Source of the DNA: Pseudomonas mandelii
GTDB lineage: Bacteria > Pseudomonadota > Gammaproteobacteria > Pseudomonadales > Pseudomonadaceae
NCBI RefSeq assembly: GCF_002251635.1
Contig: NZ_NMOJ01000050.1
Coordinates: forward strand, 85,097 to 149,096
DNA: 64,000 nt
Direction of reading: 5' to 3'
Part shown: positions 1-64,000 of the stretch, piece by piece
How positions within the stretch are numbered: position 1 is the first letter of the stretch
Layout of the letters: the number at the start of each line of letters is the position of its first letter
The notes under the pieces: generated by a model
What the model saw: only the letters and a program-made list of their open reading frames with translations
Databases searched by the model: none
What the model was told of the DNA's origin: nothing
Program-made: the position numbers and the translations under genes

Positions 1-40
1 CCAACTGACCCAGCTCCGGAATAAACAGTGCAGATGTCAT
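1..40 (-). CDS. ccmF: CcmF, heme lyase subunit (first 13 codons, partial)
   Basis: Only the N-terminus is in the window, reading M-T-S-A-L-F-I-P-E-L-G-Q-L on the minus strand from an ATG at 40; the rest lies beyond the left edge. This matches the start of Pseudomonas CcmF, the inner-membrane protein that passes heme from holo-CcmE to apocytochrome c. It starts 3 bases after the ccmE stop, the usual ccmE-ccmF order. The assignment rests on a short peptide plus gene order. Confidence 0.8.
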   Translation of the reverse strand, partial: MTSALFIPELGQL

Positions 41-43
41 GGC

Positions 44-511
44 TTAACCCTCCTTGGCAGGCTGTGAAGTTGCGCCTGGGGCGGATTGGCCGCTGTCTTT
101 GAGCGCCTTGGTAACTTCCGGCGGCATGTATTTCTCATCGTGCTTGGCCAGCACTTCATCGGCGACGACTACGCCCTCAGCGTTGAGCTTGCCCAGGGCG
201 ACGATGCCCTGGCCCTCGCGGAACAGGTCCGGGAGGATGCCGCGATAGGTAATGGTGACGGCCTTGTTGAAGTCGGTGACCACGAAGGTCACGTCCAGAG
301 AATCGCCGGAACGCTTCAGCGAGCCCTTCTCTACCATGCCGCCGGCGCGAATGCGCGTGTCCTGCGGGGCTTCGCCATTGGCGATCTGGGTTGGGGTGTA
401 GAACAGGTTGATGTTCTCCCGCAGGGCGCTCATCGCCAGGCCCACGGCAATACTCACGCCGGCCAGGATGGCAAGGATGATCAACAGACGCTTTCTACGC
501 AGCGGATTCAC
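44..511 (-). CDS. ccmE: CcmE, periplasmic heme chaperone
   Basis: This is a 155-residue protein with one N-terminal membrane anchor (about residues 8-28) and a periplasmic OB-fold. CcmE binds heme covalently through a conserved His and delivers it to CcmF. The heme-binding motif [10 protein letters not shown] is present, with the His near residue 124. I chose the GTG at 511, giving V-N-P-L-R-R-K-R, over the upstream in-frame ATG: it fits the family N-terminus and overlaps the ccmD stop by 4 bases. Codon use is GC-rich and typical for Pseudomonas, unlike ccmC just upstream. Confidence 0.95.
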
Positions 512-684
512 TTTTCGGTCTCCCGGCGCAGACGACGCGCCTCTTGTTGCAGGTAACGCTTGCGGGCCAGGATCGGCGCGGCGACATTTATGGAAAGAAC
601 AAGAAAACAAATGCCATACGCTGACCAAACGAACAAACCATGGTGTCCCATGTCAACGAAATCACTGATGGAAGAAAAAATCAT
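508..684 (-). CDS. ccmD: CcmD, small heme-exporter accessory protein
   Basis: This 58-codon gene was read directly from the minus strand. It begins M-I-F-S-S-I-S-D-F and contains the typical MGHHG-(L)-F-V-W-S-A-Y-G segment, one transmembrane helix and a basic tail rich in Arg and Glu. CcmD helps release holo-CcmE from the CcmABC complex. It overlaps ccmE by 4 bases and begins 4 bases after ccmC. Its 5' half is AT-rich and its 3' half GC-rich, so a recombination junction probably lies inside it, around 570-600. Confidence 0.9.
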
Positions 685-688
685 TGCT

Positions 689-1459
689 TTAGCCCCTCGG
701 ATAGCCGGCCAAGTGGCTTTTTAAAATCTCGCTTTGAACCCAACTAGTTCGAGATTCACGCTTTAGTAGTTCTAAACGAATGCGCAACAACAATACCGCG
801 CCGAAAAAACAATAGAAGCCGAGCATAGTCAGTAACAAGGGAAGCCACATATCAGCCGGCATAGCTGGCTTTTCAGTGAGACTAAAGCTTGCGCTTTGAT
901 GTAAGGTATTCCACCACTCGACCGAATATTTGATGATAGGAATATTGATCACACCTACGATTGCTAATATTGCGCAAGCTTGAGCTGCACTATTACGGTT
1001 GGTAATCGCGCTACCTAGAGCGATGATTCCGAAATACAAGAATAACAAAATCAACATTGAAGTTAACCGTGCATCCCAAACCCACCATGACCCCCAAGTT
1101 GGCTTACCCCAAATAGCCCCGGTGACCAGCGCTACTGCTGTCATCCATGCGCCGACTGGGGCCGCGCACTGTAGAACGACGTCAGCAAGTTTAATCTTCC
1201 AAACTAGCCTGACCACCCCACATATCGCTAACATTACATAACACGACTGTGCAAGCATCGCAGCTGGAACATGAACATACATGATACGAAAACTATTACC
1301 TTGCTGATAATCCGGAGGAGCAAAGGCCAAACCCCACACCACACCGGAAATAACCAGGAGCACAGTAAGCCCACTCAACCAAGGCAAAAAACGACCGCTC
1401 AGCTCATAAAACCATTTGGGCGAACCCAACCGATAAAACCATTGAAATGCCATAGCCAT
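689..1459 (-). CDS. ccmC: CcmC, heme transfer/export membrane protein
   Basis: This 256-residue protein has six predicted membrane helices and the tryptophan-rich heme-handling motif [12 protein letters not shown] at about residues 122-133. A conserved His in Y-V-H-V-P (about 63) and one in N-T-L-H-Q are the expected axial ligands. CcmC loads heme onto CcmE. The family assignment is secure, but the gene is AT-rich and its N-terminus is unlike the usual Pseudomonas one, in contrast with ccmE and ccmF. The ccmA and ccmB genes expected upstream are absent; a cytochrome c gene stands there instead. Confidence 0.93.
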
Positions 1460-1543
1460 ATGTCCGAATTATGAGTGCAATAACCGTTGTAAACAAACAA
1501 CTGCTGTAACAACGGACACGCAAGCGCATCACGAGACTACTTA

Positions 1544-1969
1544 CTATTTACCAAAGGTCGCGATATACGCAATGACATCACGACGAGCTTGTTCATCACT
1601 AAGTTTTACTGACATTCTCGTAGTAACTGACTCATCTTGCACCACACTCCTGATGTAACTCTGTGGATTTCCAAGCCAGCTAAATATCTTTTCCTTATCC
1701 CAATTAACCCCTGCCATCGACGCCTTTTGCAAACCGGTGTCATAAGAAAAATCTGCAACCGATCCCATCTTCCTGTTCAACACACCCGTCAAATTCGGGC
1801 CGATTCCATTAGTTGCCGTCGGCCCAACCTGATGGCAAATCGAGCACTGTTGAAAAACTATTTCACCGTGCTTGGGATCGCCCTCCTGAGCAAGCACAGA
1901 CTTAACGGAAACAAGTGTCATTAGACCAACAAAAACTGAAACAGAGCAATTACTTGAAATGAGTTTCAT
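1544..1969 (-). CDS. Class I (c2/c550-like) monoheme cytochrome c
   Basis: This 141-residue secreted protein has an N-terminal signal peptide (about 1-27, ending near V-L-A-Q). The heme-binding motif CSICH (C42, C45, H46) and a likely axial Met near residue 119 (T-T-R-M-S) mark a small soluble electron carrier. The ATG at 1969 is preferred over one four codons upstream because a GGAG sits 6 bases before it. It lies next to ccmC, as if maturation and client gene travelled together, and may serve as electron partner for the P460-type proteins nearby. The partner role is inference. Confidence 0.9.
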   Translation of the reverse strand: MKLISSNCSVSVFVGLMTLVSVKSVLAQEGDPKHGEIVFQQCSICHQVGPTATNGIGPNLTGVLNRKMGSVADFSYDTGLQKASMAGVNWDKEKIFSWLGNPQSYIRSVVQDESVTTRMSVKLSDEQARRDVIAYIATFGK

Positions 1970-2360
1970 ATATAACTCCATGCTAGTACGTACTAGTCAG
2001 TCGATTCTACCGAAACGTCAAAAGACGCTAAATTCAGGTACACCCAGCAGCACACAAAACGAAACCGTAAGAAATTTACAATACGCCATAGAGATCTTAA
2101 AAGATCCTTCCTAGTACCGGAGACGAATATATTTCCTAGATCGGTCAACCTCTTCAGGAGTGCAACAGGTATGCCTTGCTAGATTTTATTCTCGGAACGT
2201 CCCCCCCCAATGTCAAGCGACGCGGCCAATGAATGACAAAGTCCGCACGTTTTTGAAAGAGGTGCATCAGCACGTGCGCTAGCCTCCAACTCGCACCATA
2301 ACTAAACATCCATGTCCTAGATCAGAAAATCTAAATTTTTGCCTACCTGGAGAACATACA
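1970..2360. other. Intergenic, divergent cytochrome c / P460 promoter region
   Basis: This 391-base AT-rich gap separates the divergent cytochrome c and P460 genes. It holds the 17-bp recurrent motif at 2244-2260, a run of eight C near 2202 and a GGAG ribosome site at 2350. No convincing ORF is seen. Confidence 0.6.
2244..2260 (+). promoter_or_regulatory. Recurrent 17-bp motif, copy 1
   Basis: The sequence CGCACGTTTTTGAAAGA lies about 100 bases before the P460 gene. It is one of five near-identical sites (others at 3181, 7013, 9840 and 30179) with consensus CGCACGTTTTTGAAATA. It may be an operator for one of the local AraC-family regulators; this is inferred from recurrence alone. Confidence 0.45.
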
Positions 2361-2975
2361 ATGAAAAGCCTAAGACTCAATACGGTAACCGCAATAGCAG
2401 TTACTACATGCATAGGTCTATATGCCGCTGTTGCGCAATCCACAGAAGAATACCCTAATGTAAAAATCGGGCCAAAATTCAACGAAAAAGGCCAATTAAT
2501 GCAACCTAAAGATTTTCGGCAGTGGGTATTTATCGGAGCTCCAATTACACCAAACGGACTAAACAACGGGAAAGCCAACTTTCCTGAATACCATAACGTT
2601 TACGTAGAGCCAGCAGCTTTTGAATACTATCGAAAAACAGGTACTTGGCCTGAAGGCACAATGATGGTGAAAGAATTGCACCTGACTGAAAAAGGCCAAT
2701 TACCGGACGGGTCAAGTGTAGAGCCATCTGGGAGAGGCTATTTTCCGGGCGGTGGCCCCAGCGGTCTAGACATATCAGTCAAAGACAGTAAACGCTTTGC
2801 AAAAACCAAAAACTGGGGCTTTTTCAACTTTGGCCATCACGCACCTCCCTTCGAAGCAGTTTCTACTGAAGCACCGAAAGAATCTTGCGCTGGATGCCAC
2901 ATCGATAATGCCAAAGAAGACATGGTGTACGTTCAATTCTACAAACCAATCCTGACCCCCCTACCACTTCCTTAA
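2361..2975 (+). CDS. Cytochrome P460-family periplasmic heme protein
   Basis: This 204-residue protein has an N-terminal signal peptide (about 1-25) and a single C-terminal heme motif, CAGCH, at about 176-180. The C-terminal heme after a beta-rich body, the conserved V-K-E-L segment and the N-W-G-F stretch before the heme site are typical of the cytochrome P460 / cytochrome c'-beta family. Members oxidise hydroxylamine to N2O/NO or bind NO. Whether this one has the Lys-heme cross-link that makes a true P460 cannot be told from sequence. GGAG precedes the ATG. A second, diverged copy is at 11316. Confidence 0.85.
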   Translation: MKSLRLNTVTAIAVTTCIGLYAAVAQSTEEYPNVKIGPKFNEKGQLMQPKDFRQWVFIGAPITPNGLNNGKANFPEYHNVYVEPAAFEYYRKTGTWPEGTMMVKELHLTEKGQLPDGSSVEPSGRGYFPGGGPSGLDISVKDSKRFAKTKNWGFFNFGHHAPPFEAVSTEAPKESCAGCHIDNAKEDMVYVQFYKPILTPLPLP

Positions 2976-2992
2976 ACAACGAAAAAGGGTCA

Positions 2993-3033
2993 AAAAATAA
3001 GTCTTATTTTATCGAAAAATAAGGCTTATTTTT
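2993..3033 (+). terminator. Long AT-rich hairpin after the P460 gene
   Basis: AAAAATAAG-t-CTTATTTT pairs with AAAATAAG-g-CTTATTTTT around a 5-base loop, giving a stem of about 18 bp that ends in T. It lies 18 bases after the P460 stop and is a plausible terminator, although the stem is unusually AT-rich. Confidence 0.6.
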
Positions 3034-3180
3034 CATTTGAAATTACACACATACACTAGGTAAAACTTTTCTATTATGCCTCGCACCGGTTCATACGAAT
3101 CGCCCTCTGCAGAAACACCCGCACTGAGCGTCGTATTTTTCCCGCCCCGCCCTTGAATACCCTATACCGCAGAGCAAAAG

Positions 3181-3197
3181 CGCAGGTTTTTGAAATA
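3181..3197 (+). promoter_or_regulatory. Recurrent 17-bp motif, copy 2
   Basis: CGCAGGTTTTTGAAATA is one mismatch from the consensus and lies about 150 bases before the redoxin gene. TATAAA follows 3 bases downstream. The rest of the 2976-3348 gap holds only the hairpin at 2993 and no ORF. Confidence 0.45.
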
Positions 3198-3348
3198 TCC
3201 CTATAAAACAATAGCTTAAGATATCTTCGACTCTAACGCTAATTCGAGTTAGATACCAACGAATGAATATATCACTCAGCGCTCCAATCTGACCTTACTT
3301 CATATCTCAAACCGCCAGAATAAAACTAACTATGATTAAGGAAAATTG

Positions 3349-4023
3349 ATGGTATTTTGCACGCAAATGATTGATTTTTTAGCTGGAGATGAAAATCCGC
3401 TTGCGGCTGAGGATCAGAAAATTTTACGAAATTCGATTGTAGAACTTTGCGAATCAAAAGTTTCAGCAGGTTCATTCAAAGCCGGCGAACGCGCACCTGA
3501 CTTCACTCTTGAAAGTATTGAAGGAGGCGAAGTTCGTTCGACTGACCTAGTTCGAAAGGGACCGTTGATTGTCGTTTTTTTAAGAGGATTATGGTGCAAA
3601 TATTCGTATGCGACTCTTACTGCTCTTGAATCAGTTAATAAAGCCGTAATCAGTAGAGGGGCCTCAATTGTCGCTGTTTCACCAGAAATACATTTGTTCA
3701 ACGCAGACATGCAAAGAAAAAAACTCTTAAACTTTCCATTGTTACGCGACCCCTACAGCCGAGTTGCAATGGAATTTCAGGTGGCATGGCGTTTGTCATA
3801 CCTATTGAAAAAAAAATATCAAACGCTAGGTGCGGACCTCGACAAACTGAATGGAGTAGACAGCGAGATGCTGCCAATGGCTTCTCTATTTGTTATCGAC
3901 AAACAGGGAATTATTGTATACTCCGAAGTTAACGCTAACTATACTCAACCGATTAACGAAGAGGAGATTCTCTTAGTACTGGACAACACACCGTCACTTC
4001 GAAAAGCTCGCGGGATAGAATAG
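3349..4023 (+). CDS. AhpC/TSA-type redoxin (peroxiredoxin-like)
   Basis: This 224-residue cytoplasmic protein has a thioredoxin-fold redoxin domain from about 45 to 215 (APDFTLESIEGGE, then I-V-V-F-L-R-G-L-W-C). Relatives usually have W-C-P-Y-C at this point; here it reads W-C-K-Y-S. Only the first, peroxidatic-position Cys remains and the resolving Cys is Ser, so a 1-Cys mechanism or an external thiol partner is likely. ATG 3349 has AAGGA 6 bases upstream; a TTG one codon earlier is too close to it. It lies between the P460 and AraC genes, on the same strand as both. Confidence 0.85.
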   Translation: MVFCTQMIDFLAGDENPLAAEDQKILRNSIVELCESKVSAGSFKAGERAPDFTLESIEGGEVRSTDLVRKGPLIVVFLRGLWCKYSYATLTALESVNKAVISRGASIVAVSPEIHLFNADMQRKKLLNFPLLRDPYSRVAMEFQVAWRLSYLLKKKYQTLGADLDKLNGVDSEMLPMASLFVIDKQGIIVYSEVNANYTQPINEEEILLVLDNTPSLRKARGIE

Positions 4024-4056
4024 CTGCATACCCTCTACAGCAAAACGAGATGAAAA

Positions 4057-4935
4057 ATGCGACACCAAAGACAACTACAAAAAAAAAGCGGAGAACACTA
4101 CCACCCTATGGTCTTGGTCAGTGCGCGCATTTTAAACTGCGAATCGCCGAGCAGTTACGCGTCAAACACAGGGCGTTTCACGCTAATCATTTTTCTTAGT
4201 GACAACGGACGCCTGGTTTTCAATACCGCTTCTGCCAGTATCGATGTAGAAGCAAAAATAGGGACCACAGTACTAATCGGTGATGTCGAAAAAGATCACA
4301 CGATGTCCTGGAGCGCGCCAAACAAATTACTTGAAATTGCTATTGAAGATAGGTTCGTCTCTGCAGTAATTGCAGCTGTTACGCCAAGTAAAACAGCCCT
4401 GTCAGACGTTATTGGAGTTTACGGACCTGAGGCTGGGTTTGGCGCACTTGCAAAGCGCTTAGCAGGAAAAATGTTCGGCCAACGAAATACTAACGCCAGC
4501 TTGGTAGCGGATGGATATTATTGTGCCCCTGCAGCACGTTTTCTGATCGCTATGATGGTTAACATTCAGAAAAATAAAGATGCAAATAAAAGGAGCAAGA
4601 AAAATCTCCATCTTTCTGAAAGGACATTAAAGGCTATTGTTGATTATATTGAAAGTGAAATTTCACTTGCGATAAGCGTTTCAGAAATGGCTGAAATCGC
4701 AACTCAGAGCAAATTCTATTTCGCCCGTACTTTTCGAGCAAGTACCGGTCGCTCCCCGCATTCGTATGTTTTGGACAGTAGGCTGCGCCGTGCAGAGTTT
4801 TTACTATCTGAAACTGATATCAGTTTGTCACAGATAGCAAACGACTCAGGCTTCAACTCCCATTCATATTTCACGTCAACATTCAAGAAACGGATAGGCA
4901 TTACACCAGGGCAGTACCGAGATCTTCATCGTTGA
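4057..4935 (+). CDS. AraC-family transcriptional regulator (first paralogue)
   Basis: This 292-residue protein has an N-terminal sensor region without a recognisable domain (about 1-180) and a C-terminal double helix-turn-helix (about 190-290) ending in the signature G-I-T-P-G-Q-Y. Its whole length resembles the AraC protein at 10268, so the two came from one ancestor. It lies 33 bases after the redoxin gene and may be co-transcribed with it. It probably controls the adjacent P460/redoxin/CMD genes; the inducer is unknown. Confidence 0.9.
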   Translation: MRHQRQLQKKSGEHYHPMVLVSARILNCESPSSYASNTGRFTLIIFLSDNGRLVFNTASASIDVEAKIGTTVLIGDVEKDHTMSWSAPNKLLEIAIEDRFVSAVIAAVTPSKTALSDVIGVYGPEAGFGALAKRLAGKMFGQRNTNASLVADGYYCAPAARFLIAMMVNIQKNKDANKRSKKNLHLSERTLKAIVDYIESEISLAISVSEMAEIATQSKFYFARTFRASTGRSPHSYVLDSRLRRAEFLLSETDISLSQIANDSGFNSHSYFTSTFKKRIGITPGQYRDLHR

Positions 4936-5270
4936 AAATGGCAATATCAGTCGAGTTCCGCGTACAAAAATGGTTAGAAGGAAATCAACAAAAAACTCAC
5001 TTCTCTTGAGCAGAAGCGAAAACGTTGCTCTAGACCTCCTCCAGCAGCTATTTGAACAATTTTTCCTGATCTTCGTAACTGCCCCAACTGAAATGAGTAA
5101 AGCGGTAGGCAACCGACCTTAACGTCACAAACGATAAAGTCGGTACCTTCGCAGCGATGTTAATTGACAATAGCCTCGAACAAATTATTTTAAATCCGTT
5201 CTCGGTATAATTGCGATATTACTCCCAACGTTTGACAACATAGTCTTTTAAAGGCGCTTCTTAGATGCGT
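4936..5270. other. Intergenic gap between convergent AraC and CMD genes
   Basis: I see no convincing gene, RNA or strong hairpin in these 335 AT-rich bases. The minus-strand ORF at 4876-5112 shows no protein-like features. Confidence 0.5.
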
Positions 5271-5804
5271 TTAAATTTCTGGATAGTCTAGCACTGTGTC
5301 ATTAATGCGATTAACCGTATTGATAAACATTGTAGAAGCGATTGTGAGCGAGATCCCTATGATCTGACTTTGAGAATAGCCCGCTATAATAATCGACTCC
5401 ACATCTAACGAGCTAAGGGTACCCGTTCCTGATACGATATTTCGAACAAATTCAATGAGCGCATCCCTGCGCGGATCTTCAGTGCTTCTGGACCCTCGTA
5501 TTCTCAAAATTTCATCGTAGGAAAGTCCAGCGAATTTAGCCTTGAGACTGTGGACCGCCACGCAGTAGCGGCACCCCGAGCAGACACTTACAACTAATCT
5601 TATGATCTCTAAATCCGCATCTGAAATTTCGCTCCGAGAGATTACTTCATCCAGATGCAATACAGCATGCAGCCCCTCAGGGCTGTGTGTTCCAATGGTT
5701 AGGTAGGTGTTAGGAATCATACCCGCGGCTCTTTTTATAGACGCAAACGTTTCAGCCACTAATCCGGTAGCTTCATGCGGCTCCATAGTGGTAAGGCGTG
5801 ACAT
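5271..5804 (-). CDS. Carboxymuconolactone decarboxylase (AhpD-like) family protein
   Basis: This 177-residue all-helical protein carries the AhpD-type redox motif C-R-Y-C-V-A-V-H (CxxCxxxH), with an extra Cys three residues before it. AhpD-like proteins use this pair for disulfide reduction or peroxide removal. The N-terminal M-S-R-L-T/S-T and the C-terminal F-I-N-x-V-N-R-I-N-D segment are shared with the CMD protein at 9269, a subgroup distinct from those at 17639-29112. The start has a GAGG-type site (GAGGAG in the divergent gap). It is divergent from the AraC gene at 5920, a likely regulator-target pair. Confidence 0.88.
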   Translation of the reverse strand: MSRLTTMEPHEATGLVAETFASIKRAAGMIPNTYLTIGTHSPEGLHAVLHLDEVISRSEISDADLEIIRLVVSVCSGCRYCVAVHSLKAKFAGLSYDEILRIRGSRSTEDPRRDALIEFVRNIVSGTGTLSSLDVESIIIAGYSQSQIIGISLTIASTMFINTVNRINDTVLDYPEI

Positions 5805-5919
5805 CGAGAACTCCTCTGGATATAGCTTCCAGTAGCGATTTATGACAGCTTCCAGCCTAATCCTCGACGTTCGCCATGTTAATGCTATTATTTACCATTA
5901 TTATGCTCGAGCGTCTCAA

Positions 5920-6897
5920 ATGGACATCTTAAGCAGCTTACTTTTCCTCATGCCCGTGAGCGGCGCGCTCGACACCCGATGTCATTTCAGCCCTCCCTGG
6001 AGACTGGATTACGCGGCTACCGGACCCAGAGAGATCCCTTACCACGTCCTCTTGCGCGGGACTGCGCAGGTGGATGACGGTGAAAACCCCGTTCTGTCTA
6101 TGCAAGCGGGGGATATTTTACTGATACCCTCCGGTGTCCCCCATGTTCTGTATGAGGGCAGTGGGTCACCATCTACAGCTGGTAAAATGCATCGCGAAAG
6201 GGGACTTAAGATTCGGACTAACAGCGAAGATCCGAAACCAGTCAATATGCTGTGTGGGAGATTTATCTTGCCATCCTCCCCACGGCAAATAATCAAGGAA
6301 AGCTTGCCTCGGCAATTAATCATCAGAGGAGTAGACGTACCCGATGAATTGGCTCACTTGACAGAGGAACATGTTGCCAGTAGTCGCTTGGCTCGCTTAA
6401 TTACGTTGATGCATGAAGAGGCGATAGAGCATGGCCCTGGCAGTGAATCAATGATGAATCACATGTCTGGAGCTCTTTTTGGCATGACCTTACGTCTAGC
6501 CAGTGAGAGCGCTGAGCCCCCGATAGGCCTTCTTCGCCTGGCACAACGACCAAGACTCCAGCCAGCTTTCACAGCAATGTTTGAAAATTATTCTAGGACA
6601 TGGTCTATGGCTGAGTTGGCAGACTTGTGCTTAATGTCCAGAGCGACCTTCGCAAGACAATTTGCTGAAGCTGCGGGTAGGTCTGCCAATGATCTGCTTG
6701 TTGAGATACGGATGGCAAATGCAAGTAGACAACTTGCCGAAACATCAGACTCTATCGCCAAAATAGCTCAAGACAGCGGATACAAATCAGACGCAGCATT
6801 CCAAAGAGCATTCAAGAAGCACATGGAGATGACGCCTGCAAGATGGCGAATTCAATCAGCGTACGTTGCGAAACGAGACTTCACTGACCAATCATAA
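5920..6897 (+). CDS. AraC-family regulator with N-terminal cupin domain
   Basis: This 325-residue protein has an AraC-type cupin domain (about 1-190, starting M-D-I-L-S-S-L-L) and a C-terminal AraC double HTH (about 225-315). An ORF start 26 codons upstream exists, but M-D-x-L-S-S-L is the usual N-terminus of this subgroup, so I prefer 5920. The same architecture appears at 22742. It is transcribed away from the CMD gene at 5271, which it probably regulates. Confidence 0.88.
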   Translation: MDILSSLLFLMPVSGALDTRCHFSPPWRLDYAATGPREIPYHVLLRGTAQVDDGENPVLSMQAGDILLIPSGVPHVLYEGSGSPSTAGKMHRERGLKIRTNSEDPKPVNMLCGRFILPSSPRQIIKESLPRQLIIRGVDVPDELAHLTEEHVASSRLARLITLMHEEAIEHGPGSESMMNHMSGALFGMTLRLASESAEPPIGLLRLAQRPRLQPAFTAMFENYSRTWSMAELADLCLMSRATFARQFAEAAGRSANDLLVEIRMANASRQLAETSDSIAKIAQDSGYKSDAAFQRAFKKHMEMTPARWRIQSAYVAKRDFTDQS

Positions 6898-7012
6898 GCT
6901 AATCTTGGCCTGCCATAGCTCCCTACACTATGCCACCCAGATCAAAAATGAAGTCAGATAAATTTAGTGAACACCAAAGCTTTTATTTCAAAGCCTATGA
7001 TTACGTAAAATA

Positions 7013-7029
7013 CGCACGATTTTGAAATA
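7013..7029 (+). promoter_or_regulatory. Recurrent 17-bp motif, copy 3
   Basis: CGCACGATTTTGAAATA has one mismatch to the consensus and lies 427 bases before the DUF417 start. Confidence 0.45.
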
Positions 7030-7146
7030 AATAGCCTAACAAGCAAGATAATCTGCACTAGGTCTAAAGCTGAACCATGCATCCAGACTTTAACTTAGTC
7101 TAAGCACCACGGATCTCACTAAAGGACATAGTAAGGTCATCCCCTT

Positions 7147-7188
7147 GGGTGGGTGCACGCCTCGAAAATCTTGCACCCACTCTTTTTT
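7147..7188 (+). terminator. Intrinsic terminator upstream of the DUF417 gene
   Basis: GGGTGGGTGCA pairs with TGCACCCACTC (11 bp, one G-T pair) and is followed by TTTTTT. It is a textbook intrinsic terminator, 250 bases after the AraC stop. Confidence 0.8.
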
Positions 7189-7455
7189 AAATATTAACCA
7201 GTTGCAAAAAAATTACTTATCAAACTCATTAGACCCTCCGAACCAGGTGACATATCAATTATAAATCTCCAGTGCCAACAGATCACTTAAGTAAAAATCC
7301 ATGTCATCCAACCGAAACTGATCGACATTAGCAAAATCGAATTTTTATTCATCTTGCTAAATTCTAAACGCGACTACAGTGCCAAAGCTCAACTATCAAA
7401 GTCTCCTTTGGTAGGTCACGGACACCATCTAACAACCACATCCCGAGGTAATACG

Positions 7456-7977
7456 ATGAACACTCGCCTGAAACAACCTAACGATGAGATGAAATTCCAT
7501 AATGTAGTAACTAAACCTGCAGGCCCACTCATCACTCGCATAGGCGAGATTACTACTTTTACTGCTTTAACCATAATTTATCTATGGTTCGGCGGAATGA
7601 AATTTACTGCATATGAAGCGAATGGAATATTTGGTTTTGTGAGCCACAGCCCGCTCCTATCCTGGATGTATAACTTCATGAGCATCAATGGATTTTCATA
7701 TTTTCTAGGAGTTCTTGAAATTGCGATTGGGTTGTTAATCGCAGCAAGGTGTATATCTCCAAAGCTGTCGATTGTAGGTGGTATATTATCTTTAGGATTA
7801 TTTGTAACAACGCTTTCCTTTATGCTCAGTACACCACTCGTATTTGAACCGGTAATGGGCTTCCCTGCCATAACTGTTGTTCCAGGACAGTTTTTATTAA
7901 AAGATATTGGACTATTGGCTGCCTCCATCATTGTAATCGGAAACTCTATCTCAGCCCTCGAAACTCGTACAAGATAG
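7456..7977 (+). CDS. DUF417 family inner-membrane protein
   Basis: This 173-residue protein has four predicted membrane helices. It carries the DUF417/YkgB features W-F-G-G-M-K-F-T-x-Y-E-A, S-P-L-L-S-W and P-G-Q-F-L-L-K-D-I-G-L-L. E. coli homologues are linked to hypochlorite/reactive chlorine stress (the RclC group) and the biochemical role is unknown. The ATG at 7456 has GAGG about 7 bases upstream and replaces a start 34 codons earlier. A second copy is at 22122. The surrounding redox genes fit an electrophile or oxidant stress role. Confidence 0.88.
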   Translation: MNTRLKQPNDEMKFHNVVTKPAGPLITRIGEITTFTALTIIYLWFGGMKFTAYEANGIFGFVSHSPLLSWMYNFMSINGFSYFLGVLEIAIGLLIAARCISPKLSIVGGILSLGLFVTTLSFMLSTPLVFEPVMGFPAITVVPGQFLLKDIGLLAASIIVIGNSISALETRTR

Positions 7978-8056
7978 ATATAAGCAAGCGCGACCAACAT
8001 GACAAAAAACTAAGCCCAGGAAGAAATCCTACATGCGAGACTCCCCGCTTAGCTGT

Positions 8057-8965
8057 TCAGGGGAGCTCGATGTAGAGATCTTGTTTATGGAACTCAGAAG
8101 CCAAATGACTAACAAAGGATCGTGCGACCGTCTTCGATGCAGCGCCCGCGGGAAGCGAAGCATACAGTTTAATATCCCCCATATCCCAGCCTTCAAGCAC
8201 GCGAATCAATGTACCTGAATCTATTTCTGCCTGACACGACCAAAGGCCTGTGGACAAAATGCCGGCTCCACTAACAGCAGATGCCATCGCCATCTCACAT
8301 GCATCTGCGGTGATTTTGCCATCAATACTGAGTGACACCGCTTTTCCATTCCGGGAGAACAACCAAGGCCTTCCTCCTGAGGGGGAGGGCCCAACGATAA
8401 TGGAGTGCGCAATTAGCGCTGCAGGTGAACTCGGCATTCCTTTACGTACAAGATATTTTGGGGAAGCCACTAACACCCTAGGAGTGCTCGTAATGAGTCG
8501 CATCGCCGCTTTTGCCTCTTCAGGTTTTATGATTTGCAGAGCAAGATCTACCTGCGCCCTTAATCCGTCCCTACAAGGATGATCTGAAACTAGGTCAACA
8601 CTAAGCGTCGAGTGGAAATCAAGAAACGCAGACAATTTAGGAATAACCTCTCTCAGGGATACACCAGCTTGTATACCTAATCTCAACCGCCCCCGAAGCT
8701 CCCCCCCCCCCTGGGCCGCAAAGTTCGCCTCCTCGAACGCTGCCAATATAGGTTCTATATTCGCCAGGTAACTAGCACCTGCGGGCGTTAACGCCATAGC
8801 ACGCGTAGTTCGAACTAACAACATTACTCCCAGATCACGCTCTAAAGCGGCAATTATCCGCGAAGCTGATGACTGAGAAATACCTAGTTCTTTGCTCGCT
8901 CGGGAGAAACTGCCTGTATGCGCAACGCGTACGAACAACCGAAAGGGAAAAAGATACTCATTCAT
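8057..8965 (-). CDS. LysR-family regulator with an 11-G tract
   Basis: This 302-residue LysR protein has an N-terminal winged HTH (about 5-65, with G-S-F-S-R-A-S-K-E-L and S-Q-S-S-A-S-R) and a C-terminal effector domain (about 90-295). A run of eleven C at 8701-8711 (eleven G in the coding strand) encodes Q-G-G-G-E in the linker between the two domains. Slippage there would truncate the protein after the HTH. The gene is convergent with DUF417. Confidence 0.9.
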   Translation of the reverse strand: MNEYLFPFRLFVRVAHTGSFSRASKELGISQSSASRIIAALERDLGVMLLVRTTRAMALTPAGASYLANIEPILAAFEEANFAAQGGGELRGRLRLGIQAGVSLREVIPKLSAFLDFHSTLSVDLVSDHPCRDGLRAQVDLALQIIKPEEAKAAMRLITSTPRVLVASPKYLVRKGMPSSPAALIAHSIIVGPSPSGGRPWLFSRNGKAVSLSIDGKITADACEMAMASAVSGAGILSTGLWSCQAEIDSGTLIRVLEGWDMGDIKLYASLPAGAASKTVARSFVSHLASEFHKQDLYIELP

Positions 8966-9268
8966 GCAAAATCCAAATTTATGTTATCCATGTTGGACGG
9001 CTAGTCAATTAAGTAATAATAACCGACTATCTCAGAGATGGGGAACAACACTATAGAGAAAAGGGATAGAGAACATGATTAACGTCCATCTACAATATTG
9101 CTGCAAGCATTTTTTGCTGTGCAGCAATAGGCCATCAAATAGCTTGAGAAGCTTTGGACCACATTACTCACTGCAGTATTTCGTCGCATCTATCGAAACC
9201 TAATAAAAGCAAGCGCTTTATCAAAGAGCTTAAAAACTACCACATCATCAGACCAGGGGGAAGCTTCA

Positions 9269-9835
9269 ATGTCTCGCTTATCCACAACCAACCCTTCTTC
9301 AGCTCAAGGCACCACTTCAGAAATTTATAACTCTATAAAGAAGTCAGCCGGCATTGTACCTAATGTTTATGCGACAATTGGAACGCATTGCCCATCGGGG
9401 TTAAAAAAAATACTTGAGTTAGATAAAATCATAGAGGGAAGTACACTTTCAGAAGCTGAATTGGCTGCAATAAGACTAAAGGTAAGCACAAATGCGATCT
9501 GTGATTATTGCATAACCGCATATGCCTTTCTTGGACAATTTGCAGGATTATCTAAAGCCACCATAGAAAATATAAGAACCGCACAACCAACTTTAAACAC
9601 TAAAATAGACAAATTACTCGATTTTGTATGCACCCTGCTAACCTCAAAAGGGGTTATCGATTTTTCAAGCATTCAGACACTTTTAAGTGCTGGATATACG
9701 GAAAACAACCTAATAGAGATTTGCTTAGTCATTAGCAACACCACGTTTATTAATTTAGTTAACAGAATAAATAACACGACAATTGACTTCCCTCAGTTTG
9801 ACTTCAAAAATGAAGCCATGGGAAAAAAATCATAA
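9269..9835 (+). CDS. Carboxymuconolactone decarboxylase-like protein, variant active site
   Basis: This 188-residue CMD/AhpD-like protein is closest to the one at 5271: the same M-S-R-L-S-T start, T-I-G-T-H-x-P-x-G-L and F-I-N-L-V-N-R-I-N-N segments. The redox motif reads C-D-Y-C-I-T-A-Y, so the CxxC pair is kept but the usual His is Tyr. This should change the proton relay, and activity cannot be assumed. The gene is markedly AT-rich. AGGGGGAAGC precedes the ATG. It heads the second CMD-AraC-P460 series on the plus strand. The 303-base gap before it (8966-9268) shows no clear signal. Confidence 0.85.
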   Translation: MSRLSTTNPSSAQGTTSEIYNSIKKSAGIVPNVYATIGTHCPSGLKKILELDKIIEGSTLSEAELAAIRLKVSTNAICDYCITAYAFLGQFAGLSKATIENIRTAQPTLNTKIDKLLDFVCTLLTSKGVIDFSSIQTLLSAGYTENNLIEICLVISNTTFINLVNRINNTTIDFPQFDFKNEAMGKKS

Positions 9836-9839
9836 AAAG

Positions 9840-9856
9840 CGCACGTTTTTGCAATC
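9840..9856 (+). promoter_or_regulatory. Recurrent 17-bp motif, copy 4
   Basis: CGCACGTTTTTGCAATC matches the first 12 bases of the consensus exactly. It begins 5 bases after the CMD stop codon and 428 bases before the next AraC start. Confidence 0.45.
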
Positions 9857-10176
9857 GTTCGACTCTCGATTAGGCTAGCCTTGACTCATCTATCATGGAC
9901 CATGCCCGTCAAACTGTGACGTTGCGGCACAGCAACAAAAACGGCCGCATGTCCACCTTAGAGGCCTCGGGCTCTTCGAGGCCCAAGAGAGGTTGAATAA
10001 GCTCGACGCCGCAAGGGGGGGTATGCTTTCCTAAACGCGTAGGGCTTTCGAACGCGGCAGCAGCAGCGCAAAAAGGAAGGCGCAACTATACCGGAGCAAA
10101 AAATGTGCCACTACATCCTTCTATCCATGGGCTTTAGACTAAGCGTCTCAAGGACTTGCCCCCCTGCCCAGGTTTT

Positions 10177-10196
10177 ACAGTGCTGCCCAGCACTGT
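10177..10196. promoter_or_regulatory. 20-base palindrome upstream of AraC gene
   Basis: ACAGTGCTG and CAGCACTGT form a 9-bp perfect inverted repeat with two bases between, 72 bases before the AraC start. No T-run follows, so an operator is likelier than a terminator. Confidence 0.4.
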
Positions 10197-10267
10197 GAGA
10201 CAAGATTTGGATTCCGGTCGTGGTTTCCCGCAAACAAACCGCGGGACATTTAATAAGAGAGGCTAAT

Positions 10268-11155
10268 ATGGCGACGCTACTCCTCCCTAACTCTACTTCC
10301 AACTCTATGGCAACGCAAATATATACCGTTGTCTGCGCAAGATTCATGAAGCAAAAAGGCAATCAAAGATATTCATCAATTAGCGGACAGATGACGATTA
10401 TAATTTTCCTAACGGGAAATGGTGTGCTTTCGCTAACAGAAGCCAATATGCGTAAAGATGTTGAAATAAAATGTGGCACTTGTATCGTCCTCGGATGTAC
10501 AGAAAGTGATCAAATTGCATCATGGGACCTACCGAATAACTTTGTCGAGATAATGATTGATGATTACTTTTTATTAAGAACAATTGAAACCTTAAAGCTA
10601 AATCTTACATCCCTAAAAAATGTAGTCGCGCATTATGGCCCTGAGTCAGGATTCGATTGTGTAGCACGTCGCGTTGTCGAAAGAATCGGAGATGGCTTTA
10701 GCTCTTGCGCAAGCTTGGTCAGAAACGGCTTACACTGCCCCGCTGCGGCAAAATTTATTCTCGGAATCTTGCTGAAGGGGCGAAAAAAAACTCAATTTAG
10801 TTTTGAGATGGCAATACCAAAATCACAATTACCAGAGCCAAGGTTCAATAAAGTCGCTGAATACATTGATCAACGTATTAGCTCCGCAATCCATGTAGGA
10901 GAGCTCGCGAGTATCGCCTCACAAAGCCATTTTCACTTCACACGTACGTTCAAAGCCAGGACCGGACGATCACCTCATGCCTATATTTTGGAGCATAGAA
11001 TACGCCGTGCTGAATACCTGCTGGCAGAATCAACCTTGGGCTTGGCACAAATCTCTCAAGATTGCGGGTTTAGCTCTCAATCCCATTTCAGTACAGCGTT
11101 CAAGCAACATATTGGCATAACGCCAGGGCAGTATAGATATCTATGGCTTTGCTAG
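10268..11155 (+). CDS. AraC-family transcriptional regulator (second paralogue)
   Basis: This 295-residue regulator is the paralogue of the one at 4057. The N-terminal half is diverged but alignable (I-I-I-F-L-x-x-N-G, Y-G-P-E-x-G-F) and the C-terminal HTH is well conserved (G-R-S-P-H-A-Y, G-I-T-P-G-Q-Y). ATG 10268, with AGAGAGG 7 bases upstream, is preferred over a start 16 codons earlier. It sits between a CMD and a P460 gene, as its paralogue does, so each regulator probably serves its own pair. Confidence 0.9.
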   Translation: MATLLLPNSTSNSMATQIYTVVCARFMKQKGNQRYSSISGQMTIIIFLTGNGVLSLTEANMRKDVEIKCGTCIVLGCTESDQIASWDLPNNFVEIMIDDYFLLRTIETLKLNLTSLKNVVAHYGPESGFDCVARRVVERIGDGFSSCASLVRNGLHCPAAAKFILGILLKGRKKTQFSFEMAIPKSQLPEPRFNKVAEYIDQRISSAIHVGELASIASQSHFHFTRTFKARTGRSPHAYILEHRIRRAEYLLAESTLGLAQISQDCGFSSQSHFSTAFKQHIGITPGQYRYLWLC

Positions 11156-11315
11156 CTTCATGTGAAACAACAATTGATCCATGAAAAAGTATTAGCCAAC
11201 CATGGCGAATACACCTTAATGATGCTTATCAAGCAACAGACGTTCAGTTGCGCACATTAATTAAGCTGCATCCTAAATAAACTTTAACGATTTAATTCCA
11301 AGGCAGGTTACTAAT

Positions 11316-11948
11316 ATGAGCGTTAAGAATTTTAAAACTGTGTTCACCTGTATAACATTGGCCTTCTGTCTTCATCCAGCGTTATCAAGTGCGAGCGCCC
11401 CTAAAACTCACTCAGGCAGCAATGCCCCCAGCTACTCACGCACTTTTGAATTATATGTCGACAAGGACGGCAATATAAAAGTCCCTAAAGATTATAGAAC
11501 TACGTTCATTTTTTTGGGCTCATTCGCCGTACCTGGTGGGGATTCGTTGGGAGGATTAAAACAACTACATCAGGTATATGTCGATCGAGATTCAGTTGAG
11601 TATTACAAATCCCACGGTGACTTTCCAGATGGAGCTATCTTAGTTAAAGAGTTACAGGAGACCACTGCTGCTAACTTAACGACAGGCCACGCATCATTTT
11701 GGGATCAAAATGCCGGATGGTTTGTGATGATAAAAGACACTAAAGGGCGCCATCAAAAAAGTGGGATATGGACTGACGGTTGGGGATGGGCGTTAATCGC
11801 CCAGGAAGCTCCAACAGTAACAACCAATAAAGATACAAGCACATGTATTTCATGCCACACCCCTGTTAAAAAAACAGACTGGGTACACGTTTGGGGTTAT
11901 CCCCTTCTCGAAGCACACGACAAAATTTCAACTCTTAATGCTCAATAG
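11316..11948 (+). CDS. Cytochrome P460-family protein, second copy
   Basis: This 210-residue secreted protein has a signal peptide (about 1-28) and one C-terminal heme motif, CISCH (about 177-181). It shares the family body with the protein at 2361: Q-V-Y-V-D near 90, D-G-A-I-L-V-K-E-L, and W-G-W before the heme. Identity between the two is low, so they may have different substrates. Oxidation of hydroxylamine or binding of NO are the known activities of the family; which applies is unknown. Confidence 0.82.
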   Translation: MSVKNFKTVFTCITLAFCLHPALSSASAPKTHSGSNAPSYSRTFELYVDKDGNIKVPKDYRTTFIFLGSFAVPGGDSLGGLKQLHQVYVDRDSVEYYKSHGDFPDGAILVKELQETTAANLTTGHASFWDQNAGWFVMIKDTKGRHQKSGIWTDGWGWALIAQEAPTVTTNKDTSTCISCHTPVKKTDWVHVWGYPLLEAHDKISTLNAQ

Positions 11949-12542
11949 CCAAGTGTAATTCCGAATATTGCTGCAGGTAAGTTTTATCGAGAAAAGATCA
12001 GTGGAACTCTATTGCCCCATGAAAATTCTAATCATCAATGAGTATCCAAAACTCACCTAGTTTATGGTGTCGATAACTAACCTTATGTAAGTTTCATTTT
12101 CAGTATCTCAGCGGACGTGAATGTGATGCCATTGAGTATGCTAAACATCTGCGCCCGCTGCCCCACTCCCCCACCTGCACACATGGGAATACTGCAGATC
12201 TGTTATCTGTCCCAGGGAGTTCGACGTACCTAGCAACAAGAATATCGAGACAGCACAAGGTGTTGTCCAATTGCCCATCCCAGGATTTGTTTATTTATCT
12301 ACACTGCTTGCCTGTTACCCTAAACACGAATCGCACCATATTAATCATGTGTAGCACGCCATTGACTAGGGTTACACACGATACGCTTACGCTGCACTCC
12401 AGCATGATACGCCCATATTTTGTACGCACTAGCTGTTGCGAAATAAGCTCCCCCCACCAGATGCCAAACAACCAAATCATAATGGATTGTATATACCAAT
12501 GTATACTTGAGAACATCACCCTTTCTCTAGCACGGAGGGTTA
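11949..12542. other. Intergenic region before the YeeE gene
   Basis: I find no supported gene in these 594 bases. ORFs on both strands between 12260 and 12667 overlap each other and the YeeE start and show no protein-like composition. GGAGG at 12534 is the YeeE ribosome site. Confidence 0.5.
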
Positions 12543-13520
12543 ATGCAATTGTCGCAATTAATCATTATATTAGCCGCAAGCATGTCCCTTGCGTTTACCA
12601 TGGGTTTCGCCATAGGCCGCGGGGATATTTGTGCAGTAGCTGCGGTAAATTATTGGATAAACCATAACAGAGCGTCCTATCTTCGTGCTTTCATCGTAGC
12701 AACAGCATCAGCTGGGCTTATTCTTTTACCGAGCGCATGGGTTTTCCCCGATATCGTTAGCTTATCTTATACCTACCAACTATCTTGGATGACGTTCATC
12801 GCCGGGGCACTTTTTGGTCTCGGCGCTTTTTTGAATGGTGCCTGTGTGTTCGGTACTATCGCGCATTTATCAAAAGGGGAAATAAACTATATCGGTACGA
12901 TTGCTGGCATGTTTATCGGGGCTCTCTTAGCGCCATTAGTTACATCCCGAACTGACGGATATTATTTTGTAGAATTATCGAAACCCTCCACGCTATCCCT
13001 TTTCGTATGGCTGGTATTTGTTGCGATCGTTTTTCACGAACTGGTTTTAAAACATTACTTGATAAAATCCGGAAACTTTATCAGCTCGTCAAATCGTATT
13101 TGGAACCCTACTTTATCAATGTCGGTAATCGGTATTACTGGAGGATTGCTCTATGCGATAATTGGAAACTGGGGTTATCTGACAGTGCTTTCCCATGGTG
13201 CAGCTAAGCTGGTCAACCCCTATATGCCTGATGTAACTCTTCAGGTATTTACAGCTACGGCAGCACTTATTTTTGGTGCCATTGTTGCAGCGTGGAAAAC
13301 TCACAGATTGAAAATACAGAAACCTTGCTTTCTTCTATTTTTTCGCAAACTGGTAGGAGGTTTGTTCATTAGCTTTTCTGCCATAGTTATTCCTGGTGGT
13401 AACGATGCTTTATTATTATATGGAATTCCATCTCTCGCGCCTCACGCTTTCATTGCGTATTTTATTATGTTATCGGCATTAGCCGTTCTCCTTAAGATAG
13501 ACTACAAACCTGAAATCTGA
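12543..13520 (+). CDS. YeeE/YedE family (sulfur-compound) membrane transporter
   Basis: This 325-residue protein has about nine or ten membrane helices. Both hallmark segments are present, G-R-G-D-I-C-A-V (about 26-33) and N-G-A-C-V-F-G-T (about 98-105), each with the conserved pore Cys. Family members such as TsuA import thiosulfate; others import related sulfur or selenium compounds. GGAGG stands 4 bases before the ATG. It ends the AT-rich redox island and may supply sulfur for thiol chemistry (inference). A split homologue lies at 54964-55874. Confidence 0.85.
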   Translation: MQLSQLIIILAASMSLAFTMGFAIGRGDICAVAAVNYWINHNRASYLRAFIVATASAGLILLPSAWVFPDIVSLSYTYQLSWMTFIAGALFGLGAFLNGACVFGTIAHLSKGEINYIGTIAGMFIGALLAPLVTSRTDGYYFVELSKPSTLSLFVWLVFVAIVFHELVLKHYLIKSGNFISSSNRIWNPTLSMSVIGITGGLLYAIIGNWGYLTVLSHGAAKLVNPYMPDVTLQVFTATAALIFGAIVAAWKTHRLKIQKPCFLLFFRKLVGGLFISFSAIVIPGGNDALLLYGIPSLAPHAFIAYFIMLSALAVLLKIDYKPEI

Positions 13521-14082
13521 TTGCCGTGACTAATTTTTTGATACATAGATCTATAAATAATACCTATTTGAACCTCCATTTTTTAGTGCTTTACAAGTGC
13601 CTCCACCACATCCTCAGAATCATCATTACTGGCTTCCAACCAGCCGACAGATAAGCAAGAAAGACTAAAATCATAGATCAGCACAGTCAACGAAGAGCAT
13701 AATTCGCAGGATTCTGAAAGAGATCTTTCGAGTCATACGCTAAACTCACTTCCGCACCAAATCAATATCCCGCCTTCTTGACCAAGGTAAGCATCGCTGC
13801 AGCATAGATACTGCTCGCACGGCTCATTTCCTATTAGTAAGGTGGATTTGAGAAACGACTCTCCAGCTGATGGCAGTCGATGTGCAAAAAAGATTCTGAA
13901 CACTATCCCAGCAAACCAGAGAATCATGATGAAATAAATCCCCTGAATACTCCGGATGTTTTGACATGTGTTCATAGTCGGGAACGCTCATTTTATCGAA
14001 AGGTTGTTTCACTACTTTCAAATCTTGTCGCAACTACCTATTCCTACTCAGGATGACTTGATCCAATCAAGGAGAGTAAAAC
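13521..14082. other. Intergenic region before the chemoreceptor
   Basis: These 562 AT-rich bases have no supported gene. AAGGAG at 14069 serves the chemoreceptor. Confidence 0.5.
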
Positions 14083-15798
14083 TTGTCTATTCAGCGACTT
14101 TTTACAATCATTTTCGCCGCAATTATTATCAGCGCGATGACCCTCAGCCTGGTCGTAATGGCGATGATTAATAACCAACAAAACTTGAGCGACAGCGAAG
14201 AAAATCGTTATAAGTCATATTTACTAGCAGATGAATTACGACAGAGCTCTGACGACTTGAGTCGAATGGCTCGCACCTTTGCAGTCACCGGAGAAAATCG
14301 TTACGCCCAGTTGTACCAGCAGATCTTGTCGATCAGGAATGGAGAGGAGCATCGACCTACTAATTATAACTACCCATACATGGACTTCCTTGCTACTGGT
14401 CAGCAGGTTGAGACTGGATTCGATCCAGCTATGCCTCTACTAGAGTTAATGCGTCAACAAGGAATTAGTCAAACTGAATTTGCGAAGCTTAAGGAAGCTG
14501 AGCGAGCGTCAAATGAACTAGCAAGAATCGAATCTGAAGCGATCGAGACCGCCTCTGGGGCTAAAGGTAAAGTACCTGATCTGAATGCTTCCACTCACCT
14601 AGTCTACAGCCCCCGTTATGACGCAGAAAAAGCACGTATTATGGCGTCTGTGAAAGAGTTTTTCATTTCGCTCAACCAACGAACTCAGCAAGAAGTAAAT
14701 GACTTACGCTTTACGAACTCTGTTTATATGAGCGTGGTGTGCGCAATGGTTCTATTACTGATCGTTATTGCAGGAATAGGTATTATAGCTATACGGCGTA
14801 AAGTAAGTGGTGCTCTATTACGTCTTTCCAATGACGCGCAACGGGTAGCCGAAGGAGATCTCAGTACCAATTTAGATACTCAAAATGGAGGAGAGTTTGG
14901 GGTGCTTTCTCATGCATTCGGAAAGATGGTTATCAAATTAAGAGATGTAGTGACTAATGTCGTAAACTCTAGCAGCCAACTCGGGGTATCTGCAGAGCAG
15001 CTCACCAACACTACTCGCACAACACTGGAAAATATGAGGCAGCAAGAGTTACACACTTCAGAAGTAGCAACAGCCATTACGGAAATGGCAGCGACCGTTC
15101 AAGAAGTCGCCCATCATTCAGCTCAGACAGCAGAAGCGGCCCAAAAAGCGGATACTTCTGCCACAAACGGCCGCGCGGTGGTAGAGCAAATGGTGAACAC
15201 CATCCAGCAGCTATACGATGATATTGGCAAAGCTGCCGAAGTAATTCAGATCTTGGCTACCGACACTTCTAGTATCGGGGGGATCCTTGATGTGATTCGT
15301 AGTATAGCCGACCAAACCAACCTGCTAGCTCTCAACGCTGCAATCGAAGCGGCAAGGGCTGGAGAACAAGGCCGTGGTTTCGCCGTTGTAGCAGACGAAG
15401 TACGAAACTTAGCTAAACGCACTCAGGATTCGACTCAGGAAATTCAAGATATGATTATGCGCTTACAGGAAGGCGCCAAACAAGCAGTGTGCGTTATGGA
15501 TCAAAGCCGTATTCAAGCTGAGGCAGGCTCACGCCAAGCCGACAATGCCGGCCATGCTCTCGAAGATATTACTAAGGCCAACCGGGTGATCAGTGACATG
15601 GCTGTTCAAATCGCCAGTGCCGCTGAAGAACAAGCGGTGGTTGCTCACGATATAAGTCAACGAATCGAGCAGATTCGAGAGTTAGCTAGTCATAACGCTA
15701 CGGGTTCCGATCAAGTGAGTAGCGCCAGCGAAGGGGTCGCTCGCCTTGCTCAAGGCCTGAACGCCCAGGTAAGCCATTTCAATCTCGTACGCACCTAA
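14083..15798 (+). CDS. Methyl-accepting chemotaxis protein
   Basis: This 571-residue chemoreceptor has a first membrane helix at about 6-28 and a periplasmic ligand-binding domain of about 190 residues, mostly helical. The second helix is at about 216-238, then a HAMP domain and the long cytoplasmic signalling coiled coil. The conserved hairpin tip reads [20 protein letters not shown]. Translation starts at TTG 14083, 8 bases after AAGGAG; there is no better ATG. The ligand cannot be named. It is a lone receptor with no che genes beside it, so it must feed the cell's main pathway. Confidence 0.93.
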
Positions 15799-15957
15799 CC
15801 TTTAAAATTTCGGCCGGAGCCACCATGAGCCCCAGTCAACTGACCACTACATAGAGATAAATCCCCTATAATAGAGCGCACAAGTAGAACAATAATTTTT
15901 AACACTATCCTATCGGTTATGATGCCCGGGTGATTCCGAGCTTGATATACCATCGAC

Positions 15958-15991
15958 AAAACAGGCCCTTGAAAGGGCCCGTTTTATTTTT
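15958..15991. terminator. Bidirectional intrinsic terminator
   Basis: AAAAC-a-GGCCCTT pairs with AAGGGCC-c-GTTTT and is followed by ATTTTT. It sits between the convergent chemoreceptor and MvaT genes, and flanking A and T runs let it work both ways. Confidence 0.85.
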
Positions 15992-16004
15992 GCTCAATCA
16001 AAAA

Positions 16005-16367
16005 TCACCTGATTAGCCAAGATTCGACGGTCGCAGAACCGTGCTCGGATTTCCACTCTTTCAACGTCTTGTGGTTGCCGCCTTTGGTCTCGACAATTTC
16101 TCCGGTGTGAGGGTTTTTGTACACCTTCACTTGGCGCGGCTTACGGATACCGACCTTCGGCTCGGTGGAAGAAGTGCTACGACCTTGAGGATCTAGCAGG
16201 TTGATAATGTTTTTTAGGCTGAAGCCGTACTCAGCCAATAAAGCACGTAGTTTACTCTCAAACTCCATTTCTTTTTTTAGACCGGAGTCACCTTTCATGG
16301 CCTCCAGCTCTGCTAGCTGCAGAGCGAGTTGCTGTTCGAGTTTACGAAATTCCGCCAGACGAGACAT
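16005..16367 (-). CDS. MvaT/MvaU-family H-NS-like silencer
   Basis: This 120-residue protein has an N-terminal coiled-coil oligomerisation region (about 1-60) and a C-terminal DNA-binding domain with the MvaT signature Y-K-N-P-H-T-G-E-I/V-x-E-T-K-G-G-N-H-K-T-L-K-E-W. MvaT proteins bind AT-rich foreign DNA and silence it. The sequence differs from the core MvaT, so it is probably an accessory paralogue. Its place at the edge of the AT-rich 0.6-16 kb segment suggests it came with the island and restrains it (inference). Confidence 0.93.
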   Translation of the reverse strand: MSRLAEFRKLEQQLALQLAELEAMKGDSGLKKEMEFESKLRALLAEYGFSLKNIINLLDPQGRSTSSTEPKVGIRKPRQVKVYKNPHTGEIVETKGGNHKTLKEWKSEHGSATVESWLIR

Positions 16368-16617
16368 GAGTCAATTCCCTAATATGTGGATAGTACGGGT
16401 TGCTGTGGTACGATGATATACGGTTTAACGAGCCAAATCCTTTTCGAGCTGATCCATTCCAGCGCCATCTCTAGCATAGCTATCATTCTCCAGGAACCAC
16501 TGTAGCTGATAGTGCTTACGTGAGATTGTGCTGCTAAGCAGAATGCTAACTATAAAGATCTCTACGCCAAATAGCAGCGTATGTTTTTTGAATCTCGAAT
16601 TGAACCGTCTCGGCCCC

Positions 16618-16984
16618 TCAATTTTCAACGTACACACGAGACGCCCCACGACGACTAGCCTCCGCATAGACATGCTCGATCAAAGCCCCGCCAATACCGT
16701 TACCAAGCGCGTAACACGCGACAAACAAGTCTTGAGGATAACAGTGGTCACCCATTGCCCCCCGCAGATCGGTGGTAGATCGAATGCACTAAGCCTGATG
16801 CTTGCCCATCCACCACGGCAAGCGCTGCAAACATCGGCTCCACTGGTTCCGAGAAGCGCGTCCATGTGTTGAGCGTCACAGCTTCAGGGATATCTACTTC
16901 GTAAAATCGCTGATAGCTTTCCCATAGCGAAAGCAAGATATCAAAATCGTTGTCATTAATGGCTATGATCTCGATTGATTGCAT
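16618..16984 (-). pseudogene. GNAT acetyltransferase remnant
   Basis: From ATG 16984 the frame reads M-Q-S-I-E-I-I-A-I-N-D and follows the intact GNAT at 24496 for about 75 residues, to Y-H-R-S-A. The frame then shifts. The acetyl-CoA-binding part (D-L-F-V-A-C-Y-A-L-G-N-G-I-G) and a truncated end are found in another frame, with an early stop at 16618. Part of the decayed duplicate of the 24.5-30.1 kb operon. Confidence 0.85.
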
Positions 16985-17364
16985 GGAATGCTCCCGAAAT
17001 TTAGTTGGCCGCCCCGCTCCTTCATGGCCACGTGTACAAAGAGGTGGGTTAACACTTCCAACTGACAATCGAAATGATCTGTTCAGACGATCCGCCCAGC
17101 ACAAATTCGCAGCCGAAAAGGGGGCGATGAAGCCGCCTAACCCGCCTCCCTAATCAATGATCACAAGCCTTGCATGTTCCAAGTCCAGCTACCTATACGC
17201 GCCTCTTACCCGCAACGGATGCCTTCTCTGCCTGCTTAACGTGGGTCACTTCTACGCAGCGCCTAGTCTGGGATTGGTTTCACACCGCACATTTGAAAAT
17301 AGGTACTTTTGATTTCGTCCTGACTTCGAGGAGAGTGGGCAAGGATATGGGCTGGAGACAGCAA

Positions 17365-17490
17365 CTCGTACTCGAGACCAGTTTACTCAAGCATGATGCT
17401 GACCTTTACCCCATTGGGCGTCGGCAGGGAAAAGAATTGCAGTCGATGGGGCACAGCGCTGGCCAGCGTGTCAAAATCGGATGATCAAGT
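17365..17490 (-). pseudogene. Glutathione S-transferase N-terminal remnant
   Basis: On the minus strand this reads like the start of the GST at 27069 (H-P-I-L-T-R-W-P-A, then P-T-P-N-G-V-K-V in another frame), with a frameshift and an in-frame stop. It is cut off at the deletion junction near 17363. Only the first third of the gene ever existed in this copy. Confidence 0.75.
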
Positions 17491-17638
17491 GTCACTTTCT
17501 AGCCCCTAAACTTGTCGACCCATACAAAAAACCGGATGCGGTCCCAAGAATCTCTCAAGGGTGCATCCGGGCTTTCGCACTACGCTCGCATCACGATAAT
17601 CCTCCAAATGCCTTCGGAGAGATGCGTCAGGATAGAGG

Positions 17639-18184
17639 TCAGATCGAACCTGCCGGTGTAACGGCGGGAAAGTCTTTCTCGGGATCAAATACGTTATTGA
17701 AAAAGTTCGTCAGGGAGTACATGGCCACCAACGCGATGATCTCCATGACATTCGCATCACTGTAGCCTGCGTCGCGAACGGCTTTCAGATCAACATCACT
17801 GACCTTGCCGCGAGTCTCGATAACTTTGTGCGCGAACTGAAGAGCAGCGTTACGCTTTGGGTCGGAGGCCTGCCCCTTGCGAGCAAGAATCACTTCATCG
17901 GCCGGCAGCTTGGCCATATGCTCGGCCGTAAAGCTGTGAACCATCAGGCAGTAGTTGCAGCCATTCGCTTCAGAGACGGCGAGGCCGATGCTGTCACGCG
18001 TCTTCACATCGAGCGCTTTGCTCATAGAGCCGAGCAGCGTCGCCCATGCGTTGAACGCGATTGGGCTCCGCGCGAAGATTGCCATCATATTTGGAGTGAA
18101 CCCGATGTTCTTGGTGAACGCATCGAGAGTCGGTTTCGAGTCAGCCGGCACTTGTTCTGGCATTAGAACTTCACATCTAGGCAT
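17639..18184 (-). CDS. Carboxymuconolactone decarboxylase (AhpD-like) family protein
   Basis: This 181-residue protein has the redox motif G-C-N-Y-C-L-M-V-H (CxxCxxxH). It is nearly identical to the copy at 28567, differing at about a dozen positions, including M-V-H here for T-V-H there. Members of this subgroup act as thiol-dependent peroxidases or have unknown substrates. It follows the nitroreductase gene on the same strand and would be read from the promoter near 18.9-19.1 kb. The ORF is intact although its neighbours in unit A are decayed, which suggests selection for this pair. Confidence 0.9.
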   Translation of the reverse strand: MPRCEVLMPEQVPADSKPTLDAFTKNIGFTPNMMAIFARSPIAFNAWATLLGSMSKALDVKTRDSIGLAVSEANGCNYCLMVHSFTAEHMAKLPADEVILARKGQASDPKRNAALQFAHKVIETRGKVSDVDLKAVRDAGYSDANVMEIIALVAMYSLTNFFNNVFDPEKDFPAVTPAGSI

Positions 18185-18218
18185 TGCAGTCTCCCTAAGT
18201 TACTGGTTTCATTGATAA

Positions 18219-18836
18219 TTAAACGAAATCCAACACTTCAGCCAACGGACGGCGGAGCTTCTGCGGCCAGTTTCCTGGACGCTCCGTACCTATGGACAAC
18301 AACATGACCGGCACTTCGTTTTCAGCCAGTCTGAACTCACGGGCTACCCCTTCGGCATCGAAACCGATCATTGGGGTCGAGCCGAAACCCAGCGAGCGGG
18401 CGGCATAGATGATCGCCGACGCACCGAAGGTGGCCGTACGAACTGCCTCATCGCGCTGACGCTGCGGGTACTCTAAATACAGGTCGCGCGCAGGTAGTTC
18501 CCAATCCGACACCATCTCCACAGGCATAACGCCTGCTTTAACCAACGGTGCTAGACGCTCCGGTATTACGCTGGAGTCAGCCAATTGACCGCAGATAATG
18601 AAGGTAACGGCTGCTTCCGTAATCGGGGGCTGGCTCCAAGCAATCGGACTTAACCGCGCTTTTGCTTCAGGTGTGCGTACCGCAATGAAACGCCAGTTCT
18701 GTAAGTGGAAGGATGTCGGCGCAGAGGTACCTATTCGCACCAACTCTGCGATTTGATCGTCGCTTAAAGTTGCAGTAGGGTCGTAGTACTTAGCGGCGCT
18801 ACGACTTACGATACATTCGATAACGGCATTGGTCAT
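18219..18836 (-). CDS. Nitroreductase-family FMN oxidoreductase
   Basis: This 205-residue protein has the nitroreductase fold: S-R-S-A-A-K-Y-Y-D-P near the start, S-A-P-T-S-F-H-x-Q-N-W-R-F (FMN phosphate region), and G-S-T-P-M-I-G-F-D near 160. Such enzymes use FMN and NAD(P)H to reduce nitro groups, quinones or enones. ATG 18836 follows AGGAACC and is preferred over a start 20 codons upstream. It is about 90% like the copy at 29147, with the same gene order (nitroreductase, then CMD 35 bases on). Confidence 0.9.
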   Translation of the reverse strand: MTNAVIECIVSRSAAKYYDPTATLSDDQIAELVRIGTSAPTSFHLQNWRFIAVRTPEAKARLSPIAWSQPPITEAAVTFIICGQLADSSVIPERLAPLVKAGVMPVEMVSDWELPARDLYLEYPQRQRDEAVRTATFGASAIIYAARSLGFGSTPMIGFDAEGVAREFRLAENEVPVMLLSIGTERPGNWPQKLRRPLAEVLDFV

Positions 18837-19102
18837 AATGGTTCCTATGATTGAAGAGATAAGTTGAAGCTCAAGAGAGCTGCCTCCTATGCGCACCTGG
18901 TTCGCTTGAAATATCGCGTAATTTTTTTCCTTTGCTTCTGGTGGTTATTAGACAAATGATCTGCTTGCTGCTTGCACATAGAACGAGCAAGACCGACAAC
19001 AAGCTTGTTCTTTTGTTTTTTTGTTGATGGATGAAAACTTCACAGGCACAGAGGTAGCGTCATGCCTTTCACCCCCCTGCCCCTCACTCTCTCATCGGTC
19101 GA

Positions 19103-19127
19103 GGCTCTGAAGATGACTGTATTGGCC
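19103..19127. promoter_or_regulatory. Shared LysR-type operator candidate (unit A)
   Basis: GGCTCTGAAGATGACTGTATTGGCC, upstream of the nitroreductase-CMD operon, almost repeats the sequence at 46650-46672 in the LysR/CMD divergent gap, and is partly kept at 30036-30060. The ends GGC...GCC suggest a regulator site. Confidence 0.5.
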
Positions 19128-19359
19128 TTTTGAATTGTTCCTACAATGCACCTTGATTATCGATGAGAGATTCCATCACCAAGCAAAAGGGTTCCACCTC
19201 CGCTATGTGGCACAAGGGTTACCACTATCTCACGCTCCGATATCATGCTATATCACCTTCTTGCGGTGTTTCAGCATGCGTGTTCAAACACAATGTTTAC
19301 TTGAGTGGCTTGGTCAGGGCATAAAGAATCGCACCGCCTAGTGCCTACTTTTCGACAGT

Positions 19360-20345
19360 TAAGTCAGCGTCGGGTTAAGCCACGCGTGTAGTTGTTCTAA
19401 CTGCGGCTTTGCCGAACTGCCTTTCTCTGATCGGGTGGAGGTCCGCGAATCTCGCTTTCGATGACATACGGAGCCGCAATCCATAGCAACACCTCGGCGG
19501 CGAGCGGTGAGGCCTGAACTTTTTAGACATCCTAAATTTGTGTCGAGCGTGCGCCCAACAGGCACCTTCATGAATGGTGCCCGCGGCATACAGAGCTTGC
19601 GAGATCCCTATGAAGTTTTTGATATGTGCGCAGGAATACTGACCTTTGCGATCTGGCGAATATGCAATCCATACAACCGCTGGCGTCGCTAACTGGCAGG
19701 TCGGTCGTCAGGCACCATGCCAACAAGCGAGCCGTTTTGGTTTTGCCATTGTCCGGCGCAAAATACACCAATCGGCGTGTCGTCGGCATGGACTTTAAAG
19801 CCGCTCATGACATGACGCTCAAGGGCGTTGAATAGCTGCGTGAGCAATTGACTGCTCTTGCCTTTCCAGTCAGCCAAAGTTGAGCGCTCCAGATCCACGC
19901 CCTCACGGGCGTAGATCTCGGATTGTCGATACAGTGGCAAATGGCCGACAAACTTGGAGACCAGCACACGGACCAGTACCCCAGGGCCAGTAAAGTCTCT
20001 GGCTATCGGGCGAGTCGGTGCTGGTACTCGGGCGATGTGCTCGCAACAGCGGAAAACCGCCTTCGGACCCGCATGGAGAATCACCTTAAATCGCGCGGGG
20101 ACGTACTCCAGCACCTCAGACACATCCCCCCCCCAAATAGCGAAGCTTCCGCCGCAACCCTAGCATTGCGACTCAGGCTGGTGGACATGGTTTTCGCCTG
20201 GCAGGTGTTCATGCAACGGCTTGCACTGAGAGACGACGCGAGGTGTCGGTTCGATTGGCGGTGTCAGTTCAGTTTAACTTGCGTTTGAACTCTGTCGGGA
20301 AGTTGGAACGGAGACCGCGTCGACGGGCTGAGGCAGCGGCATCCA
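19360..20345 (-). pseudogene. IS66-family transposase remnants (TnpC and TnpA pieces)
   Basis: The open part (19689-20123, minus) reads as IS66 TnpC: F-V-G-H-L-P-L-Y-R-Q-S-E-I-Y-A-R-E-G-V, then K-V-H-A-D-D-T-P. The preceding part (C-G-C-G-G near 20150) and the following part (Y-S-P-D-R-K-G, then A-W-L-N-P-T-L near 19370) lie in other frames. At 20285-20345 R-S-N-F-P-T-E-F-K-R-K-L matches the start of the IS66 TnpA helper. Many frameshifts and stops make it inactive. It separates units A and B. Confidence 0.8.
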
Positions 20346-22121
20346 AGACAGTGTCTATTAAAAAATGATGGATACTATTTTTGCTAATTCTGAAGGTCGT
20401 CAGGACTGGTTGCCGGCCAGACGGTTACGATCGTCCCGCTGTTCATTGTTCTACTTCCGAAGCGTCTTCAGCTATTGATCAAACGTCTGTGCCCGAGTCC
20501 TCATCAAAGCGATTGTTGATCACACTCTGATGTTCGAGTAAGTCGTCGGCGGCGTCCAGATTTTCTGCTAGCACTCACAACGAATCATGTGGGCGCGGAG
20601 AGTCGCCCCTCTAGCGTCATGGGGAGATACAGAGGTTGGTGCGCTCTCAACTACATTCCTTAAACTTTGGTGATCTGTGTCTTGAGTATCATGTTCAAGC
20701 TAAAATGACGTTTGGTAAATGTCTTAAAGCGACCTTCTCGCAGCGTCGCAACCAGAGGCGCGGTGCTAGTTTTACACATGCCGAGCACCACAACCTCTTC
20801 TCCATCCTCAATGCTTTTGAACCACGCAGATGGGGCGATCAGATACTCACCTCCACACCAATTCCGCTTTTGGGATTCTCGGGATCTGGCTGGAATTTGC
20901 CCATCAGCAGGTTGATCATATTTTTGCTGGTATCTCCTTTGAGTCAACAGCGAATGCTGCTGACTTGGCGCTCTTGGAACTGGGTGTTGCAGTTCTCATG
21001 GTAGCGTCGATCGACGGATCACCTGCACACGTAAGGCTTTGCTGAAGGGGTGATGGCTGAGCATCGCGGACGGGCCACGTGGGCAGTAAACTCGACACTA
21101 GGAAGTGAGGGCATCCCGATGGGGCAAACAGTAGCCGCTACATTCCATACGCATCAGCCCGATAAAGCTGGCCAGGTGAATCGAAGCCGACCCAACGCTC
21201 TCTTCGTCTAGATCATCAACGGCGCGCACGTTAAATTCTGGGTAGGTAATTGTGAATGAGCCGCCCATGCGGGACTCGATTAAAAATCGTCTGCACAACA
21301 TATCCAAGTGCTCGTCACCGCCATCATTCTCACTGAGCGCCTCCCGAGCCCCGGTGATTGCAGGTGGGTTTTGGCTCATGTCCGCGGCCATCGTGCAACA
21401 CGTGCGCCGTCCCGTGCGACACGCCCTTTGAGCACGATGTGGTAAAGAATTTCATGAGCTGCGGACTGCACTATGTCTACACGCCTAGGTGCCCCGTATG
21501 TGCAACGGAACTCCAACTGGCCAGCGATAGTGATCATTTTTAGGAGGTGGCTGAGCCGGTCGATTAGGGACATTGGAACTCAACAACTGAAAGCGTTCTA
21601 GCATCTTATTGCGGTTGCACATTACTGCGCGGGTTTGCTTCACCAGAAGCAAGGGAGAAAAGGTGCGCCTGGTTCGCCTGGTTCGCGCCGCGAACGAGAG
21701 GGAAAAGTTGCCAAGGTTTCCAACGCCAAATATCAGCAAGGGCCATCGAGTTGTTCGACAACCAAGCAGCTCAAGGTCCTCATCGGGAAACAATCGATCA
21801 TTGAAGCCGCCTTGCGCCTCGTTGATCAAATGATCCCTTAGGTAACAGGAGACACCTTTTCCAAGCTTTGTACCAAATTCCAGAGGCTCGTGGCCAATCA
21901 AACACCGGTCGAGCATGAAATGGCTAAAAAGACATGTTCGAGACGATCTGCACCAAATTCTGCACGTTTGGAGCACATTGATTTCCACTTAAAGGTAACA
22001 ATCTCTGCACCCCAACGCGCTAACCTCGTTGGATTTTAAAACGACATACGGACAGTCAGAAACAAGCAACCCCAGGCTGACGTCATGCAAAATCCGTTAC
22101 CAATATTTGGAATTCAATCTC
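20346..22121. other. Gene-poor, decayed region
   Basis: About 1.8 kb with only short, overlapping ORFs. 20660-20947 (-) and 21098-21379 (-, starting M-S-Q-N-P-P-A) have partly protein-like composition but I recognise neither. The 21485-21988 (-) and 21609-21841 (+) ORFs overlap and look like shadows of non-coding DNA. It is probably debris of past insertions. Confidence 0.4.
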
Positions 22122-22637
22122 ATGAAAACTCTGACTGCTGCAAATTACACATTGGATGGCAATACTCAGAAACGGACATTGGGTGTCACCACAATGAACC
22201 TAGGAATTTTTGGTGTTTATATCGCTCTTGCCGTGATCTACTTCTGGTTCGGGGGTATGAAATTTACCCACTATGAAGCGCAAGGTTTAGTTCCATTGGT
22301 TGGAAACAGCCCACTCCTCGGGTGGGTATATAAGATTTTCAGTGTCGACATCTTTTCCGGCTTGCTGGGTATTCTTGAGGTGTCCATCGGGGCACTGATA
22401 CTGGGTCGTTTCGTTTCTCCGAAGCTTTCTATCCTCGGAGGTGCTCTATCTGCTGGTTTATTTGTCACGACTGTAAGCTTTATGTTTTCAACTCCGGGCG
22501 TGTTCGAACCTGGACTTGGTTTCCCAGCCATCACTATTGCTCCAGGTCAATTTCTGCTCAAAGACATTGGTTTGTTAGCCGCCTCGATTTTCGTGGCAGG
22601 GCATTCGCTAGTTGAGCTTGAGTCCCGTTCTAATTGA
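22122..22637 (+). CDS. DUF417 family inner-membrane protein, second copy
   Basis: This 171-residue, four-helix membrane protein is clearly homologous along its length to the one at 7456 (W-F-G-G-M-K-F-T-H-Y-E-A, P-G-Q-F-L-L-K-D-I-G-L-L-A-A-S). The nucleotide composition is closer to normal Pseudomonas than the first copy, so the two arrived separately. ATG 22122 fits the family length; the ribosome site is weak. It is convergent with an AraC-cupin gene. The DUF417 and AraC-cupin pair also occurs at 5920-7977. Confidence 0.88.
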   Translation: MKTLTAANYTLDGNTQKRTLGVTTMNLGIFGVYIALAVIYFWFGGMKFTHYEAQGLVPLVGNSPLLGWVYKIFSVDIFSGLLGILEVSIGALILGRFVSPKLSILGGALSAGLFVTTVSFMFSTPGVFEPGLGFPAITIAPGQFLLKDIGLLAASIFVAGHSLVELESRSN

Positions 22638-22650
22638 TTGATGACCGTTT

Positions 22651-22690
22651 CAATGGCCTGAGTGCGAATCGTACTCAGGCCATTGTTTGT
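22651..22690. terminator. Intrinsic terminator between DUF417 and AraC
   Basis: CAATGGCCTGAGT and ACTCAGGCCATTG form a perfect 13-bp stem with a 9-base loop, followed by TTTGT. It lies between convergent genes and probably serves both. Confidence 0.88.
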
Positions 22691-22741
22691 GCAGGTTCAT
22701 AGACCGTTGCTACTTATCAGAAAAATTTTTACCCTTGCCCC

Positions 22742-23569
22742 TCATATACCGTTTGCACCTTTAATCCATTCACGGGGACTGACTCCTGTTTTTCTGCGAA
22801 ATGCTCGTGACAGAGCCGACGGGCTGTCATACCCCACATCTGCAGCAATCAAATTGATAGCTCGGCCTTCTCGTAATAGCTTCTGAGCCAGACTCACACG
22901 CCAGCTCAATAAATATTCTGCGGGTGTTTGCCCTACGATGGTTCGGAAATGCGCCGCGTAGGCAGAGCGTGACATGTTAGATTCTTCAGCCATCTCCGCT
23001 ATTGACCAAGGGTGATGAGGTGCGTCATGGACACTTACCAAAGAATGCGCAAGTCGAGGGTCTGCTAATCCAGCCATCAACCCGGTTTGCAACTGATTCT
23101 GATCAAGCAGATGCCGGAATAACAATATAATCAGCAACTCGAACAGCCGATTGATCACGGCTTCCTTACCACAGTGTCCTTCGGCTGCCTCTTCGAACAT
23201 CCATGTAAGTGTCGTAGCCAGCAATGGTAATTCGTTCAAAGGCAAAACAAGCATATCCGGCAGCGAGGATGACAGCGGATTATCAATTCCACCTTCAAAA
23301 TCCATGGTAGCGCAGAGGAGCCAAGCGCCCTCGGATTCATCAGCAAACAATCGATGTTGACGCGAGCGAGGTAAGAATATCAAGCTGGGCTGGGTAAGAA
23401 CCATATCGCGTTTGTCGACGCCTTGCACCGTCACCGTACCTGACTTCAGCAGGTGGATATGACCACGCTGATCAAAACCACCATAATCCTGAACCCCACA
23501 AAGTTTGTCGTTGTAGAACAGGTTCGCGCGAACGCCAAAGCGAGACATCAAACTAGACAGACGATCCAA
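22742..23569 (-). CDS. AraC-family regulator with N-terminal cupin domain
   Basis: This protein of about 275 residues has an AraC-type cupin domain (R-L-S-S-L-M-S-R-F, then R-G-H-I-H-L-L-K-S-G) and a C-terminal double HTH ending G-V-S-P-R-E-W. No ATG fits: the likely start is TTG 23569, with GAGGA 7 bases upstream, giving M-D-R-L-S-S-L. A TTG at 23605 would add 12 residues. It resembles the AraC protein at 5920 in architecture. Confidence 0.85.
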   Translation of the reverse strand: MDRLSSLMSRFGVRANLFYNDKLCGVQDYGGFDQRGHIHLLKSGTVTVQGVDKRDMVLTQPSLIFLPRSRQHRLFADESEGAWLLCATMDFEGGIDNPLSSSLPDMLVLPLNELPLLATTLTWMFEEAAEGHCGKEAVINRLFELLIILLFRHLLDQNQLQTGLMAGLADPRLAHSLVSVHDAPHHPWSIAEMAEESNMSRSAYAAHFRTIVGQTPAEYLLSWRVSLAQKLLREGRAINLIAADVGYDSPSALSRAFRRKTGVSPREWIKGANGI

Positions 23570-23689
23570 AATCAATTCCTCAATAGATGAAATCTTGCTC
23601 CACAATTTTCAGCCGAAACACCATTGTGAATTGTCTTTAGCACAATGCAATGCTGCCCTGTCAACTCATTTGCTGGAACAAATAAAGTA

Positions 23690-23975
23690 GCCAGGCAAAC
23701 GTGCACTGCGCCAAGGCCCAAAGGCAATCTGGAAATCGCGCTAATGGCCGATGGTGTGCCAGTAGCGGATGCCTGCAAAGTACTGACGACTCCGGATCGC
23801 CTGAACTCGTATTTGCCAAGCTGGATCAAATCAAGGATCAGTTGCTGTTCTGGAAACTCGGTGGCCAATCCATGCAGCTGCTGGCGAAGCCGCCATGACC
23901 ACCTCCTACAATGGTTGAGTGACCAATACGATCAATCAGGATCAAAATCCTTTTGGTCTGGTTTGTTGACACCCA
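23690..23975 (+). pseudogene. Remnant of polyamine ABC transporter substrate-binding protein
   Basis: Three plus-strand frames in sequence give pieces in the right order: G-N-L-E-I-A-L-M-A-D-G-V-P-V-A-D-A, then K-L-D-Q-I-K-D-Q-L-L-F-W and Q-L-L-A, then A-M-T-T-S-Y-N-G. These match the middle of PotD/PotF-type periplasmic binding proteins. At least two frameshifts and a stop are present and both ends are missing. Confidence 0.6.
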
Positions 23976-24138
23976 ACTGTTTTTTTAAATAGGTTTATGG
24001 ATGGATGTCGCCTTGAAAACTCGAACATCACCCGCAAATCAGAAAATACTCAACGGGTACTCAACGATGCTGCTGGCTGACCGATCCAGTGCGGACAGTC
24101 GGCATTTAGGCCCGTTGGCCGCAGATTTGAATCGGTTG

Positions 24139-24490
24139 TTAGGTCGTTTTTGCGTTTAGACGGGCCTGACTTCGTGACGCGTCAAAAACCTTCACAATGC
24201 TCTGCATTTGCTCGATGCAAGTGTCGTAATCGGGGAGTTTCGCTTCGGTGTAGGTATTGTAGATCGCATGCTGCATCTGCTCAATGCACATGCTGGTGCG
24301 AGCACTTGACCGTTGGCCAGGGAGTCGACGTACTTCTTTGTCCGCGCCAGGAAACCGATCGCGGGGTTGGCGTCGAACAGCTTGATGAAGCCTGCGGAAA
24401 CGGTATGGATCAGCAGCCATACCGATGCACACCCTGCGTCATAGAGAATACTGTTGCAACCGAACGAGCCCTGAGTACTAACCTGCACAA
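24139..24490 (-). pseudogene. Remnant of CstA-like carbon-starvation/pyruvate transporter C-terminus
   Basis: Two minus-strand frames read A-S-V-W-L-L-I-H-T-V-S-A-G-F-I-K-L-F and I-G-F-L-A-R-T-K-K-Y, G-Q-V-L-A-P-A, then E-Q-M-Q-H-A-I-Y-N-T-Y. These match the last part of CstA-family membrane proteins. The frame is broken and the upstream 500 or more residues are absent. It abuts the GNAT gene. Confidence 0.55.
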
Positions 24491-24495
24491 GCGCG

Positions 24496-24945
24496 TTAGA
24501 CTATTAATTTTCGGTACTGAATGAAACTGGAACGATCGGCGATACGGTTGTAAAGCTGCATCGCATCGTGGTTGGATTCCTGTGTAAGCCAGTGCACACG
24601 AGACGCCCCGCGACGCTTAGCATCCGCATAGACATACTCGATCAACGCCCGGCCAATACCGTTACCACGTGCGTAGTCCGCGACAAACAAGTCTTGGAGA
24701 TAACAGTGGTCGCTCATTGCCCAAGCAGATCGATGGTAGATCGAATGCACTACGCCTGATGCTTGTTTACCCACCATGGCAAGCGCCGCGAACATAGGCT
24801 CCACTGGGTCCAAGAAGCGCGCCCAAGTATTGAGCGTCACAGCTTCAGGGATATCTACTTCGTAAAATCGCTGATAGCTTTGCCATAGCGGAAGCCAGAT
24901 ATCAAAATCGTTGTTATCAATGGCTTTAATCTCAATTGATTGCAT
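24496..24945 (-). CDS. GNAT-family N-acetyltransferase
   Basis: This 149-residue GNAT enzyme would transfer acetyl from acetyl-CoA to an unknown amine. The acetyl-CoA loop is seen as D-Y-A-R-G-N-G-I-G-R-A-L-I (about 92-104), with C-Y-L-Q-D-L-F-V before it. ATG 24945 has GGAGC 8 bases upstream; the longer ORF start has no support. It is the last gene of the minus-strand operon that starts at 29764, with a gap of about 330 bases before it. A broken copy lies at 16618. Confidence 0.88.
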   Translation of the reverse strand: MQSIEIKAIDNNDFDIWLPLWQSYQRFYEVDIPEAVTLNTWARFLDPVEPMFAALAMVGKQASGVVHSIYHRSAWAMSDHCYLQDLFVADYARGNGIGRALIEYVYADAKRRGASRVHWLTQESNHDAMQLYNRIADRSSFIQYRKLIV

Positions 24946-25272
24946 AGAGTGCTCCAGAAATTTAGTTGGCCGCCACGGTCCTTCATGGGAGCGTGTATGA
25001 AGAGGTGGTCGAACACCTCCAACTGATAATCGAAATGATCTGTGCAGACGATCCGCTCGGCGCCAATTCGAAAGCCAAAAAGAGGGGCAACGAAACGGAC
25101 CAACCCGATGACCACAAGTCTTGCACGGTGCAAGTCCAGCAACCTTTACGTATCTCCTACCTGTGGCGGACGTCCTCTCGGCCTGACTTGATGGCAACGC
25201 GGTTTAATTCAGCACTGCGCCTAGTCTGTGATTGGTTTCACACTGTACTTTTTGAAGTAGGTACTCCAGATC
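24946..25272. other. Conserved spacer between PNPOx-like and GNAT genes
   Basis: This stretch is conserved between units A (16985-17330) and B. A plus-strand ORF (24966-25331) has no counterpart in unit A, where the frame is broken, so I treat it as non-coding. Confidence 0.45.
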
Positions 25273-25692
25273 TCATTTGGACTTTGAGGAGGACTGGCCA
25301 TAGACACGAGCTGGAGATAGCAACGGAGTAATCGAAGTCGCTTCGATCTTGATAACGTGATGGACCGGGTGCTCCGGGCCATTCGCCGCTCGAACCCAGT
25401 TCGCGATCACTAAAAACTCGTCTTCGTTTGACAGAAGTATCAACGCCCTGCCCTTGAATCGATAACCGCGCCTTTGGGTGATGTCGATCACATTAATTTC
25501 TACAGCAGGATTGAGCCTCAAATTCAATATCGTCTGCGGCGAAGCGATATCAATGAAGTAGAGCCCACCACTCACGACTGTCAAAGAGGCCTTCAGCGAA
25601 ACATTGGGTGTTCCATTTTCGTTGAATGTCACAACAGACGACAATATTGCCTGCTTGATGATCACCTCCATGTCAGCCGTGATTTCAATCAT
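25273..25692 (-). CDS. Pyridoxamine 5'-phosphate oxidase-like FMN-binding protein
   Basis: This protein of about 139 residues has the split-barrel flavin fold: V-V-T-F-N-E-N-G-T-P-N-V-S near 22-34, G-G-L-Y-F-I-D-I near 44, and N-P-A-V-E-I-N-V-I-D near 62. Such proteins bind FMN or related cofactors and reduce varied substrates; this one is not a vitamin B6 enzyme by length. It starts at ATG 25692, overlapping the AzoR stop (ATGA), so the two are translationally coupled. It is absent from unit A. Confidence 0.82.
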   Translation of the reverse strand: MIEITADMEVIIKQAILSSVVTFNENGTPNVSLKASLTVVSGGLYFIDIASPQTILNLRLNPAVEINVIDITQRRGYRFKGRALILLSNEDEFLVIANWVRAANGPEHPVHHVIKIEATSITPLLSPARVYGQSSSKSK

Positions 25693-26312
25693 GAACATCT
25701 AACCTCTTGCATGACCGTGAAGTCGATTGTTGCCAACGCTTCGTCCCTTGCTAATGTGGCTTGGTCTCGATCGAGAAACGCGGTCGCCTGCACGGAGAGA
25801 AATTGCAGGGTTTTCAGCCCAACGCAGTCCAGCACCACCGACAGATACGGAATGAGAAAATCTGGTTGATTGGCTCGATCGCCGGTAAAAACGCCACCGG
25901 AAGCGATACCTATAAACACCGGACGATCCTGGAGCATTCCCACCTTCCCGGCCGGCGTCGACTTGAACGTGCGACCGGCACGAAGAATTTGGTCGATCCA
26001 TGCCTTGAGCACCGACGGAACGGTTAAGTTGTTCATGGGCGTTCCGATAACAATCACATCCGCTGCCTCGACTTCCTGGATAAGTACCTCGGAAAGCTCC
26101 AGCGAACCCCGCGGCGGGGCTGCCAATGTAGCCGGCGTTGACAGGGCGATCGCGTAGTCAGCCGAAGCGTGCGGCAAGGGGGAATCTGCAAAGTCTCGTC
26201 GGGTAATTCGTGCGCCGGGCACAATTTCAAGGAGCTTATTGACGATGGACGCTGAAAGCTGGCGGCTTTGCGATTCTGGACGCGAGCTGCAATCAATATG
26301 GAGGATGTTCAT
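25689..26312 (-). CDS. FMN-dependent NADH-azoreductase family (AzoR-like)
   Basis: This 207-residue flavodoxin-fold protein begins M-N-I-L-H-I-D-C-S-S-R (phosphate-binding start) and has G-T-P-M-N-N-L-T-V-P-S-V-L-K-A-W-I-D (about 92-109), the AzoR signature. It should reduce quinones and azo dyes using FMN and NADH. It is in the minus-strand operon, coupled to the PNPOx-like gene and downstream of GST. Confidence 0.92.
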   Translation of the reverse strand: MNILHIDCSSRPESQSRQLSASIVNKLLEIVPGARITRRDFADSPLPHASADYAIALSTPATLAAPPRGSLELSEVLIQEVEAADVIVIGTPMNNLTVPSVLKAWIDQILRAGRTFKSTPAGKVGMLQDRPVFIGIASGGVFTGDRANQPDFLIPYLSVVLDCVGLKTLQFLSVQATAFLDRDQATLARDEALATIDFTVMQEVRCS

Positions 26313-26369
26313 GTAAACGATCCCATAGGTTTTACGAAACCGATCAAGACTATCTTCATAAATTTATCC

Positions 26370-27069
26370 TCAATTAGTTGCTGTCACTACGAGCCCGCGT
26401 TGCACCGCTGGACGCTCGAGGCTACGGTTGAACCATGCTTGAACATGAAGAAAACGGTCGATGCCCACCAGGTCGCCGGACTCGTAGAAGCCAATCAAGT
26501 TGCGAATCCACGGGAACGTGGCGATGTCCGCGATGCTGTATTCGTCGCCCATGATCCAGGTGCGGCCCAGCAGGTGTTTTTCCAGCACGCCCAGCAAACG
26601 CCGAGACTCGGCGGCGTAGCGATCGCGCGGGCGTTTATCTTCGTATTCCTTGCCGGCGAATTTATTGAAGAACCCGACTTGGCCGAACATCGGGCCGATG
26701 CCCGCCATCTGAAACATCAGCCACTGAAGGGTTTCGTAGCGGGTGGCCGGGTCTTCGGAGAGCAACTGGCTGGTTTTTTCCGCCAGGTAAATCAGAATCG
26801 CGCCGGACTCGAACAACGCCAGCGGCTGACCGCTCGGGCCATTGGGATCGATGATCGCGGGGATTTTGTTGTTGGGGTTCAGGGACAGAAACTCAGGTGA
26901 CATCTGGTCCTGGGTCTCGAAACTGACCTCGATGCGCCTCGTACTCGAGACCAGTTTCCTCAAGCATGATGCCGACCTTCACCCCATTGGGCGTCGGCAG
27001 CGAAAAGAGTTGCAACCGACCAGGGTACTGCGCAGGCCAACGTGTGAAAATCGGGTGATCAAGTGTCAC
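26370..27069 (-). pseudogene. Glutathione S-transferase (YfcG/YghU-like), frameshifted
   Basis: The GTG at 27069, 7 bases after GGGAG, starts T-L-D-H-P-I-F-T-R-W-P-A, continuing L-Q-L-F-S-L-P-T-P-N-G-V-K-V-G-I-M-L-E-E-T-G-L-E-Y-E-A-H-R. One extra base near 26926-26932 then moves the frame; the rest (V-S-F-E-T-Q-D-Q-M, then L-N-P-N-N-K-I-P-A-I and E-S-G-A-I-L-I-Y-L-A-E-K) follows in another frame to 26370. Both halves look otherwise intact, so the break is recent or a sequencing error. Family members are disulfide-bond reductases using glutathione. Confidence 0.85.
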
Positions 27070-27095
27070 TTTGTTGCTCCCAAGCTCGGCAGTAT

Positions 27096-27638
27096 TCAGA
27101 TCGAGCCAGCCGGCGGAACAGCGGGATAATCTTTCTCTGGATCGAACACGTTATTGAAAAAGTTCGTCAGGGAGTACACGGCTACCAACGCAACAATCTC
27201 TGCGATGGTTGCATCCGTGTAGCCTGCGTTGCGGACGGTTTTCAGATCCGTGTCGCTGACATGTCCCCGAACCTCGATGACTTTGCGCGCAAACTGGACG
27301 GCGGCGTCGCGCTTCAGGTCGGTTGCATGCCCCTTCCGCGCAAGAATGATTTCATCGGCCGGGAGCTTGGCCATATTGGCCGTATAACTATGAACGGCAA
27401 GGCAATAGTCGCAGCCATTCACTTCGGATACAGCGAGACTGATGATTTCACGCGTCTTCAGGTCTAGGGCCCTATTCAAGGAAGCGCGCCAAGTAGCCCA
27501 TGCGTTAAATGCGATCGGGCTCTGCGCGAAGGTGGCGAGCATATTGGGTGTGAACCCGAGATTCGTTGTGAATGCATCGAGAGTCGATTTTGAATCGACC
27601 GGCACCTGGTCCGGCGTTAAAGCTGCACTTCTAGGCAT
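27096..27638 (-). CDS. Carboxymuconolactone decarboxylase-like protein, third subgroup member
   Basis: This 180-residue CMD protein has redox motif G-C-D-Y-C-L-A-V-H. It is homologous to the two at 17639 and 28567 over its full length but clearly diverged (about 75% alike by eye) and one residue shorter after the motif (T-A-N-M for T-A-E-H-M). It sits 27 bases upstream of the GST start, in the same operon. It is absent from unit A. Confidence 0.9.
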   Translation of the reverse strand: MPRSAALTPDQVPVDSKSTLDAFTTNLGFTPNMLATFAQSPIAFNAWATWRASLNRALDLKTREIISLAVSEVNGCDYCLAVHSYTANMAKLPADEIILARKGHATDLKRDAAVQFARKVIEVRGHVSDTDLKTVRNAGYTDATIAEIVALVAVYSLTNFFNNVFDPEKDYPAVPPAGSI

Positions 27639-27677
27639 CGTATTTTCCTTAAGCTGCTGGTTATCTGGTGGCTTATC

Positions 27678-28388
27678 TCAGCGGCCAGCACTTTGTCCGC
27701 CGTCAACGTGCAGGATCTCTCCAGTGATGAACGGCGAAGAATCGAGAAAGACGATGGCGTCGGCGATATCGCTTGTTTCACCCAAGCGTCCGACAGGGTT
27801 GAAAGCTCCCAGCGCTTCGTAAATTCCAGGTGCATGCATCGGTGTCTTTATGTTCCCCGGAGCGACGGCGTTCACGCGAATGCCCTTCTTCGCATACTCG
27901 ATCGCCAGTGACTTTGTGGCAGCGTTGATGCCACCCTTCGTCAAAGCCGCCAATACCGAATAGATCCCGCTGATTGCAGCATCGCCTATGCTGGCCGTGA
28001 CGCTCACCACGTGGCCACTCGAATGCTTTTCCATCTCGGCGATCGCGAGTTGCGTGATGTAATAGAACCCCGCCATGTTTACATTCATCACGGCGGCGTA
28101 GTCTTCGGTAGTATGTTCGGTGAAAGGCTTTCCGATATAGATGCCGGCGTTGTTCACCAGCGTATCGATCCGGCCAAATCGTTCGACGCCTTCGCAAATG
28201 ACACGTTGGGCCGTCGTGGGGTCGCCGATGTCACCAGCAATGTTCAGGATGTTCTCGTCGTCCGACGACTTGATCGAACGTGAGGTTGCCACGATGCGGT
28301 AATCGAGCTTTCGGAATGCCTTTACGACTTCGGCGCCGATGCCTTGCGACGCACCGGTGACAACAACAACCTTCTGCGACTTGTTCAT
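27678..28388 (-). CDS. Short-chain dehydrogenase-like protein without the catalytic Tyr
   Basis: This 236-residue SDR has the Rossmann NAD(P) motif T-G-A-S-Q-G-I-G (about 11-18), N-N-A-G (about 88-91) and C-terminal D-G-G-Q-S. The catalytic Ser region (V-S-V-T-A-S) and Lys (L-T-K-G-G) are found. Four residues before the Lys, where YxxxK needs Tyr, there is Ala; the only nearby Tyr is eight before. The enzyme may be inactive as a dehydrogenase or use another residue. It lies between two CMD genes. Confidence 0.88.
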   Translation of the reverse strand: MNKSQKVVVVTGASQGIGAEVVKAFRKLDYRIVATSRSIKSSDDENILNIAGDIGDPTTAQRVICEGVERFGRIDTLVNNAGIYIGKPFTEHTTEDYAAVMNVNMAGFYYITQLAIAEMEKHSSGHVVSVTASIGDAAISGIYSVLAALTKGGINAATKSLAIEYAKKGIRVNAVAPGNIKTPMHAPGIYEALGAFNPVGRLGETSDIADAIVFLDSSPFITGEILHVDGGQSAGR

Positions 28389-28566
28389 GCTTTAGCCCTG
28401 AAAATAGTGATCCGCTTCAACGCCGATTGTCGACACATACGAATAGCCCAGACGCGCCCCCAAGAATCTTTCCTATTTCCTGAGCGCATCTGGGCCTTAT
28501 CGTCATGCCAGCATCACAACAATCCTCCAAGCATCCTCGGACAGGGTCGATGCGACTGGATAGAGG

Positions 28567-29112
28567 TCAGATCGAACCCGCCGGCGTTACGGCAGGAAAG
28601 TCTTTCTCGGGATCGAACACGTTATTGAAAAAATTTGTCAGGGAGTACATCGCTACCAACGCGATGATCTCCATGACATTCGCATCGGTGTAGCCGGCGT
28701 CGCGGACGGCTTTCAGATCGGCATCACTGACCTTGCCGCGAGTCTCGATTACTTTGTGCGCAAACTGAAGGGCAGCGTTGCGCTTCGGGTCCGTGGCCTG
28801 CCCCTTGCGAGCAAGAATCACTTCATCGGCCGGCAGCTTGGCCATATGCTCGGCCGTAAAGCTGTGAACCGTCAGGCAATAGTTGCAGCCATTCGCTTCA
28901 GAGACCGCGAGGCCGATGCTGTCACGCGTCTTCACGTCGAGCGCTTTGCTCAAAGACCCGAGCAGCGTCGCCCATGCGTTGAACGCGATTGGGCTCTGCG
29001 CGAAGGTAGCCATCATATTTGGAGTGAACCCGATGTTCTTGGTGAACGCATCGAGAGTCGGTTTCGAATCAGTTGGCACTTGTTCCGGCATTAGAACTGC
29101 ACATCTAGGCAT
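28567..29112 (-). CDS. Carboxymuconolactone decarboxylase (AhpD-like) family protein
   Basis: This 181-residue protein with redox motif G-C-N-Y-C-L-T-V-H is the near-identical partner of 17639. It follows the nitroreductase by 34 bases. The gap 28389-28566 downstream holds a GC-rich segment with weak dyad symmetry but no T-run, so read-through into the SDR gene is possible. Confidence 0.9.
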   Translation of the reverse strand: MPRCAVLMPEQVPTDSKPTLDAFTKNIGFTPNMMATFAQSPIAFNAWATLLGSLSKALDVKTRDSIGLAVSEANGCNYCLTVHSFTAEHMAKLPADEVILARKGQATDPKRNAALQFAHKVIETRGKVSDADLKAVRDAGYTDANVMEIIALVAMYSLTNFFNNVFDPEKDFPAVTPAGSI

Positions 29113-29146
29113 AGTTATCTCCGAAAGTTACTGGTTTCACTGATAA

Positions 29147-29764
29147 TTAAACAAGATCCAACACTTCAGCCAGTGGACGGCGCGGCTTCTGCGCCCAGTT
29201 TCCTGGGCGCTCAGCGCCTATGGCCAATAACATGACCGGCACTTCGTTTTCAGCCAGTCCGAACTCGCGGGCTACCCCTTCGGCGTCGAAACCGATCATC
29301 GGCGTCGAACCCAGGCCTAGCGAACGGGCGGCATAGATAATTGCTGACGCACCGAAGGTCGCCGTGCGCACTGCCTCGTCGCGTTGGCGTTGCGGATGCT
29401 CTAAATACAAATCGCGTGCAGGGAGTTCCCAATCCGACACCATCGCCGCGGGCATGACGCCAGCCTCAACCAACGGTGCTAGGCGCTCTGGTATTACGCT
29501 GGAGTCAGCTAATTGACCGCAGATGATGAAGGTAACGGCAGCCTCTGTAATCGGAGGCTGACTCCAAGCAATCGGGCTCAACCGAGCTTTGGCTTCCGAC
29601 GAACGCACCGCGATGAAACGCCAGTTCTGTATGTGGAAAGATGTCGGTGCGCTGGTGCCGATTCGCACCAATTCGCGAATCTGGTCATCACTCAAAGTGG
29701 CGGTAGGATCGTAATACTTAGCGGCGCTGCGACTCTCGATACATTCAATGACAGCATTGGTCAT
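29147..29764 (-). CDS. Nitroreductase-family FMN oxidoreductase
   Basis: This 205-residue protein is the near-identical partner of 18219, with all FMN-binding segments intact (S-A-P-T-S-F-H-I-Q-N-W-R-F). It is the first gene of the unit B operon, starting at ATG 29764 behind AGGAACC. It probably reduces nitro, quinone or enone electrophiles. Confidence 0.9.
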   Translation of the reverse strand: MTNAVIECIESRSAAKYYDPTATLSDDQIRELVRIGTSAPTSFHIQNWRFIAVRSSEAKARLSPIAWSQPPITEAAVTFIICGQLADSSVIPERLAPLVEAGVMPAAMVSDWELPARDLYLEHPQRQRDEAVRTATFGASAIIYAARSLGLGSTPMIGFDAEGVAREFGLAENEVPVMLLAIGAERPGNWAQKPRRPLAEVLDLV

Positions 29765-30035
29765 GATGGTTCCTATAGTCAAAAGGATGAATTGAGGTAC
29801 AAGAGCGCGATAGCTCTATGCGTACCTGGTTGCCCTCGCGTTATTGGGCTGCATTTTCCTCCTCTTCTGGTGGTCACTGGACAAATGAGTCGCTTGCAGT
29901 CGGCATATAGAATTACCAAAACCGGCAGCGATCTTGTCCTTTTATTTACTAATGCCCGTTGCAAACATTTCACCTGCGCAAGCAGTGCACTGGCATACCT
30001 TGAACTACGCGGAGTATTCGCCCTATATAGCTCGA

Positions 30036-30060
30036 AGCCTCCGAAGATGATTACATTTTA
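30036..30060. promoter_or_regulatory. LysR-type operator candidate (unit B, diverged)
   Basis: AGCCTCCGAAGATGATTACATTTTA is the aligned counterpart of the site at 19103-19127 but has lost the GGC/GCC ends and the ACTGTATTGG core. Confidence 0.3.
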
Positions 30061-30178
30061 AGTTTAAAGCAGGCCACACAACTTATCGGGGTCGACTATA
30101 AATAGCTCCATCGCCAAGTTGAACTCGCAGGCACATCCGCCTACTGACTGCTTTGCAAGACACAACCAAAACTACTGC

Positions 30179-30195
30179 CGAACGTTTTTGAAATA
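30179..30195 (+). promoter_or_regulatory. Recurrent 17-bp motif, copy 5
   Basis: CGAACGTTTTTGAAATA has one mismatch to the consensus. It is the only copy outside the 2-10 kb island, between the unit B promoter and a cupin gene. Confidence 0.4.
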
Positions 30196-30253
30196 AACCC
30201 AGACGATCTACTCATGATGGGACTATATGCCCTTTCTTACTCCGAAAGGATGT

Positions 30254-30670
30254 TTACTTGACTGGCGTCGTCAGTTCTTTGTCAGTGCTATTAACGACAA
30301 ATACCGCCAATAACTTTGCAGGTTTGGTTTTGCTCGCATTCCGACTTATAGAATGGCTAGCACCGGGAGCTTCTGACCAACTCTCACCAGCGCGATACAC
30401 GTGTATTTCACCGTCATTGACCTTTGATTCGACTGAGCCCGATACCACGTACGCGTAAATGAACGCGGACTTCGCGTGCATGTGAGGTAACGAGCCTGCG
30501 CCAGGGGCATATTCAACTTCTACAGCCACAAGCGATTTACCCGGTAAATTGGGAATTGCTTGTTCAAAATTCGGTTTCACGATTTCGCCAGGACCATGGG
30601 CGTAAGAGCCAGCGCTGGAGAAGATTGCAACTGTTACACAAAATGCGGTCAAAATCGGGCGAGTCATCAT
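30254..30670 (-). CDS. Secreted cupin-domain protein
   Basis: This protein of about 138 residues has a signal peptide (about 1-25, ending S-Y-A-H-G) and a small beta-barrel cupin with H-M-H-A-K-S (about 66-71), followed by V-S-G-S-V-E. Cupins of this kind often bind a metal through these His residues; the substrate is unknown. ATG 30670 follows GGAGCC by about 7 bases; the long ORF start overlaps the MocR gene. Homologous to the cupin at 45755. It is divergent from mocR. Confidence 0.85.
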   Translation of the reverse strand: MMTRPILTAFCVTVAIFSSAGSYAHGPGEIVKPNFEQAIPNLPGKSLVAVEVEYAPGAGSLPHMHAKSAFIYAYVVSGSVESKVNDGEIHVYRAGESWSEAPGASHSISRNASKTKPAKLLAVFVVNSTDKELTTPVK

Positions 30671-30761
30671 ATCGGGTGGCTCCGTTTGGTCTTTGCATCT
30701 TGTACCGTCGATGGTATGAATTGTAGAACCAAGATCCCCCACCTTTGTGTGTACCAAGAAT

Positions 30762-32171
30762 ATGAATTCAGATCTGCAGATTCAGCTTGATCGGACAGCA
30801 AAGCTTTCCCTTTCAGAACAAATTCGTATGAGTATCAGCAAGGCAATAGAGTCAGGCTTGCTCGCACCAGGCACTCGATTACCTTCGTGGCAGGACCTCG
30901 CCGCGCACCTCGGCGTGGCGCGCGGTACAGTTCAAGCAGCATATGAGCGGTTATCTGACGCCCAAATGATCGAAACATTCGGAGCCAAGGGCACACGCGT
31001 GGCACCACGCTCCCCTACAGCGATGGCTCAGCCGGAAGTACCGGAGCCTGGGGCTTTTATGAAAGCTTATGAGTGGATGAACTCTGGGCCGGCGATCTTT
31101 CAACTCGGCATTCCAGCGTTTGAAGGCCTACCAGAACAACTTTTCGCACGCGCTCGCTCGTCCAATCTGTTAAAGACCGGATCTTTCTCGTCATTGGTCT
31201 ATCCCGATCCTAGGGGGGAGATTGAGCTGCGCCGAGAGATCGCGGGCTACCTCTCCATCGCCAGAAATCTCCATTGCTTCCCCGAGCAAGTTTTTATCAC
31301 TTCGGGATACAGTTCTGGCTTAGGGCTTGCGCTGCGAGTGTTAGGTTTAGACGGTAAGAAGGTTTGGATGGAAGAGCCCGGATTCTTTCTTACCCGGAAG
31401 GGATTAGAGCTCGCACGTTTAAACATCATTCCGATTCCTGTAGATGCAGAAGGTCTCAACGTAAGCTACGGTATTGAGCACGCTGCGGATGCCGCGTTAG
31501 CCGTCCTGACGCCAGGTCAACAGGCGCCCTTGGGCTCGACTTTGTCTTTGAGGCGACGGCTTCAATTACTTGAATGGGCGGTCTCGAATGACGCCTGGAT
31601 CATCGAAGATGACTACCTCAGCGAGCTCCAATTAGAAGGCCGGGCGGCCCCTGCCTTAGCGTCTTTGGACGAGAGTAAACGGGTTATCCACATAGGCTCT
31701 TTCAGCAAGACTGTTAGCCCGGGGTTGCGCCTAGGATTTGTTGTGGCACCAATCGAACTGATTACGACGTTCTCTGAGGTAGCCGCAACCCTTGCCCCCG
31801 CGCCCACACCTGTCATTCAACTGGCCACGGCTCAATTCATGCACGACGGTCACTACATTCGGCGCGTCCGTCGGCTCAAGCGATTATATTCTGCCCAGCG
31901 AGACACCTTATGCGAGCAGCTACGAGGGCGTGATGCCGAATGGGTTACGGCAGGCTTGGCGGTACTTCTCAAACTCCCCGACAGCATGCCTGACGTGCAA
32001 ATCGTTCGCGAAGCGATGACCTTTGGCATGGCACCGTCGCCTTTGTCAGCGTGGTTCGCCACTCCTGCAGAGAACTCATCCGGCCTTTTGCTCGGGGTTG
32101 CCACAGCACCAGAACCGTACATGGCTAAATCGTGCCGTCAGTTGTTCGAGATCATCGAGCGATATCGCTAA
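30762..32171 (+). CDS. MocR/PdxR-type GntR regulator with aminotransferase-like domain
   Basis: This protein of about 469 residues has a GntR winged HTH (about 10-80: G-T-R-L-P-S-W, L-G-V-A-R-G-T-V-Q-A-A-Y) and a fold-type I aminotransferase-like domain. It keeps the PLP Lys in G-S-F-S-K-T-V-S-P-G-L-R. MocR regulators sense PLP or a PLP adduct. M-N-S-D at 30762 is preferred to M-C-T-K-N five codons earlier. It is divergent from the secreted cupin gene, a likely target. Its promoter is partly duplicated at 32854-32937. Confidence 0.92.
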   Translation: MNSDLQIQLDRTAKLSLSEQIRMSISKAIESGLLAPGTRLPSWQDLAAHLGVARGTVQAAYERLSDAQMIETFGAKGTRVAPRSPTAMAQPEVPEPGAFMKAYEWMNSGPAIFQLGIPAFEGLPEQLFARARSSNLLKTGSFSSLVYPDPRGEIELRREIAGYLSIARNLHCFPEQVFITSGYSSGLGLALRVLGLDGKKVWMEEPGFFLTRKGLELARLNIIPIPVDAEGLNVSYGIEHAADAALAVLTPGQQAPLGSTLSLRRRLQLLEWAVSNDAWIIEDDYLSELQLEGRAAPALASLDESKRVIHIGSFSKTVSPGLRLGFVVAPIELITTFSEVAATLAPAPTPVIQLATAQFMHDGHYIRRVRRLKRLYSAQRDTLCEQLRGRDAEWVTAGLAVLLKLPDSMPDVQIVREAMTFGMAPSPLSAWFATPAENSSGLLLGVATAPEPYMAKSCRQLFEIIERYR

Positions 32172-32263
32172 CCCGGTGTTCCAGGCGCCATATATGTGTA
32201 CGAAGACGGATGCGCCACCGGACTCTCATGGATTGATATGAACGTTTTGGGTTTGCGCGACAT

Positions 32264-32836
32264 TCAGCGCGTGTTAGTTGGGGGGCGCTTCATGCTGACT
32301 AGCTCCATCACCTCATGCCGATCATCTGCGGATGAGATCCCAACTGTCAGCCACTTCCCGTCAGTGTATGTGTGCGCCTCATCGTAGAGCTTGACCAATT
32401 GAGGGCGCCAGAAATAACGCCGCTCCTCAAACTTCTCTCGCTCTGCTCGCCCCAAGACCACTTGGACTGAAAGCAGCCTGTATCCCGGAATCACGGTGCA
32501 GAACGCTTTGGTTTTCTTGTAGCGCAAGACCCATCCACGTTTCTTGCCTCCATACAGCCACTCCGGCTCGAAAACGCCGGGGTAGGATAGGTCGATCCAG
32601 CTTAGCAGCTGCGTCCAATGCTCGAACGCCTCCGGCCCAACCCAGCCTCGAACAGTACTTTCATCTGGCGACGTCGATTTGCCGATGATCCTGTCACCAA
32701 TCTCAGAAAACTGTTCAAGGTCACTCTCTTGCTGACTGCAATGCTGGTCTTGAAGTTTCATACATTTCCTGGTAGCGGAGTTCTGCGCAGATGTGCGCTT
32801 TCGCGTCGGACGAATGTCAATCGTGGATTGTTTCAT
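32264..32836 (-). CDS. DUF3788 family protein
   Basis: This 190-residue protein of unknown function has the DUF3788 pattern W-x-x-L-L-S-W-I-D, Y-G-G-K-K-R-G-W-V-L-R-Y-K-K and Q-V-V-L-G-R-A-E-R-E-K-F. These are small cytoplasmic proteins. The first 40 or so residues are polar and may be extra to the domain. It is bracketed by the mocR gene and the duplicated mocR promoter, as if inserted there. Confidence 0.8.
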   Translation of the reverse strand: MKQSTIDIRPTRKRTSAQNSATRKCMKLQDQHCSQQESDLEQFSEIGDRIIGKSTSPDESTVRGWVGPEAFEHWTQLLSWIDLSYPGVFEPEWLYGGKKRGWVLRYKKTKAFCTVIPGYRLLSVQVVLGRAEREKFEERRYFWRPQLVKLYDEAHTYTDGKWLTVGISSADDRHEVMELVSMKRPPTNTR

Positions 32837-32853
32837 TCATCTTTCTGTCGATT

Positions 32854-32937
32854 TTGAACCGCTAATGGTGCGGATTGAAGGACTAAGATCCTCCATTCCC
32901 ATGTGTACCAAGGATATGAATTTAACCTGCAGATATC
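32854..32937 (+). repeat. Duplicated mocR promoter and start fragment
   Basis: These 84 bases match 30700-30783, which covers the end of the cupin/mocR intergenic region and the first mocR codons, at most positions (for example GTGTACCAAG-A/G-ATATGAATT). Only a stub of mocR follows before the IclR gene. It marks a recombination boundary. Confidence 0.75.
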
Positions 32938-32946
32938 GCTCGACTG

Positions 32947-33735
32947 TTAAAGCATGCACCCGAGCACCGCAGCATGATGCTGGAGCACCGGGAGACATTG
33001 CTCACGTAACTCTTCAAGGGACAAGCGTGCCGAGAAAGTACTGATGCTCATCGCAGCGACCACCTTACCCTGGGCATTCCTCACTGGCACTGCCATGGAA
33101 CGCATTCCCAACTCCAACTCTTCATCGGTAAATGCAACACCCTCGGTTCGAGCTCGCTGGACCCGCGTCATGATCACCGATGGGTCAACGATCATGTACG
33201 CAGTGGTCGGCGGCGGCGGATTCACCAGATAACGCTGGATGGCTTCATCGCTCAAACCTGCCAACAGTACTTGTCCTGTTGCCGAACCATACGCCGGCAA
33301 ACGCGCACCAAGACGTACTCCAGTAGTCACGACTTTAGCTGTCTCTGCACGAGCAACAAATACAGACCAGCCATCCTCCAGCACTGCCAGGGAAATCGAC
33401 TCTCCAAGAGCTTCGCGTGCCGACGCCAAATGGGGCTGAGCCAACTGCGGCAATGGCGCAGCATCGAGATAAGCCGCACCCAGACGCAAGAATCTCGGCG
33501 TGGGCCAGAAATGCTTGCCGTCATGGCTCAGGTAGCCAAGTTCCACCAGTGTGAGTAGGCAACGTCGAGCTGCAGCGCGGGTGGTATCGGTCAATCGAGC
33601 GGCATCCGTCACCGTTAATTGCGAGTGCTCCATTCCAAACACTTCGATGATCGCCAGACCTTTCGCCAGGCCCGACATGCCTTCCGGCGCGCGCACAGGC
33701 GCATCACCTGCCGGCGCATTTTTCTTGACAACCAT
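32947..33735 (-). CDS. tphR: IclR-family regulator, TphR-like
   Basis: This protein of about 262 residues has an IclR winged HTH (about 20-80: G-L-A-I-I-E-V-F, T-R-A-A-A-R-R-C-L) and the IclR ligand domain (about 95-260, with G-S-A-T-G-Q-V-L-L). It is divergent from the dioxygenase genes, as TphR is in Comamonas terephthalate clusters, where it activates tph in response to terephthalate. ATG 33735 is the likelier start; one 12 codons upstream is possible. The gene name rests on context. Confidence 0.82.
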   Translation of the reverse strand: MVVKKNAPAGDAPVRAPEGMSGLAKGLAIIEVFGMEHSQLTVTDAARLTDTTRAAARRCLLTLVELGYLSHDGKHFWPTPRFLRLGAAYLDAAPLPQLAQPHLASAREALGESISLAVLEDGWSVFVARAETAKVVTTGVRLGARLPAYGSATGQVLLAGLSDEAIQRYLVNPPPPTTAYMIVDPSVIMTRVQRARTEGVAFTDEELELGMRSMAVPVRNAQGKVVAAMSISTFSARLSLEELREQCLPVLQHHAAVLGCML

Positions 33736-33871
33736 AATTCGCAGGGTCTCTAATTGTTCGAGAAATGACACCTTGTTCGCTATTCGAACAAAAATAAAAC
33801 CTCACGTCAACATGCAATTGTGGAAAAAGGCGTTTTTTTCTGCACCCATGAAGACTTGATCGGGAGAGAAG

Positions 33872-35131
33872 ATGAACATTGTTACCGACCGCGAACCCGT
33901 AAAACTGACCTGGCCGGATGGCTTGACCCGCGTACCTTATTGGGCGTTCCAGAGCGACACTGTTTACAAGGAAGAGCAAACCAGACTGTTCCAGGGACCG
34001 CACTGGAATTACTTGTGCCTAGAAGCGGAAGTTCCTGAGATTGGTGATTACAAGACCAGTTTCATTGGCGAAACTTCGATCATCGTCACCCGCGACACCG
34101 ACGGAGAACTCTACGCCTTCGAGAATCGCTGCGCACACCGCGGCGCTCTGCTCGCTCTGGATGACAGTGGCAACGCAAAGGACTTCACCTGCGTCTATCA
34201 CGCGTGGAGCTATAACCTGCAAGGCGACTTGACCGGAGTCGCATTCAAGGATGGCATAAAGGGCCGTAGCGGCATGGCACCTTCGTTTTGCATGGAAGAA
34301 CACGGCCCGCGCAAATTGCGAGTGGCATCTGTTCACGGCCTGGTGTTCGGCAGCTTCTCGGATGACGTACCCGATATCGAAGAGTATTTGGGCGATGAAA
34401 TTCTCAGTCGCGTGGAACGTGTGCTCGGTGGACGCAAACCGGTTGTCCTTGGGCGTTATACGCAAATGCTGCCCAACAATTGGAAACTGTACATCGAGAA
34501 CGTAAAGGATTCATACCACGCCAGCATCCTGCACTTGTTCTTCACTACCTTCGAAATCAACCGGCTGTCTCAACGCGGCGCGATCATTGTCGACGAGAGC
34601 GGCGGGCATCACGTCAGCTATTCGGCCATCGATCGCGAGGCCGAGCGTCAGGCAGAACGTGACGCCTCCTATGCCCAACAAAGCATTCGTTCCGATAGCG
34701 AATATCAACTGCAAGATCCGTCACTTCTAGAGGGCTTCAGCGAAGTCGGCGATGACGTCACGCTACAAATCCTTTCGATCTTTCCTTGCTTCGTACTGCA
34801 ACAAATCCAGAACTCGGTCGCAGTCCGCCAGGTACTTCCACGCGGTGTGGAAACCACTCAACTCAATTGGACGTACCTGGGCTTCGAAGACGATACCCCT
34901 GAACAACACCTGACTCGCCTCAAGCAAGCCAATCTCATCGGGCCGGCAGGATACATCTCCATGGAGGACGGCTGTGTCGGAGGCTTCGTCCAGCGCGGCA
35001 TCGCCGGCGCCAGCAACCATACCGCAGTGCTGGAAATGGGTGGGATAGACGCCGAGTCAAGTGATAGCCGAATTACCGAGGCCTCTATTCGCGGCTTCTG
35101 GAAAGCTTATCGCGCGGCCATGGATCTATAA
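33872..35131 (+). CDS. tphA2: Terephthalate 1,2-dioxygenase, large (Rieske) subunit
   Basis: This 419-residue protein has an N-terminal Rieske domain with C-A-H-R and C-V-Y-H ligands (about 89-112). The catalytic domain has a mononuclear iron site, D-S-Y-H-A-S-I-L-H (about 214-222). From memory it resembles Comamonas TphA2 along most of its length ([25 protein letters not shown]). The enzyme converts terephthalate to a cis-dihydrodiol with O2 and NADH. A GAGA site precedes the ATG. The gene order A2-A3-B-A1 supports this; related carboxylate dioxygenases cannot be fully excluded. Confidence 0.88.
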
Positions 35132-35144
35132 GAGGGAATCGTTT

Positions 35145-35615
35145 GTGACTCAGAATATTTTTACTCTGATTAGTCAGAGCCAAGCTTTATATGCTCGTTG
35201 CATAGATGAAGGTCAACTTGAAGCGTGGCCTGAGTTTTTCCTGGAGAACTGTTTGTACACCGTAACCACCGCCGACAATTATCGGCAGGGTCTGCCAGCC
35301 GGCATGATCTGGGCAAATAATCGCGGCATGTTAGTTGACCGGATTTCCGCCTTGCGCGAAGCCAACATCTACGAGCGCCACAGCTATCGCCATATGCTCA
35401 ATCAACCAGTGATTCTGGAGCAAAAAGACAGTCTGGTCCGTAGTGAGACTGCCTTTATTGTGCTGCGCATCATGCGTGACGGTACTACTGATAATTTTGT
35501 TTCCGGTCGCTATATCGATTGCTACCGGGTCGAAGACGACACCGCGATGCTAGCTGAACGAATCGTCGTGTGCGACAGCTCGCGAATCCACACCCTGCTG
35601 GCGCTTCCACTATGA
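35145..35615 (+). CDS. tphA3: Terephthalate 1,2-dioxygenase, small subunit
   Basis: This 156-residue protein has the NTF2/SnoaL-like fold of aromatic dioxygenase beta subunits (Y-A-R-C-I-D-E, L-Y-x-V-T-T-A-D-N, Y-E-R-H-S-Y-R-H, F-V-S-G-R-Y). It is structural, forming an alpha-beta hexamer with TphA2. The GTG at 35145, after AGAGGG, fits the family length; the ORF's upstream ATG lies inside tphA2. It overlaps the next gene by 4 bases. Confidence 0.88.
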   Translation: MTQNIFTLISQSQALYARCIDEGQLEAWPEFFLENCLYTVTTADNYRQGLPAGMIWANNRGMLVDRISALREANIYERHSYRHMLNQPVILEQKDSLVRSETAFIVLRIMRDGTTDNFVSGRYIDCYRVEDDTAMLAERIVVCDSSRIHTLLALPL

Positions 35616-36610
35616 GCAGGCCAACTCAGCGAATTCTCCTGAGTATCGGCGACCCCAACGGCATAGGACCGGAAATTGCCGTCAAGGCAGTTGCCGCGCT
35701 ACAGGATGATCCGGAACTCAACCCGGTCATCGTCGGTGATCGTTTTGTTGTCGAACATTATATGCGGGGCATAGGTCTTCGCATCGAAGAAAATGACGGT
35801 AGTGCATCAGCAGAAGCAGGCGTCCTCCACCTGCTGCCAGTGCAAAACCTGTCGCCCGACGCCTTCATGCCTGGACAGCTGAGCGCCGATGCAGGGACAG
35901 CTACTGTGGCTTATTTGTCCGCCGCTGTAGCGTGCCTCGGCCAAGGTCTGGCGCGCGGCATTGTTGCGTGCCCACATAACGAAACTGCGATAAACAACGC
36001 GGGCATTAAATTCTCGGGCTATCCAAACCTGCTTGCGCGACTCGTCGGGGTCGAACCCGACCGTGTGTTTCTGATGCTGGTTGGCGCAGGACTTCGCATC
36101 GCCCATGCCACCTTGCATGAACGACTGGCTGACTCACTTGCCAGGTTGACGCCCGATCTAGTAGTGGCGGCAGGCCTCGCAGCGGCAACTGCATTACAGG
36201 CACTGGGCATCGCTAACCCAAGGATCGGTGTGTTCGGCATCAATCCCCATGCTGGGGAAAACGGACTCTTCGGTCGGGATGACGAACTGATAAACGTCCC
36301 AGCTATAGAACGCCTACGTCAGGCGGGCGTCGACACTCATGGCCCGCTCGGCGCTGATCTCATGCTTGTGCAGCGTGGCTATGACGCCTTCATTGCCATG
36401 TATCACGATCAAGGTCATATCCCGATCAAACTGCTCGCCGGTCGCAGCGCTTCGGCCTTATCAATTGGCGCCGGCTTGATCTTTTCCAGCGTGGGTCACG
36501 GCTCAGCGTTTGACATCGCAGGTAAAAACATAGCTGACCCGGAAGCTGTGATCCGTGCGCTGCACCTGGTCGGCGGAACAACATTTTCCAGCCAGAAGGA
36601 CTTGCCATGA
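35612..36610 (+). CDS. tphB: PdxA-family dihydrodiol dehydrogenase, TphB-like
   Basis: This 332-residue PdxA-fold dehydrogenase starts L-L-S-I-G-D-P-N-G-I-G-P-E-I. Metal-binding His residues are in P-H-N-E-T-A-I, L-R-I-A-H and H-D-Q-G-H-I-P-I-K. In tph clusters it oxidises and decarboxylates the terephthalate dihydrodiol to protocatechuate. It overlaps tphA3 and tphA1 by ATGA, so translation is coupled. Length and context favour TphB over true PdxA. Confidence 0.88.
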   Translation: MSRPTQRILLSIGDPNGIGPEIAVKAVAALQDDPELNPVIVGDRFVVEHYMRGIGLRIEENDGSASAEAGVLHLLPVQNLSPDAFMPGQLSADAGTATVAYLSAAVACLGQGLARGIVACPHNETAINNAGIKFSGYPNLLARLVGVEPDRVFLMLVGAGLRIAHATLHERLADSLARLTPDLVVAAGLAAATALQALGIANPRIGVFGINPHAGENGLFGRDDELINVPAIERLRQAGVDTHGPLGADLMLVQRGYDAFIAMYHDQGHIPIKLLAGRSASALSIGAGLIFSSVGHGSAFDIAGKNIADPEAVIRALHLVGGTTFSSQKDLP

Positions 36611-37617
36611 CATTCGATGTAACCGTCTCCGGGACAGACATTACCTTCCCATGTGAATCCGATGAAACAGTACTGGACGCAGCCGAGCGCGCCGGCTATT
36701 CCATCCCATACTCTTGCCGAAAAGGAGTGTGTTCAACTTGTGAAGGTGGCCTTGCTGCCGGAGAGTTACAAGTACGCGGCCAAGGACTCGCACGCGGGCC
36801 AGCCACCGGCGTTTTGCTGTGCCAGGCACGCCCGTGTACGTCAGTTGAGATCACACCAAAACGCATCGTTCAGCGAGCGGCTCCCGTACGCAAGGTGATC
36901 ACCACCAAAGTCCATCGCATCACCCGCCCCAATGCCGATGTAGTCGTGCTGCATCTGCGTTTCCCATCGGGTGTGCGCGCAAAATTCCAGGCCGGCCAAT
37001 ACCTCAAAGTACTGATGGAGGATGGTGACAGCCGCAACTACTCCATGGCCAATCCGCCCCATGAAAGCGACGGTGTGCAATTGCATATCCGCCACGTACC
37101 CGGGGGACGATTTTCCGAGGGGGTGCTGGCAGGATTGGAAAAAGGCCACGCGCTCACGGTGGAGTTGCCCTATGGCGAGTTTTCGCTGGATGAAGAAGTC
37201 GACCATCCCGTCATTCTGCTGGGCACCGGCACGGGTATGGCACCGCTCAAATCCATTATCGAAGACCAGATCAAGCGAGGTGGATCCAGACCCATGCATC
37301 TGTATTGGGGCGCTCGCAACAGCCAGGACTTGTACCTTGCCGACCTGCCCGCACAGTGGGCCAAGCGCCTGCCAGCGTTCATCTTCACCCCTGTGCTTTC
37401 CGAGCCCGAACCGGGTTGGTCCGGGCGAACGGGCTGGGTACATCGGACAGTACTCGAGGACTACCCCGACCTGAGTGCCCATCAGGTGTATGCCTGTGGT
37501 AATCCGATCATGACGACCGCTGCGCTCAACGACCTGACCGCCGAAGGCCAGCTTTCGCCCGACGCATTTTACTGCGATGCATTTGTACCTTCGGGAGAAA
37601 TCCAACCGAAAATCTAG
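36607..37617 (+). CDS. tphA1: Dioxygenase reductase (2Fe-2S ferredoxin plus FAD/NAD domain)
   Basis: This 336-residue electron-transfer subunit has a plant-type ferredoxin domain (C-R-K-G-V-C-S-T-C at about 37-45, then C-Q-A-R-P-C). An FAD domain (R-N-Y-S-M-A-N-P-P) and an NAD domain (G-T-G-T-G-M-A-P-L) follow. It passes electrons from NADH to the Rieske centre of the oxygenase. Length equals that of Comamonas TphA1. Last of the coupled A2-A3-B-A1 genes. Confidence 0.9.
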   Translation: MTFDVTVSGTDITFPCESDETVLDAAERAGYSIPYSCRKGVCSTCEGGLAAGELQVRGQGLARGPATGVLLCQARPCTSVEITPKRIVQRAAPVRKVITTKVHRITRPNADVVVLHLRFPSGVRAKFQAGQYLKVLMEDGDSRNYSMANPPHESDGVQLHIRHVPGGRFSEGVLAGLEKGHALTVELPYGEFSLDEEVDHPVILLGTGTGMAPLKSIIEDQIKRGGSRPMHLYWGARNSQDLYLADLPAQWAKRLPAFIFTPVLSEPEPGWSGRTGWVHRTVLEDYPDLSAHQVYACGNPIMTTAALNDLTAEGQLSPDAFYCDAFVPSGEIQPKI

Positions 37618-37682
37618 ACGATCTCTCACCAATGCCTGCGTGACATAAAAACAACAAGGCCAAATGGCCGTGAGGATAAAAA

Positions 37683-39023
37683 ATGTTGCCTGAGTCAAAG
37701 CCCTTGCAGTTACCGCAATTCGTCGATGAACGCCGAGTCAGTCCGTTTCAATACGGGGTCATTATCCTGTGTGGACTCGTCATGTTTCTCGACGGATTCG
37801 ATACCCAGGCCATTAGCTACATGGCCCCGTATATCGCTCAGGAATGGAGTCTGTCCAAGCAGATGCTGGGACCGATATTTTCATCATCACTCGCTGGCTT
37901 GATGGTCGGCTATCTAGTATTGACCCCGCTGTCCGAACGTTTCGGGCACAAAAAAGCCATCATTGTCAGCACCATTGTTTTCAGCCTGTGCACCTTGGCT
38001 TCGGTCTGGGCAACCAACGTGACAGAACTGATGGTTTTGCGTTTTATCACCGGGATCGGCCTGGGCACAGCCGCACCAAGCGCCATTGCCATGACCGGCG
38101 AATACAGCCCTAAACGCCTGCGCGCCACCTTCGTGTTGGCAATTTACTGCGGCTTCTCTCTTGGGTTCATCGCGGCGGGGCTAGCAGCAGGTTGGTTCAT
38201 TCCCCATTACGGATGGCGCTCGATGTTCTGGGTCGGTGCCCTGGCACCCTTGATACTGGTTCCCGTCCTGTTCCGCTTCTTGCCTGAATCCATGGTGTTC
38301 ATGATCAAAAACAAGGTGCCACCGCAACAGATCCTGAATGTGTTTCGCAAAATAGATGCCAGCGTTAGTCAACAAAGCAAACCGGTCTTCGTGGTCGAGG
38401 CACTCGAACAAGGACAACACGGTGCGCTCGCAAGTCTGTTCACCCGGGATCGAATCATGGGCACCGTGCTGTTATGGCTAGTGTTCGCCATTAACCTCGG
38501 CGAGTTTTATGCGCTGCAAAGCTGGCTGCCCTCGATCATGACCGGCCTCAACTACCCGATGAGTACCGTAGTCATGGCCACCACGTTGACAACTGTCGGC
38601 GGTATTGCAGCGGCTTTCATCACCGGACCTTCGATGGATCGATTGGGGGCCTACAAAACCGTCGGCATTCTTTATCTGGTCGGTTTCGTGTTTGTCGCAT
38701 TGACCGGGATGGCCTTCAATAGCCCCCTCTGGGTACTACTGAGTGCCAACTTTCTTGCCGGATGCTGCATCAGCGGCGGACAAAAAAGCCTCATCGCCCT
38801 GGCGGCGGTTTTCTATCCAGCGCCGATGCGATCAACAGGTGTCGGTTGGGCATTAGGTATCGGGCGAATCGGAGGGATCGCAGGCCCCATCGTGGTCGGC
38901 GCAGCACTAGGCATCGGCTGGTCACCCTCGGCAGTCTTTTATGGCATGGCGATCCCGATGTTGATTGCGGGACTCATCGTACTGTTTCTCGGTCGCCGTT
39001 ATGGCAACAGCGATAAGGTTTAA
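37683..39023 (+). CDS. MFS aromatic-acid permease (AAHS type)
   Basis: This 446-residue protein has 12 predicted helices. It has the AAHS signature D-G-F-D-T-Q-A-I-S-Y in helix 1 and R-F-G-H-K-K in the 2-3 loop. These proton symporters import aromatic acids (PcaK group). Position 66 bases after tphA1 suggests import of terephthalate, in place of the tripartite TphC-type uptake of Comamonas. Confidence 0.88.
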   Translation: MLPESKPLQLPQFVDERRVSPFQYGVIILCGLVMFLDGFDTQAISYMAPYIAQEWSLSKQMLGPIFSSSLAGLMVGYLVLTPLSERFGHKKAIIVSTIVFSLCTLASVWATNVTELMVLRFITGIGLGTAAPSAIAMTGEYSPKRLRATFVLAIYCGFSLGFIAAGLAAGWFIPHYGWRSMFWVGALAPLILVPVLFRFLPESMVFMIKNKVPPQQILNVFRKIDASVSQQSKPVFVVEALEQGQHGALASLFTRDRIMGTVLLWLVFAINLGEFYALQSWLPSIMTGLNYPMSTVVMATTLTTVGGIAAAFITGPSMDRLGAYKTVGILYLVGFVFVALTGMAFNSPLWVLLSANFLAGCCISGGQKSLIALAAVFYPAPMRSTGVGWALGIGRIGGIAGPIVVGAALGIGWSPSAVFYGMAIPMLIAGLIVLFLGRRYGNSDKV

Positions 39024-39246
39024 ACACCGCGATTAAGATAACCCGTTTCAACTGAAATCTACTCAAGGATGAGTACGTACTTAACTCACTAAAACAGCAG
39101 CAGCTGATTCAAAGCCAAGGCCGACATTTTTTCCAAGGCATCAATACGCCTTGTCCGGAATAACACCGTACAACTTCAACTTTATGTTGAGGCTTCACTG
39201 CGCGTACCCGCCTGCTTTATGAACAATAAAAATAGGAGCCAACCCG

Positions 39247-40680
39247 ATGTCCCATCCCGCGATAAAGCGTTACTCACTACCGCTGACGATCATTATGGCC
39301 CTTGGCCAAATGTCCACATCAAGCGCACAGGCTACAGAGACTCAGGTCGCCCCCCCCTCCCCGCTGGAGAAGCTCCGCCCGCCTCGCCCCGGGCCGACCC
39401 GGTCACAAGAGGACTATCGTTTTCTCGATAATCCAGCGAAACGTACGGACCCGTTCGACGAATTGCGTTATCAGCGCCTGTCAGATTCTGCCTGGTTGCA
39501 GACAGGCGCCGAACTACGTTATCGCGCCGATGCCGTGGACCAACCGGTTTTTGGCTTGAAAGGCGTGAAGGATGACTCCTACTTAATGCAGCGCGCGGAA
39601 GTTCATGCCGATTTGCATGTATTCGATGACAGTCTGCGTACTTTTATCCAACTGGGAAATACCCGTGTTTTTGGCAAAGACTTGCCCAGCAAGTCCGATC
39701 AAAGTCGCAATGAAGTGCAACAAGCATTTATCGATGGCAATCTGCAATATCAAAGCGGCAAGTTGACAACACGTGTCGGCCGTCAGGAAATGGCCTACGG
39801 CAATCAGGTGCTGGTCACCTATAGGGAAACCCCCAACATCCGGCAAGCATTCGATGGCGTGCGTATGGGCTGGGCTGGAAGCAACGGCTTTAAGCTGGAC
39901 GCGTTCTCCATGAAGCCTGTCCTTATAAGGGATGCTGGTTCGTTCAACGACGCCAGTGATCACAAAAAGAAATTCTACGGCCTCTACGGCACCTTACCCC
40001 TGTCTAGCGAGTTGAAGGTCGACCTTTATGCATTCGGTCTAGAAACAGAGCAACGCACGCTCGATGGTTTTACCGGGGAAGACAATCGCTACACTTTCGG
40101 CACGCGGTTGTTCGGTGGATGGGACAAGTTTGATTGGACCTGGGATTTGATGAAACAGACAGGGCACATCGCCGATGCCGACATCGACGCGTGGGCAGTG
40201 TCCAGTGATAGCGGCTATACCTTCGCAGGACCATGGAAGGCTCGACTGGGCTTTCGCATAGATGCCGCCAGCGGCGACAAGGATGGCGATCACAAGGCCG
40301 GGACATTCGACCCGTTATTCCCCAAAAACGCCTTCTATGGGCAGGCTAGCCTGACAACGCTATCAAACATCATTCTATTAGGCCCCACGCTACGGTTCAC
40401 GCCATTCGACAAAGTTCGTTTCGAGCCCGGAGTGTTTGCCGCATGGCGCCAGAACAGTGATGACGGGGTGTACTTGCCCGGAATGGTGACCGTTCCTGGT
40501 ACTACCTCTAGCAGCGGCAAACGCTTGGGCACCTTATATAAAGCCAACGCAAATTGGACACCTACCTCCAACATTACAGTTGATCTCGACTATCTGTTTT
40601 ATGACATCGGTTCAGCAATCAAGAATGCCGGAGGCAGTAACTCCCAAATCGTGGTTCTACGTACCTCGTTTCGTTATTGA
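39247..40680 (+). CDS. Outer-membrane porin of the alginate-export (AlgE-like) family
   Basis: This 477-residue protein has a signal peptide (about 1-29, T-S-S-A-Q-A). A beta-barrel made of alternating strands follows, ending R-T-S-F-R-Y with the C-terminal aromatic needed for outer-membrane insertion. Segments such as F-D-G-V-R-M-G-W and G-R-Q-E-M-A-Y-G-N are typical of AlgE-like porins. It probably lets the aromatic acid across the outer membrane. The gap 39024-39246 holds only its ribosome site (AGGAG). Confidence 0.82.
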   Translation: MSHPAIKRYSLPLTIIMALGQMSTSSAQATETQVAPPSPLEKLRPPRPGPTRSQEDYRFLDNPAKRTDPFDELRYQRLSDSAWLQTGAELRYRADAVDQPVFGLKGVKDDSYLMQRAEVHADLHVFDDSLRTFIQLGNTRVFGKDLPSKSDQSRNEVQQAFIDGNLQYQSGKLTTRVGRQEMAYGNQVLVTYRETPNIRQAFDGVRMGWAGSNGFKLDAFSMKPVLIRDAGSFNDASDHKKKFYGLYGTLPLSSELKVDLYAFGLETEQRTLDGFTGEDNRYTFGTRLFGGWDKFDWTWDLMKQTGHIADADIDAWAVSSDSGYTFAGPWKARLGFRIDAASGDKDGDHKAGTFDPLFPKNAFYGQASLTTLSNIILLGPTLRFTPFDKVRFEPGVFAAWRQNSDDGVYLPGMVTVPGTTSSSGKRLGTLYKANANWTPTSNITVDLDYLFYDIGSAIKNAGGSNSQIVVLRTSFRY

Positions 40681-40717
40681 AAAGAATACAACTAGCAGTA
40701 AAACTCAAGAAGAAATA

Positions 40718-40744
40718 GCAAAAGCCGCAAAGAGCGGCTTTTGC
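40718..40744 (+). terminator. Intrinsic terminator of the tph cluster
   Basis: GCAAAAGCCGC and GCGGCTTTTGC form a perfect 11-bp stem with a 5-base loop, 37 bases after the porin stop. Confidence 0.85.
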
Positions 40745-40913
40745 CTTTCATCGTTAGCGCTCCTCACCGAGAAAACGCAACAGGTACTACGGTACAGAAA
40801 GAAGGATTCGACACAACGGGTTAAGCAGTTACTGCGACTGCGGTACCCTGTCGAACGTATCTGTTCGACAAGGCGTGTGGCAAACAAATTCGACGCCTAT
40901 TGAATCTTTACAT

Positions 40914-41432
40914 CTACAACGGCATAGTGTAATGAAGTGCATAGCTCTCCACCCCATCATTATTACTTGTAATTCCAGCATTAGAATAATGAGTCGCACG
41001 AATTCCAACCTCATGTCCGCCAGCAAAACGCACCCCCATACCCAACCGGTCCTCAAATTGAAAGGCACTACCGAGTTTGTTGTTTTCAATTTCGGTGCCG
41101 GAAAAGAAAGCCACGCCTACGCCTAACTCCATATAAGGTTTGATACTTTGCCCCGAAAATTCATAAACCAGTACAGGTGAGGCCGACAAGCTATTGTTAC
41201 CAGCGGTCTCATCACCTTCCCAATAGGTGTACGCACCACTCCAATAGCCAGTTAAACGACCGACGTCGCTCTGCCACCAACTCTTGTCCCAATCGATTTG
41301 CAATCCCAAACGATAGGTCATGGTGGATTCGCCAGTTTGACCGACTGCGAACTCTAATCCAGCGGCTTGTGTGGCAATACTGTGTCCTATCAATGTGGCC
41401 GCAACCGCAGCCAGGTAAAACGAACGAGTCAT
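40914..41432 (-). CDS. PagL-like lipid A 3-O-deacylase
   Basis: This 172-residue outer-membrane protein has a signal peptide (about 1-23) and a small beta-barrel. The C-terminal catalytic motif is seen as T-H-Y-S-N-A-G (His and Ser) with the acidic residue in N-N-D-G-V-E. PagL removes the 3-position acyl chain of lipid A. AGAGG precedes the ATG. It is a full-length gene with its own start, not obviously tied to the tph cluster. Confidence 0.85.
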   Translation of the reverse strand: MTRSFYLAAVAATLIGHSIATQAAGLEFAVGQTGESTMTYRLGLQIDWDKSWWQSDVGRLTGYWSGAYTYWEGDETAGNNSLSASPVLVYEFSGQSIKPYMELGVGVAFFSGTEIENNKLGSAFQFEDRLGMGVRFAGGHEVGIRATHYSNAGITSNNDGVESYALHYTMPL

Positions 41433-41769
41433 TCGAAACCTCTTTTTTTTTTGGGATTTTATCCGATCTTATCGACTATCTGGCCGCCGAAGTCTTCTTG
41501 ACACCAGTTACCCAACCGCAAGCGACACGAATGCAATCGTATTTGACACTCTCATTAAGGTATTTCAGAAACGTGCCAGATCGTGATTGCTCGCGACGGT
41601 TGCCATAAGGGAGAAATTTTCAGCACGCGTGCTTTTTTGGAAGAAGAAGCAGGTATATATAGCTGAAAGATAGTCTCATCAAACAACAACAAACGACAGG
41701 CCATTGTCCAGGCCAAGCATAGTCATATTGGAGATATAATAGCCCACCTACAAGGTATATGATTTATGT
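41433..41769. other. Intergenic region upstream of pagL
   Basis: I see no supported gene in these 337 bases. The plus-strand ORF 41177-41608 lies mostly across pagL and is a shadow. Confidence 0.45.
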
Positions 41770-42057
41770 TTAGTTTTTTGTTAAATATAGATCAAATGCC
41801 CCTTCGCCACCACGACTACGAAATTCATAGTTAGCAAACATAAATTGAACACTCAAACTGATGATGGACAATACTTCCCCATCGGTGAAGCCTACTTCGC
41901 GAACGTGTATTAATTCCGCTTCAGTTACATGTCCGAAGGTATCAATAATTTGTTTTAAAAATCGCCCCCCCTGCACAAGACCAATAGCTGGCGAATACCG
42001 GGCGCTTTCCACTCGAAGTTCTCCGCGACTGTGTGTACCGAGGCACACTATGGCCAA
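41770..42057 (-). pseudogene. Truncated carboxymuconolactone decarboxylase-like fragment
   Basis: This 95-residue fragment covers the C-terminal half of a CMD/AhpD-like protein (I-D-T-F-G-H-V-T-E-A-E-L, G-F-T-D-G-E-V-L-S-I-I, F-A-N-Y). The CxxC part is missing, so it cannot be redox-active. No upstream half is found next to it. Confidence 0.65.
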
Positions 42058-42402
42058 GGCGATTGATTACTGACTCGCTTCTAGCAGGCGCACCACGTTG
42101 TTACTTAGCAGTCTGGGTATCGCTTTATCCTGGCAGCCGTCAGTCCTGAAGAGCAGTGTCAACTGGCATAAGCATTGCAACAAGTTGCCCATGAATTTTT
42201 ACCACAAGCTTTGGGTCATTTAGGCTTTTTACTGAATCAGTTCAACGACTTTTCAAGAGCAGGCTAAACGGACAGTAAGTAGATCGGACACGGGCACTCA
42301 ATCAACTGCCGCAGGCGACGTTGAAATAGTAAAAAAACACTGGCCACCTCACCTCTGACTAGCTTTAATGCCACCAACGCCTGAACCTTGCGAGCGCCAG
42401 CG
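42058..42402. other. Intergenic region with a sigma-54-like promoter
   Basis: No gene is seen in these 345 bases. The one notable signal is the -24/-12 element at 42164-42179. Confidence 0.4.
42164..42179 (+). promoter_or_regulatory. Sigma-54-type -24/-12 promoter candidate
   Basis: TGGCATA-AGCA-TTGCA matches the consensus TGGCACG-N4-TTGCA with exact spacing. The next gene downstream is the small antitoxin-like ORF at 42403, about 220 bases away, so it may be an orphan. Confidence 0.35.
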
Positions 42403-42594
42403 ATGAATTATGTAGAGCTGATTCAGCACCAAGCCGAAAGAGTTTTCGGTAACAAAGCAAAGGCTCAAGCTTGGCTGAATGAACCCAAGACAGCTTTCGG
42501 TGGCAGCTCAGCGGTCGAGCTTGCTCGCAGTGAAGCCGGCTATGCACAGGTGAAAGACGCGCTCGAACGAATCGCTCAGGGGTATGCGGGCTAG
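42403..42594 (+). CDS. DUF2384 / MbcA-ParS-Xre antitoxin C-terminal domain fragment
   Basis: This 63-residue ORF matches only the toxin-binding C-terminal domain (A-E-R-V-F-G-N-K-A-K-A-Q-A-W-L, then A-L-E-R-I-A-Q-G). The N-terminal DNA-binding part is missing, and no RES-type toxin gene follows. It is probably a remnant of a RES-Xre toxin-antitoxin pair, though a stand-alone toxin-binding peptide is possible. Confidence 0.6.
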   Translation: MNYVELIQHQAERVFGNKAKAQAWLNEPKTAFGGSSAVELARSEAGYAQVKDALERIAQGYAG

Positions 42595-42684
42595 ACGATG
42601 CAAGTGGCATCTACGAGCAGACGCCACAGCACTCATCTACTAAGGCTGCGTGAGGTCTGTCAAAGTGGATAATTCCCCGTGTAC

Positions 42685-43092
42685 TCAGGTCATTATTTTG
42701 CTGTAAATGGGGGCGCAGGCGACATCATGCCCCGTCCCTGATAATCCAAGTTCCCAGCCCAGAAAGTCCTCTTGGTCGGCGTCATCCCCGCAACCATCCT
42801 GCAGCAGCCTGGATTGTATTGCGCGCAGCAGATGGACACTCACCCCTTGGCGCAAACTCACAAATCGCGAAGCGTCCTCTAACGAACTGAGTTCCCACGC
42901 CCTGTTGTGCAGTGACGCCCATAGCATCTGTATCGCTTCGCTTCCGACGCTCAATGCATGTACTCGTACCGGGGCGTCCAACCCGGGTTTGCGTCTGAAG
43001 TCATCGAGCGCATCACTCACCACAATACGGAGGTCGTCAGACGCGTAATGCTGCTGATCAAGCGACCAAACTGCCGCCTCAATGTCATCCAA
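42685..43092 (-). CDS. Small uncharacterised protein, paralogue 1
   Basis: This 135-residue protein of no family I recognise starts M-D-D-I-E-A-A-V-W-S-L. Pattern A-L-D-D-F-R-R-K-P-G-L-D, then R-V-H-A-L-S-V-G, recurs in the protein at 44861 (K-R-A-P-G-F-D, R-L-H-A-A-D-I-G) with the same spacing. It is predicted soluble, helical and acidic. The 344 bases after it (43093-43436) hold no gene. Confidence 0.55.
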   Translation of the reverse strand: MDDIEAAVWSLDQQHYASDDLRIVVSDALDDFRRKPGLDAPVRVHALSVGSEAIQMLWASLHNRAWELSSLEDASRFVSLRQGVSVHLLRAIQSRLLQDGCGDDADQEDFLGWELGLSGTGHDVACAPIYSKIMT

Positions 43093-43436
43093 AAACGAGA
43101 GCTCCGAACAGACAATGCAAGTGGTTGCCTAGGAGTGATTGATCCGTCAAAAACTTCGTCCTCCGCATTTTTCAAACGTGCCCTTCCATTTTATTTTAAA
43201 TTTTAACCTCTGATCGGCTCTCCCAACATGGCTCACGCACCATTAGAATCATACGAACCTAATGTTTTTTTCACACATTGCCAAATTTTAAATAGTTGCG
43301 TTATCCGCTCAGCCAAGCCACACGCCAGTCCAACCAACTTGTATAACTTAGTTTTGAATTACGTCAACCCAAAAAAGTTTGCAAACAAAAAAATATCGTG
43401 CTAAATTTTTCATATAAATCAATAAAGGAGCTGGCA

Positions 43437-43889
43437 ATGTCCTCTTACATAATTCACATCGAACATCGCGAAGAGCAAGATTTGGCTTGGGTTGAAATTA
43501 ACGCACTAAGCCAAGAGTCTAAGTCGGCACGCCGCTGCCGCTTCCAAACCATCGGTTGGATTCTAAGCATTGTAGATACCGTGAACAAAAAAGTTGACCC
43601 AAGAATAATTGAAGACGTGGACTACGCTAAAAAAGCATTAACTAATTTCGCTAAAATGGACGAGGCCTCAGCAGATTTGCTTTTGAGCGCTCGTGACTGG
43701 AGACGGAGATTCGAAGCAGTTTGGCCGACACTCGATGACAAGGAGCGTGAACATGCTCTGCGTTATGACTACGATGACTGGGACAACTATTGGCCTGGAT
43801 TCGACACGTTCAATCGCACTCTTTACGAACAATATTACATGCCACAGCCAAACGGTGCTGAAGAAACCACTACACCCTTATCTCTCTAG
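43437..43889 (+). CDS. Uncharacterised acidic protein
   Basis: This 150-residue soluble protein is rich in Asp, Glu, Trp and Tyr, with W-R-R-R-F-E-A-V-W and Y-D-Y-D-D-W-D-N-Y-W. I recognise no domain. ATG 43437 has AAGGAG 8 bases upstream, which supports real translation; an ORF start 13 codons earlier does not have this. AT-rich, likely acquired. Confidence 0.6.
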   Translation: MSSYIIHIEHREEQDLAWVEINALSQESKSARRCRFQTIGWILSIVDTVNKKVDPRIIEDVDYAKKALTNFAKMDEASADLLLSARDWRRRFEAVWPTLDDKEREHALRYDYDDWDNYWPGFDTFNRTLYEQYYMPQPNGAEETTTPLSL

Positions 43890-44348
43890 TGGCGGCTATC
43901 AACGGATACCTGAGGAGGGGAGCATCTCCAATTCGACGCCAGGAGCCAAGTCCCCCACTCAGTCCCGATACACCCCTTAGCTATAAAGGCTGAAGCAAAC
44001 GGTTCAGCCTCGATTTAAGCCATGTTTAGCATAGGCCCAGCTCCAAGCAAGACTTTGCGATACCTCCCCGCCTCATAACGCCCCGCTTGTGCAGTACTGA
44101 CAAGTGCGGCCGTTGCGGCCAAGCGATTACTCATTAAATTCGAATATCTGTTATTCGCAAATAGCGGATACCAAACACTCTACGACCGACTAAGTATGGT
44201 GATCACTTTTAGCGCCTTTCGATCAGGTGAAGTTGAGTCCTCGCTTAGGAAATCTCGTGACGTCGTCGTTCCGATCCTATAGCAATTGTCCACACCCGAA
44301 GCAGGCACTCAACTGCGCAGCGCCTCGCGCAATCAAGGCGGTCTGAAA
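43890..44348. other. Intergenic region
   Basis: These 459 bases hold no supported gene and no strong hairpin. Confidence 0.4.
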
Positions 44349-44690
44349 ATGAGCATTCATCAACAAGCGCTAGTCGTCGGAGCCAGCGGTATCATCGGTA
44401 ACGCGGTGGTGGAGTCTTTGGTGGCAGATTCACAATGGATTGTCCGCGCACTGCGTCACAGTCTGAACCCGAGTGTTGGGTCAATCGACTGCGACCTGAC
44501 TGACGCAGCAGCCACCTCGGCCGCACAGGCAGACGTTAGCGATATCACCCATGTGTTTTTCGCTGCCTACCAGCCCAACAGCAATGCCCTCATCGAGGCA
44601 CAGACCAATGCGGCGATGTTGCGCAATGTGCTCGACGGTTTGAAATCCGCCGTCGCCAAAGTCCAGCGTTCAGCGTCCCTAGCAATGGTT
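44349..44690 (+). pseudogene. N-terminal fragment of an SDR (NAD-dependent epimerase-like) protein
   Basis: From M-S-I-H-Q-Q at 44349 the frame has a Rossmann nucleotide site V-G-A-S-G-I-I-G (about 9-16), D-C-D-L-T-D near 45 and H-V-F-F-A-A, as in extended SDRs of the progesterone-reductase/iridoid-synthase-like type (usually about 350 residues). Homology ends near K-V-Q-R-S and the frame stops at 44759. The catalytic half is lost. Confidence 0.65.
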
Positions 44691-44860
44691 GGTAAAAAAC
44701 AGTGTATGGGTTTAGAACGGTCAGGAGTGAGTGCTGACCGGACGGTTACGTTCGTTTGATATGACAGTTCTCAATACACCGTGTATTTGGGTGCCTCCCG
44801 ATTGGAAATGCCAAAGCGAATGCTCACCCGTTTTTTTGCACATCGACTGCTGGACCCGAC

Positions 44861-45208
44861 TTACAACCCAATATCACGACTCAACTGATCCTCCTTCATT
44901 TCATCAGTACCTTGACCAGCGCTCACGAGGTGCCATTGAAGCTGGTATCTCAAATGCGCTCTTAGACGAGACCTGATTTCGACGTAGCTACCAGGAGGGC
45001 CTGCACAATATCCGTGACGTTCGAGCACATCGCGTAACACCTCAAAGCCAGTCAGACCGATGTCAGCCGCGTGCAGTCGATCGGATGGGTCAAATCCAGG
45101 AGCTCTCTTATAGAGGCTGACGGCATCTTCAATCAGCTTACGGAATACAGCTCCAGCACCTTGCAGCTGCGCCATTCGCCAGACAGTCGACTCCAAATCC
45201 CTGTTCAT
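44861..45208 (-). CDS. Small uncharacterised protein, paralogue 2
   Basis: This 115-residue protein starts M-N-R-D-L-E-S-T-V-W-R-M and aligns with the protein at 42685 over about 65 residues, then ends sooner. It is predicted soluble and helical with unknown function. The 546 bases upstream (45209-45754) are AT-rich and hold no supported gene. Confidence 0.55.
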   Translation of the reverse strand: MNRDLESTVWRMAQLQGAGAVFRKLIEDAVSLYKRAPGFDPSDRLHAADIGLTGFEVLRDVLERHGYCAGPPGSYVEIRSRLRAHLRYQLQWHLVSAGQGTDEMKEDQLSRDIGL

Positions 45209-45754
45209 AACGTTTTCCAGCCACTATCGCGTGGTCGCTTGTGGGCCATAGTTGTCCGACGTGGGTATTTTTTAAAAAAAAATTAGTTGTTTGAAATCAA
45301 ACCTGAAAGCAGCGGCTGTCGCCGCACAGTGACGATTTTGCCATGCCCAAGGGACAGCCATGCGCCTGTGTTCGACTCAATAAAGGGCAGGAAAGGCAAA
45401 AGCACAAACACCGTCAAAAGCGAAAAACCACACCCATTGCTCAACCTGATCGCCAAAAGCGGGGTCTTCGAGATCGCTGCTTTTTTGTTGTCCTCAAATA
45501 TAAAGATCCGTCGCACAAAAAAAATTTCAAGGGGGCGAAACAAAATATTTTTTCTTCAAGCAAAAAATCGAAGGCGATATAGCCCTTATCAGGCTTTCGG
45601 CTTGGGCACTTCTTAGCCTCAGGAATGCAAAAAGCTGGGCATTTCGTTGGTACCAGCCCGATAAAAATTCTAGTCCCTTTTTTCGTCGCGCAAGTGCCAA
45701 GGGCGTGGTTACGTCGAGGGGGTGGGACGTAATCCCCGCCACTGGCGTCAAGGT

Positions 45755-46174
45755 TTATGGCTTTGATTCGGTGGGTTGCACCAGTGTCTCCTTATCATTG
45801 GAGAGCAACCAGGCGACGAGGGACGCGGGCTGGGAGGTGCTCGGATTGCGCGTTACCCGATGCAACTGACCTGGTTCCTCATACCACGCTTGTCCAGCTT
45901 TGTAGAGCTGCGGCGGCTGGCCGTCGAGCGCCGACTCAACTTCACCGCTCAGTACAGCAACAAACACATGCCCTGGATGTCGATGGGGAGTGGAAGTGGC
46001 ACCGGGCGCGAAGTCGACACGAACGGCAGTGGCCTTCGCAAAAGTCTGTGGAGGCAACACAGCTTGAGCGATCGGAGTAACGATTTCATCTCCCGCGCCA
46101 CCGCCATGAGCCAGGGCAACTGTACTGAACATGCCTACGAACGTTGCACCGATGACCTTCAACAGCAAGTTCAT
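45755..46174 (-). CDS. Secreted cupin-domain protein, second copy
   Basis: This 139-residue protein has a signal peptide (about 1-22, V-A-L-A-H-G-G-G) and a cupin barrel with T-P-H-R-H-P-G-H-V-F (about 61-70), a richer metal-ligand set than its homologue at 30254. It begins 5 bases after the CMD gene, so the two form an operon. Its periplasmic place separates it from the cytoplasmic CMD. Confidence 0.85.
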   Translation of the reverse strand: MNLLLKVIGATFVGMFSTVALAHGGGAGDEIVTPIAQAVLPPQTFAKATAVRVDFAPGATSTPHRHPGHVFVAVLSGEVESALDGQPPQLYKAGQAWYEEPGQLHRVTRNPSTSQPASLVAWLLSNDKETLVQPTESKP

Positions 46175-46179
46175 GATGT

Positions 46180-46620
46180 TTATTCCGGCTGCATTGCGAA
46201 GCCAACGCCAAAGCGATTCCAGGCGTTGATCGTGGCAATCACAAAGGTCAATTCCGCCAGCTCCTGGTCGTTGAAAGCGGCGGCGACTTCTTCGTAGATG
46301 TCATCTGGTGCATGAGTCGTTGCGACCAGCGTCAGCGTCTCGGTCCATAACAGGGCGGCGCGTTCCTGCTGATTGAAAAAAGGTGTTTCCTTCCAGGTAC
46401 TCAAAGCTGCTAGGCGACGTAATGTTTCACCTTGGTTAACGGCATCGGTGGTATGCATATCAACGCAGTAGGCACAGCCGTTGATTTGGGATGCCCGGAT
46501 CCGTACTAACTCCCGCAAAGCGAGAGGAAGCACCGATTCCGAAATGGCTTTTTCCAGCCCCATCATGGCCTTCATCGCCTGTGGAGCAGCTGCGTAATAG
46601 TTAAGGCGTTTTGAAGTCAT
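46180..46620 (-). CDS. AhpD-like alkylhydroperoxidase / CMD-family protein
   Basis: This 146-residue protein has motif N-G-C-A-Y-C-V-D-M-H (CxxCxxxH), of the AhpD-like single-domain type and clearly different from the other CMD proteins here (R-L-N-Y-Y-A-A-A-P, I-N-A-W-N-R-F-G-V). ATG 46620 has GGAGATAAAGAA before it; the ORF start 14 codons upstream is rejected. It is divergent from the LysR gene at 46732, its likely regulator. Confidence 0.9.
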   Translation of the reverse strand: MTSKRLNYYAAAPQAMKAMMGLEKAISESVLPLALRELVRIRASQINGCAYCVDMHTTDAVNQGETLRRLAALSTWKETPFFNQQERAALLWTETLTLVATTHAPDDIYEEVAAAFNDQELAELTFVIATINAWNRFGVGFAMQPE

Positions 46621-46649
46621 TTCTTTATCTCCAGTCAACCGAAGGTTTC

Positions 46650-46672
46650 GGCTCTGAAGCAACTGTATTGGC
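46650..46672. promoter_or_regulatory. LysR-type operator candidate (CMD/LysR gap)
   Basis: GGCTCTGAAGCAACTGTATTGGC lies in the 111-base divergent gap and repeats the site at 19103-19127 with one base fewer. This suggests the LysR protein at 46732 recognises both. Confidence 0.5.
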
Positions 46673-46731
46673 TGAAACTAACGAGATAAACTGGGGCAAA
46701 TCGACTTCATTGTGCGAGAACTCGGATAATC

Positions 46732-47652
46732 ATGGCTTTTGATCGATTGGAGGCGATGCGTGCGTTCTGCCGAATCGTCGAAACAGGAAGCTTTACACGC
46801 GCGGCGCACGCATTGAACGTGGCGAAAACAACCATATCCGGTCAGATACAGGGCCTTGAGTCGCTGTTGTCGGTAAAGCTGTTGCATAGGACCACTCGAA
46901 GGGTAACTCCTACCACAGATGGTGCCGCTTACTATCAGCGTGCCCGCGCCGTGCTCGATGATATCGACGAACTGGAAGTGTCCATTTCGCAGAGTCGTAC
47001 TGAGGCGCGCGGGAGGGTGCGAGTGGAGATGCCTTCTCCAGTCGGGACATGCCTCATCATTCCATCCCTACCTGACTTTTCGAAGTCGCATCCGAATATT
47101 CAACTGGACATCGGCTGTAGCGAACGCGTGGTCGATCTCGTGCAAGAGGGTATTGATTGTGCATTTCGAGGCGGGCCGATCACGGATGACGGACTGGTGT
47201 GCCGGCCGGTGGGGCAGATGCGCTTCTGCTTGTGTGCATCATCCACGTACCTCAGAAACACTCCCCCAATATTGAGACCTGAGGATTTAATGCATCACCG
47301 GTACCTTGGTTTCACATTTCCAGGTTCGGGGAAACAGCTGGCCCCAGTGCTGCGGAACGGGGGTAGAACGTTCGCGATTGATCAACTTCCGACAATGCGT
47401 TTTAACCATGGGGACGCTTACATGACCGCAGGCCTGTCAGGACTTGGAATTATTTCCGTGCCTCTGGCGCAAGCAAACCCGCACCTTCAGTCAGGACAGT
47501 TGGTATCGGTTCTACCTGATTGGATTTTAGGCGGCATGCCCATCAGTCTCGTCTATCCCTACTCGCGGCATTTATCAGCCAGGGTGAGGGTCTTTGCAGA
47601 CTGGGCAGCAGCGCTGATGGCAAACGATCCTCATTGGAAGATAAACACATGA
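46732..47652 (+). CDS. LysR-family regulator
   Basis: This 306-residue LysR protein has an N-terminal HTH (about 3-62: E-A-M-R-A-F-C-R-I-V-E-T-G-S-F-T-R-A-A) and a type-2 periplasmic-binding-like effector domain (about 90-295). It is transcribed away from the CMD-cupin operon. It belongs to the group that controls neighbouring oxidoreductase genes; the effector is unknown. Confidence 0.92.
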   Translation: MAFDRLEAMRAFCRIVETGSFTRAAHALNVAKTTISGQIQGLESLLSVKLLHRTTRRVTPTTDGAAYYQRARAVLDDIDELEVSISQSRTEARGRVRVEMPSPVGTCLIIPSLPDFSKSHPNIQLDIGCSERVVDLVQEGIDCAFRGGPITDDGLVCRPVGQMRFCLCASSTYLRNTPPILRPEDLMHHRYLGFTFPGSGKQLAPVLRNGGRTFAIDQLPTMRFNHGDAYMTAGLSGLGIISVPLAQANPHLQSGQLVSVLPDWILGGMPISLVYPYSRHLSARVRVFADWAAALMANDPHWKINT

Positions 47653-48507
47653 CCGCCCAGTAGTTAGATGCAGCTCTAATCGGGCTCAAGCTTCGAACAG
47701 ATGAACTTGCGCGGTAACTTGCCCCTGACAGGCTTGAGGTATGCACCAGATACAGCGCCGCCGCATCCAGCGATCCAACGTGTTTATTTAGCGGACGACG
47801 AGCCTTATCTATCGATCATTTAGCGCAGAGGCTTGCGAGAGTGAACGGGCGACTTCGCCGTAGTCGTTACACCATAATCCTAAAAGCAAGCTCGCCGAAC
47901 GACCGCTATGGGTCCAGGCTGTATGAAAACACATTTTTATAACGATTCGGCCATGGGGGCATTTTGCGCAGGTTTTGAGGCACCATATGGTCTCTAGGAA
48001 TCCAGCAGCACAATGCAGCTCGCAAACAAAATCAGGAAGAATGAATGCCTTCCCTTCGCGGCCTCGGTAGTATCTGCCAAAGTATTGCGCACCACTCTGC
48101 GAGCCGTCTGCCGTACGTTCACCTAAATCTGTTGCAAGCGCTCAAAGTAACCGGGGAGCCGATCGCGACGGTGGATCTACTGAATGCGCCCCCATACCCG
48201 ACGGAGCTTCGCAGTCATCCCCACCTTCCCACCGCCCTCTCTTCATTACGTGATCGTTTTGAAACCGCTCTTGGCCGGCTCCCACCTGTCGTGAGCGGCA
48301 GAGGCTGGCCGAATTCTGCCGGTGCTGATCGGTAGCTAAGGGTCGACAGCTGCCCGCAATGATAGGCGGCAGATGAAAACGCTGACACTCGCCGGTATCT
48401 GCTGGCCCTTGCCACTTGAGGTCTCACCCCAGCGACGCTTTACAACAGAGTCTGGTCATCCTGATAGAATCGATCAGGTTATAGATAACACCCTTCTGAG
48501 AAATGGC
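47653..48507. other. Intergenic region with a diverged palindromic repeat
   Basis: These 855 bases hold no supported gene; the ORF 48045-48335 lacks coding character. Near 48275-48318 lies a diverged relative of the GGCCGATT palindromic repeats (CACCTGTCGTGAGCGG core). Confidence 0.45.
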
Positions 48508-48840
48508 ATGAATACAGAATTGATGGAAGATGAGATGCGCCGGGCGCTATTCGGTGATCCTGAGCCCTCTGCGCCGGCAATTCACTCAGACGTGCAGGAC
48601 ACAGTCCCGGATGTTGTGATCGTGCAACCGGTGAAGGCAGCGAAGAAAAAGACAGTCTCAAAAGGCTTCACACCTAGGTTGAGAGTCACGCTCCGTGTGG
48701 GAAATGAATTTGAAGGCGAAATGTACGAGATGGTACATGAGGCTGATACGCTGAGCTCCCTAGTTGCAGAACAAGAAGCTATTAAGACAGCCAGAAAAAA
48801 ATTCAGGTTTGTGGAAGTGGTATCGGTCAAGTCGATGTAA
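48508..48840 (+). CDS. Uncharacterised small protein
   Basis: This 110-residue protein starts M-N-T-E-L-M-E-D-E-M-R-R-A-L-F-G-D-P. An acidic N-terminus is followed by a Lys-rich linker (K-A-A-K-K-K-T-V-S-K) and a C-terminal alpha/beta part (L-R-V-T-L-R-V-G-N-E-F-E-G). No family is recognised. The body reads like a real soluble protein; an accessory-element gene is possible. Confidence 0.55.
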   Translation: MNTELMEDEMRRALFGDPEPSAPAIHSDVQDTVPDVVIVQPVKAAKKKTVSKGFTPRLRVTLRVGNEFEGEMYEMVHEADTLSSLVAEQEAIKTARKKFRFVEVVSVKSM

Positions 48841-48888
48841 GGGTTACTTCCCCTTGGCTCACCCGCCTGGGCATTAAACCGCATTCGG

Positions 48889-49140
48889 TTACCGCGGATC
48901 ACCCAACAGGTTCGTGTCGAATGAAGCCTCAAAGATTGGGGGGCGGTAGTCGTATCCCGGACTGGATTTAGCATCATCACTCCATACCGCTCTCAATGTT
49001 AATTGGTCGCCAGCCCAAGCCACATAACTGAGGGTAGTGGACGTATGTAGCTGGGAATCCCGACTCCCCGGTCTTCGTCCTACAAAACAGCTGATCCAGG
49101 TGATGTGTTCGAGTGGCTGCTCAGCCGATTGCTGCCTGTC
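48889..49140 (-). pseudogene. C-terminal fragment of an unrecognised gene
   Basis: An open minus-strand frame without a start reads L-S-Y-V-A-W-A-G-D-Q-L-T-L-R-A-V-W-S-D-D, then D-Y-R-P-P-I-F-E-A-S-F-D-T-N-L-L-G-D-P before TAA at 48889. It has strong protein-like composition. Its 5' end runs into the palindromic repeat at 49124, which appears to have truncated it. Confidence 0.55.
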
Positions 49141-49160
49141 GTGAGGGGCAGCAAACGGCC
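49124..49160. repeat. Palindromic repeat (GCCGATTGCTGCC type)
   Basis: GCCGATTGCTGCC and GGGCAGCAAACGGCC form an imperfect inverted repeat around TGTCGTGA. Related elements lie at 55942-55974, 61731-61768 and 62734-62772. It abuts the MITE-like element at 49157. Confidence 0.65.
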
Positions 49161-49342
49161 GATTCTGTTGAAAAAGTCGGCGTTGGTTTGCGCATCAGAA
49201 AAGTAAGTGTCCGAGATTAAAATCTTTACTTCTGGCAGAGGCTTCCGGGCTCGGATTTCACGTAGCGGCGCGACAAAACGGCGTTTTCACCAGTCAATGA
49301 TCAGGCAATTTGGGCCGGCCGACTTTTTCAACAGAATCGACC
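49157..49342. mobile_element. MITE-like element, copy 1 (186 bp)
   Basis: Terminal inverted repeats GGCCGATTCTGTTGAAAAAG / CTTTTTCAACAGAATCGACC (one mismatch) bound 186 bases with no transposase gene. A same-length, clearly similar copy is at 55971-56156. The internal part shares TAGCGGCGCG and GGCGTTTTCA between copies. It is probably moved in trans by an IS transposase. Confidence 0.75.
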
Positions 49343-49642
49343 CAAAGCTGACGGTCGCAAATGCCAACGAAACACGTGCAAATTCATCCTGCGGACACGT
49401 GAAGGAAAGACTCATAAAAAACTTATGAGGCTCCCATCATCAATGTTTAGATTTAAGTATTAGTGAGAGGCCACCGGCGCCGTGATCACCTGACCACCCA
49501 AGCACACAGCTACTTACCACCTATTTGCATTCGACCGGACCAGTCATTTGTATTGAATTTGGCCAGGTTAGCTGTACTGATCTCAAACTTGCGACGATAG
49601 TTAGTGGTGGAATCGCTGGATAGGCATTATCAACCATTATTG
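49343..49642. other. Intergenic region after MITE copy 1
   Basis: About 300 bases with no supported gene, ending at the NrsF stop. Confidence 0.4.
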
Positions 49643-50284
49643 CTACCAGCGAAGCCATCGCGACCCTAGTAATGCGCCTAACGCAGTCGGAACTAACATA
49701 CCCAGCAAATACCAGGCCCCCCAAAATGGAGCCTCCATTTCAGGGCAATGCAGGCAATAGGCAATCGTAGCCATCGCACTCGCCAATAATCCACCACAGG
49801 CACCTGTCAGTGACAGTCGCGTCGGGGCCATCCCGCGTAGGGCCCAGAAAACAGCAATAAACCCAGGAATCGAAAGCAAGGTGATGTTCATCGCGCATAC
49901 CCGCCAAGTCTTACCCAGAATGATCGCGACGCGCGTATCGGGAACTGCAGTCATGAGGACATAGAGGGTACCGGCCCACACCGCTGCCACCGCTGCACCG
50001 ATCAGGAGGCTTCCGGTGCCCGGAGTTACTCCAGGTCTTGCCAGTCGCGTCACCACGCTCAGAGCGCCGATCATCAGACTCAGCGGGAAGGCGATCTTCG
50101 CCCAGAAGATAGGGGTTGTTGCAACTGTGGCCAGGTCTGGACGGACACCCAATATGATCGTCACCAGCAAGGTGGCAACTACAAGCCCTGCCAGCACCGC
50201 AACACTGAAGCGTTTGGCAAGCGCATGCCGGTCTACCGGGGTGATCCCGGAGGCGAGCATGCCAATAAAATCATCAGTTTTCAT
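49643..50284 (-). CDS. NrsF-family (DUF1109) anti-sigma factor
   Basis: This 213-residue inner-membrane protein has a short cytoplasmic N-terminus (M-K-T-D-D-F-I-G-M-L-A) and six predicted helices, the DUF1109/NrsF pattern. NrsF proteins hold their ECF sigma factor until a metal or redox signal, sensed by Cys residues, releases it; Cys residues are seen near 130, 163, 177 and 180 (C-L-H-C). It overlaps the sigma gene by 4 bases. Confidence 0.88.
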   Translation of the reverse strand: MKTDDFIGMLASGITPVDRHALAKRFSVAVLAGLVVATLLVTIILGVRPDLATVATTPIFWAKIAFPLSLMIGALSVVTRLARPGVTPGTGSLLIGAAVAAVWAGTLYVLMTAVPDTRVAIILGKTWRVCAMNITLLSIPGFIAVFWALRGMAPTRLSLTGACGGLLASAMATIAYCLHCPEMEAPFWGAWYLLGMLVPTALGALLGSRWLRW

Positions 50285-50853
50285 AGTGCACCTCTAATCT
50301 TAAGTGCCAGCGCTTTAAGCCCGCGATGGACGCCGATCTTAACGGCTGACTCCGACAATCCTGTCATTTGCGCAGTTTCTGTGACGGACAATCCCTCAAG
50401 CTTCACGTGCATGATCGGCAGACGCTGGCGCTCAGGTAATTGCTCAAGTAACTTGCCCAGGTCGCGACTGGCCTGCGCCGGTTCAAGGTGAGGCTCGGCA
50501 AACAGTTCCGCCGCATCGTCGAGGGTGTCGTTGAAGACCTCATGGCGCGACCGTCCTCGGAAAAAATCTGTGAGTTTGTAGCGGGTGATGGCAAAAACCC
50601 ACGCCGTCAGGGGTTGATCCGTCTGATACGTATGGCGACCGTTATGCACGGCCAGCAGCACCTCTTGCAGCAAGTCCTCGATTTCACTGGGCTGGCGTTG
50701 CAGCCGGGCGCGCAAAAAGCCGCGTACATGACCACTTAACACCGACAGGAACGAGCGATAAGCCCGCTCGTCGCCCTCAAGGCCTGCGAGGAACAGAGCC
50801 TGAAGCTGCATCTCTCGGCTGCGCAACGCGTCGTTACATGTAGTTCGTTCCAT
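50281..50853 (-). CDS. ECF-type RNA polymerase sigma factor (SigF-like)
   Basis: This 190-residue protein has sigma region 2 (I-E-D-L-L-Q-E-V-L-L-A-V-H, about 57-69, then L-T-A-W-V-F-A-I-T-R-Y-K-L) and region 4 (L-P-E-R-Q-R-L, then L-S-V-T-E-T-A and S-E-S-A-V-K). It is paired with NrsF and divergent from the bufferin operon 260 bases away, its probable target. In relatives copper or gold stress switches this pair. Confidence 0.92.
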   Translation of the reverse strand: MERTTCNDALRSREMQLQALFLAGLEGDERAYRSFLSVLSGHVRGFLRARLQRQPSEIEDLLQEVLLAVHNGRHTYQTDQPLTAWVFAITRYKLTDFFRGRSRHEVFNDTLDDAAELFAEPHLEPAQASRDLGKLLEQLPERQRLPIMHVKLEGLSVTETAQMTGLSESAVKIGVHRGLKALALKIRGAL

Positions 50854-51115
50854 CGTCCGCCCTGGTTACACGAAGAGTAAAAATTTTTTTGTACCTATAC
50901 AACGCCAGCCCTGACGACAGGCAACGGATGATGCTTGCGCTCAAGGACGTAAGGCAACAATCGACCTTGTTTGCGGCTTATGAAAAGTTTTTGAAAAATA
51001 TTTTGTGATGGCTGTAACCGGAAAGGAGAAGCCAGCGAACTACTTATCGGATCGCAAGTACAGAGCATCCTGCACTGATACGACGACCCATCCCCATGAT
51101 CCCGGAGTAACAGCC

Positions 51116-51388
51116 ATGAACAATCTGAAACTTGCCGCCCTCGCCGTTGCCTTTTCTTCCTTCGCCGCTGGCGCCATTGCCGCAGAGACCCCAACCGCAG
51201 CCGGTTCCATGGAAAAATGTTACGGCGTTGCCATGGCTGGTCACAACGATTGCAAAGCCGGCGCCGGCACCACCTGTGCAGGCACTGCCAAAATGGACTA
51301 CCAGCCTAACGCCTGGAAAAACGTTCCAGAGGGTACTTGCACCAGCATCAAGACGCCAAAAGGCACCGGCACCCTCACACCTATGTAA
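51116..51388 (+). CDS. DUF2282 bufferin-type copper-binding peptide precursor (BufA1/GigP-like)
   Basis: This 90-residue secreted peptide has a signal sequence (about 1-22, A-I-A-A-E) and a Cys-containing core: E-K-C-Y-G-V, H-N-D-C-K-A-G, T-T-C-A-G and E-G-T-C, the DUF2282 pattern. Bufferins are ribosomal peptides whose Cys residues are modified by the DUF692/DUF2063 pair and which bind copper. ATG 51116 follows GGAG by 8 bases; an upstream in-frame start is rejected because the signal peptide begins here. Confidence 0.9.
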
Positions 51389-51416
51389 TACCGTCACCAT
51401 GGGGCACACGCCAATC

Positions 51417-52271
51417 ATGAATAAGCCATTCCAGATCGGGGCCGGACTCGGTCTCAAACCGAACCATTATGAGGACGCCCTCGAGTGTACCGTCGAGGGT
51501 CTCTGGTTCGAAGTTCATCCGGAAAACTATATGGTTGGCGGTGGCCCCCGTTTGGCATGGCTGGAAGCCATTGGTGAGCGATACCCACTGTCGTTGCATG
51601 GTGTATCGCTATCACTGGCCGCCGATTGCCCGCCGGACGAAGAGCATTTGAAACGTCTAAAAATGCTCGCGGATCGCGTTCAACCGGCCTTAATCTCCGA
51701 GCATCTGGCGTGGTCAACCTGGCGCGGAAAGTACCATCCTGACCTACTGCCCTTTCCCCGTACCGGAGAAGCCTTGCAGCGCATCGCAGGCAATATTCAA
51801 CGCACACAAGATATCCTCGGACGTCGCATTGCGATCGAAAATCCGACCCACTATTTGCACTTCGATGGACATGACTACAGCGAGCTCGACTTTCTCACCG
51901 AGCTGAGTCGGCGAACGGGCTGCGGTTTGCTGCTGGATGTGAATAACGTGCACATCAGCGCCCATAACCTGGGGTTCGATGCGTCTACCTATCTGGATGC
52001 GTTTCCGGCGAAAGCGATCATGGAGATTCATCTAGCAGGATTCGCCGAAGATCCTGGCAACTCCACGTTACTGATTGATACCCACGATGCCCCTATCGCC
52101 GAGGACGTCTGGTCTTTGTATCGACGTCTGATCGAGAGGATCGGCCTGCGCCCTACACTGATTGAACGTGATGATCATATCCCTGACTTCGACGTTTTAC
52201 TGGCCGAACGCAACCGGGCACAGACCGTGTTGAACCTTGGGCAAAACCAGCGATTGCAGGTGGCGATATGA
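51417..52271 (+). CDS. DUF692 (MbnB/BufB/GigA-like) iron enzyme
   Basis: This 284-residue TIM-barrel protein has the DUF692 metal-site segments L-H-G-V-S-L-S-L, S-E-H-L-A-W, I-E-N-P-T-H, L-L-D-V-N-N-V-H, E-I-H-L-A-G and I-D-T-H-D. With its partner it oxidises Cys residues of the precursor peptide to oxazolone- or thiooxazole-type groups. The start is ambiguous (51417 or 51399); 51417 gives the usual N-terminus. It overlaps the DUF2063 gene by 4 bases. Confidence 0.92.
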   Translation: MNKPFQIGAGLGLKPNHYEDALECTVEGLWFEVHPENYMVGGGPRLAWLEAIGERYPLSLHGVSLSLAADCPPDEEHLKRLKMLADRVQPALISEHLAWSTWRGKYHPDLLPFPRTGEALQRIAGNIQRTQDILGRRIAIENPTHYLHFDGHDYSELDFLTELSRRTGCGLLLDVNNVHISAHNLGFDASTYLDAFPAKAIMEIHLAGFAEDPGNSTLLIDTHDAPIAEDVWSLYRRLIERIGLRPTLIERDDHIPDFDVLLAERNRAQTVLNLGQNQRLQVAI

Positions 52272-53032
52272 AACCATCCCTTGCGAGTTTTCAGGATGCA
52301 TTCGTGGATGCGTTGTATGGCAGCGAATCATCCCTCATGGACTCACTTACCACTCAGCCTGGTTTTACGGTGTATCGCAATACAGTACTCAAGGGTTCGA
52401 CTGATGCGCTGCTCGCCAACTTTCCAACTGTTGAGCGCCTGGTGGGCACTGACTGGCTCAGAAGTGCGGTGGCGATATACGCACGCCTTTCGCCGCCAAC
52501 GGATGCCCGGTTGCTGCACTACGGCACCGACTTCCCCCGCTTTCTCGACGAATTTGAGCCTGCGCGAGAAATGCCTTACTTAGGCGGTGTCGCCCGGCTG
52601 GATTTGCTCTGGACACACGTTCATTGCGCCATTGATGAACCGGGTCTGGAGCTGAGCGACTTGTCGCAGTTTACCGAGACAGAACTTGGCAATCTGTGGC
52701 TGACACCAAGGGCCGCAGCCGGTTGGCTCTGGTTACCTGACTGCCCGGCCTACACGATATGGCGTGTCAATCGCGAACAACTGGAAATGCCAGAGGAACT
52801 CGAATGGCAAGGCGAAGGCGCGCTGCTGACACGTAAAGCCGGTCGCGTGCATTGGCAACCCGCCAGTGCTGCTGATTGTGCCTTTCTCGACGCCTGTACA
52901 GCGCACCTGCCCCTCGATCTCGCGGCAGATAAAGCCATTGAAGCCGAACCAGACCTGAATCTGGAGAATCTCATTATCCGCCTGGTGAGTGCCGATGCAT
53001 TCGTTTCTATGGACTTGGGTCTTTCCTCCTGA
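52268..53032 (+). CDS. DUF2063 (BufC/GigB-like) partner protein
   Basis: This 254-residue protein starts with the DUF2063 pattern [10 protein letters not shown], followed by T-V-Y-R-N-T-V and F-P-T-V-E-R-L-V-G. It forms the recognition partner of the DUF692 enzyme, analogous to MbnC, and is translated from an ATGA overlap. Confidence 0.92.
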
Positions 53033-53067
53033 AAAACCGGTTACTGACATCATTAAAGGAGCACGAC

Positions 53068-53541
53068 ATGGACACTCTCCAAACCCGCTCACCCGCCGCT
53101 GACCACTCCCTGCGCGGACTCTGGAATCTCGTCGCGAACCGGCTGAGCACACTCATCGGCGATTCGTTTTTGGTTCTGGTGGCGCGCATTGCTATTGCCG
53201 CCATTTTCTTCATGTCCGGACGCACCAAAGTCTCGGACTTTATGACAATCACTCCGAGCACATACGAGCTTTTCCGTACGGAGTACGCATTGCCGTTGAT
53301 CTCTCCAGAACTGGCGGCGCACCTCTCGACGTACAGCGAGCATCTGTTTCCTGTGCTTCTGGTGCTGGGTCTGTTTACCCGTCTATCAGCATTGGCATTG
53401 CTGGGCATGACCTTTGTAATCGAAGTGTTTGTGTACCCCGATGCCTGGCCAACTCACCTCTCTTGGGCAGGCCTACTGCTGCTCATAGTCGCGCGCGGGG
53501 CTGGATCACTTTCACTTGATCGGCGGCTGGGCATCCGATGA
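53068..53541 (+). CDS. DoxX family membrane protein (GigT-like)
   Basis: This 157-residue protein has four predicted helices, including [12 protein letters not shown] and [13 protein letters not shown]. DoxX proteins close bufferin/gig operons and may take part in redox steps or quinone contact. AAGGAG is 7 bases upstream. Confidence 0.88.
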
Positions 53542-53573
53542 AACCTTCACCATTGAGCATGGTTTCAGAAAGC

Positions 53574-53610
53574 AACCTTGTTCATGGTTTTCGGCAACCC
53601 GTGTACCGCT
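53574..53610 (+). repeat. 37-bp direct repeat, first copy
   Basis: An exact 37-base repeat starting AACCTTGTTCATGG is also found at 53711-53747, start to start 137 bases, in the gap after the DoxX gene. No gene lies between. Confidence 0.85.
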
Positions 53611-53710
53611 TTCGCTGTCATTCCAAGAGCACGCCTTTGTACTAGTTAACAATCCTGAGGCTGCTTCATGTGGGCAAGCGCAGGGCGCGCACGCGCATTG
53701 CGTAGGCAAT

Positions 53711-53747
53711 AACCTTGTTCATGGTTTTCGGCAACCCGTGTACCGCT
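53711..53747 (+). repeat. 37-bp direct repeat, second copy
   Basis: Identical to 53574-53610. The pair could come from a tandem duplication or from excision of a small element. Confidence 0.85.
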
Positions 53748-53829
53748 AAACGCTTCGTTCTCCGTGCGCCGCAAATCACGCCATTACAACGCCCGCCTTC
53801 CGTAGGGCTGCAACTTCCAGGTAATTCAC

Positions 53830-54576
53830 ATGCAAAGTAATGCCGTCCGATTTTCCTGTGTAGGCTGCGGTATTTGCTGCAAAGGCAGACTGATACCGTT
53901 GACGTTAGCTGAGGCACAACAGTGGCTGACTCGGGGGGATGAAGTCGCAGTGATTGTCGAAGCCTTCGACGAATCGAACTGGCCTCGTTCATCAGAGGAA
54001 TTCGCCCACGCCAAAGGTCGGTCGGTAAGCGTTCGTTGTGGCGATGCACGGATAAACGTCATCGCCGTATTTGCTGGCAAAGCCCTCGAGCAATGTCCCA
54101 ACCTCAGAGCGGATAATCTGTGCGGTATCTACGACGAGCGCCCGTTGGTTTGTCGAATTTATCCAATGGAAATCAACCCATTTATCCCGTTACGCCAAGA
54201 CAACAAGGTGTGCCCGCCAGAAGCGTGGGAGAGCAACGATATTCTATGTACAGATGGACGAGCCAATCCAGCGCTGGAAGCACTCGTCAATCAATCTCGA
54301 CAAGCAGACAGAGCCGATGCATCAAGCAAAATCGCCATCTGCGCTCAACTGGGCCTGAATGTGGCGAGTTGGAAAGACAACGCGCTGGCCGTTTACTTTC
54401 CACCACGGGGAAAACTGCTCGAAGCGATACACAGCGTTACTGGCACTCCAGAGGACTATCCTGACTTAGAGTGGCAAGTTCGGGTTGATGAACCAGTGCT
54501 GCGCGAGCGATTGGCCGCATCGAAGGTGTCTCTGGCTGCCAACGAGTCCGCTGACTACATCTTTCATGTTTTTTAA
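53830..54576 (+). CDS. YkgJ-family Cys-cluster (zinc/iron-chelating) protein
   Basis: This 248-residue protein begins F-S-C-V-G-C-G-I-C-C-K-G, followed by C-P-N-L, C-G-I-Y and C-R-I-Y-P, the CxxCxxCC ... C ... C pattern of YkgJ-type proteins thought to bind a metal or Fe-S cluster. Longer than the usual 100-150 residues, with an added C-terminal part. Its function is unknown. Confidence 0.85.
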   Translation: MQSNAVRFSCVGCGICCKGRLIPLTLAEAQQWLTRGDEVAVIVEAFDESNWPRSSEEFAHAKGRSVSVRCGDARINVIAVFAGKALEQCPNLRADNLCGIYDERPLVCRIYPMEINPFIPLRQDNKVCPPEAWESNDILCTDGRANPALEALVNQSRQADRADASSKIAICAQLGLNVASWKDNALAVYFPPRGKLLEAIHSVTGTPEDYPDLEWQVRVDEPVLRERLAASKVSLAANESADYIFHVF

Positions 54577-54963
54577 CGCCCAAAGGTCCTCGCTGGACAC
54601 ATGCGCGGCCTCGGCGAGCCGTTGACGCATTTGAGTGGCTGCAATTGGCCCAGAGTGTGTAAAAAAGCTCCGCCAAAATTGAAGTGTGCGTGTCTGCGTT
54701 AAATCCGAAATTTATCGGCATGTCAGTAGATGCCGATTTCGCGTAGAAGTGCGATTTACAGTCCGGTTTTGAGTACCAGTCGCGCTCAAAAACGTTCTTA
54801 CACAGCCTCGGACAGGAACAGTCATTCAACCTCTACGAAACCAGAGGGCGATACAAAGCGACCGTCAGCTTACGACTGTGTCCGATACACAGGTAGCCTA
54901 ATCGAGGGCTACGCTGATGCCTGGTGAGGCCCGGTCCATCCAAATCAGCAGTGGCGCACGAAC
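54577..54963. other. Intergenic region with possible IS-end remnant
   Basis: GAGTGTGTAAAAAAGC near 54650 and ACGTTCTTACACAGCC near 54798 form a weak inverted pair, about 165 bases apart, like ends of a decayed insertion sequence or MITE. No ORF is supported. Confidence 0.35.
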
Positions 54964-55371
54964 ATGGTTTTCTCTTTATTGATGGCGTTGGTATTAGCGT
55001 TCCTGATTGGCTGGGTTTCGCAGCGCATGGGCATGTGCCTTGTCAAAGCGAGCAAACAATTGCTGGCGGGGCGCCCGACGTTGTTTGTGGCACTGACATC
55101 GTGTGGATTGTTCGGGTTGCTGCTGGCCCAGCTCTATCGTTTCTCCGAGGTCAGCCTGCCGCTGTACTCGCCGGGTATTTCCTATCCTTTACTGGTTTCG
55201 GGAGGCATGTTGTTCGGGGTGGCATCGGTGCTGAACAACGGTTGCAGCGTAGGTACGCTGACCAGGTTTGCCAGTGGCAATTTCAATAAACTGTTCACCA
55301 TGATCGGCTGGGTCCTGGGGATCGTGCTCTGGTATGACATGCGCATGATGCCCGACAGAAGACCCTTCTGA
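54964..55371 (+). CDS. YeeE/YedE-type transporter, N-terminal part
   Basis: This 135-residue membrane protein is the first half of a YeeE/YedE protein, with motifs Q-R-M-G-M-C-L-V (Cys about 23) and N-N-G-C-S-V-G-T-L (Cys about 94). It stops at TGA, where the second half starts (TGATG). Such proteins are normally one chain of 300-350 residues. The pair may be a true two-protein transporter or the result of a frameshift. Confidence 0.75.
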   Translation: MVFSLLMALVLAFLIGWVSQRMGMCLVKASKQLLAGRPTLFVALTSCGLFGLLLAQLYRFSEVSLPLYSPGISYPLLVSGGMLFGVASVLNNGCSVGTLTRFASGNFNKLFTMIGWVLGIVLWYDMRMMPDRRPF

Positions 55372-55874
55372 TGCCCGAAATTTCCAGCCGCCATTACTGG
55401 CTGTTGATCGGTGTAGTGGCGCTGGTGCTGATTTTTTTGGTCGCCATACATGGTAATAAACACCTGGTTTTCTCCAGTATGCTGCTGGGGGCGTTGACGA
55501 GTGCGCTCTATACGTTCGAGCCGTTATGGACACCGAGTGTGTTCTTTTACAATGTTTCGCAGTTGTTCTGGCAAGCCGATATGGCAATCAGCGCCCGGCG
55601 TATTGCTGTGTTTGTCATGTTGCTGGCAGGCATGCTGAGTTTTACCGTGTACGGGAAAATGTTTCGTTTCGAGGCCTTTACCCCATCAAAGGCAGGCGTT
55701 CATTTGTTGGCGGGTATTTTGATGGGGATTGGGGCTTCGATGATGCTCGGCGGTAACGACTCGCAAATACTGTTGGTGTTTCCAACGCTGAGCGTTGCTT
55801 CAAGCATTCCAATGGTGTCGATTGCCACAGGCATTCTGGTGTCATTGTGGTGCAAAAAACGCTTTACGAATTGA
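55371..55874 (+). CDS. YeeE/YedE-type transporter, C-terminal part
   Basis: This 167-residue membrane protein has about five helices and the G-G-N-D-S-Q-I-L segment seen as G-G-N-D-A-L-L-L in the intact YeeE at 12543. It begins one base inside the preceding stop, so re-initiation is plausible. Together the halves total about 302 residues. Confidence 0.75.
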   Translation: MPEISSRHYWLLIGVVALVLIFLVAIHGNKHLVFSSMLLGALTSALYTFEPLWTPSVFFYNVSQLFWQADMAISARRIAVFVMLLAGMLSFTVYGKMFRFEAFTPSKAGVHLLAGILMGIGASMMLGGNDSQILLVFPTLSVASSIPMVSIATGILVSLWCKKRFTN

Positions 55875-56407
55875 ACACCCTCAAGATGGTTCCGCTTTCG
55901 ACTCAATCATAATGATAGAGATGACAGACAGAGATCGACCCATAGCTGCCCGTCGTGGAATGCTGCTTACGGCCGATTCTGTTGAAAAAGCCGGCCATGG
56001 TTTCCACGGTAGAAAAGTATGCGCTTGAGATTGAAATCTTTACATTGAGCAGAGGATTCCAGGCTCAGATTTCGCGTAGCGGCGCGCAAAAAAGGCGTTT
56101 TCAGTGATCAGTATGCGGGCAGTCTGGAAGAATCGACTTTTTCAACAGAATCGGCCAAAAGCTGTCAGTCAGAGTCGAAAACTGGGGGTTCTAGCCCACC
56201 TGATTTTTGAAAGGCAAGCCACCGCTAGCTGCGCGCGTTTGTGTCAGCCAAAAAAATTTGGACGGAGTGACATCATATTGCTTTCTTTCGTCGAGATTTG
56301 AGTTCAGAGTAAAAAAGTAATGTTGGAATTGGTCTCATCGGCAGATCACGTCAGCATGCAATCAGCTCTTTGGAAATGGAGCCAATGTATAATAGCAAAT
56401 CAATGGA
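55875..56407. other. Upstream region of the Hxs operon
   Basis: These 533 bases hold a palindromic repeat (about 55942-55974), MITE copy 2 (55971-56156) and a possible -10 TATAAT at 56388-56393, just before hxsD. No other gene is seen. Composition turns AT-rich here. Confidence 0.5.
55971..56156. mobile_element. MITE-like element, copy 2 (186 bp)
   Basis: Perfect 20-base terminal inverted repeats, GGCCGATTCTGTTGAAAAAG and CTTTTTCAACAGAATCGGCC, bound 186 bases. Length and core equal copy 1, with many base changes inside. It lies at the left border of the AT-rich Hxs segment. Confidence 0.8.
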
Positions 56408-56695
56408 ATGTTGCTCGTGACGAATATCAATCTCATCTATCCTGAGTCATCTCCGGGCAAGCTTTGGGTGGATATCAACCGCCCTTTATCGCTTGCTCTT
56501 CAAGCTGAATTGATTCATAGAGGGTACGAGTTGCGGCAGGTGGACACGGGCCTTCAGGCCTTTTGTTCAGTAAAATCGAACATTCCTACGCTCAATGGGC
56601 TTTTGACGCAATTATTGGATGACGAAGTTACTCGTAGGAAAATCCCACCAAATACATTAGTACGATTGGATATGTTTATGAGTGCTTCTGAATGA
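56408..56695 (+). CDS. hxsD: His-Xaa-Ser system protein HxsD
   Basis: This 95-residue soluble protein, first in the operon, is recognised as HxsD by size, position and order before HxsB. It may act like a peptide-recognition partner for the radical SAM enzymes (inference). The start is uncertain: ATG 56408 or the GTG three codons later. It overlaps hxsB by 4 bases. Confidence 0.75.
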   Translation: MLLVTNINLIYPESSPGKLWVDINRPLSLALQAELIHRGYELRQVDTGLQAFCSVKSNIPTLNGLLTQLLDDEVTRRKIPPNTLVRLDMFMSASE

Positions 56696-58137
56696 ACGCT
56701 AACTTCGTTGCGGGAAGCCTGCTGCCATTCGGATTTCATCGACTCGACGATCAGTCCGTTGTAGCAGTTAGTGCTGCAGGTGACCATACATTTTTGACGC
56801 AACAGGAATTGTTGGCTCTAATCCAAACACCTGAAACATTAGAGCTCAAAAAGCGCGCGGAACTACAATCTAAGTATTTTTTAACCGGAAATAGTTCTAT
56901 CGGAACTCTAGAGCTATTACGATCGCGAATAGCAGCCCGGAAAGAAACTGTATTGGCAGGTCAGTCTTTGCACATAATTGTGCCTACCCTTCAATGCGAA
57001 CATTCTTGTCAATACTGCCAAGTCAGCAGACGCCTTGAAGATGTGGGTCACTCAATGAGTCCATCTCAGATTGATGCTTCCTGCGCGACTATTTTTCAAA
57101 GTCAGGCCAATGCTCTGACAATTGAGTTTCAAGGTGGCGATCCGCTGCTCCGTTTCGATCTTATCCAACGAGCAATTGATCTTATTCAAAAGATGAATCT
57201 GGAGCACAAGCGCCGTATTCGTTTCGTGGTTGCATCAACATTGCACCAATTAACCTCTGGAATGTGTGAGTATTTTAGAAGTAACCAGGTCTACCTTTCA
57301 ACGAGCCTTGATGGCCCGGCGTTGTTGCACAATAAAAACCGCCCAATACCATCGCGTGATTCGCACGCCCGGACTTTGGCAGGAATCGAACTGGCACGGA
57401 GTATCATGGGCCCACAAGCGGTAGCAGCATTGATGACCACAACTAAAGCCTCTCTTGCGTACCCTGAGGCCATTGTGGACGAGTACGTGAAAAATGGATT
57501 CACCGAAATTTTCATGCGACCGTTAAGCTTATATGGATTTGCCAGACGCAACATCAAGCATTTGGGATACACTCTTCCAGAATTCACAAACTTCTATCAG
57601 AAAGCTTTGCAACGTGTCTTAGAATGGAACGCCAGAGGTACTGAGTTACGTGAAGGTACCGCCGCATTAATTTTTAACAAGCTTTTATCACCCTTCGATG
57701 CGGGTTACGTCGACTTGCAAAGCCCGACAGGGTCTGGCCTTGCTGTTCTGGTCTACAACTACGACGGTTATGTCTATCCAAGCGACGAGGCACGGATGCT
57801 CGCCGAAACGGGAGATGGTTCTTTGCGTTTAGGTTCTATTGGTGACTCCCTTGCACAGTTAATGGCGTCTCCTGTCATGAGGCAGCTGATAGAAACAAGT
57901 ATTTCTACTCAAGCAGTAGGCTGTGAAACTTGCGCGTTCAATAGCTTTTGCGGGCCTGATCCAGTTGGGGCGCAAGCCGAGTTTGGCGACATGAGGACTG
58001 TTGCTTTGCTTACTGAACACTGCAAACGACATAAGTGGCTCTTCGAATACTTTTTTCGCAAGTTACGAACTGCCGACGACGATTTTCTCGATATTGCCTA
58101 TCGCTGGGCTCACCCCGCTGGATACTCTAATGCGTAA
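56692..58137 (+). CDS. hxsB: Radical SAM maturase HxsB
   Basis: This 481-residue radical SAM protein has the CxxxCxxC cluster motif C-E-H-S-C-Q-Y-C (C102, C106, C109) and F-Q-G-G-D-P-L near 147. Further Cys residues near the C-terminus (C-E-T-C-A-F-N-S-F-C-G) suggest SPASM-type auxiliary Fe-S clusters, as in peptide-modifying enzymes. An N-terminal segment of about 90 residues precedes the barrel. It probably modifies HxsA together with HxsC. It overlaps hxsC by 8 bases. Confidence 0.9.
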   Translation: MNANFVAGSLLPFGFHRLDDQSVVAVSAAGDHTFLTQQELLALIQTPETLELKKRAELQSKYFLTGNSSIGTLELLRSRIAARKETVLAGQSLHIIVPTLQCEHSCQYCQVSRRLEDVGHSMSPSQIDASCATIFQSQANALTIEFQGGDPLLRFDLIQRAIDLIQKMNLEHKRRIRFVVASTLHQLTSGMCEYFRSNQVYLSTSLDGPALLHNKNRPIPSRDSHARTLAGIELARSIMGPQAVAALMTTTKASLAYPEAIVDEYVKNGFTEIFMRPLSLYGFARRNIKHLGYTLPEFTNFYQKALQRVLEWNARGTELREGTAALIFNKLLSPFDAGYVDLQSPTGSGLAVLVYNYDGYVYPSDEARMLAETGDGSLRLGSIGDSLAQLMASPVMRQLIETSISTQAVGCETCAFNSFCGPDPVGAQAEFGDMRTVALLTEHCKRHKWLFEYFFRKLRTADDDFLDIAYRWAHPAGYSNA

Positions 58138-59311
58138 GGTCCGTGTACGAACGCATGGCGTTGAATATCGAACAGTAGCTAGAGTGATTTCGCTCGAGAA
58201 TTTGAGCGCGCAGTGGCGACCCGAATTGAGATTTTTAGTGAGGGCCGCAGATGCGGAGGGGATTACCAAAGTTGCGCAACTGCGTAGTGCTGGGCTAACC
58301 AACCTGATTTCACTGACATCTAGTCTCCATGTCGCAGACCAATGGCAGGCAGAGCCTGTGGTTGAAACCGGCGGCATTCTGATGGACGAAGACGTAGTAG
58401 CCTTCGCCGACCACATGAATCACGCGCATGTCCTATATCGGTATACAGACCAGCACCACACTGTTTTCCTCACCAATCGGTGCAATAGCTATTGCCTAAT
58501 GTGCTCGCAGCCCCCGACAAAACAAGACGATAGCTGGTTGGTGAACGAGGCGGTAGAAGTCGCCAATCATATAGCTAGCTCTCCGCATACATTGGGATTT
58601 TCCGGAGGGGAGCCTTTGTTGCTGGGTGAGCATCTGCGTCTTGTGCTTGATACCTTTGCTCATCAACATCCTAGCACTCGGTACGACGTGCTGAGCAATG
58701 GCAGGCTGTTAGCTAATCCGATCTATGCTGAGCACATGTTAAAGGGGTTGAGTGAGCGCGTAACATGGATGGTGCCGCTCTATGGACATGCCGACTTTCT
58801 ACATGACTTCGTCGTTCAGAGCCCGGGGGCATTTGAGGAGACACTGGCTGGTCTATTGAATCTTCGTCGATTTGGGCAAGCCGTCCAGCTGAGAATTGTG
58901 CTCATTCGCCCTGTTTTGGAAAACCTTGCAGCGCTTTGCGAATTCATTGGTCGTAATTTGCCTTTCGTACGTGAGGTCGCATTAATGGCATGCGAACCCA
59001 TTGGCTTTGCTTTGGCAAACCCTGAACTGACCGACATTGACCTTCGAGAATGGAGCGCTGAGCTCAGTCACGGCATCAGAACACTGAAGCGAGCGAAAAT
59101 ACCTGCCATTTTGATGAATGCCCCACTCTGCGCTTTGCCACAAATTCTGTGGCCGTATGCACACAAAAGCATCTCCGATTGGAAACGTACGTTTGCGGAG
59201 GACTGTGCTACTTGCAGAGTGAAAACAGAGTGTGCAGGTCTTTTCTCATGGCATCACCCAGGTAAATTTTCGATGAAAATCCAAAAAATTGAAGGGATTA
59301 TCAATGTCTAA
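58130..59311 (+). CDS. hxsC: Radical SAM maturase HxsC
   Basis: This 393-residue second radical SAM protein has motif C-N-S-Y-C-L-M-C (C118, C122, C125), F-S-G-G-E-P-L-L near 155 and C-terminal C-A-T-C and C-A-G Cys pairs. The start at ATG 58130, inside the end of hxsB, replaces an ORF start that lies 43 codons upstream. HxsB and HxsC occur together in all systems I know. Confidence 0.9.
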   Translation: MRKVRVRTHGVEYRTVARVISLENLSAQWRPELRFLVRAADAEGITKVAQLRSAGLTNLISLTSSLHVADQWQAEPVVETGGILMDEDVVAFADHMNHAHVLYRYTDQHHTVFLTNRCNSYCLMCSQPPTKQDDSWLVNEAVEVANHIASSPHTLGFSGGEPLLLGEHLRLVLDTFAHQHPSTRYDVLSNGRLLANPIYAEHMLKGLSERVTWMVPLYGHADFLHDFVVQSPGAFEETLAGLLNLRRFGQAVQLRIVLIRPVLENLAALCEFIGRNLPFVREVALMACEPIGFALANPELTDIDLREWSAELSHGIRTLKRAKIPAILMNAPLCALPQILWPYAHKSISDWKRTFAEDCATCRVKTECAGLFSWHHPGKFSMKIQKIEGIINV

Positions 59312-59933
59312 ATTCATCACGTCGCTGTCAGCGTTCGTTGCCGGAACTTCTTTGGTGAACACTGACGTGCAAGCCCTGGAGCAGGGACTGAAGAACCCTT
59401 TCGCCAGCAGATTTGACCCGGTCAGCTTACGACCGCTGAACATGCCCGGCGATAATTTATACGCAGCCCATCGATCCCACTCGTCACATTCCTCGCATTC
59501 ATCTCACAGTTCAGGAAGCGGTTCCTACTCTGCTCCAAGCCGGACTTACACGGCACCAAGTAAAACTTATCCCCCCCCCAGCCCTGCCTATTCAGCACCA
59601 AAAACACCTTACTCAAGCAACTTTGGAGCGAGCGGTTCGAACAGTCTTGGTGGTTCCACCGGTAGCCGCAATCCTGTAGATGCAGGAAGGCCTTCGACAG
59701 TCAGCCCCATCGGCTCAGATTTTGATCCTAATAATAAAAAACTCATGGAGTTAATTAGGCGCGTACAGATGGGTTTGATTATCAAAGGTTATGAACCTGG
59801 CACCATAGACGGCGTAATGGGAGAGCAAACTCGTTTGGCACTGAAATTGTTCCAGTCTCATAACAGCTTGCCTGCAGATGGCATGATGGGTACGCAAACA
59901 CTGAACGCCTTAGGCGTGATTGTTCCCAAATGA
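59304..59933 (+). CDS. hxsA: His-Xaa-Ser repeat protein HxsA
   Basis: This 209-residue secreted protein has a signal peptide (about 1-25), then five consecutive His-Xaa-Ser triplets (residues 56-70: HRS, then HSS four times) and a Ser/Pro/Tyr-rich linker. A C-terminal peptidoglycan-binding domain (about 148-205: G-Y-E-P-G-T-I-D-G-V-M-G) follows. The triplets are the presumed modification site. A run of nine C at 59571-59579 in the linker could slip. ATG 59304 follows GAAGGG. Confidence 0.92.
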   Translation: MSKFITSLSAFVAGTSLVNTDVQALEQGLKNPFASRFDPVSLRPLNMPGDNLYAAHRSHSSHSSHSSHSSGSGSYSAPSRTYTAPSKTYPPPSPAYSAPKTPYSSNFGASGSNSLGGSTGSRNPVDAGRPSTVSPIGSDFDPNNKKLMELIRRVQMGLIIKGYEPGTIDGVMGEQTRLALKLFQSHNSLPADGMMGTQTLNALGVIVPK

Positions 59934-60325
59934 ATCGCAGGGTCTATAGATATCTTCGACTTTGGGCTCCCGTGATATCCGTGATCGGACTGGGCTTCAT
60001 TGTTTTCCAAGATTATGTTCGACCGCTTATCGCCGAATATAGTCACGGTGATGAGTACAAGCGACTCGCTTTAGAGTGCGACTTGGCAATGCATGAGGAA
60101 GCTGCGCTACGGGGATTAATCGGAAATGATCCACAGTCCGAGCGTCTCAGGTTAAGTGCAGACGTTGGGATGATGGTCTGTCACGACTACGACATACTTC
60201 GTAAGCAGCTATTAATTCAGGGACTATCAGAAGACCAACTGGCGATGTTAGGCCTGGAGGTTCTTGAAGTCGAACAAATCACGGTACAGCAGATGGTCGA
60301 TGCTCATCGCATGGATAGATTTTAA
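59930..60325 (+). CDS. Small Hxs-system membrane-anchored protein
   Basis: This 131-residue protein has one N-terminal membrane helix (about 10-28) and a helical soluble part rich in Glu and Leu with Cys near 50 and 84. It matches the small TIGR03982-type protein that accompanies Hxs systems. The start overlaps hxsA by ATGA. Function is unknown. Confidence 0.75.
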   Translation: MNRRVYRYLRLWAPVISVIGLGFIVFQDYVRPLIAEYSHGDEYKRLALECDLAMHEEAALRGLIGNDPQSERLRLSADVGMMVCHDYDILRKQLLIQGLSEDQLAMLGLEVLEVEQITVQQMVDAHRMDRF

Positions 60326-60326
60326 T

Positions 60327-61691
60327 ATGAGGAAGCTGATTCTTACGTATTTTATTCTCCTATCGTGGATTAGCCATCTGCAGGCATCGCAACTTAACCA
60401 TGAAGATCAACTTCTGAGGAAAGTGCTCACTGCCTATCGGGTTGAGCCCATGACTATCAGGCCGTTGTTCATGGGCCCGAAGGAAAAATTAGGGCAGATG
60501 CTGTTTTTTGATCCCATCATGGGGGGGCCAAACAACACGACTTGCGCGACTTGTCACGTCCGTAGCAAAGGCAGTGTTGACGGATTACCTATGGCCGTGG
60601 GTATCGGCTCAAGCGGAGTGGGAGAGCAAAGGCTTCAATCTCCAGAAGCTTTTGTAATACCCAGGAATGTGCTCCCGTTTTTTAATCGTGGAGAAAGCGA
60701 TTTTACCGCTTTATTTTGGGACGGACGAGTACAGATTGGCAAAAATGGCAGTTTTGAATCGCCTATGGGTAATAAAATGCCAAAGGGATTCGAAAATCTA
60801 CTTGCCGTCGCAGCAACCTTCCCCCAAGTGGAACCTGATGAGATGCTGGGCCGATCTGTACGCCGCGGAGGTGAGAACCAAGCCACCTACCATGCGGATC
60901 TAGTTGACATGACAGTCGACCCTGATAACTTTCAAGAGCGCACATTGAATGTTTATGGTAATTTACTTAAACGCTTGCTAGGCACTTCGACCGCCTCGAC
61001 CCCTATGCAGTCCGAATATAGAAGACTTTTCCAGTCAGCTTATCCGGCTACAAGCAAGTTTGATATCACTCATATTGGCAATGCCTTGGCAGCTTACATT
61101 TCCTTAGCGTTTCAGCTTAAACCAGCAGCTTGGGATAGCTATGTAAGTGGAGAAATCTCAGCTTTATCCCCGCAGCAAAAAAAAGGGGCGATGATTTTCT
61201 TCGGGAAAGGGCGCTGTGCGGTTTGTCATACAGGAGAGGAATTCTCGGACTTTAAATATCACGGACTTGCCGTTCCGCAACTCGACGTTGGCAAGCACGG
61301 AGGTTATTTAGATTATGGAAGGGCAAAAGCGACGGGATTGGCCATAGATCGCTTTCAATTTCGTACTCCACCGCTACGTAATGTTACGCGCACTGGGCCA
61401 TGGGGGCACAACGGTGTATTCAAATCCTTGGAAGAAGTCATTAGTCATCACTTTAACCCCATTCCATTAATGTTTGCCGCACAGAAAGGCCGACCTCGCG
61501 AAGCGGAACTCGCGGGGCGGCTATTGAGGTACCGCTCCCCCATCCTTGCCGAGATCTACCCGATGGCGCCAAACGACGTGGGGGCAGTCGTCGCGTTTCT
61601 AGAGGCACTGCAATCAGATCCTATTTTGTCAACTGATGAAGCTCTGCCTAAATCAGTCCCCTCAGGGATGAACCAGTTCATTGTTGAATGA
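60327..61691 (+). CDS. MauG-like di-heme cytochrome c (Hxs-associated)
   Basis: This 454-residue secreted protein has a signal peptide (about 1-20) and two heme c motifs, C-A-T-C-H (C73, C76, H77) and C-A-V-C-H (C297, C300, H301). The arrangement is that of the MauG / cytochrome c peroxidase family. MauG performs long-range oxidation of a partner protein. Placed last in the Hxs operon, it may finish the modification of HxsA in the periplasm. It needs the Ccm machinery. A start at 60327, one base after the previous stop, replaces a longer ORF start. Confidence 0.9.
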   Translation: MRKLILTYFILLSWISHLQASQLNHEDQLLRKVLTAYRVEPMTIRPLFMGPKEKLGQMLFFDPIMGGPNNTTCATCHVRSKGSVDGLPMAVGIGSSGVGEQRLQSPEAFVIPRNVLPFFNRGESDFTALFWDGRVQIGKNGSFESPMGNKMPKGFENLLAVAATFPQVEPDEMLGRSVRRGGENQATYHADLVDMTVDPDNFQERTLNVYGNLLKRLLGTSTASTPMQSEYRRLFQSAYPATSKFDITHIGNALAAYISLAFQLKPAAWDSYVSGEISALSPQQKKGAMIFFGKGRCAVCHTGEEFSDFKYHGLAVPQLDVGKHGGYLDYGRAKATGLAIDRFQFRTPPLRNVTRTGPWGHNGVFKSLEEVISHHFNPIPLMFAAQKGRPREAELAGRLLRYRSPILAEIYPMAPNDVGAVVAFLEALQSDPILSTDEALPKSVPSGMNQFIVE

Positions 61692-61730
61692 ATCGCGCTA
61701 CTTTCGTGCACACATAGACTGACCGCTTTT

Positions 61731-61768
61731 GGCCGATTGCCGTCTATCACGACGGTACGCAATCGGCC
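61731..61768. repeat. Palindromic repeat after the MauG-like gene
   Basis: GGCCGATTGC and GCAATCGGCC form a perfect 10-bp inverted repeat, extended inward by CGTC/GACG, 40 bases after the stop. It belongs to the repeat family at 49124 and 62734 and could stabilise or end the transcript. Confidence 0.75.
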
Positions 61769-61850
61769 CCCTGCAGACATTCATAGCGATTAAGCTAAAG
61801 GGCCGGCTGAGCCGATCCCGGTGAACGAAGCGAACTATTTGAGCCCATTG

Positions 61851-62498
61851 TTAGGGGGCGCTTTTTTGTGGCACTGATCCTTGGAGCCGCTCGAGTCTAC
61901 TTAGCTTATGGACTAGCAGCCTAGCCCCACTATCATCCACGAATTGCTCATACAAAACGGTGCTGTCTCGGAAGTGATTGTCTAGGCGATTCAGGACATC
62001 TCTTAGTGCTGCGAGCATATCCTCGACTGCAGCTCTGCTGATGCCGCTGAGAGGATTGGAGTTTCGGTTACTAAAGTAGTTGTGATCTTGATGAGCTATA
62101 CGTTTGTTGCGATGCTCGCGGGCGAACTCTGCTGCCGTTACCGCCTTAGTGCAGAGATCCTGAGCCTCCGCCCTTAGCGCGGAATCAGTGATAAGTGGTG
62201 AAAGCGACAGCACGGTTAGGTTCTTTTTTTTTCCTGTACTAGGTGGGTCCGTCATTCGTGACACGCCCAGGAGTACGCTATCCCAAAGCTCATCTTGCAC
62301 GATTTTAAAGAATAAACCAGCCGTTCTATTGAGCAGCTGAACCGTGTCAGTTGAATCTCCGAAAAGCTGCCGATACTGCTGCCAGAGAACATGAAGCTCT
62401 ACGAGTTCTCTATAAAGTTCGTAGAAATTAGCACCGAGCTCTTGTCCCATCGTGGAAATATAATCGGCACGTACTTCGTCCATGGATCGCGTTACCAT
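61851..62498 (-). CDS. AbiU2-like HEPN domain protein
   Basis: This 215-residue helical protein has the motif R-N-K-R-I-A-H (RxxxxxH-type HEPN site, about 131-137) followed by Q-D, as in AbiU2-related proteins. HEPN proteins are often RNases in toxin-antitoxin or anti-phage systems. No partner antitoxin is adjacent, so it may be a stand-alone defence gene or have another role. The start at 62498, after AGAGGG, is preferred over one 7 codons upstream. Confidence 0.75.
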   Translation of the reverse strand: MVTRSMDEVRADYISTMGQELGANFYELYRELVELHVLWQQYRQLFGDSTDTVQLLNRTAGLFFKIVQDELWDSVLLGVSRMTDPPSTGKKKNLTVLSLSPLITDSALRAEAQDLCTKAVTAAEFAREHRNKRIAHQDHNYFSNRNSNPLSGISRAAVEDMLAALRDVLNRLDNHFRDSTVLYEQFVDDSGARLLVHKLSRLERLQGSVPQKSAP

Positions 62499-62907
62499 TG
62501 AGTGCCCTCTCACTACCATTTGGTGACATCACTCCCGCGCTTGAGCGCGGCAGTGATGCTCTATAACGTTTCTTGTCGTCCTGCTAGCCGTTTTCTAGCC
62601 TGGTGGGAATCGCAGCGCGACATAGCCCAAGGAGAAACGCGACACGGATGACGCCAAGCTTAGCTGCGCTAAAGTTTCAGTGCTGAAGGTTGACGCTACC
62701 TATTTGCCACTAGTCTGTCCAGCGGCTGCTTCTGGCCGATTTCTGTCTGTCGTGAGGGACAAAAATCGACCCAAAACGGCCCATCTTGGAGGTCCGCAGT
62801 CGGAAAAAAGCGCTCTTCGAGCATCCTCCTGACCCACCTCTTTTCCCATTGAGTGAATTAACCGAAAGTGACTAGCGTCAGAAAGCGTAATTCTCGTCGT
62901 TACAGTC
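62499..62907. other. Intergenic region between HEPN and CusF genes
   Basis: These 409 bases hold the palindromic repeat at 62734-62772 and no supported gene. Confidence 0.5.
62734..62772. repeat. Palindromic repeat (GGCCGATTT type)
   Basis: GGCCGATTTcTGTC and GGGACAaAAATCGACC form an imperfect inverted repeat around TGTCGTGA, the same core as at 49124-49160. Confidence 0.65.
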
Positions 62908-63258
62908 TTATTTTTTAATGGAAACAATTGCGGCTTTACCACCCTCGGGCCTAAAGGAAAACGATACACGGTCTCCGACTATCAGCCCTGCCAGCTGTTT
63001 CTCCGTTACGGAAAAAGCCATTGTCATTGGCGGCCACTGTAAGGCTGGAACAGCTCCGTGGGAGATGGTCACCGTATGCTTCGTAGTATCTATAGACTTG
63101 ATCGTTCCCTCGGCATTGGCAACTTGAGCCTGTTTTGTATCCTGCTTCATCTCCATGCCCTCCATACCGTCCATTTTCATGCCAGGCATGTCCTCCGCAT
63201 GGACAGAAAGTGAAAGCGCAAATACGGTGCTTGCAACTGCAATCATGGTCAGTTTCAT
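62908..63258 (-). CDS. CusF-family periplasmic copper chaperone
   Basis: This 116-residue protein has a signal peptide (about 1-21) and a Met/His-rich stretch ([12 protein letters not shown]). A CusF OB-fold domain with the copper-site pattern W-P-P-M-T-M follows. It binds Cu(I)/Ag(I) and passes it to CusCBA. It overlaps the cusA stop by 4 bases. Confidence 0.92.
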
Positions 63259-64000
63259 ACGACTTTTCCTTGAGGCTTGATGGGTTCAACTATGAGGTGC
63301 CGGCGACGCATCAGGCGATAGGCTGCCGGAATGACAAACAGGGAAAGCAAGGGTGCCGTGATCATGCCGCCGACCATAGGCGCGGCGATGCGGCTCATCA
63401 CTTCGCTACCAGTACCGCTGCCCAACAAAATGGGTAAAAGGCCGGCAATGATCACGGCAACGGTCATGGCCTTGGGTCGAACGCGCTGCACAGCGCCTTC
63501 GCGAATGGCCGCAACCAGCCCACGCTCAGTGTTGTCGCCGAGGTCTTCACGCTCGGCCCAGGCGTTCTTCAGGTAGAGCAGCATGATTACGCCGAACTCG
63601 GCAGACACCCCGGCCAAGGCGATAAAGCCGACTCCGGTGGCGACCGACAGGTTGTATCCCAGCAGATAGAGAAACCATGCTCCGCCAGTCAGTGCGAATG
63701 GCAGAGTGGCCATGATCAGCAACGCCTCATCGAAGCGGGCGAAAGTCAGGTAGAGCAGCACAAAGATGATCAACAGCGTGGCAGGCACCACCAGTTTGAG
63801 GCGTGCGTTGGCTCTTTCTAGAAACTCGAACTGTCCTGAGTAACTCAGGCTCATGCCGGGCTGCAACTTGACCTGCTCATTGACGACCTGGCGTAGATCG
63901 GCGACCACCGAGGCAATGTCTCGCCCCCGCACGTCGATGTATACCCAGCCAGAAGGCCGTGCGTCCTCGCTCTTGAGCATTGGCGGCCCGTCGCTGACCT
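63255..64000 (-). CDS. cusA: CusA-type heavy-metal RND efflux pump (C-terminal part)
   Basis: This is the last 248 or so residues of a CusA/SilA-like pump; the frame stays open to the right edge (V-S-D-G-P-P-M-L-K). Seen are [12 protein letters not shown], a Met-bearing G-Q-F-E-F-L-E-R segment and the last membrane helices ([19 protein letters not shown]). It exports Cu(I)/Ag(I) from the periplasm. It is followed by cusF. Confidence 0.92.

Follow-up and report, generated by a model that had tools for sequence, protein, structure and literature searches.

Gene content of the locus

A six-gene operon lies at positions 56408–61691 of the window, the whole 64,000-nt stretch of Pseudomonas mandelii contig NZ_NMOJ01000050.1 (assembly GCF_002251635.1) analyzed here. 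The genes are arranged head to tail and encode, in order, a diverged HxsD-like protein, the radical SAM maturases HxsB and HxsC, the putative substrate HxsA, a TIGR03982 family protein, and a TIGR03981 di-heme "MauG-like" protein (Table 1). An earlier note on this DNA had proposed a His-Xaa-Ser (HxS) radical SAM system, and this identification is borne out, as HxsB, HxsC, HxsA, and the TIGR03982 and TIGR03981 proteins all score above NCBI curated cut-offs. The genes are tightly packed as it described; four junctions overlap by 4 or 8 nt, and the last is a 1-nt gap. The DNA can be called AT-rich in a relative sense: GC content is 48.7% in the coding block compared to 59–63% at four loci elsewhere in this genome, and 48.6% in the 5.6 kb block compared to about 60%. 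For HxsC and the MauG-like protein, we prefer the ATG codons at 58130 and 60327 as starts.

The cataloguing of HxS systems goes back more than a decade; the HxsABCD systems were reportedly described by Haft and Basu in 2011. That study is cited in the available part of PMC9062424. In the open-licence literature, which omits most subscription papers, no report was found on the chemistry or product of HxS systems or on the TIGR03981 protein. Compared to HxsABCD systems, the operon likewise carries HxsA, HxsB, and HxsC above the NCBI cut-offs in one operon, but its first gene is not recognized by TIGR03976, and it adds the TIGR03981 and TIGR03982 genes, both of which NCBI names as HxS-associated. 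The operon is a new example of an HxS variant that NCBI already names.

Table 1. Features of the HxS operon and the ends of its block (window coordinates).
Feature	Position	Strand	Basis
MITE-like repeat of about 200 nt with 29-nt inverted ends, adjoining the block on its left and slightly overlapping it	55965..56162	.	Repeat comparison
Left terminal inverted repeat of the 5.6 kb block (AATCGGCCAAAAGCTGTCAGTC)	56149..56170	+	22-nt arm, 95% complementary to 61717–61738
Diverged HxsD-like protein, 95 aa (probable)	56408..56695	+	Weak profile similarity, predicted fold, one fusion to HxsB
HxsB, radical SAM maturase with auxiliary-cluster cysteines	56692..58137	+	TIGR03978, 551.7 bits (cut-off 370)
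HxsC, radical SAM maturase	58130..59311	+	TIGR03977, 348.3 bits (cut-off 267.9)
HxsA, putative substrate protein, 209 aa	59304..59933	+	TIGR03979, 155.5 bits (cut-off 121.65)
HxS array HRS-HSS-HSS-HSS-HSS, five contiguous triplets, HxsA residues 56–70	59469..59513	+	Motif inspection
HxsA peptidoglycan-binding domain, residues 150–203	59751..59912	+	PF01471 (PG_binding_1), 55.6 bits
TIGR03982 family protein, one N-terminal hydrophobic helix	59930..60325	+	TIGR03982, 90.5 bits (cut-off 40); hydropathy
TIGR03981 di-heme "MauG-like" protein	60327..61691	+	TIGR03981, 546.5 bits (cut-off 340)
H375 codon, position of MauG Tyr294	61449..61451	+	Alignment to MauG structures, residue conservation
Right terminal inverted repeat	61717..61738	-	Pairs with left arm; repeat search

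The substrate protein and its array

HxsA combines five contiguous HxS triplets with a PG_binding_1 domain, as the earlier note had described. The five 9-nt units of the array are 59% alike, and random synonymous codons give a mean of 55.5% with a range of 46.7–68.9%. Because the likeness of the units falls within this range, the motif is kept at the protein level. A young DNA repeat was considered for the array and rejected, since unit likeness is within synonymous chance and TCN and AGY serine codons are mixed at the third position in 87 of 105 loci. A sixth HxS match, HNS at residue 186, lies outside the array.

Among the 105 loci in which repeat number was compared, the longest run is three to eight contiguous triplets, with six in 70 loci; these arrays were located by the HxS pattern itself, and the counts therefore cannot show how strict the His and Ser are. 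The relatives sampled were the best 80 of 454 from a genome scan, so that array counts are weighted toward close relatives and Pseudomonas and cannot be treated as independent. A terminal HYS ends 83 of 96 other arrays, and the window array has no such end; at locus L037, one triplet of five is HSY, not HxS. A tyrosine near the array was examined as a candidate MauG target. Tyr stands three residues ahead of the array in all nine MauG-type arrays (counting L161, whose contig ends after HxsA, as MauG-type by its HxsB), but also in 51 of 74 others, and the candidate was set aside. This position is Phe in all 22 sister-clade arrays.

HxsB, HxsC, and the HxsD-like protein

Two radical SAM proteins with intact CxxxCxxC motifs had been claimed, and both are present (C102/106/109 in HxsB and C118/122/125 in HxsC). 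The HxsB motif and four further cysteines, C411/414/420/444, are invariant in 11 aligned HxsB sequences. The HxsC motif is found in 109 of 109 aligned sequences, and C334/359/362/368 in 107.

HxsB also gives sub-threshold matches to peptide-crosslinking families (GrrM/OscB, 69.5 bits; PapB, 76.9 bits) and reaches none of the cut-offs for cyclophane-forming families, among which TIGR04261 scores best (69.5 versus 310 bits). With HxsB so far below every cyclophane-enzyme cut-off, a crosslink in HxsA can be suggested by analogy only. The nearest analogs are the triceptide (three-residue cyclophane) enzymes XncB, OscB, MscB, HaaB, and YhhB, which resemble the HxS system in being radical SAM enzymes with auxiliary cysteines that act on an aromatic-X-X motif. 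In the available part of PMC11002830, HaaB and YhhB link His C2 to the beta carbon of the residue at i+2, and MscB links Phe to the beta carbon of Ser. By this analogy, the HxS motif fits crosslinking from an aromatic residue at i to the beta carbon at i+2. However, HxsB forms a separate equivalog family, and the HxS system differs from triceptide systems in having two radical SAM enzymes and, as substrate, a protein with a wall-binding domain.

The first gene had been called HxsD. Its position and probably its fold agree with that name, but the NCBI model does not: TIGR03976 gave no match to the first open reading frame (ORF) at E 10. The protein is read as a diverged HxsD because it shows weak profile similarity to canonical HxsD (hhalign E 3.1e-4, probability 39%), because the same strand-helix-strand-strand-helix order is predicted for both, and because an HxsD-like protein and HxsB are fused in a single ORF at L161. 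On position and predicted fold, the first gene is probably a diverged hxsD. The structure model of the window protein has a pLDDT of 70.7 and was built from eight sequences. For neither HxsD model did Foldseek return a match at E 0.001 or below. Further structure comparison returned mostly common ferredoxin-like or KH-like arrangements, with a best Z of 7.7 among the matches listed, and no RiPP recognition element (RRE) or PqqD structures were among the 50 HxsD structure matches listed. The predicted order of secondary structure does not by itself suggest an RRE (PqqD-like) fold, but HxsD may still have one.

The anchored protein and the di-heme protein

The small anchored protein of the earlier note is a member of the TIGR03982 family, in which C50, H55, C84, and H85 are invariant (alignment of seven). 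By inspection and hydropathy, hydrophobic N-termini are found on this protein, on HxsA, and on the MauG-like protein, and they fit export or anchoring.

The di-heme protein matches the CCP_MauG family domain. Its heme sites are C73-C76-H77 (heme 1) and C297-C300-H301 (heme 2), with H375 as a putative axial ligand. The protein is far below the cut-offs of TIGR03791 and TIGR04039, scoring 102.2 bits against the 443.85 bits set for the MauG model TIGR03791. H375, W131, and E172 are each conserved in all eight HxS copies, seven of which are close Pseudomonas-type sequences, with Salinicola L084 as the sole distant row. W131 lies in an FWDGR motif, found in all eight copies and aligned to a CCP FWDGR, and is presumably equivalent to MauG Trp93. 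The distal His of classical peroxidases (CCPs) is absent and aligns to I93. In the MauG structure alignment, the four other MauG chains listed have Tyr at the ligand position, and 3ORV, the MauG Y294H mutant, has His.

Compared to MauG, MbnH, and BthA, the HxS protein thus belongs to the same family, keeps the inter-heme Trp, and has a heme 1 without distal His, but it has His instead of Tyr as the putative heme 2 ligand (the BthA Tyr being given in the available part of PMC6405878). As far as the same source goes, a Tyr-to-His change at the axial position abolishes the bis-Fe(IV) signature in both BthA and MauG, and BthA Y463H retains peroxide reduction. His is also found at the H375 column in 25 of 27 outgroup di-heme rows and is therefore not special to HxS systems. 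The periplasmic setting favored earlier agrees with the wall-binding domain of HxsA and with the hydrophobic N-termini; the MauG chemistry joined to it did not hold up as stated. Since the axial Tyr position of MauG is His in all eight HxS copies, MauG chemistry appears doubtful for this protein. The inter-heme Trp is kept and the distal His is absent, so that oxidation of HxsA in the periplasm is, on these residues, still possible.

Distribution among relatives

With profiles built for this analysis, the MauG-like and TIGR03982 proteins were found to co-occur in the same 8 of 110 loci. Neither gene was found beside HxsB in the 23 sister-clade loci L085–L107 (L085 being from Massilia, and L096 being cut off inside HxsC), and by our reading an HxsD-like ORF lies upstream in only two of them, L093 and L097. 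The MauG-like and TIGR03982 genes are accessory. No MauG-like gene above the cut-off was found elsewhere in 18 of 18 genomes of this three-gene clade, which hold 18 of the 23 loci. In two of the 18, a di-heme relative is present with a lower score, 257.7 and 149.2 bits respectively. The HxsB tree was made from 78 of the 110 HxsB sequences, after 29 near-duplicates and three fragments (L156, L171, and L110) were left out.

Ends of the block and its proposed mobility

The operon sits in a 5.6 kb block closed by inverted repeats. Exact copies of the end-repeat core GGCCAAAAGCNGTCNGTC occur twice in the 6.67 Mb genome, only at the block ends. When block copies from different sites are compared, their homology ends at the end repeats or close to them, except at one right end. 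At the left boundary, it starts within about 20 nt of the repeat, or spans the MITE-like repeat where both copies carry one. The right repeat is missing in L080–L082, which represent one site, and the end repeats are degenerate in L037 and L160. Among 176 loci searched, many too short for both ends, the relaxed end repeat is confined to MauG-type loci. As judged from these sequence comparisons, the block is a repeat-bounded unit present in unrelated sites. A second copy of the MITE-like repeat lies at about 49157–49356.

None of the six assigned genes of the block encodes a transposase. To look for an empty site, the flanks of the block in the relative G119 were joined; they matched 17 of 296 genomes, but in none did a match run across the junction and cover each flank in full, and no empty site was found. 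No clear target-site duplication was seen by eye at the compared copies. The shared ends could instead stem from recombination at intergenic repeats, without any defined element having moved: the block is adjoined by MITE-like repeats at several sites, on both sides in L160, and in L038 the repeat core GCTTTTGGCCGAAAGC at the right end forms a palindrome of its own. However, the end repeat is infrequent in the draft genome, with two copies of the exact pattern and three when the pattern is relaxed, subject to possible collapse of repeats in an assembly of 251 contigs. We regard recombination as a somewhat unlikely explanation.

Proposed function of the operon

We propose a MauG-associated HxS modification operon, carried in a non-autonomous repeat-bounded mobile cassette, in which HxsA is crosslinked and then heme-oxidized; in our judgment, this reading stands an even chance of being right. 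The sequence itself shows the gene set, the motifs, the heme-site residues, the inverted repeats, and the unrelated flanks. From these we infer the crosslink, the division of labor, the later oxidation step, and the actual movement of the cassette. In the cytoplasm, HxsB, together with its HxsD-like partner, and HxsC would modify the five contiguous triplets of HxsA, most likely through a bond between each His imidazole and the beta carbon of Ser at i+2, which would give a three-residue ring and a loss of 2 H per triplet. The modified HxsA would be exported and then held at the cell wall through its peptidoglycan-binding domain. In the periplasm, it would meet the TIGR03982 protein, anchored in the membrane, and the di-heme enzyme. 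The latter would most likely carry out one more oxidation with peroxide at heme 1, which would be five-coordinate, and heme 2 would be bis-His.

Alternatively, HxsA may be chiefly a wall-bound metal or heme-redox protein. Its His array would then bind copper, nickel, or zinc, whether or not it is modified, and would be used or protected by the di-heme protein, acting as an ordinary peroxidase of the periplasm. The five closely spaced histidines of HxsA agree with this, as do the membership of the di-heme protein in the His-ligand group of CCP_MauG proteins and the retained activity of BthA Y463H noted above. However, two radical SAM enzymes with cluster cysteines lie beside the array in nearly all loci examined and would be needless for a plain metal binder. 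We consider this alternative unlikely.

The surroundings of the block raise a further reading of its role. HxS genes are found in island or mobile contexts in a P. aeruginosa ST277 strain and in a Vibrio parahaemolyticus region, according to the available parts of PMC8446631 and PMC6537148. HxS loci also occur on Klebsiella plasmids and a Leptospira phage, and these stretches (L078 and L079) differ in having no MauG-like gene in the portion examined. The flanks of the G119 block enclose 6–11 kb of different DNA in seven other Pseudomonas genomes (eight of the 17 matching genomes, including G119, have both flanks on one contig, and all seven others were compared). In G119, the block occupies a slot in an integrative element, which carries an integrase and DUF927 and gives a weak Phage_ASH match. 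By PADLOC, four of the seven other slots hold defense-type genes: retron RT II-A (398 bits), SIR2 with HerA (525 and 543 bits), AbiU/AIPR (120 bits), and partial PifA/QatA (60 bits) with a PDC-S60 candidate (79 bits). P4-like satellites, known defense hotspots in the available part of PMC9122126, likewise carry variable cargo, including retron, SIR2-HerA, and AIPR, in an integrative element between conserved flanks. The Pseudomonas element was typed only by DUF927, the integrase, and the weak Ash match, and it differs from them in having a protein-modification operon as cargo.

The cassette could be conflict cargo. In that case HxsA, once modified and anchored to the wall, would shield the mobile element's host from phages or competing elements, for instance through a change in phage entry or in lysis at the peptidoglycan. 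Other copies adjoin an integrase, DUF3987, and a Schlafen-type helicase (L037), DUF3987 (L081), or phage tail-collar and Rz lysis genes (L160), and an AbiU2-domain gene adjoins the window copy. This reading rests, however, on genomic location; a clear defense protein is absent from three of the seven slots by PADLOC, one of which (L183) holds a glyoxalase-family match and ORFs that we read as resembling a chemotaxis receptor and an acetyltransferase, and the AbiU2-domain gene has no PADLOC match. We judge protection of this kind improbable. Slightly more improbable still is the fuller version, in which satellites and prophages swap the MauG-type operon as a self-contained mobile cassette through defense-cargo slots and its crosslinked, heme-oxidized, peptidoglycan-tethered product serves as a surface weapon or shield in phage–satellite conflict. 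If true, a protein-modification system would act where nucleases and abortive systems usually sit.

Three of these results make the question of what HxS systems produce testable. First, the sister-clade form, in which only HxsB, HxsC, and HxsA were found, is the simplest to express. Second, the difference at the heme site predicts what the MauG-like protein will and will not do. Third, location among the cargo of mobile elements hints at where a phenotype may be sought.

The HxS operon and its gene products

The six genes of the HxS operon lie head to tail, with overlaps of 4 or 8 nt at four junctions and a 1-nt gap at the last, and five of them (HxsB, HxsC, HxsA, TIGR03982, and TIGR03981) exceed the curated NCBIfam cut-offs. 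The system is real, and the gene calls and NCBIfam matches bear out the coordinates and motif counts of the earlier note. Judged by its families, the operon is of a known kind, both accessory families (TIGR03981 and TIGR03982) having already been named by NCBI. HxsB and HxsC both keep their radical SAM cysteines, and each maturase has an additional conserved group of four cysteines. Several other peptide-maturase models match HxsB as well, every one below cut-off, and the nearest named relatives of HxsB, among the best 80 of 454, are from Pseudomonas (94–95% identical).

The first gene had been named HxsD. The 95-aa ORF at 56408 does not match TIGR03976 (HxsD) even at E 10, and its product is called HxsD-like, a much diverged HxsD, on three grounds. 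First, a profile of this ORF and seven relatives matches 16 canonical HxsD sequences at E 3.1e-4, with a probability of only 39%. Second, its predicted model (pLDDT 70.7) has the order strand-helix-strand-strand-helix, as does the far better model of canonical HxsD (pLDDT 93.1). Third, a single ORF in locus L161 contains an HxsD-like match (35%, E 8e-12) followed by HxsB (77%), which may be a frameshift fusion or an evolved one. Among the 23 sister-clade loci (L085–L107), an HxsD-like ORF was read immediately upstream only in L093 and L097, and canonical HxsD was found in none with a profile built here.

HxsA combines five contiguous HxS triplets with a peptidoglycan-binding domain. The longest run is three to eight triplets over 105 loci (six in 70). 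Eight of the nine MauG-type arrays have a run of five; that of L037 has three, and one of its triplets reads HSY. HYS closes the run in 21 of 22 sister-clade arrays and in 62 of 74 others, but in none of the nine MauG-type arrays. These array counts are linked by common ancestry and are not independent. No solved product of HxS chemistry was found in the literature searched. An excerpt of PMC11002830 describes HaaB and YhhB as joining His C2 to the C-beta at i+2 and MscB as joining Phe to a Ser C-beta. Our best guess for the HxS triplets is a His to Ser i+2 link, which would unite these two kinds of bond.

Features in the window and in related loci (window positions unless a locus is named)
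Feature	Position	Strand	Observation
HxS operon	56408-61691	+	six genes
Left match to TCGGCCAAAAGCNGTCAGTC	56151-56170	+	
Right match to TCGGCCAAAAGCNGTCAGTC	61717-61736	-	
MITE-like repeats, ~200 nt	49157-49356; 55963-56156		ends CGATTCTGTTGAAAAAGYCG
ORF pair	54964-55874		neighbours matching separate parts of sulphur-transport family PF04143; perhaps a split YedE-like transporter
AbiU2-domain protein	61851-62519		PF18734, 79.9 bits; directly adjoins block; no PADLOC match; near-identical N-terminus in slot of genome G031 (L189)
Six similar-looking ORFs	5274-5804; 9269-9832; 17642-18184; 27099-27638; 28570-29112; 46183-46662		look by eye like a paralogous family spread across the window; starts very similar at 17642, 27099, 28570
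HxsD-like/HxsB joint ORF	L161:5617-7428		
Interruption of HxsC (Halomonas)	L083:7325-13416		several kb long; its 989-aa ORF reads like a Tn3-type transposase
Very large ORFs	L188:4388-8167; L188:1534-4125		1260 and 864 aa; no PADLOC matches

The di-heme protein

MauG has Tyr at its axial ligand position; the TIGR03981 protein, aligned with MauG chains, has His there (H375). Its best PDB match is 3ORV, which we take to be the MauG Y294H mutant and which has H at this position versus Y in the four other MauG chains shown. H375, W131, and E172 are invariant in all eight HxS copies; seven of the copies closely resemble one another. The ligand column is also His in 25 of 27 other di-heme relatives, the column of the inter-heme Trp is His in 24 of the 27, and Ile93 aligns to the distal His of classical peroxidases. 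According to an excerpt of PMC6405878, BthA Y463H lost the near-infrared bis-Fe(IV) feature and kept peroxide reduction, and the same loss is reported for MauG Y294H. Because of the His at the ligand position and the behavior of these two mutants, a bis-Fe(IV) mechanism is unlikely and peroxidase-type oxidation more likely, and the MauG chemistry proposed earlier is doubtful.

Distribution and phylogeny

Of 298 genomes in the genus, 40 have HxsB and three have TIGR03981 at E up to 1e-60; among 369 genomes in the class, TIGR03982 was found in one, that of the window. A search of 398 phylum genomes at E up to 1e-40 gave TIGR03981 matches in 19, among which only the window's own exceeded the cut-off. 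Profiles built here detect the MauG-like protein in eight of 110 loci and the TIGR03982 protein in exactly those eight; three further loci of the MauG-type clade (L083, L110, and L161) are cut or interrupted. In the midpoint-rooted HxsB tree, L083 and L161 group with the MauG-type rows in one clade (support 100/99), which is nested in a clade of 31 (100/100); to the extent covered by their contigs, the loci of the 22 other members of this larger clade lack both accessory genes. In the L083 genome, contig C3 encodes a TIGR03981 protein that exceeds the cut-off, apparently just past the L083 stretch. In a plasmid collection, HxsB matched 439 records (319 Klebsiella; 332 typed conjugative), and in Klebsiella L078 HxsD, B, C, and A are flanked by insertion-sequence genes.

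Genomic slot and defence neighbors

The joined flanks of the block copy in genome G119 were matched in 17 of the 296 genus genomes searched; in seven of these besides G119, both flanks lie on one contig, 6.1 to 11 kb apart. A PADLOC scan of 19 ORFs from all seven slots gave matches in four: retron RT II-A and HEC-07 (L184), SIR2 and HerA (L189), and AbiU, named AIPR in Pfam (L187); the fourth slot, L186, has a PifA/QatA-like protein and a PDC-S60 candidate, as weaker and partial matches. L185 had weak matches only (best 28 bits), and L183 and L188 had none among the ORFs scanned. The large ORFs of L188, in a slot elsewhere holding defence genes, are candidates for unknown systems. According to an excerpt of PMC9122126, slots of P4-like satellites of E. 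coli likewise hold retron, SIR2-HerA, and AIPR cargo. A tyrosine integrase and DUF927 are present in the G119 element, together with a weak match to Phage_ASH. Neighbors of other copies are an integrase, DUF3987, and a Schlafen-type helicase (L037), DUF3987 (L081), and tail-collar and Rz lysis genes (L160, on a contig from a viral collection). As read from sequence, the slot shared with defence genes in one genome is evidence of place rather than function.

Ends and possible mobility of the block

With up to three mismatches, TCGGCCAAAAGCNGTCAGTC occurs in the window only at the two ends of the block, and none of 100 shuffles had two matches. In the whole 6.67-Mb draft genome, the 18-nt core of the end repeat has two copies, at these same ends, and its relaxed form occurs three times. 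The CGATTCTGTTGAAAAAGYCG pattern (up to one mismatch) occurs five times in the draft genome, only on the window's contig C198, and the L160 cassette has the MITE-like repeat on both sides in opposite orientation.

In L037, L038, and L160, homology with the window starts at 56131-56152 and stops at 61734-61744; the end repeats are degenerate in L037 and L160. L080–L082 share one site and match the window over 55970-61699, through a MITE present in both; they lack the right repeat, because the match stops at 61699. Between L080 and L038 the match begins at the left repeat. Neither an empty site nor a clear target duplication was found in genus genomes searched with the G119 flanks and in the copy ends compared. 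No transposase was found inside the block; therefore, movement would need one in trans. In the pairs of copies compared at different sites, only the block is common, MITE-like repeats aside, and its GC content is 48.6% versus 59 to 63% at four other loci of the same genome. The MauG-type HxS variant looks like a mobile cassette.
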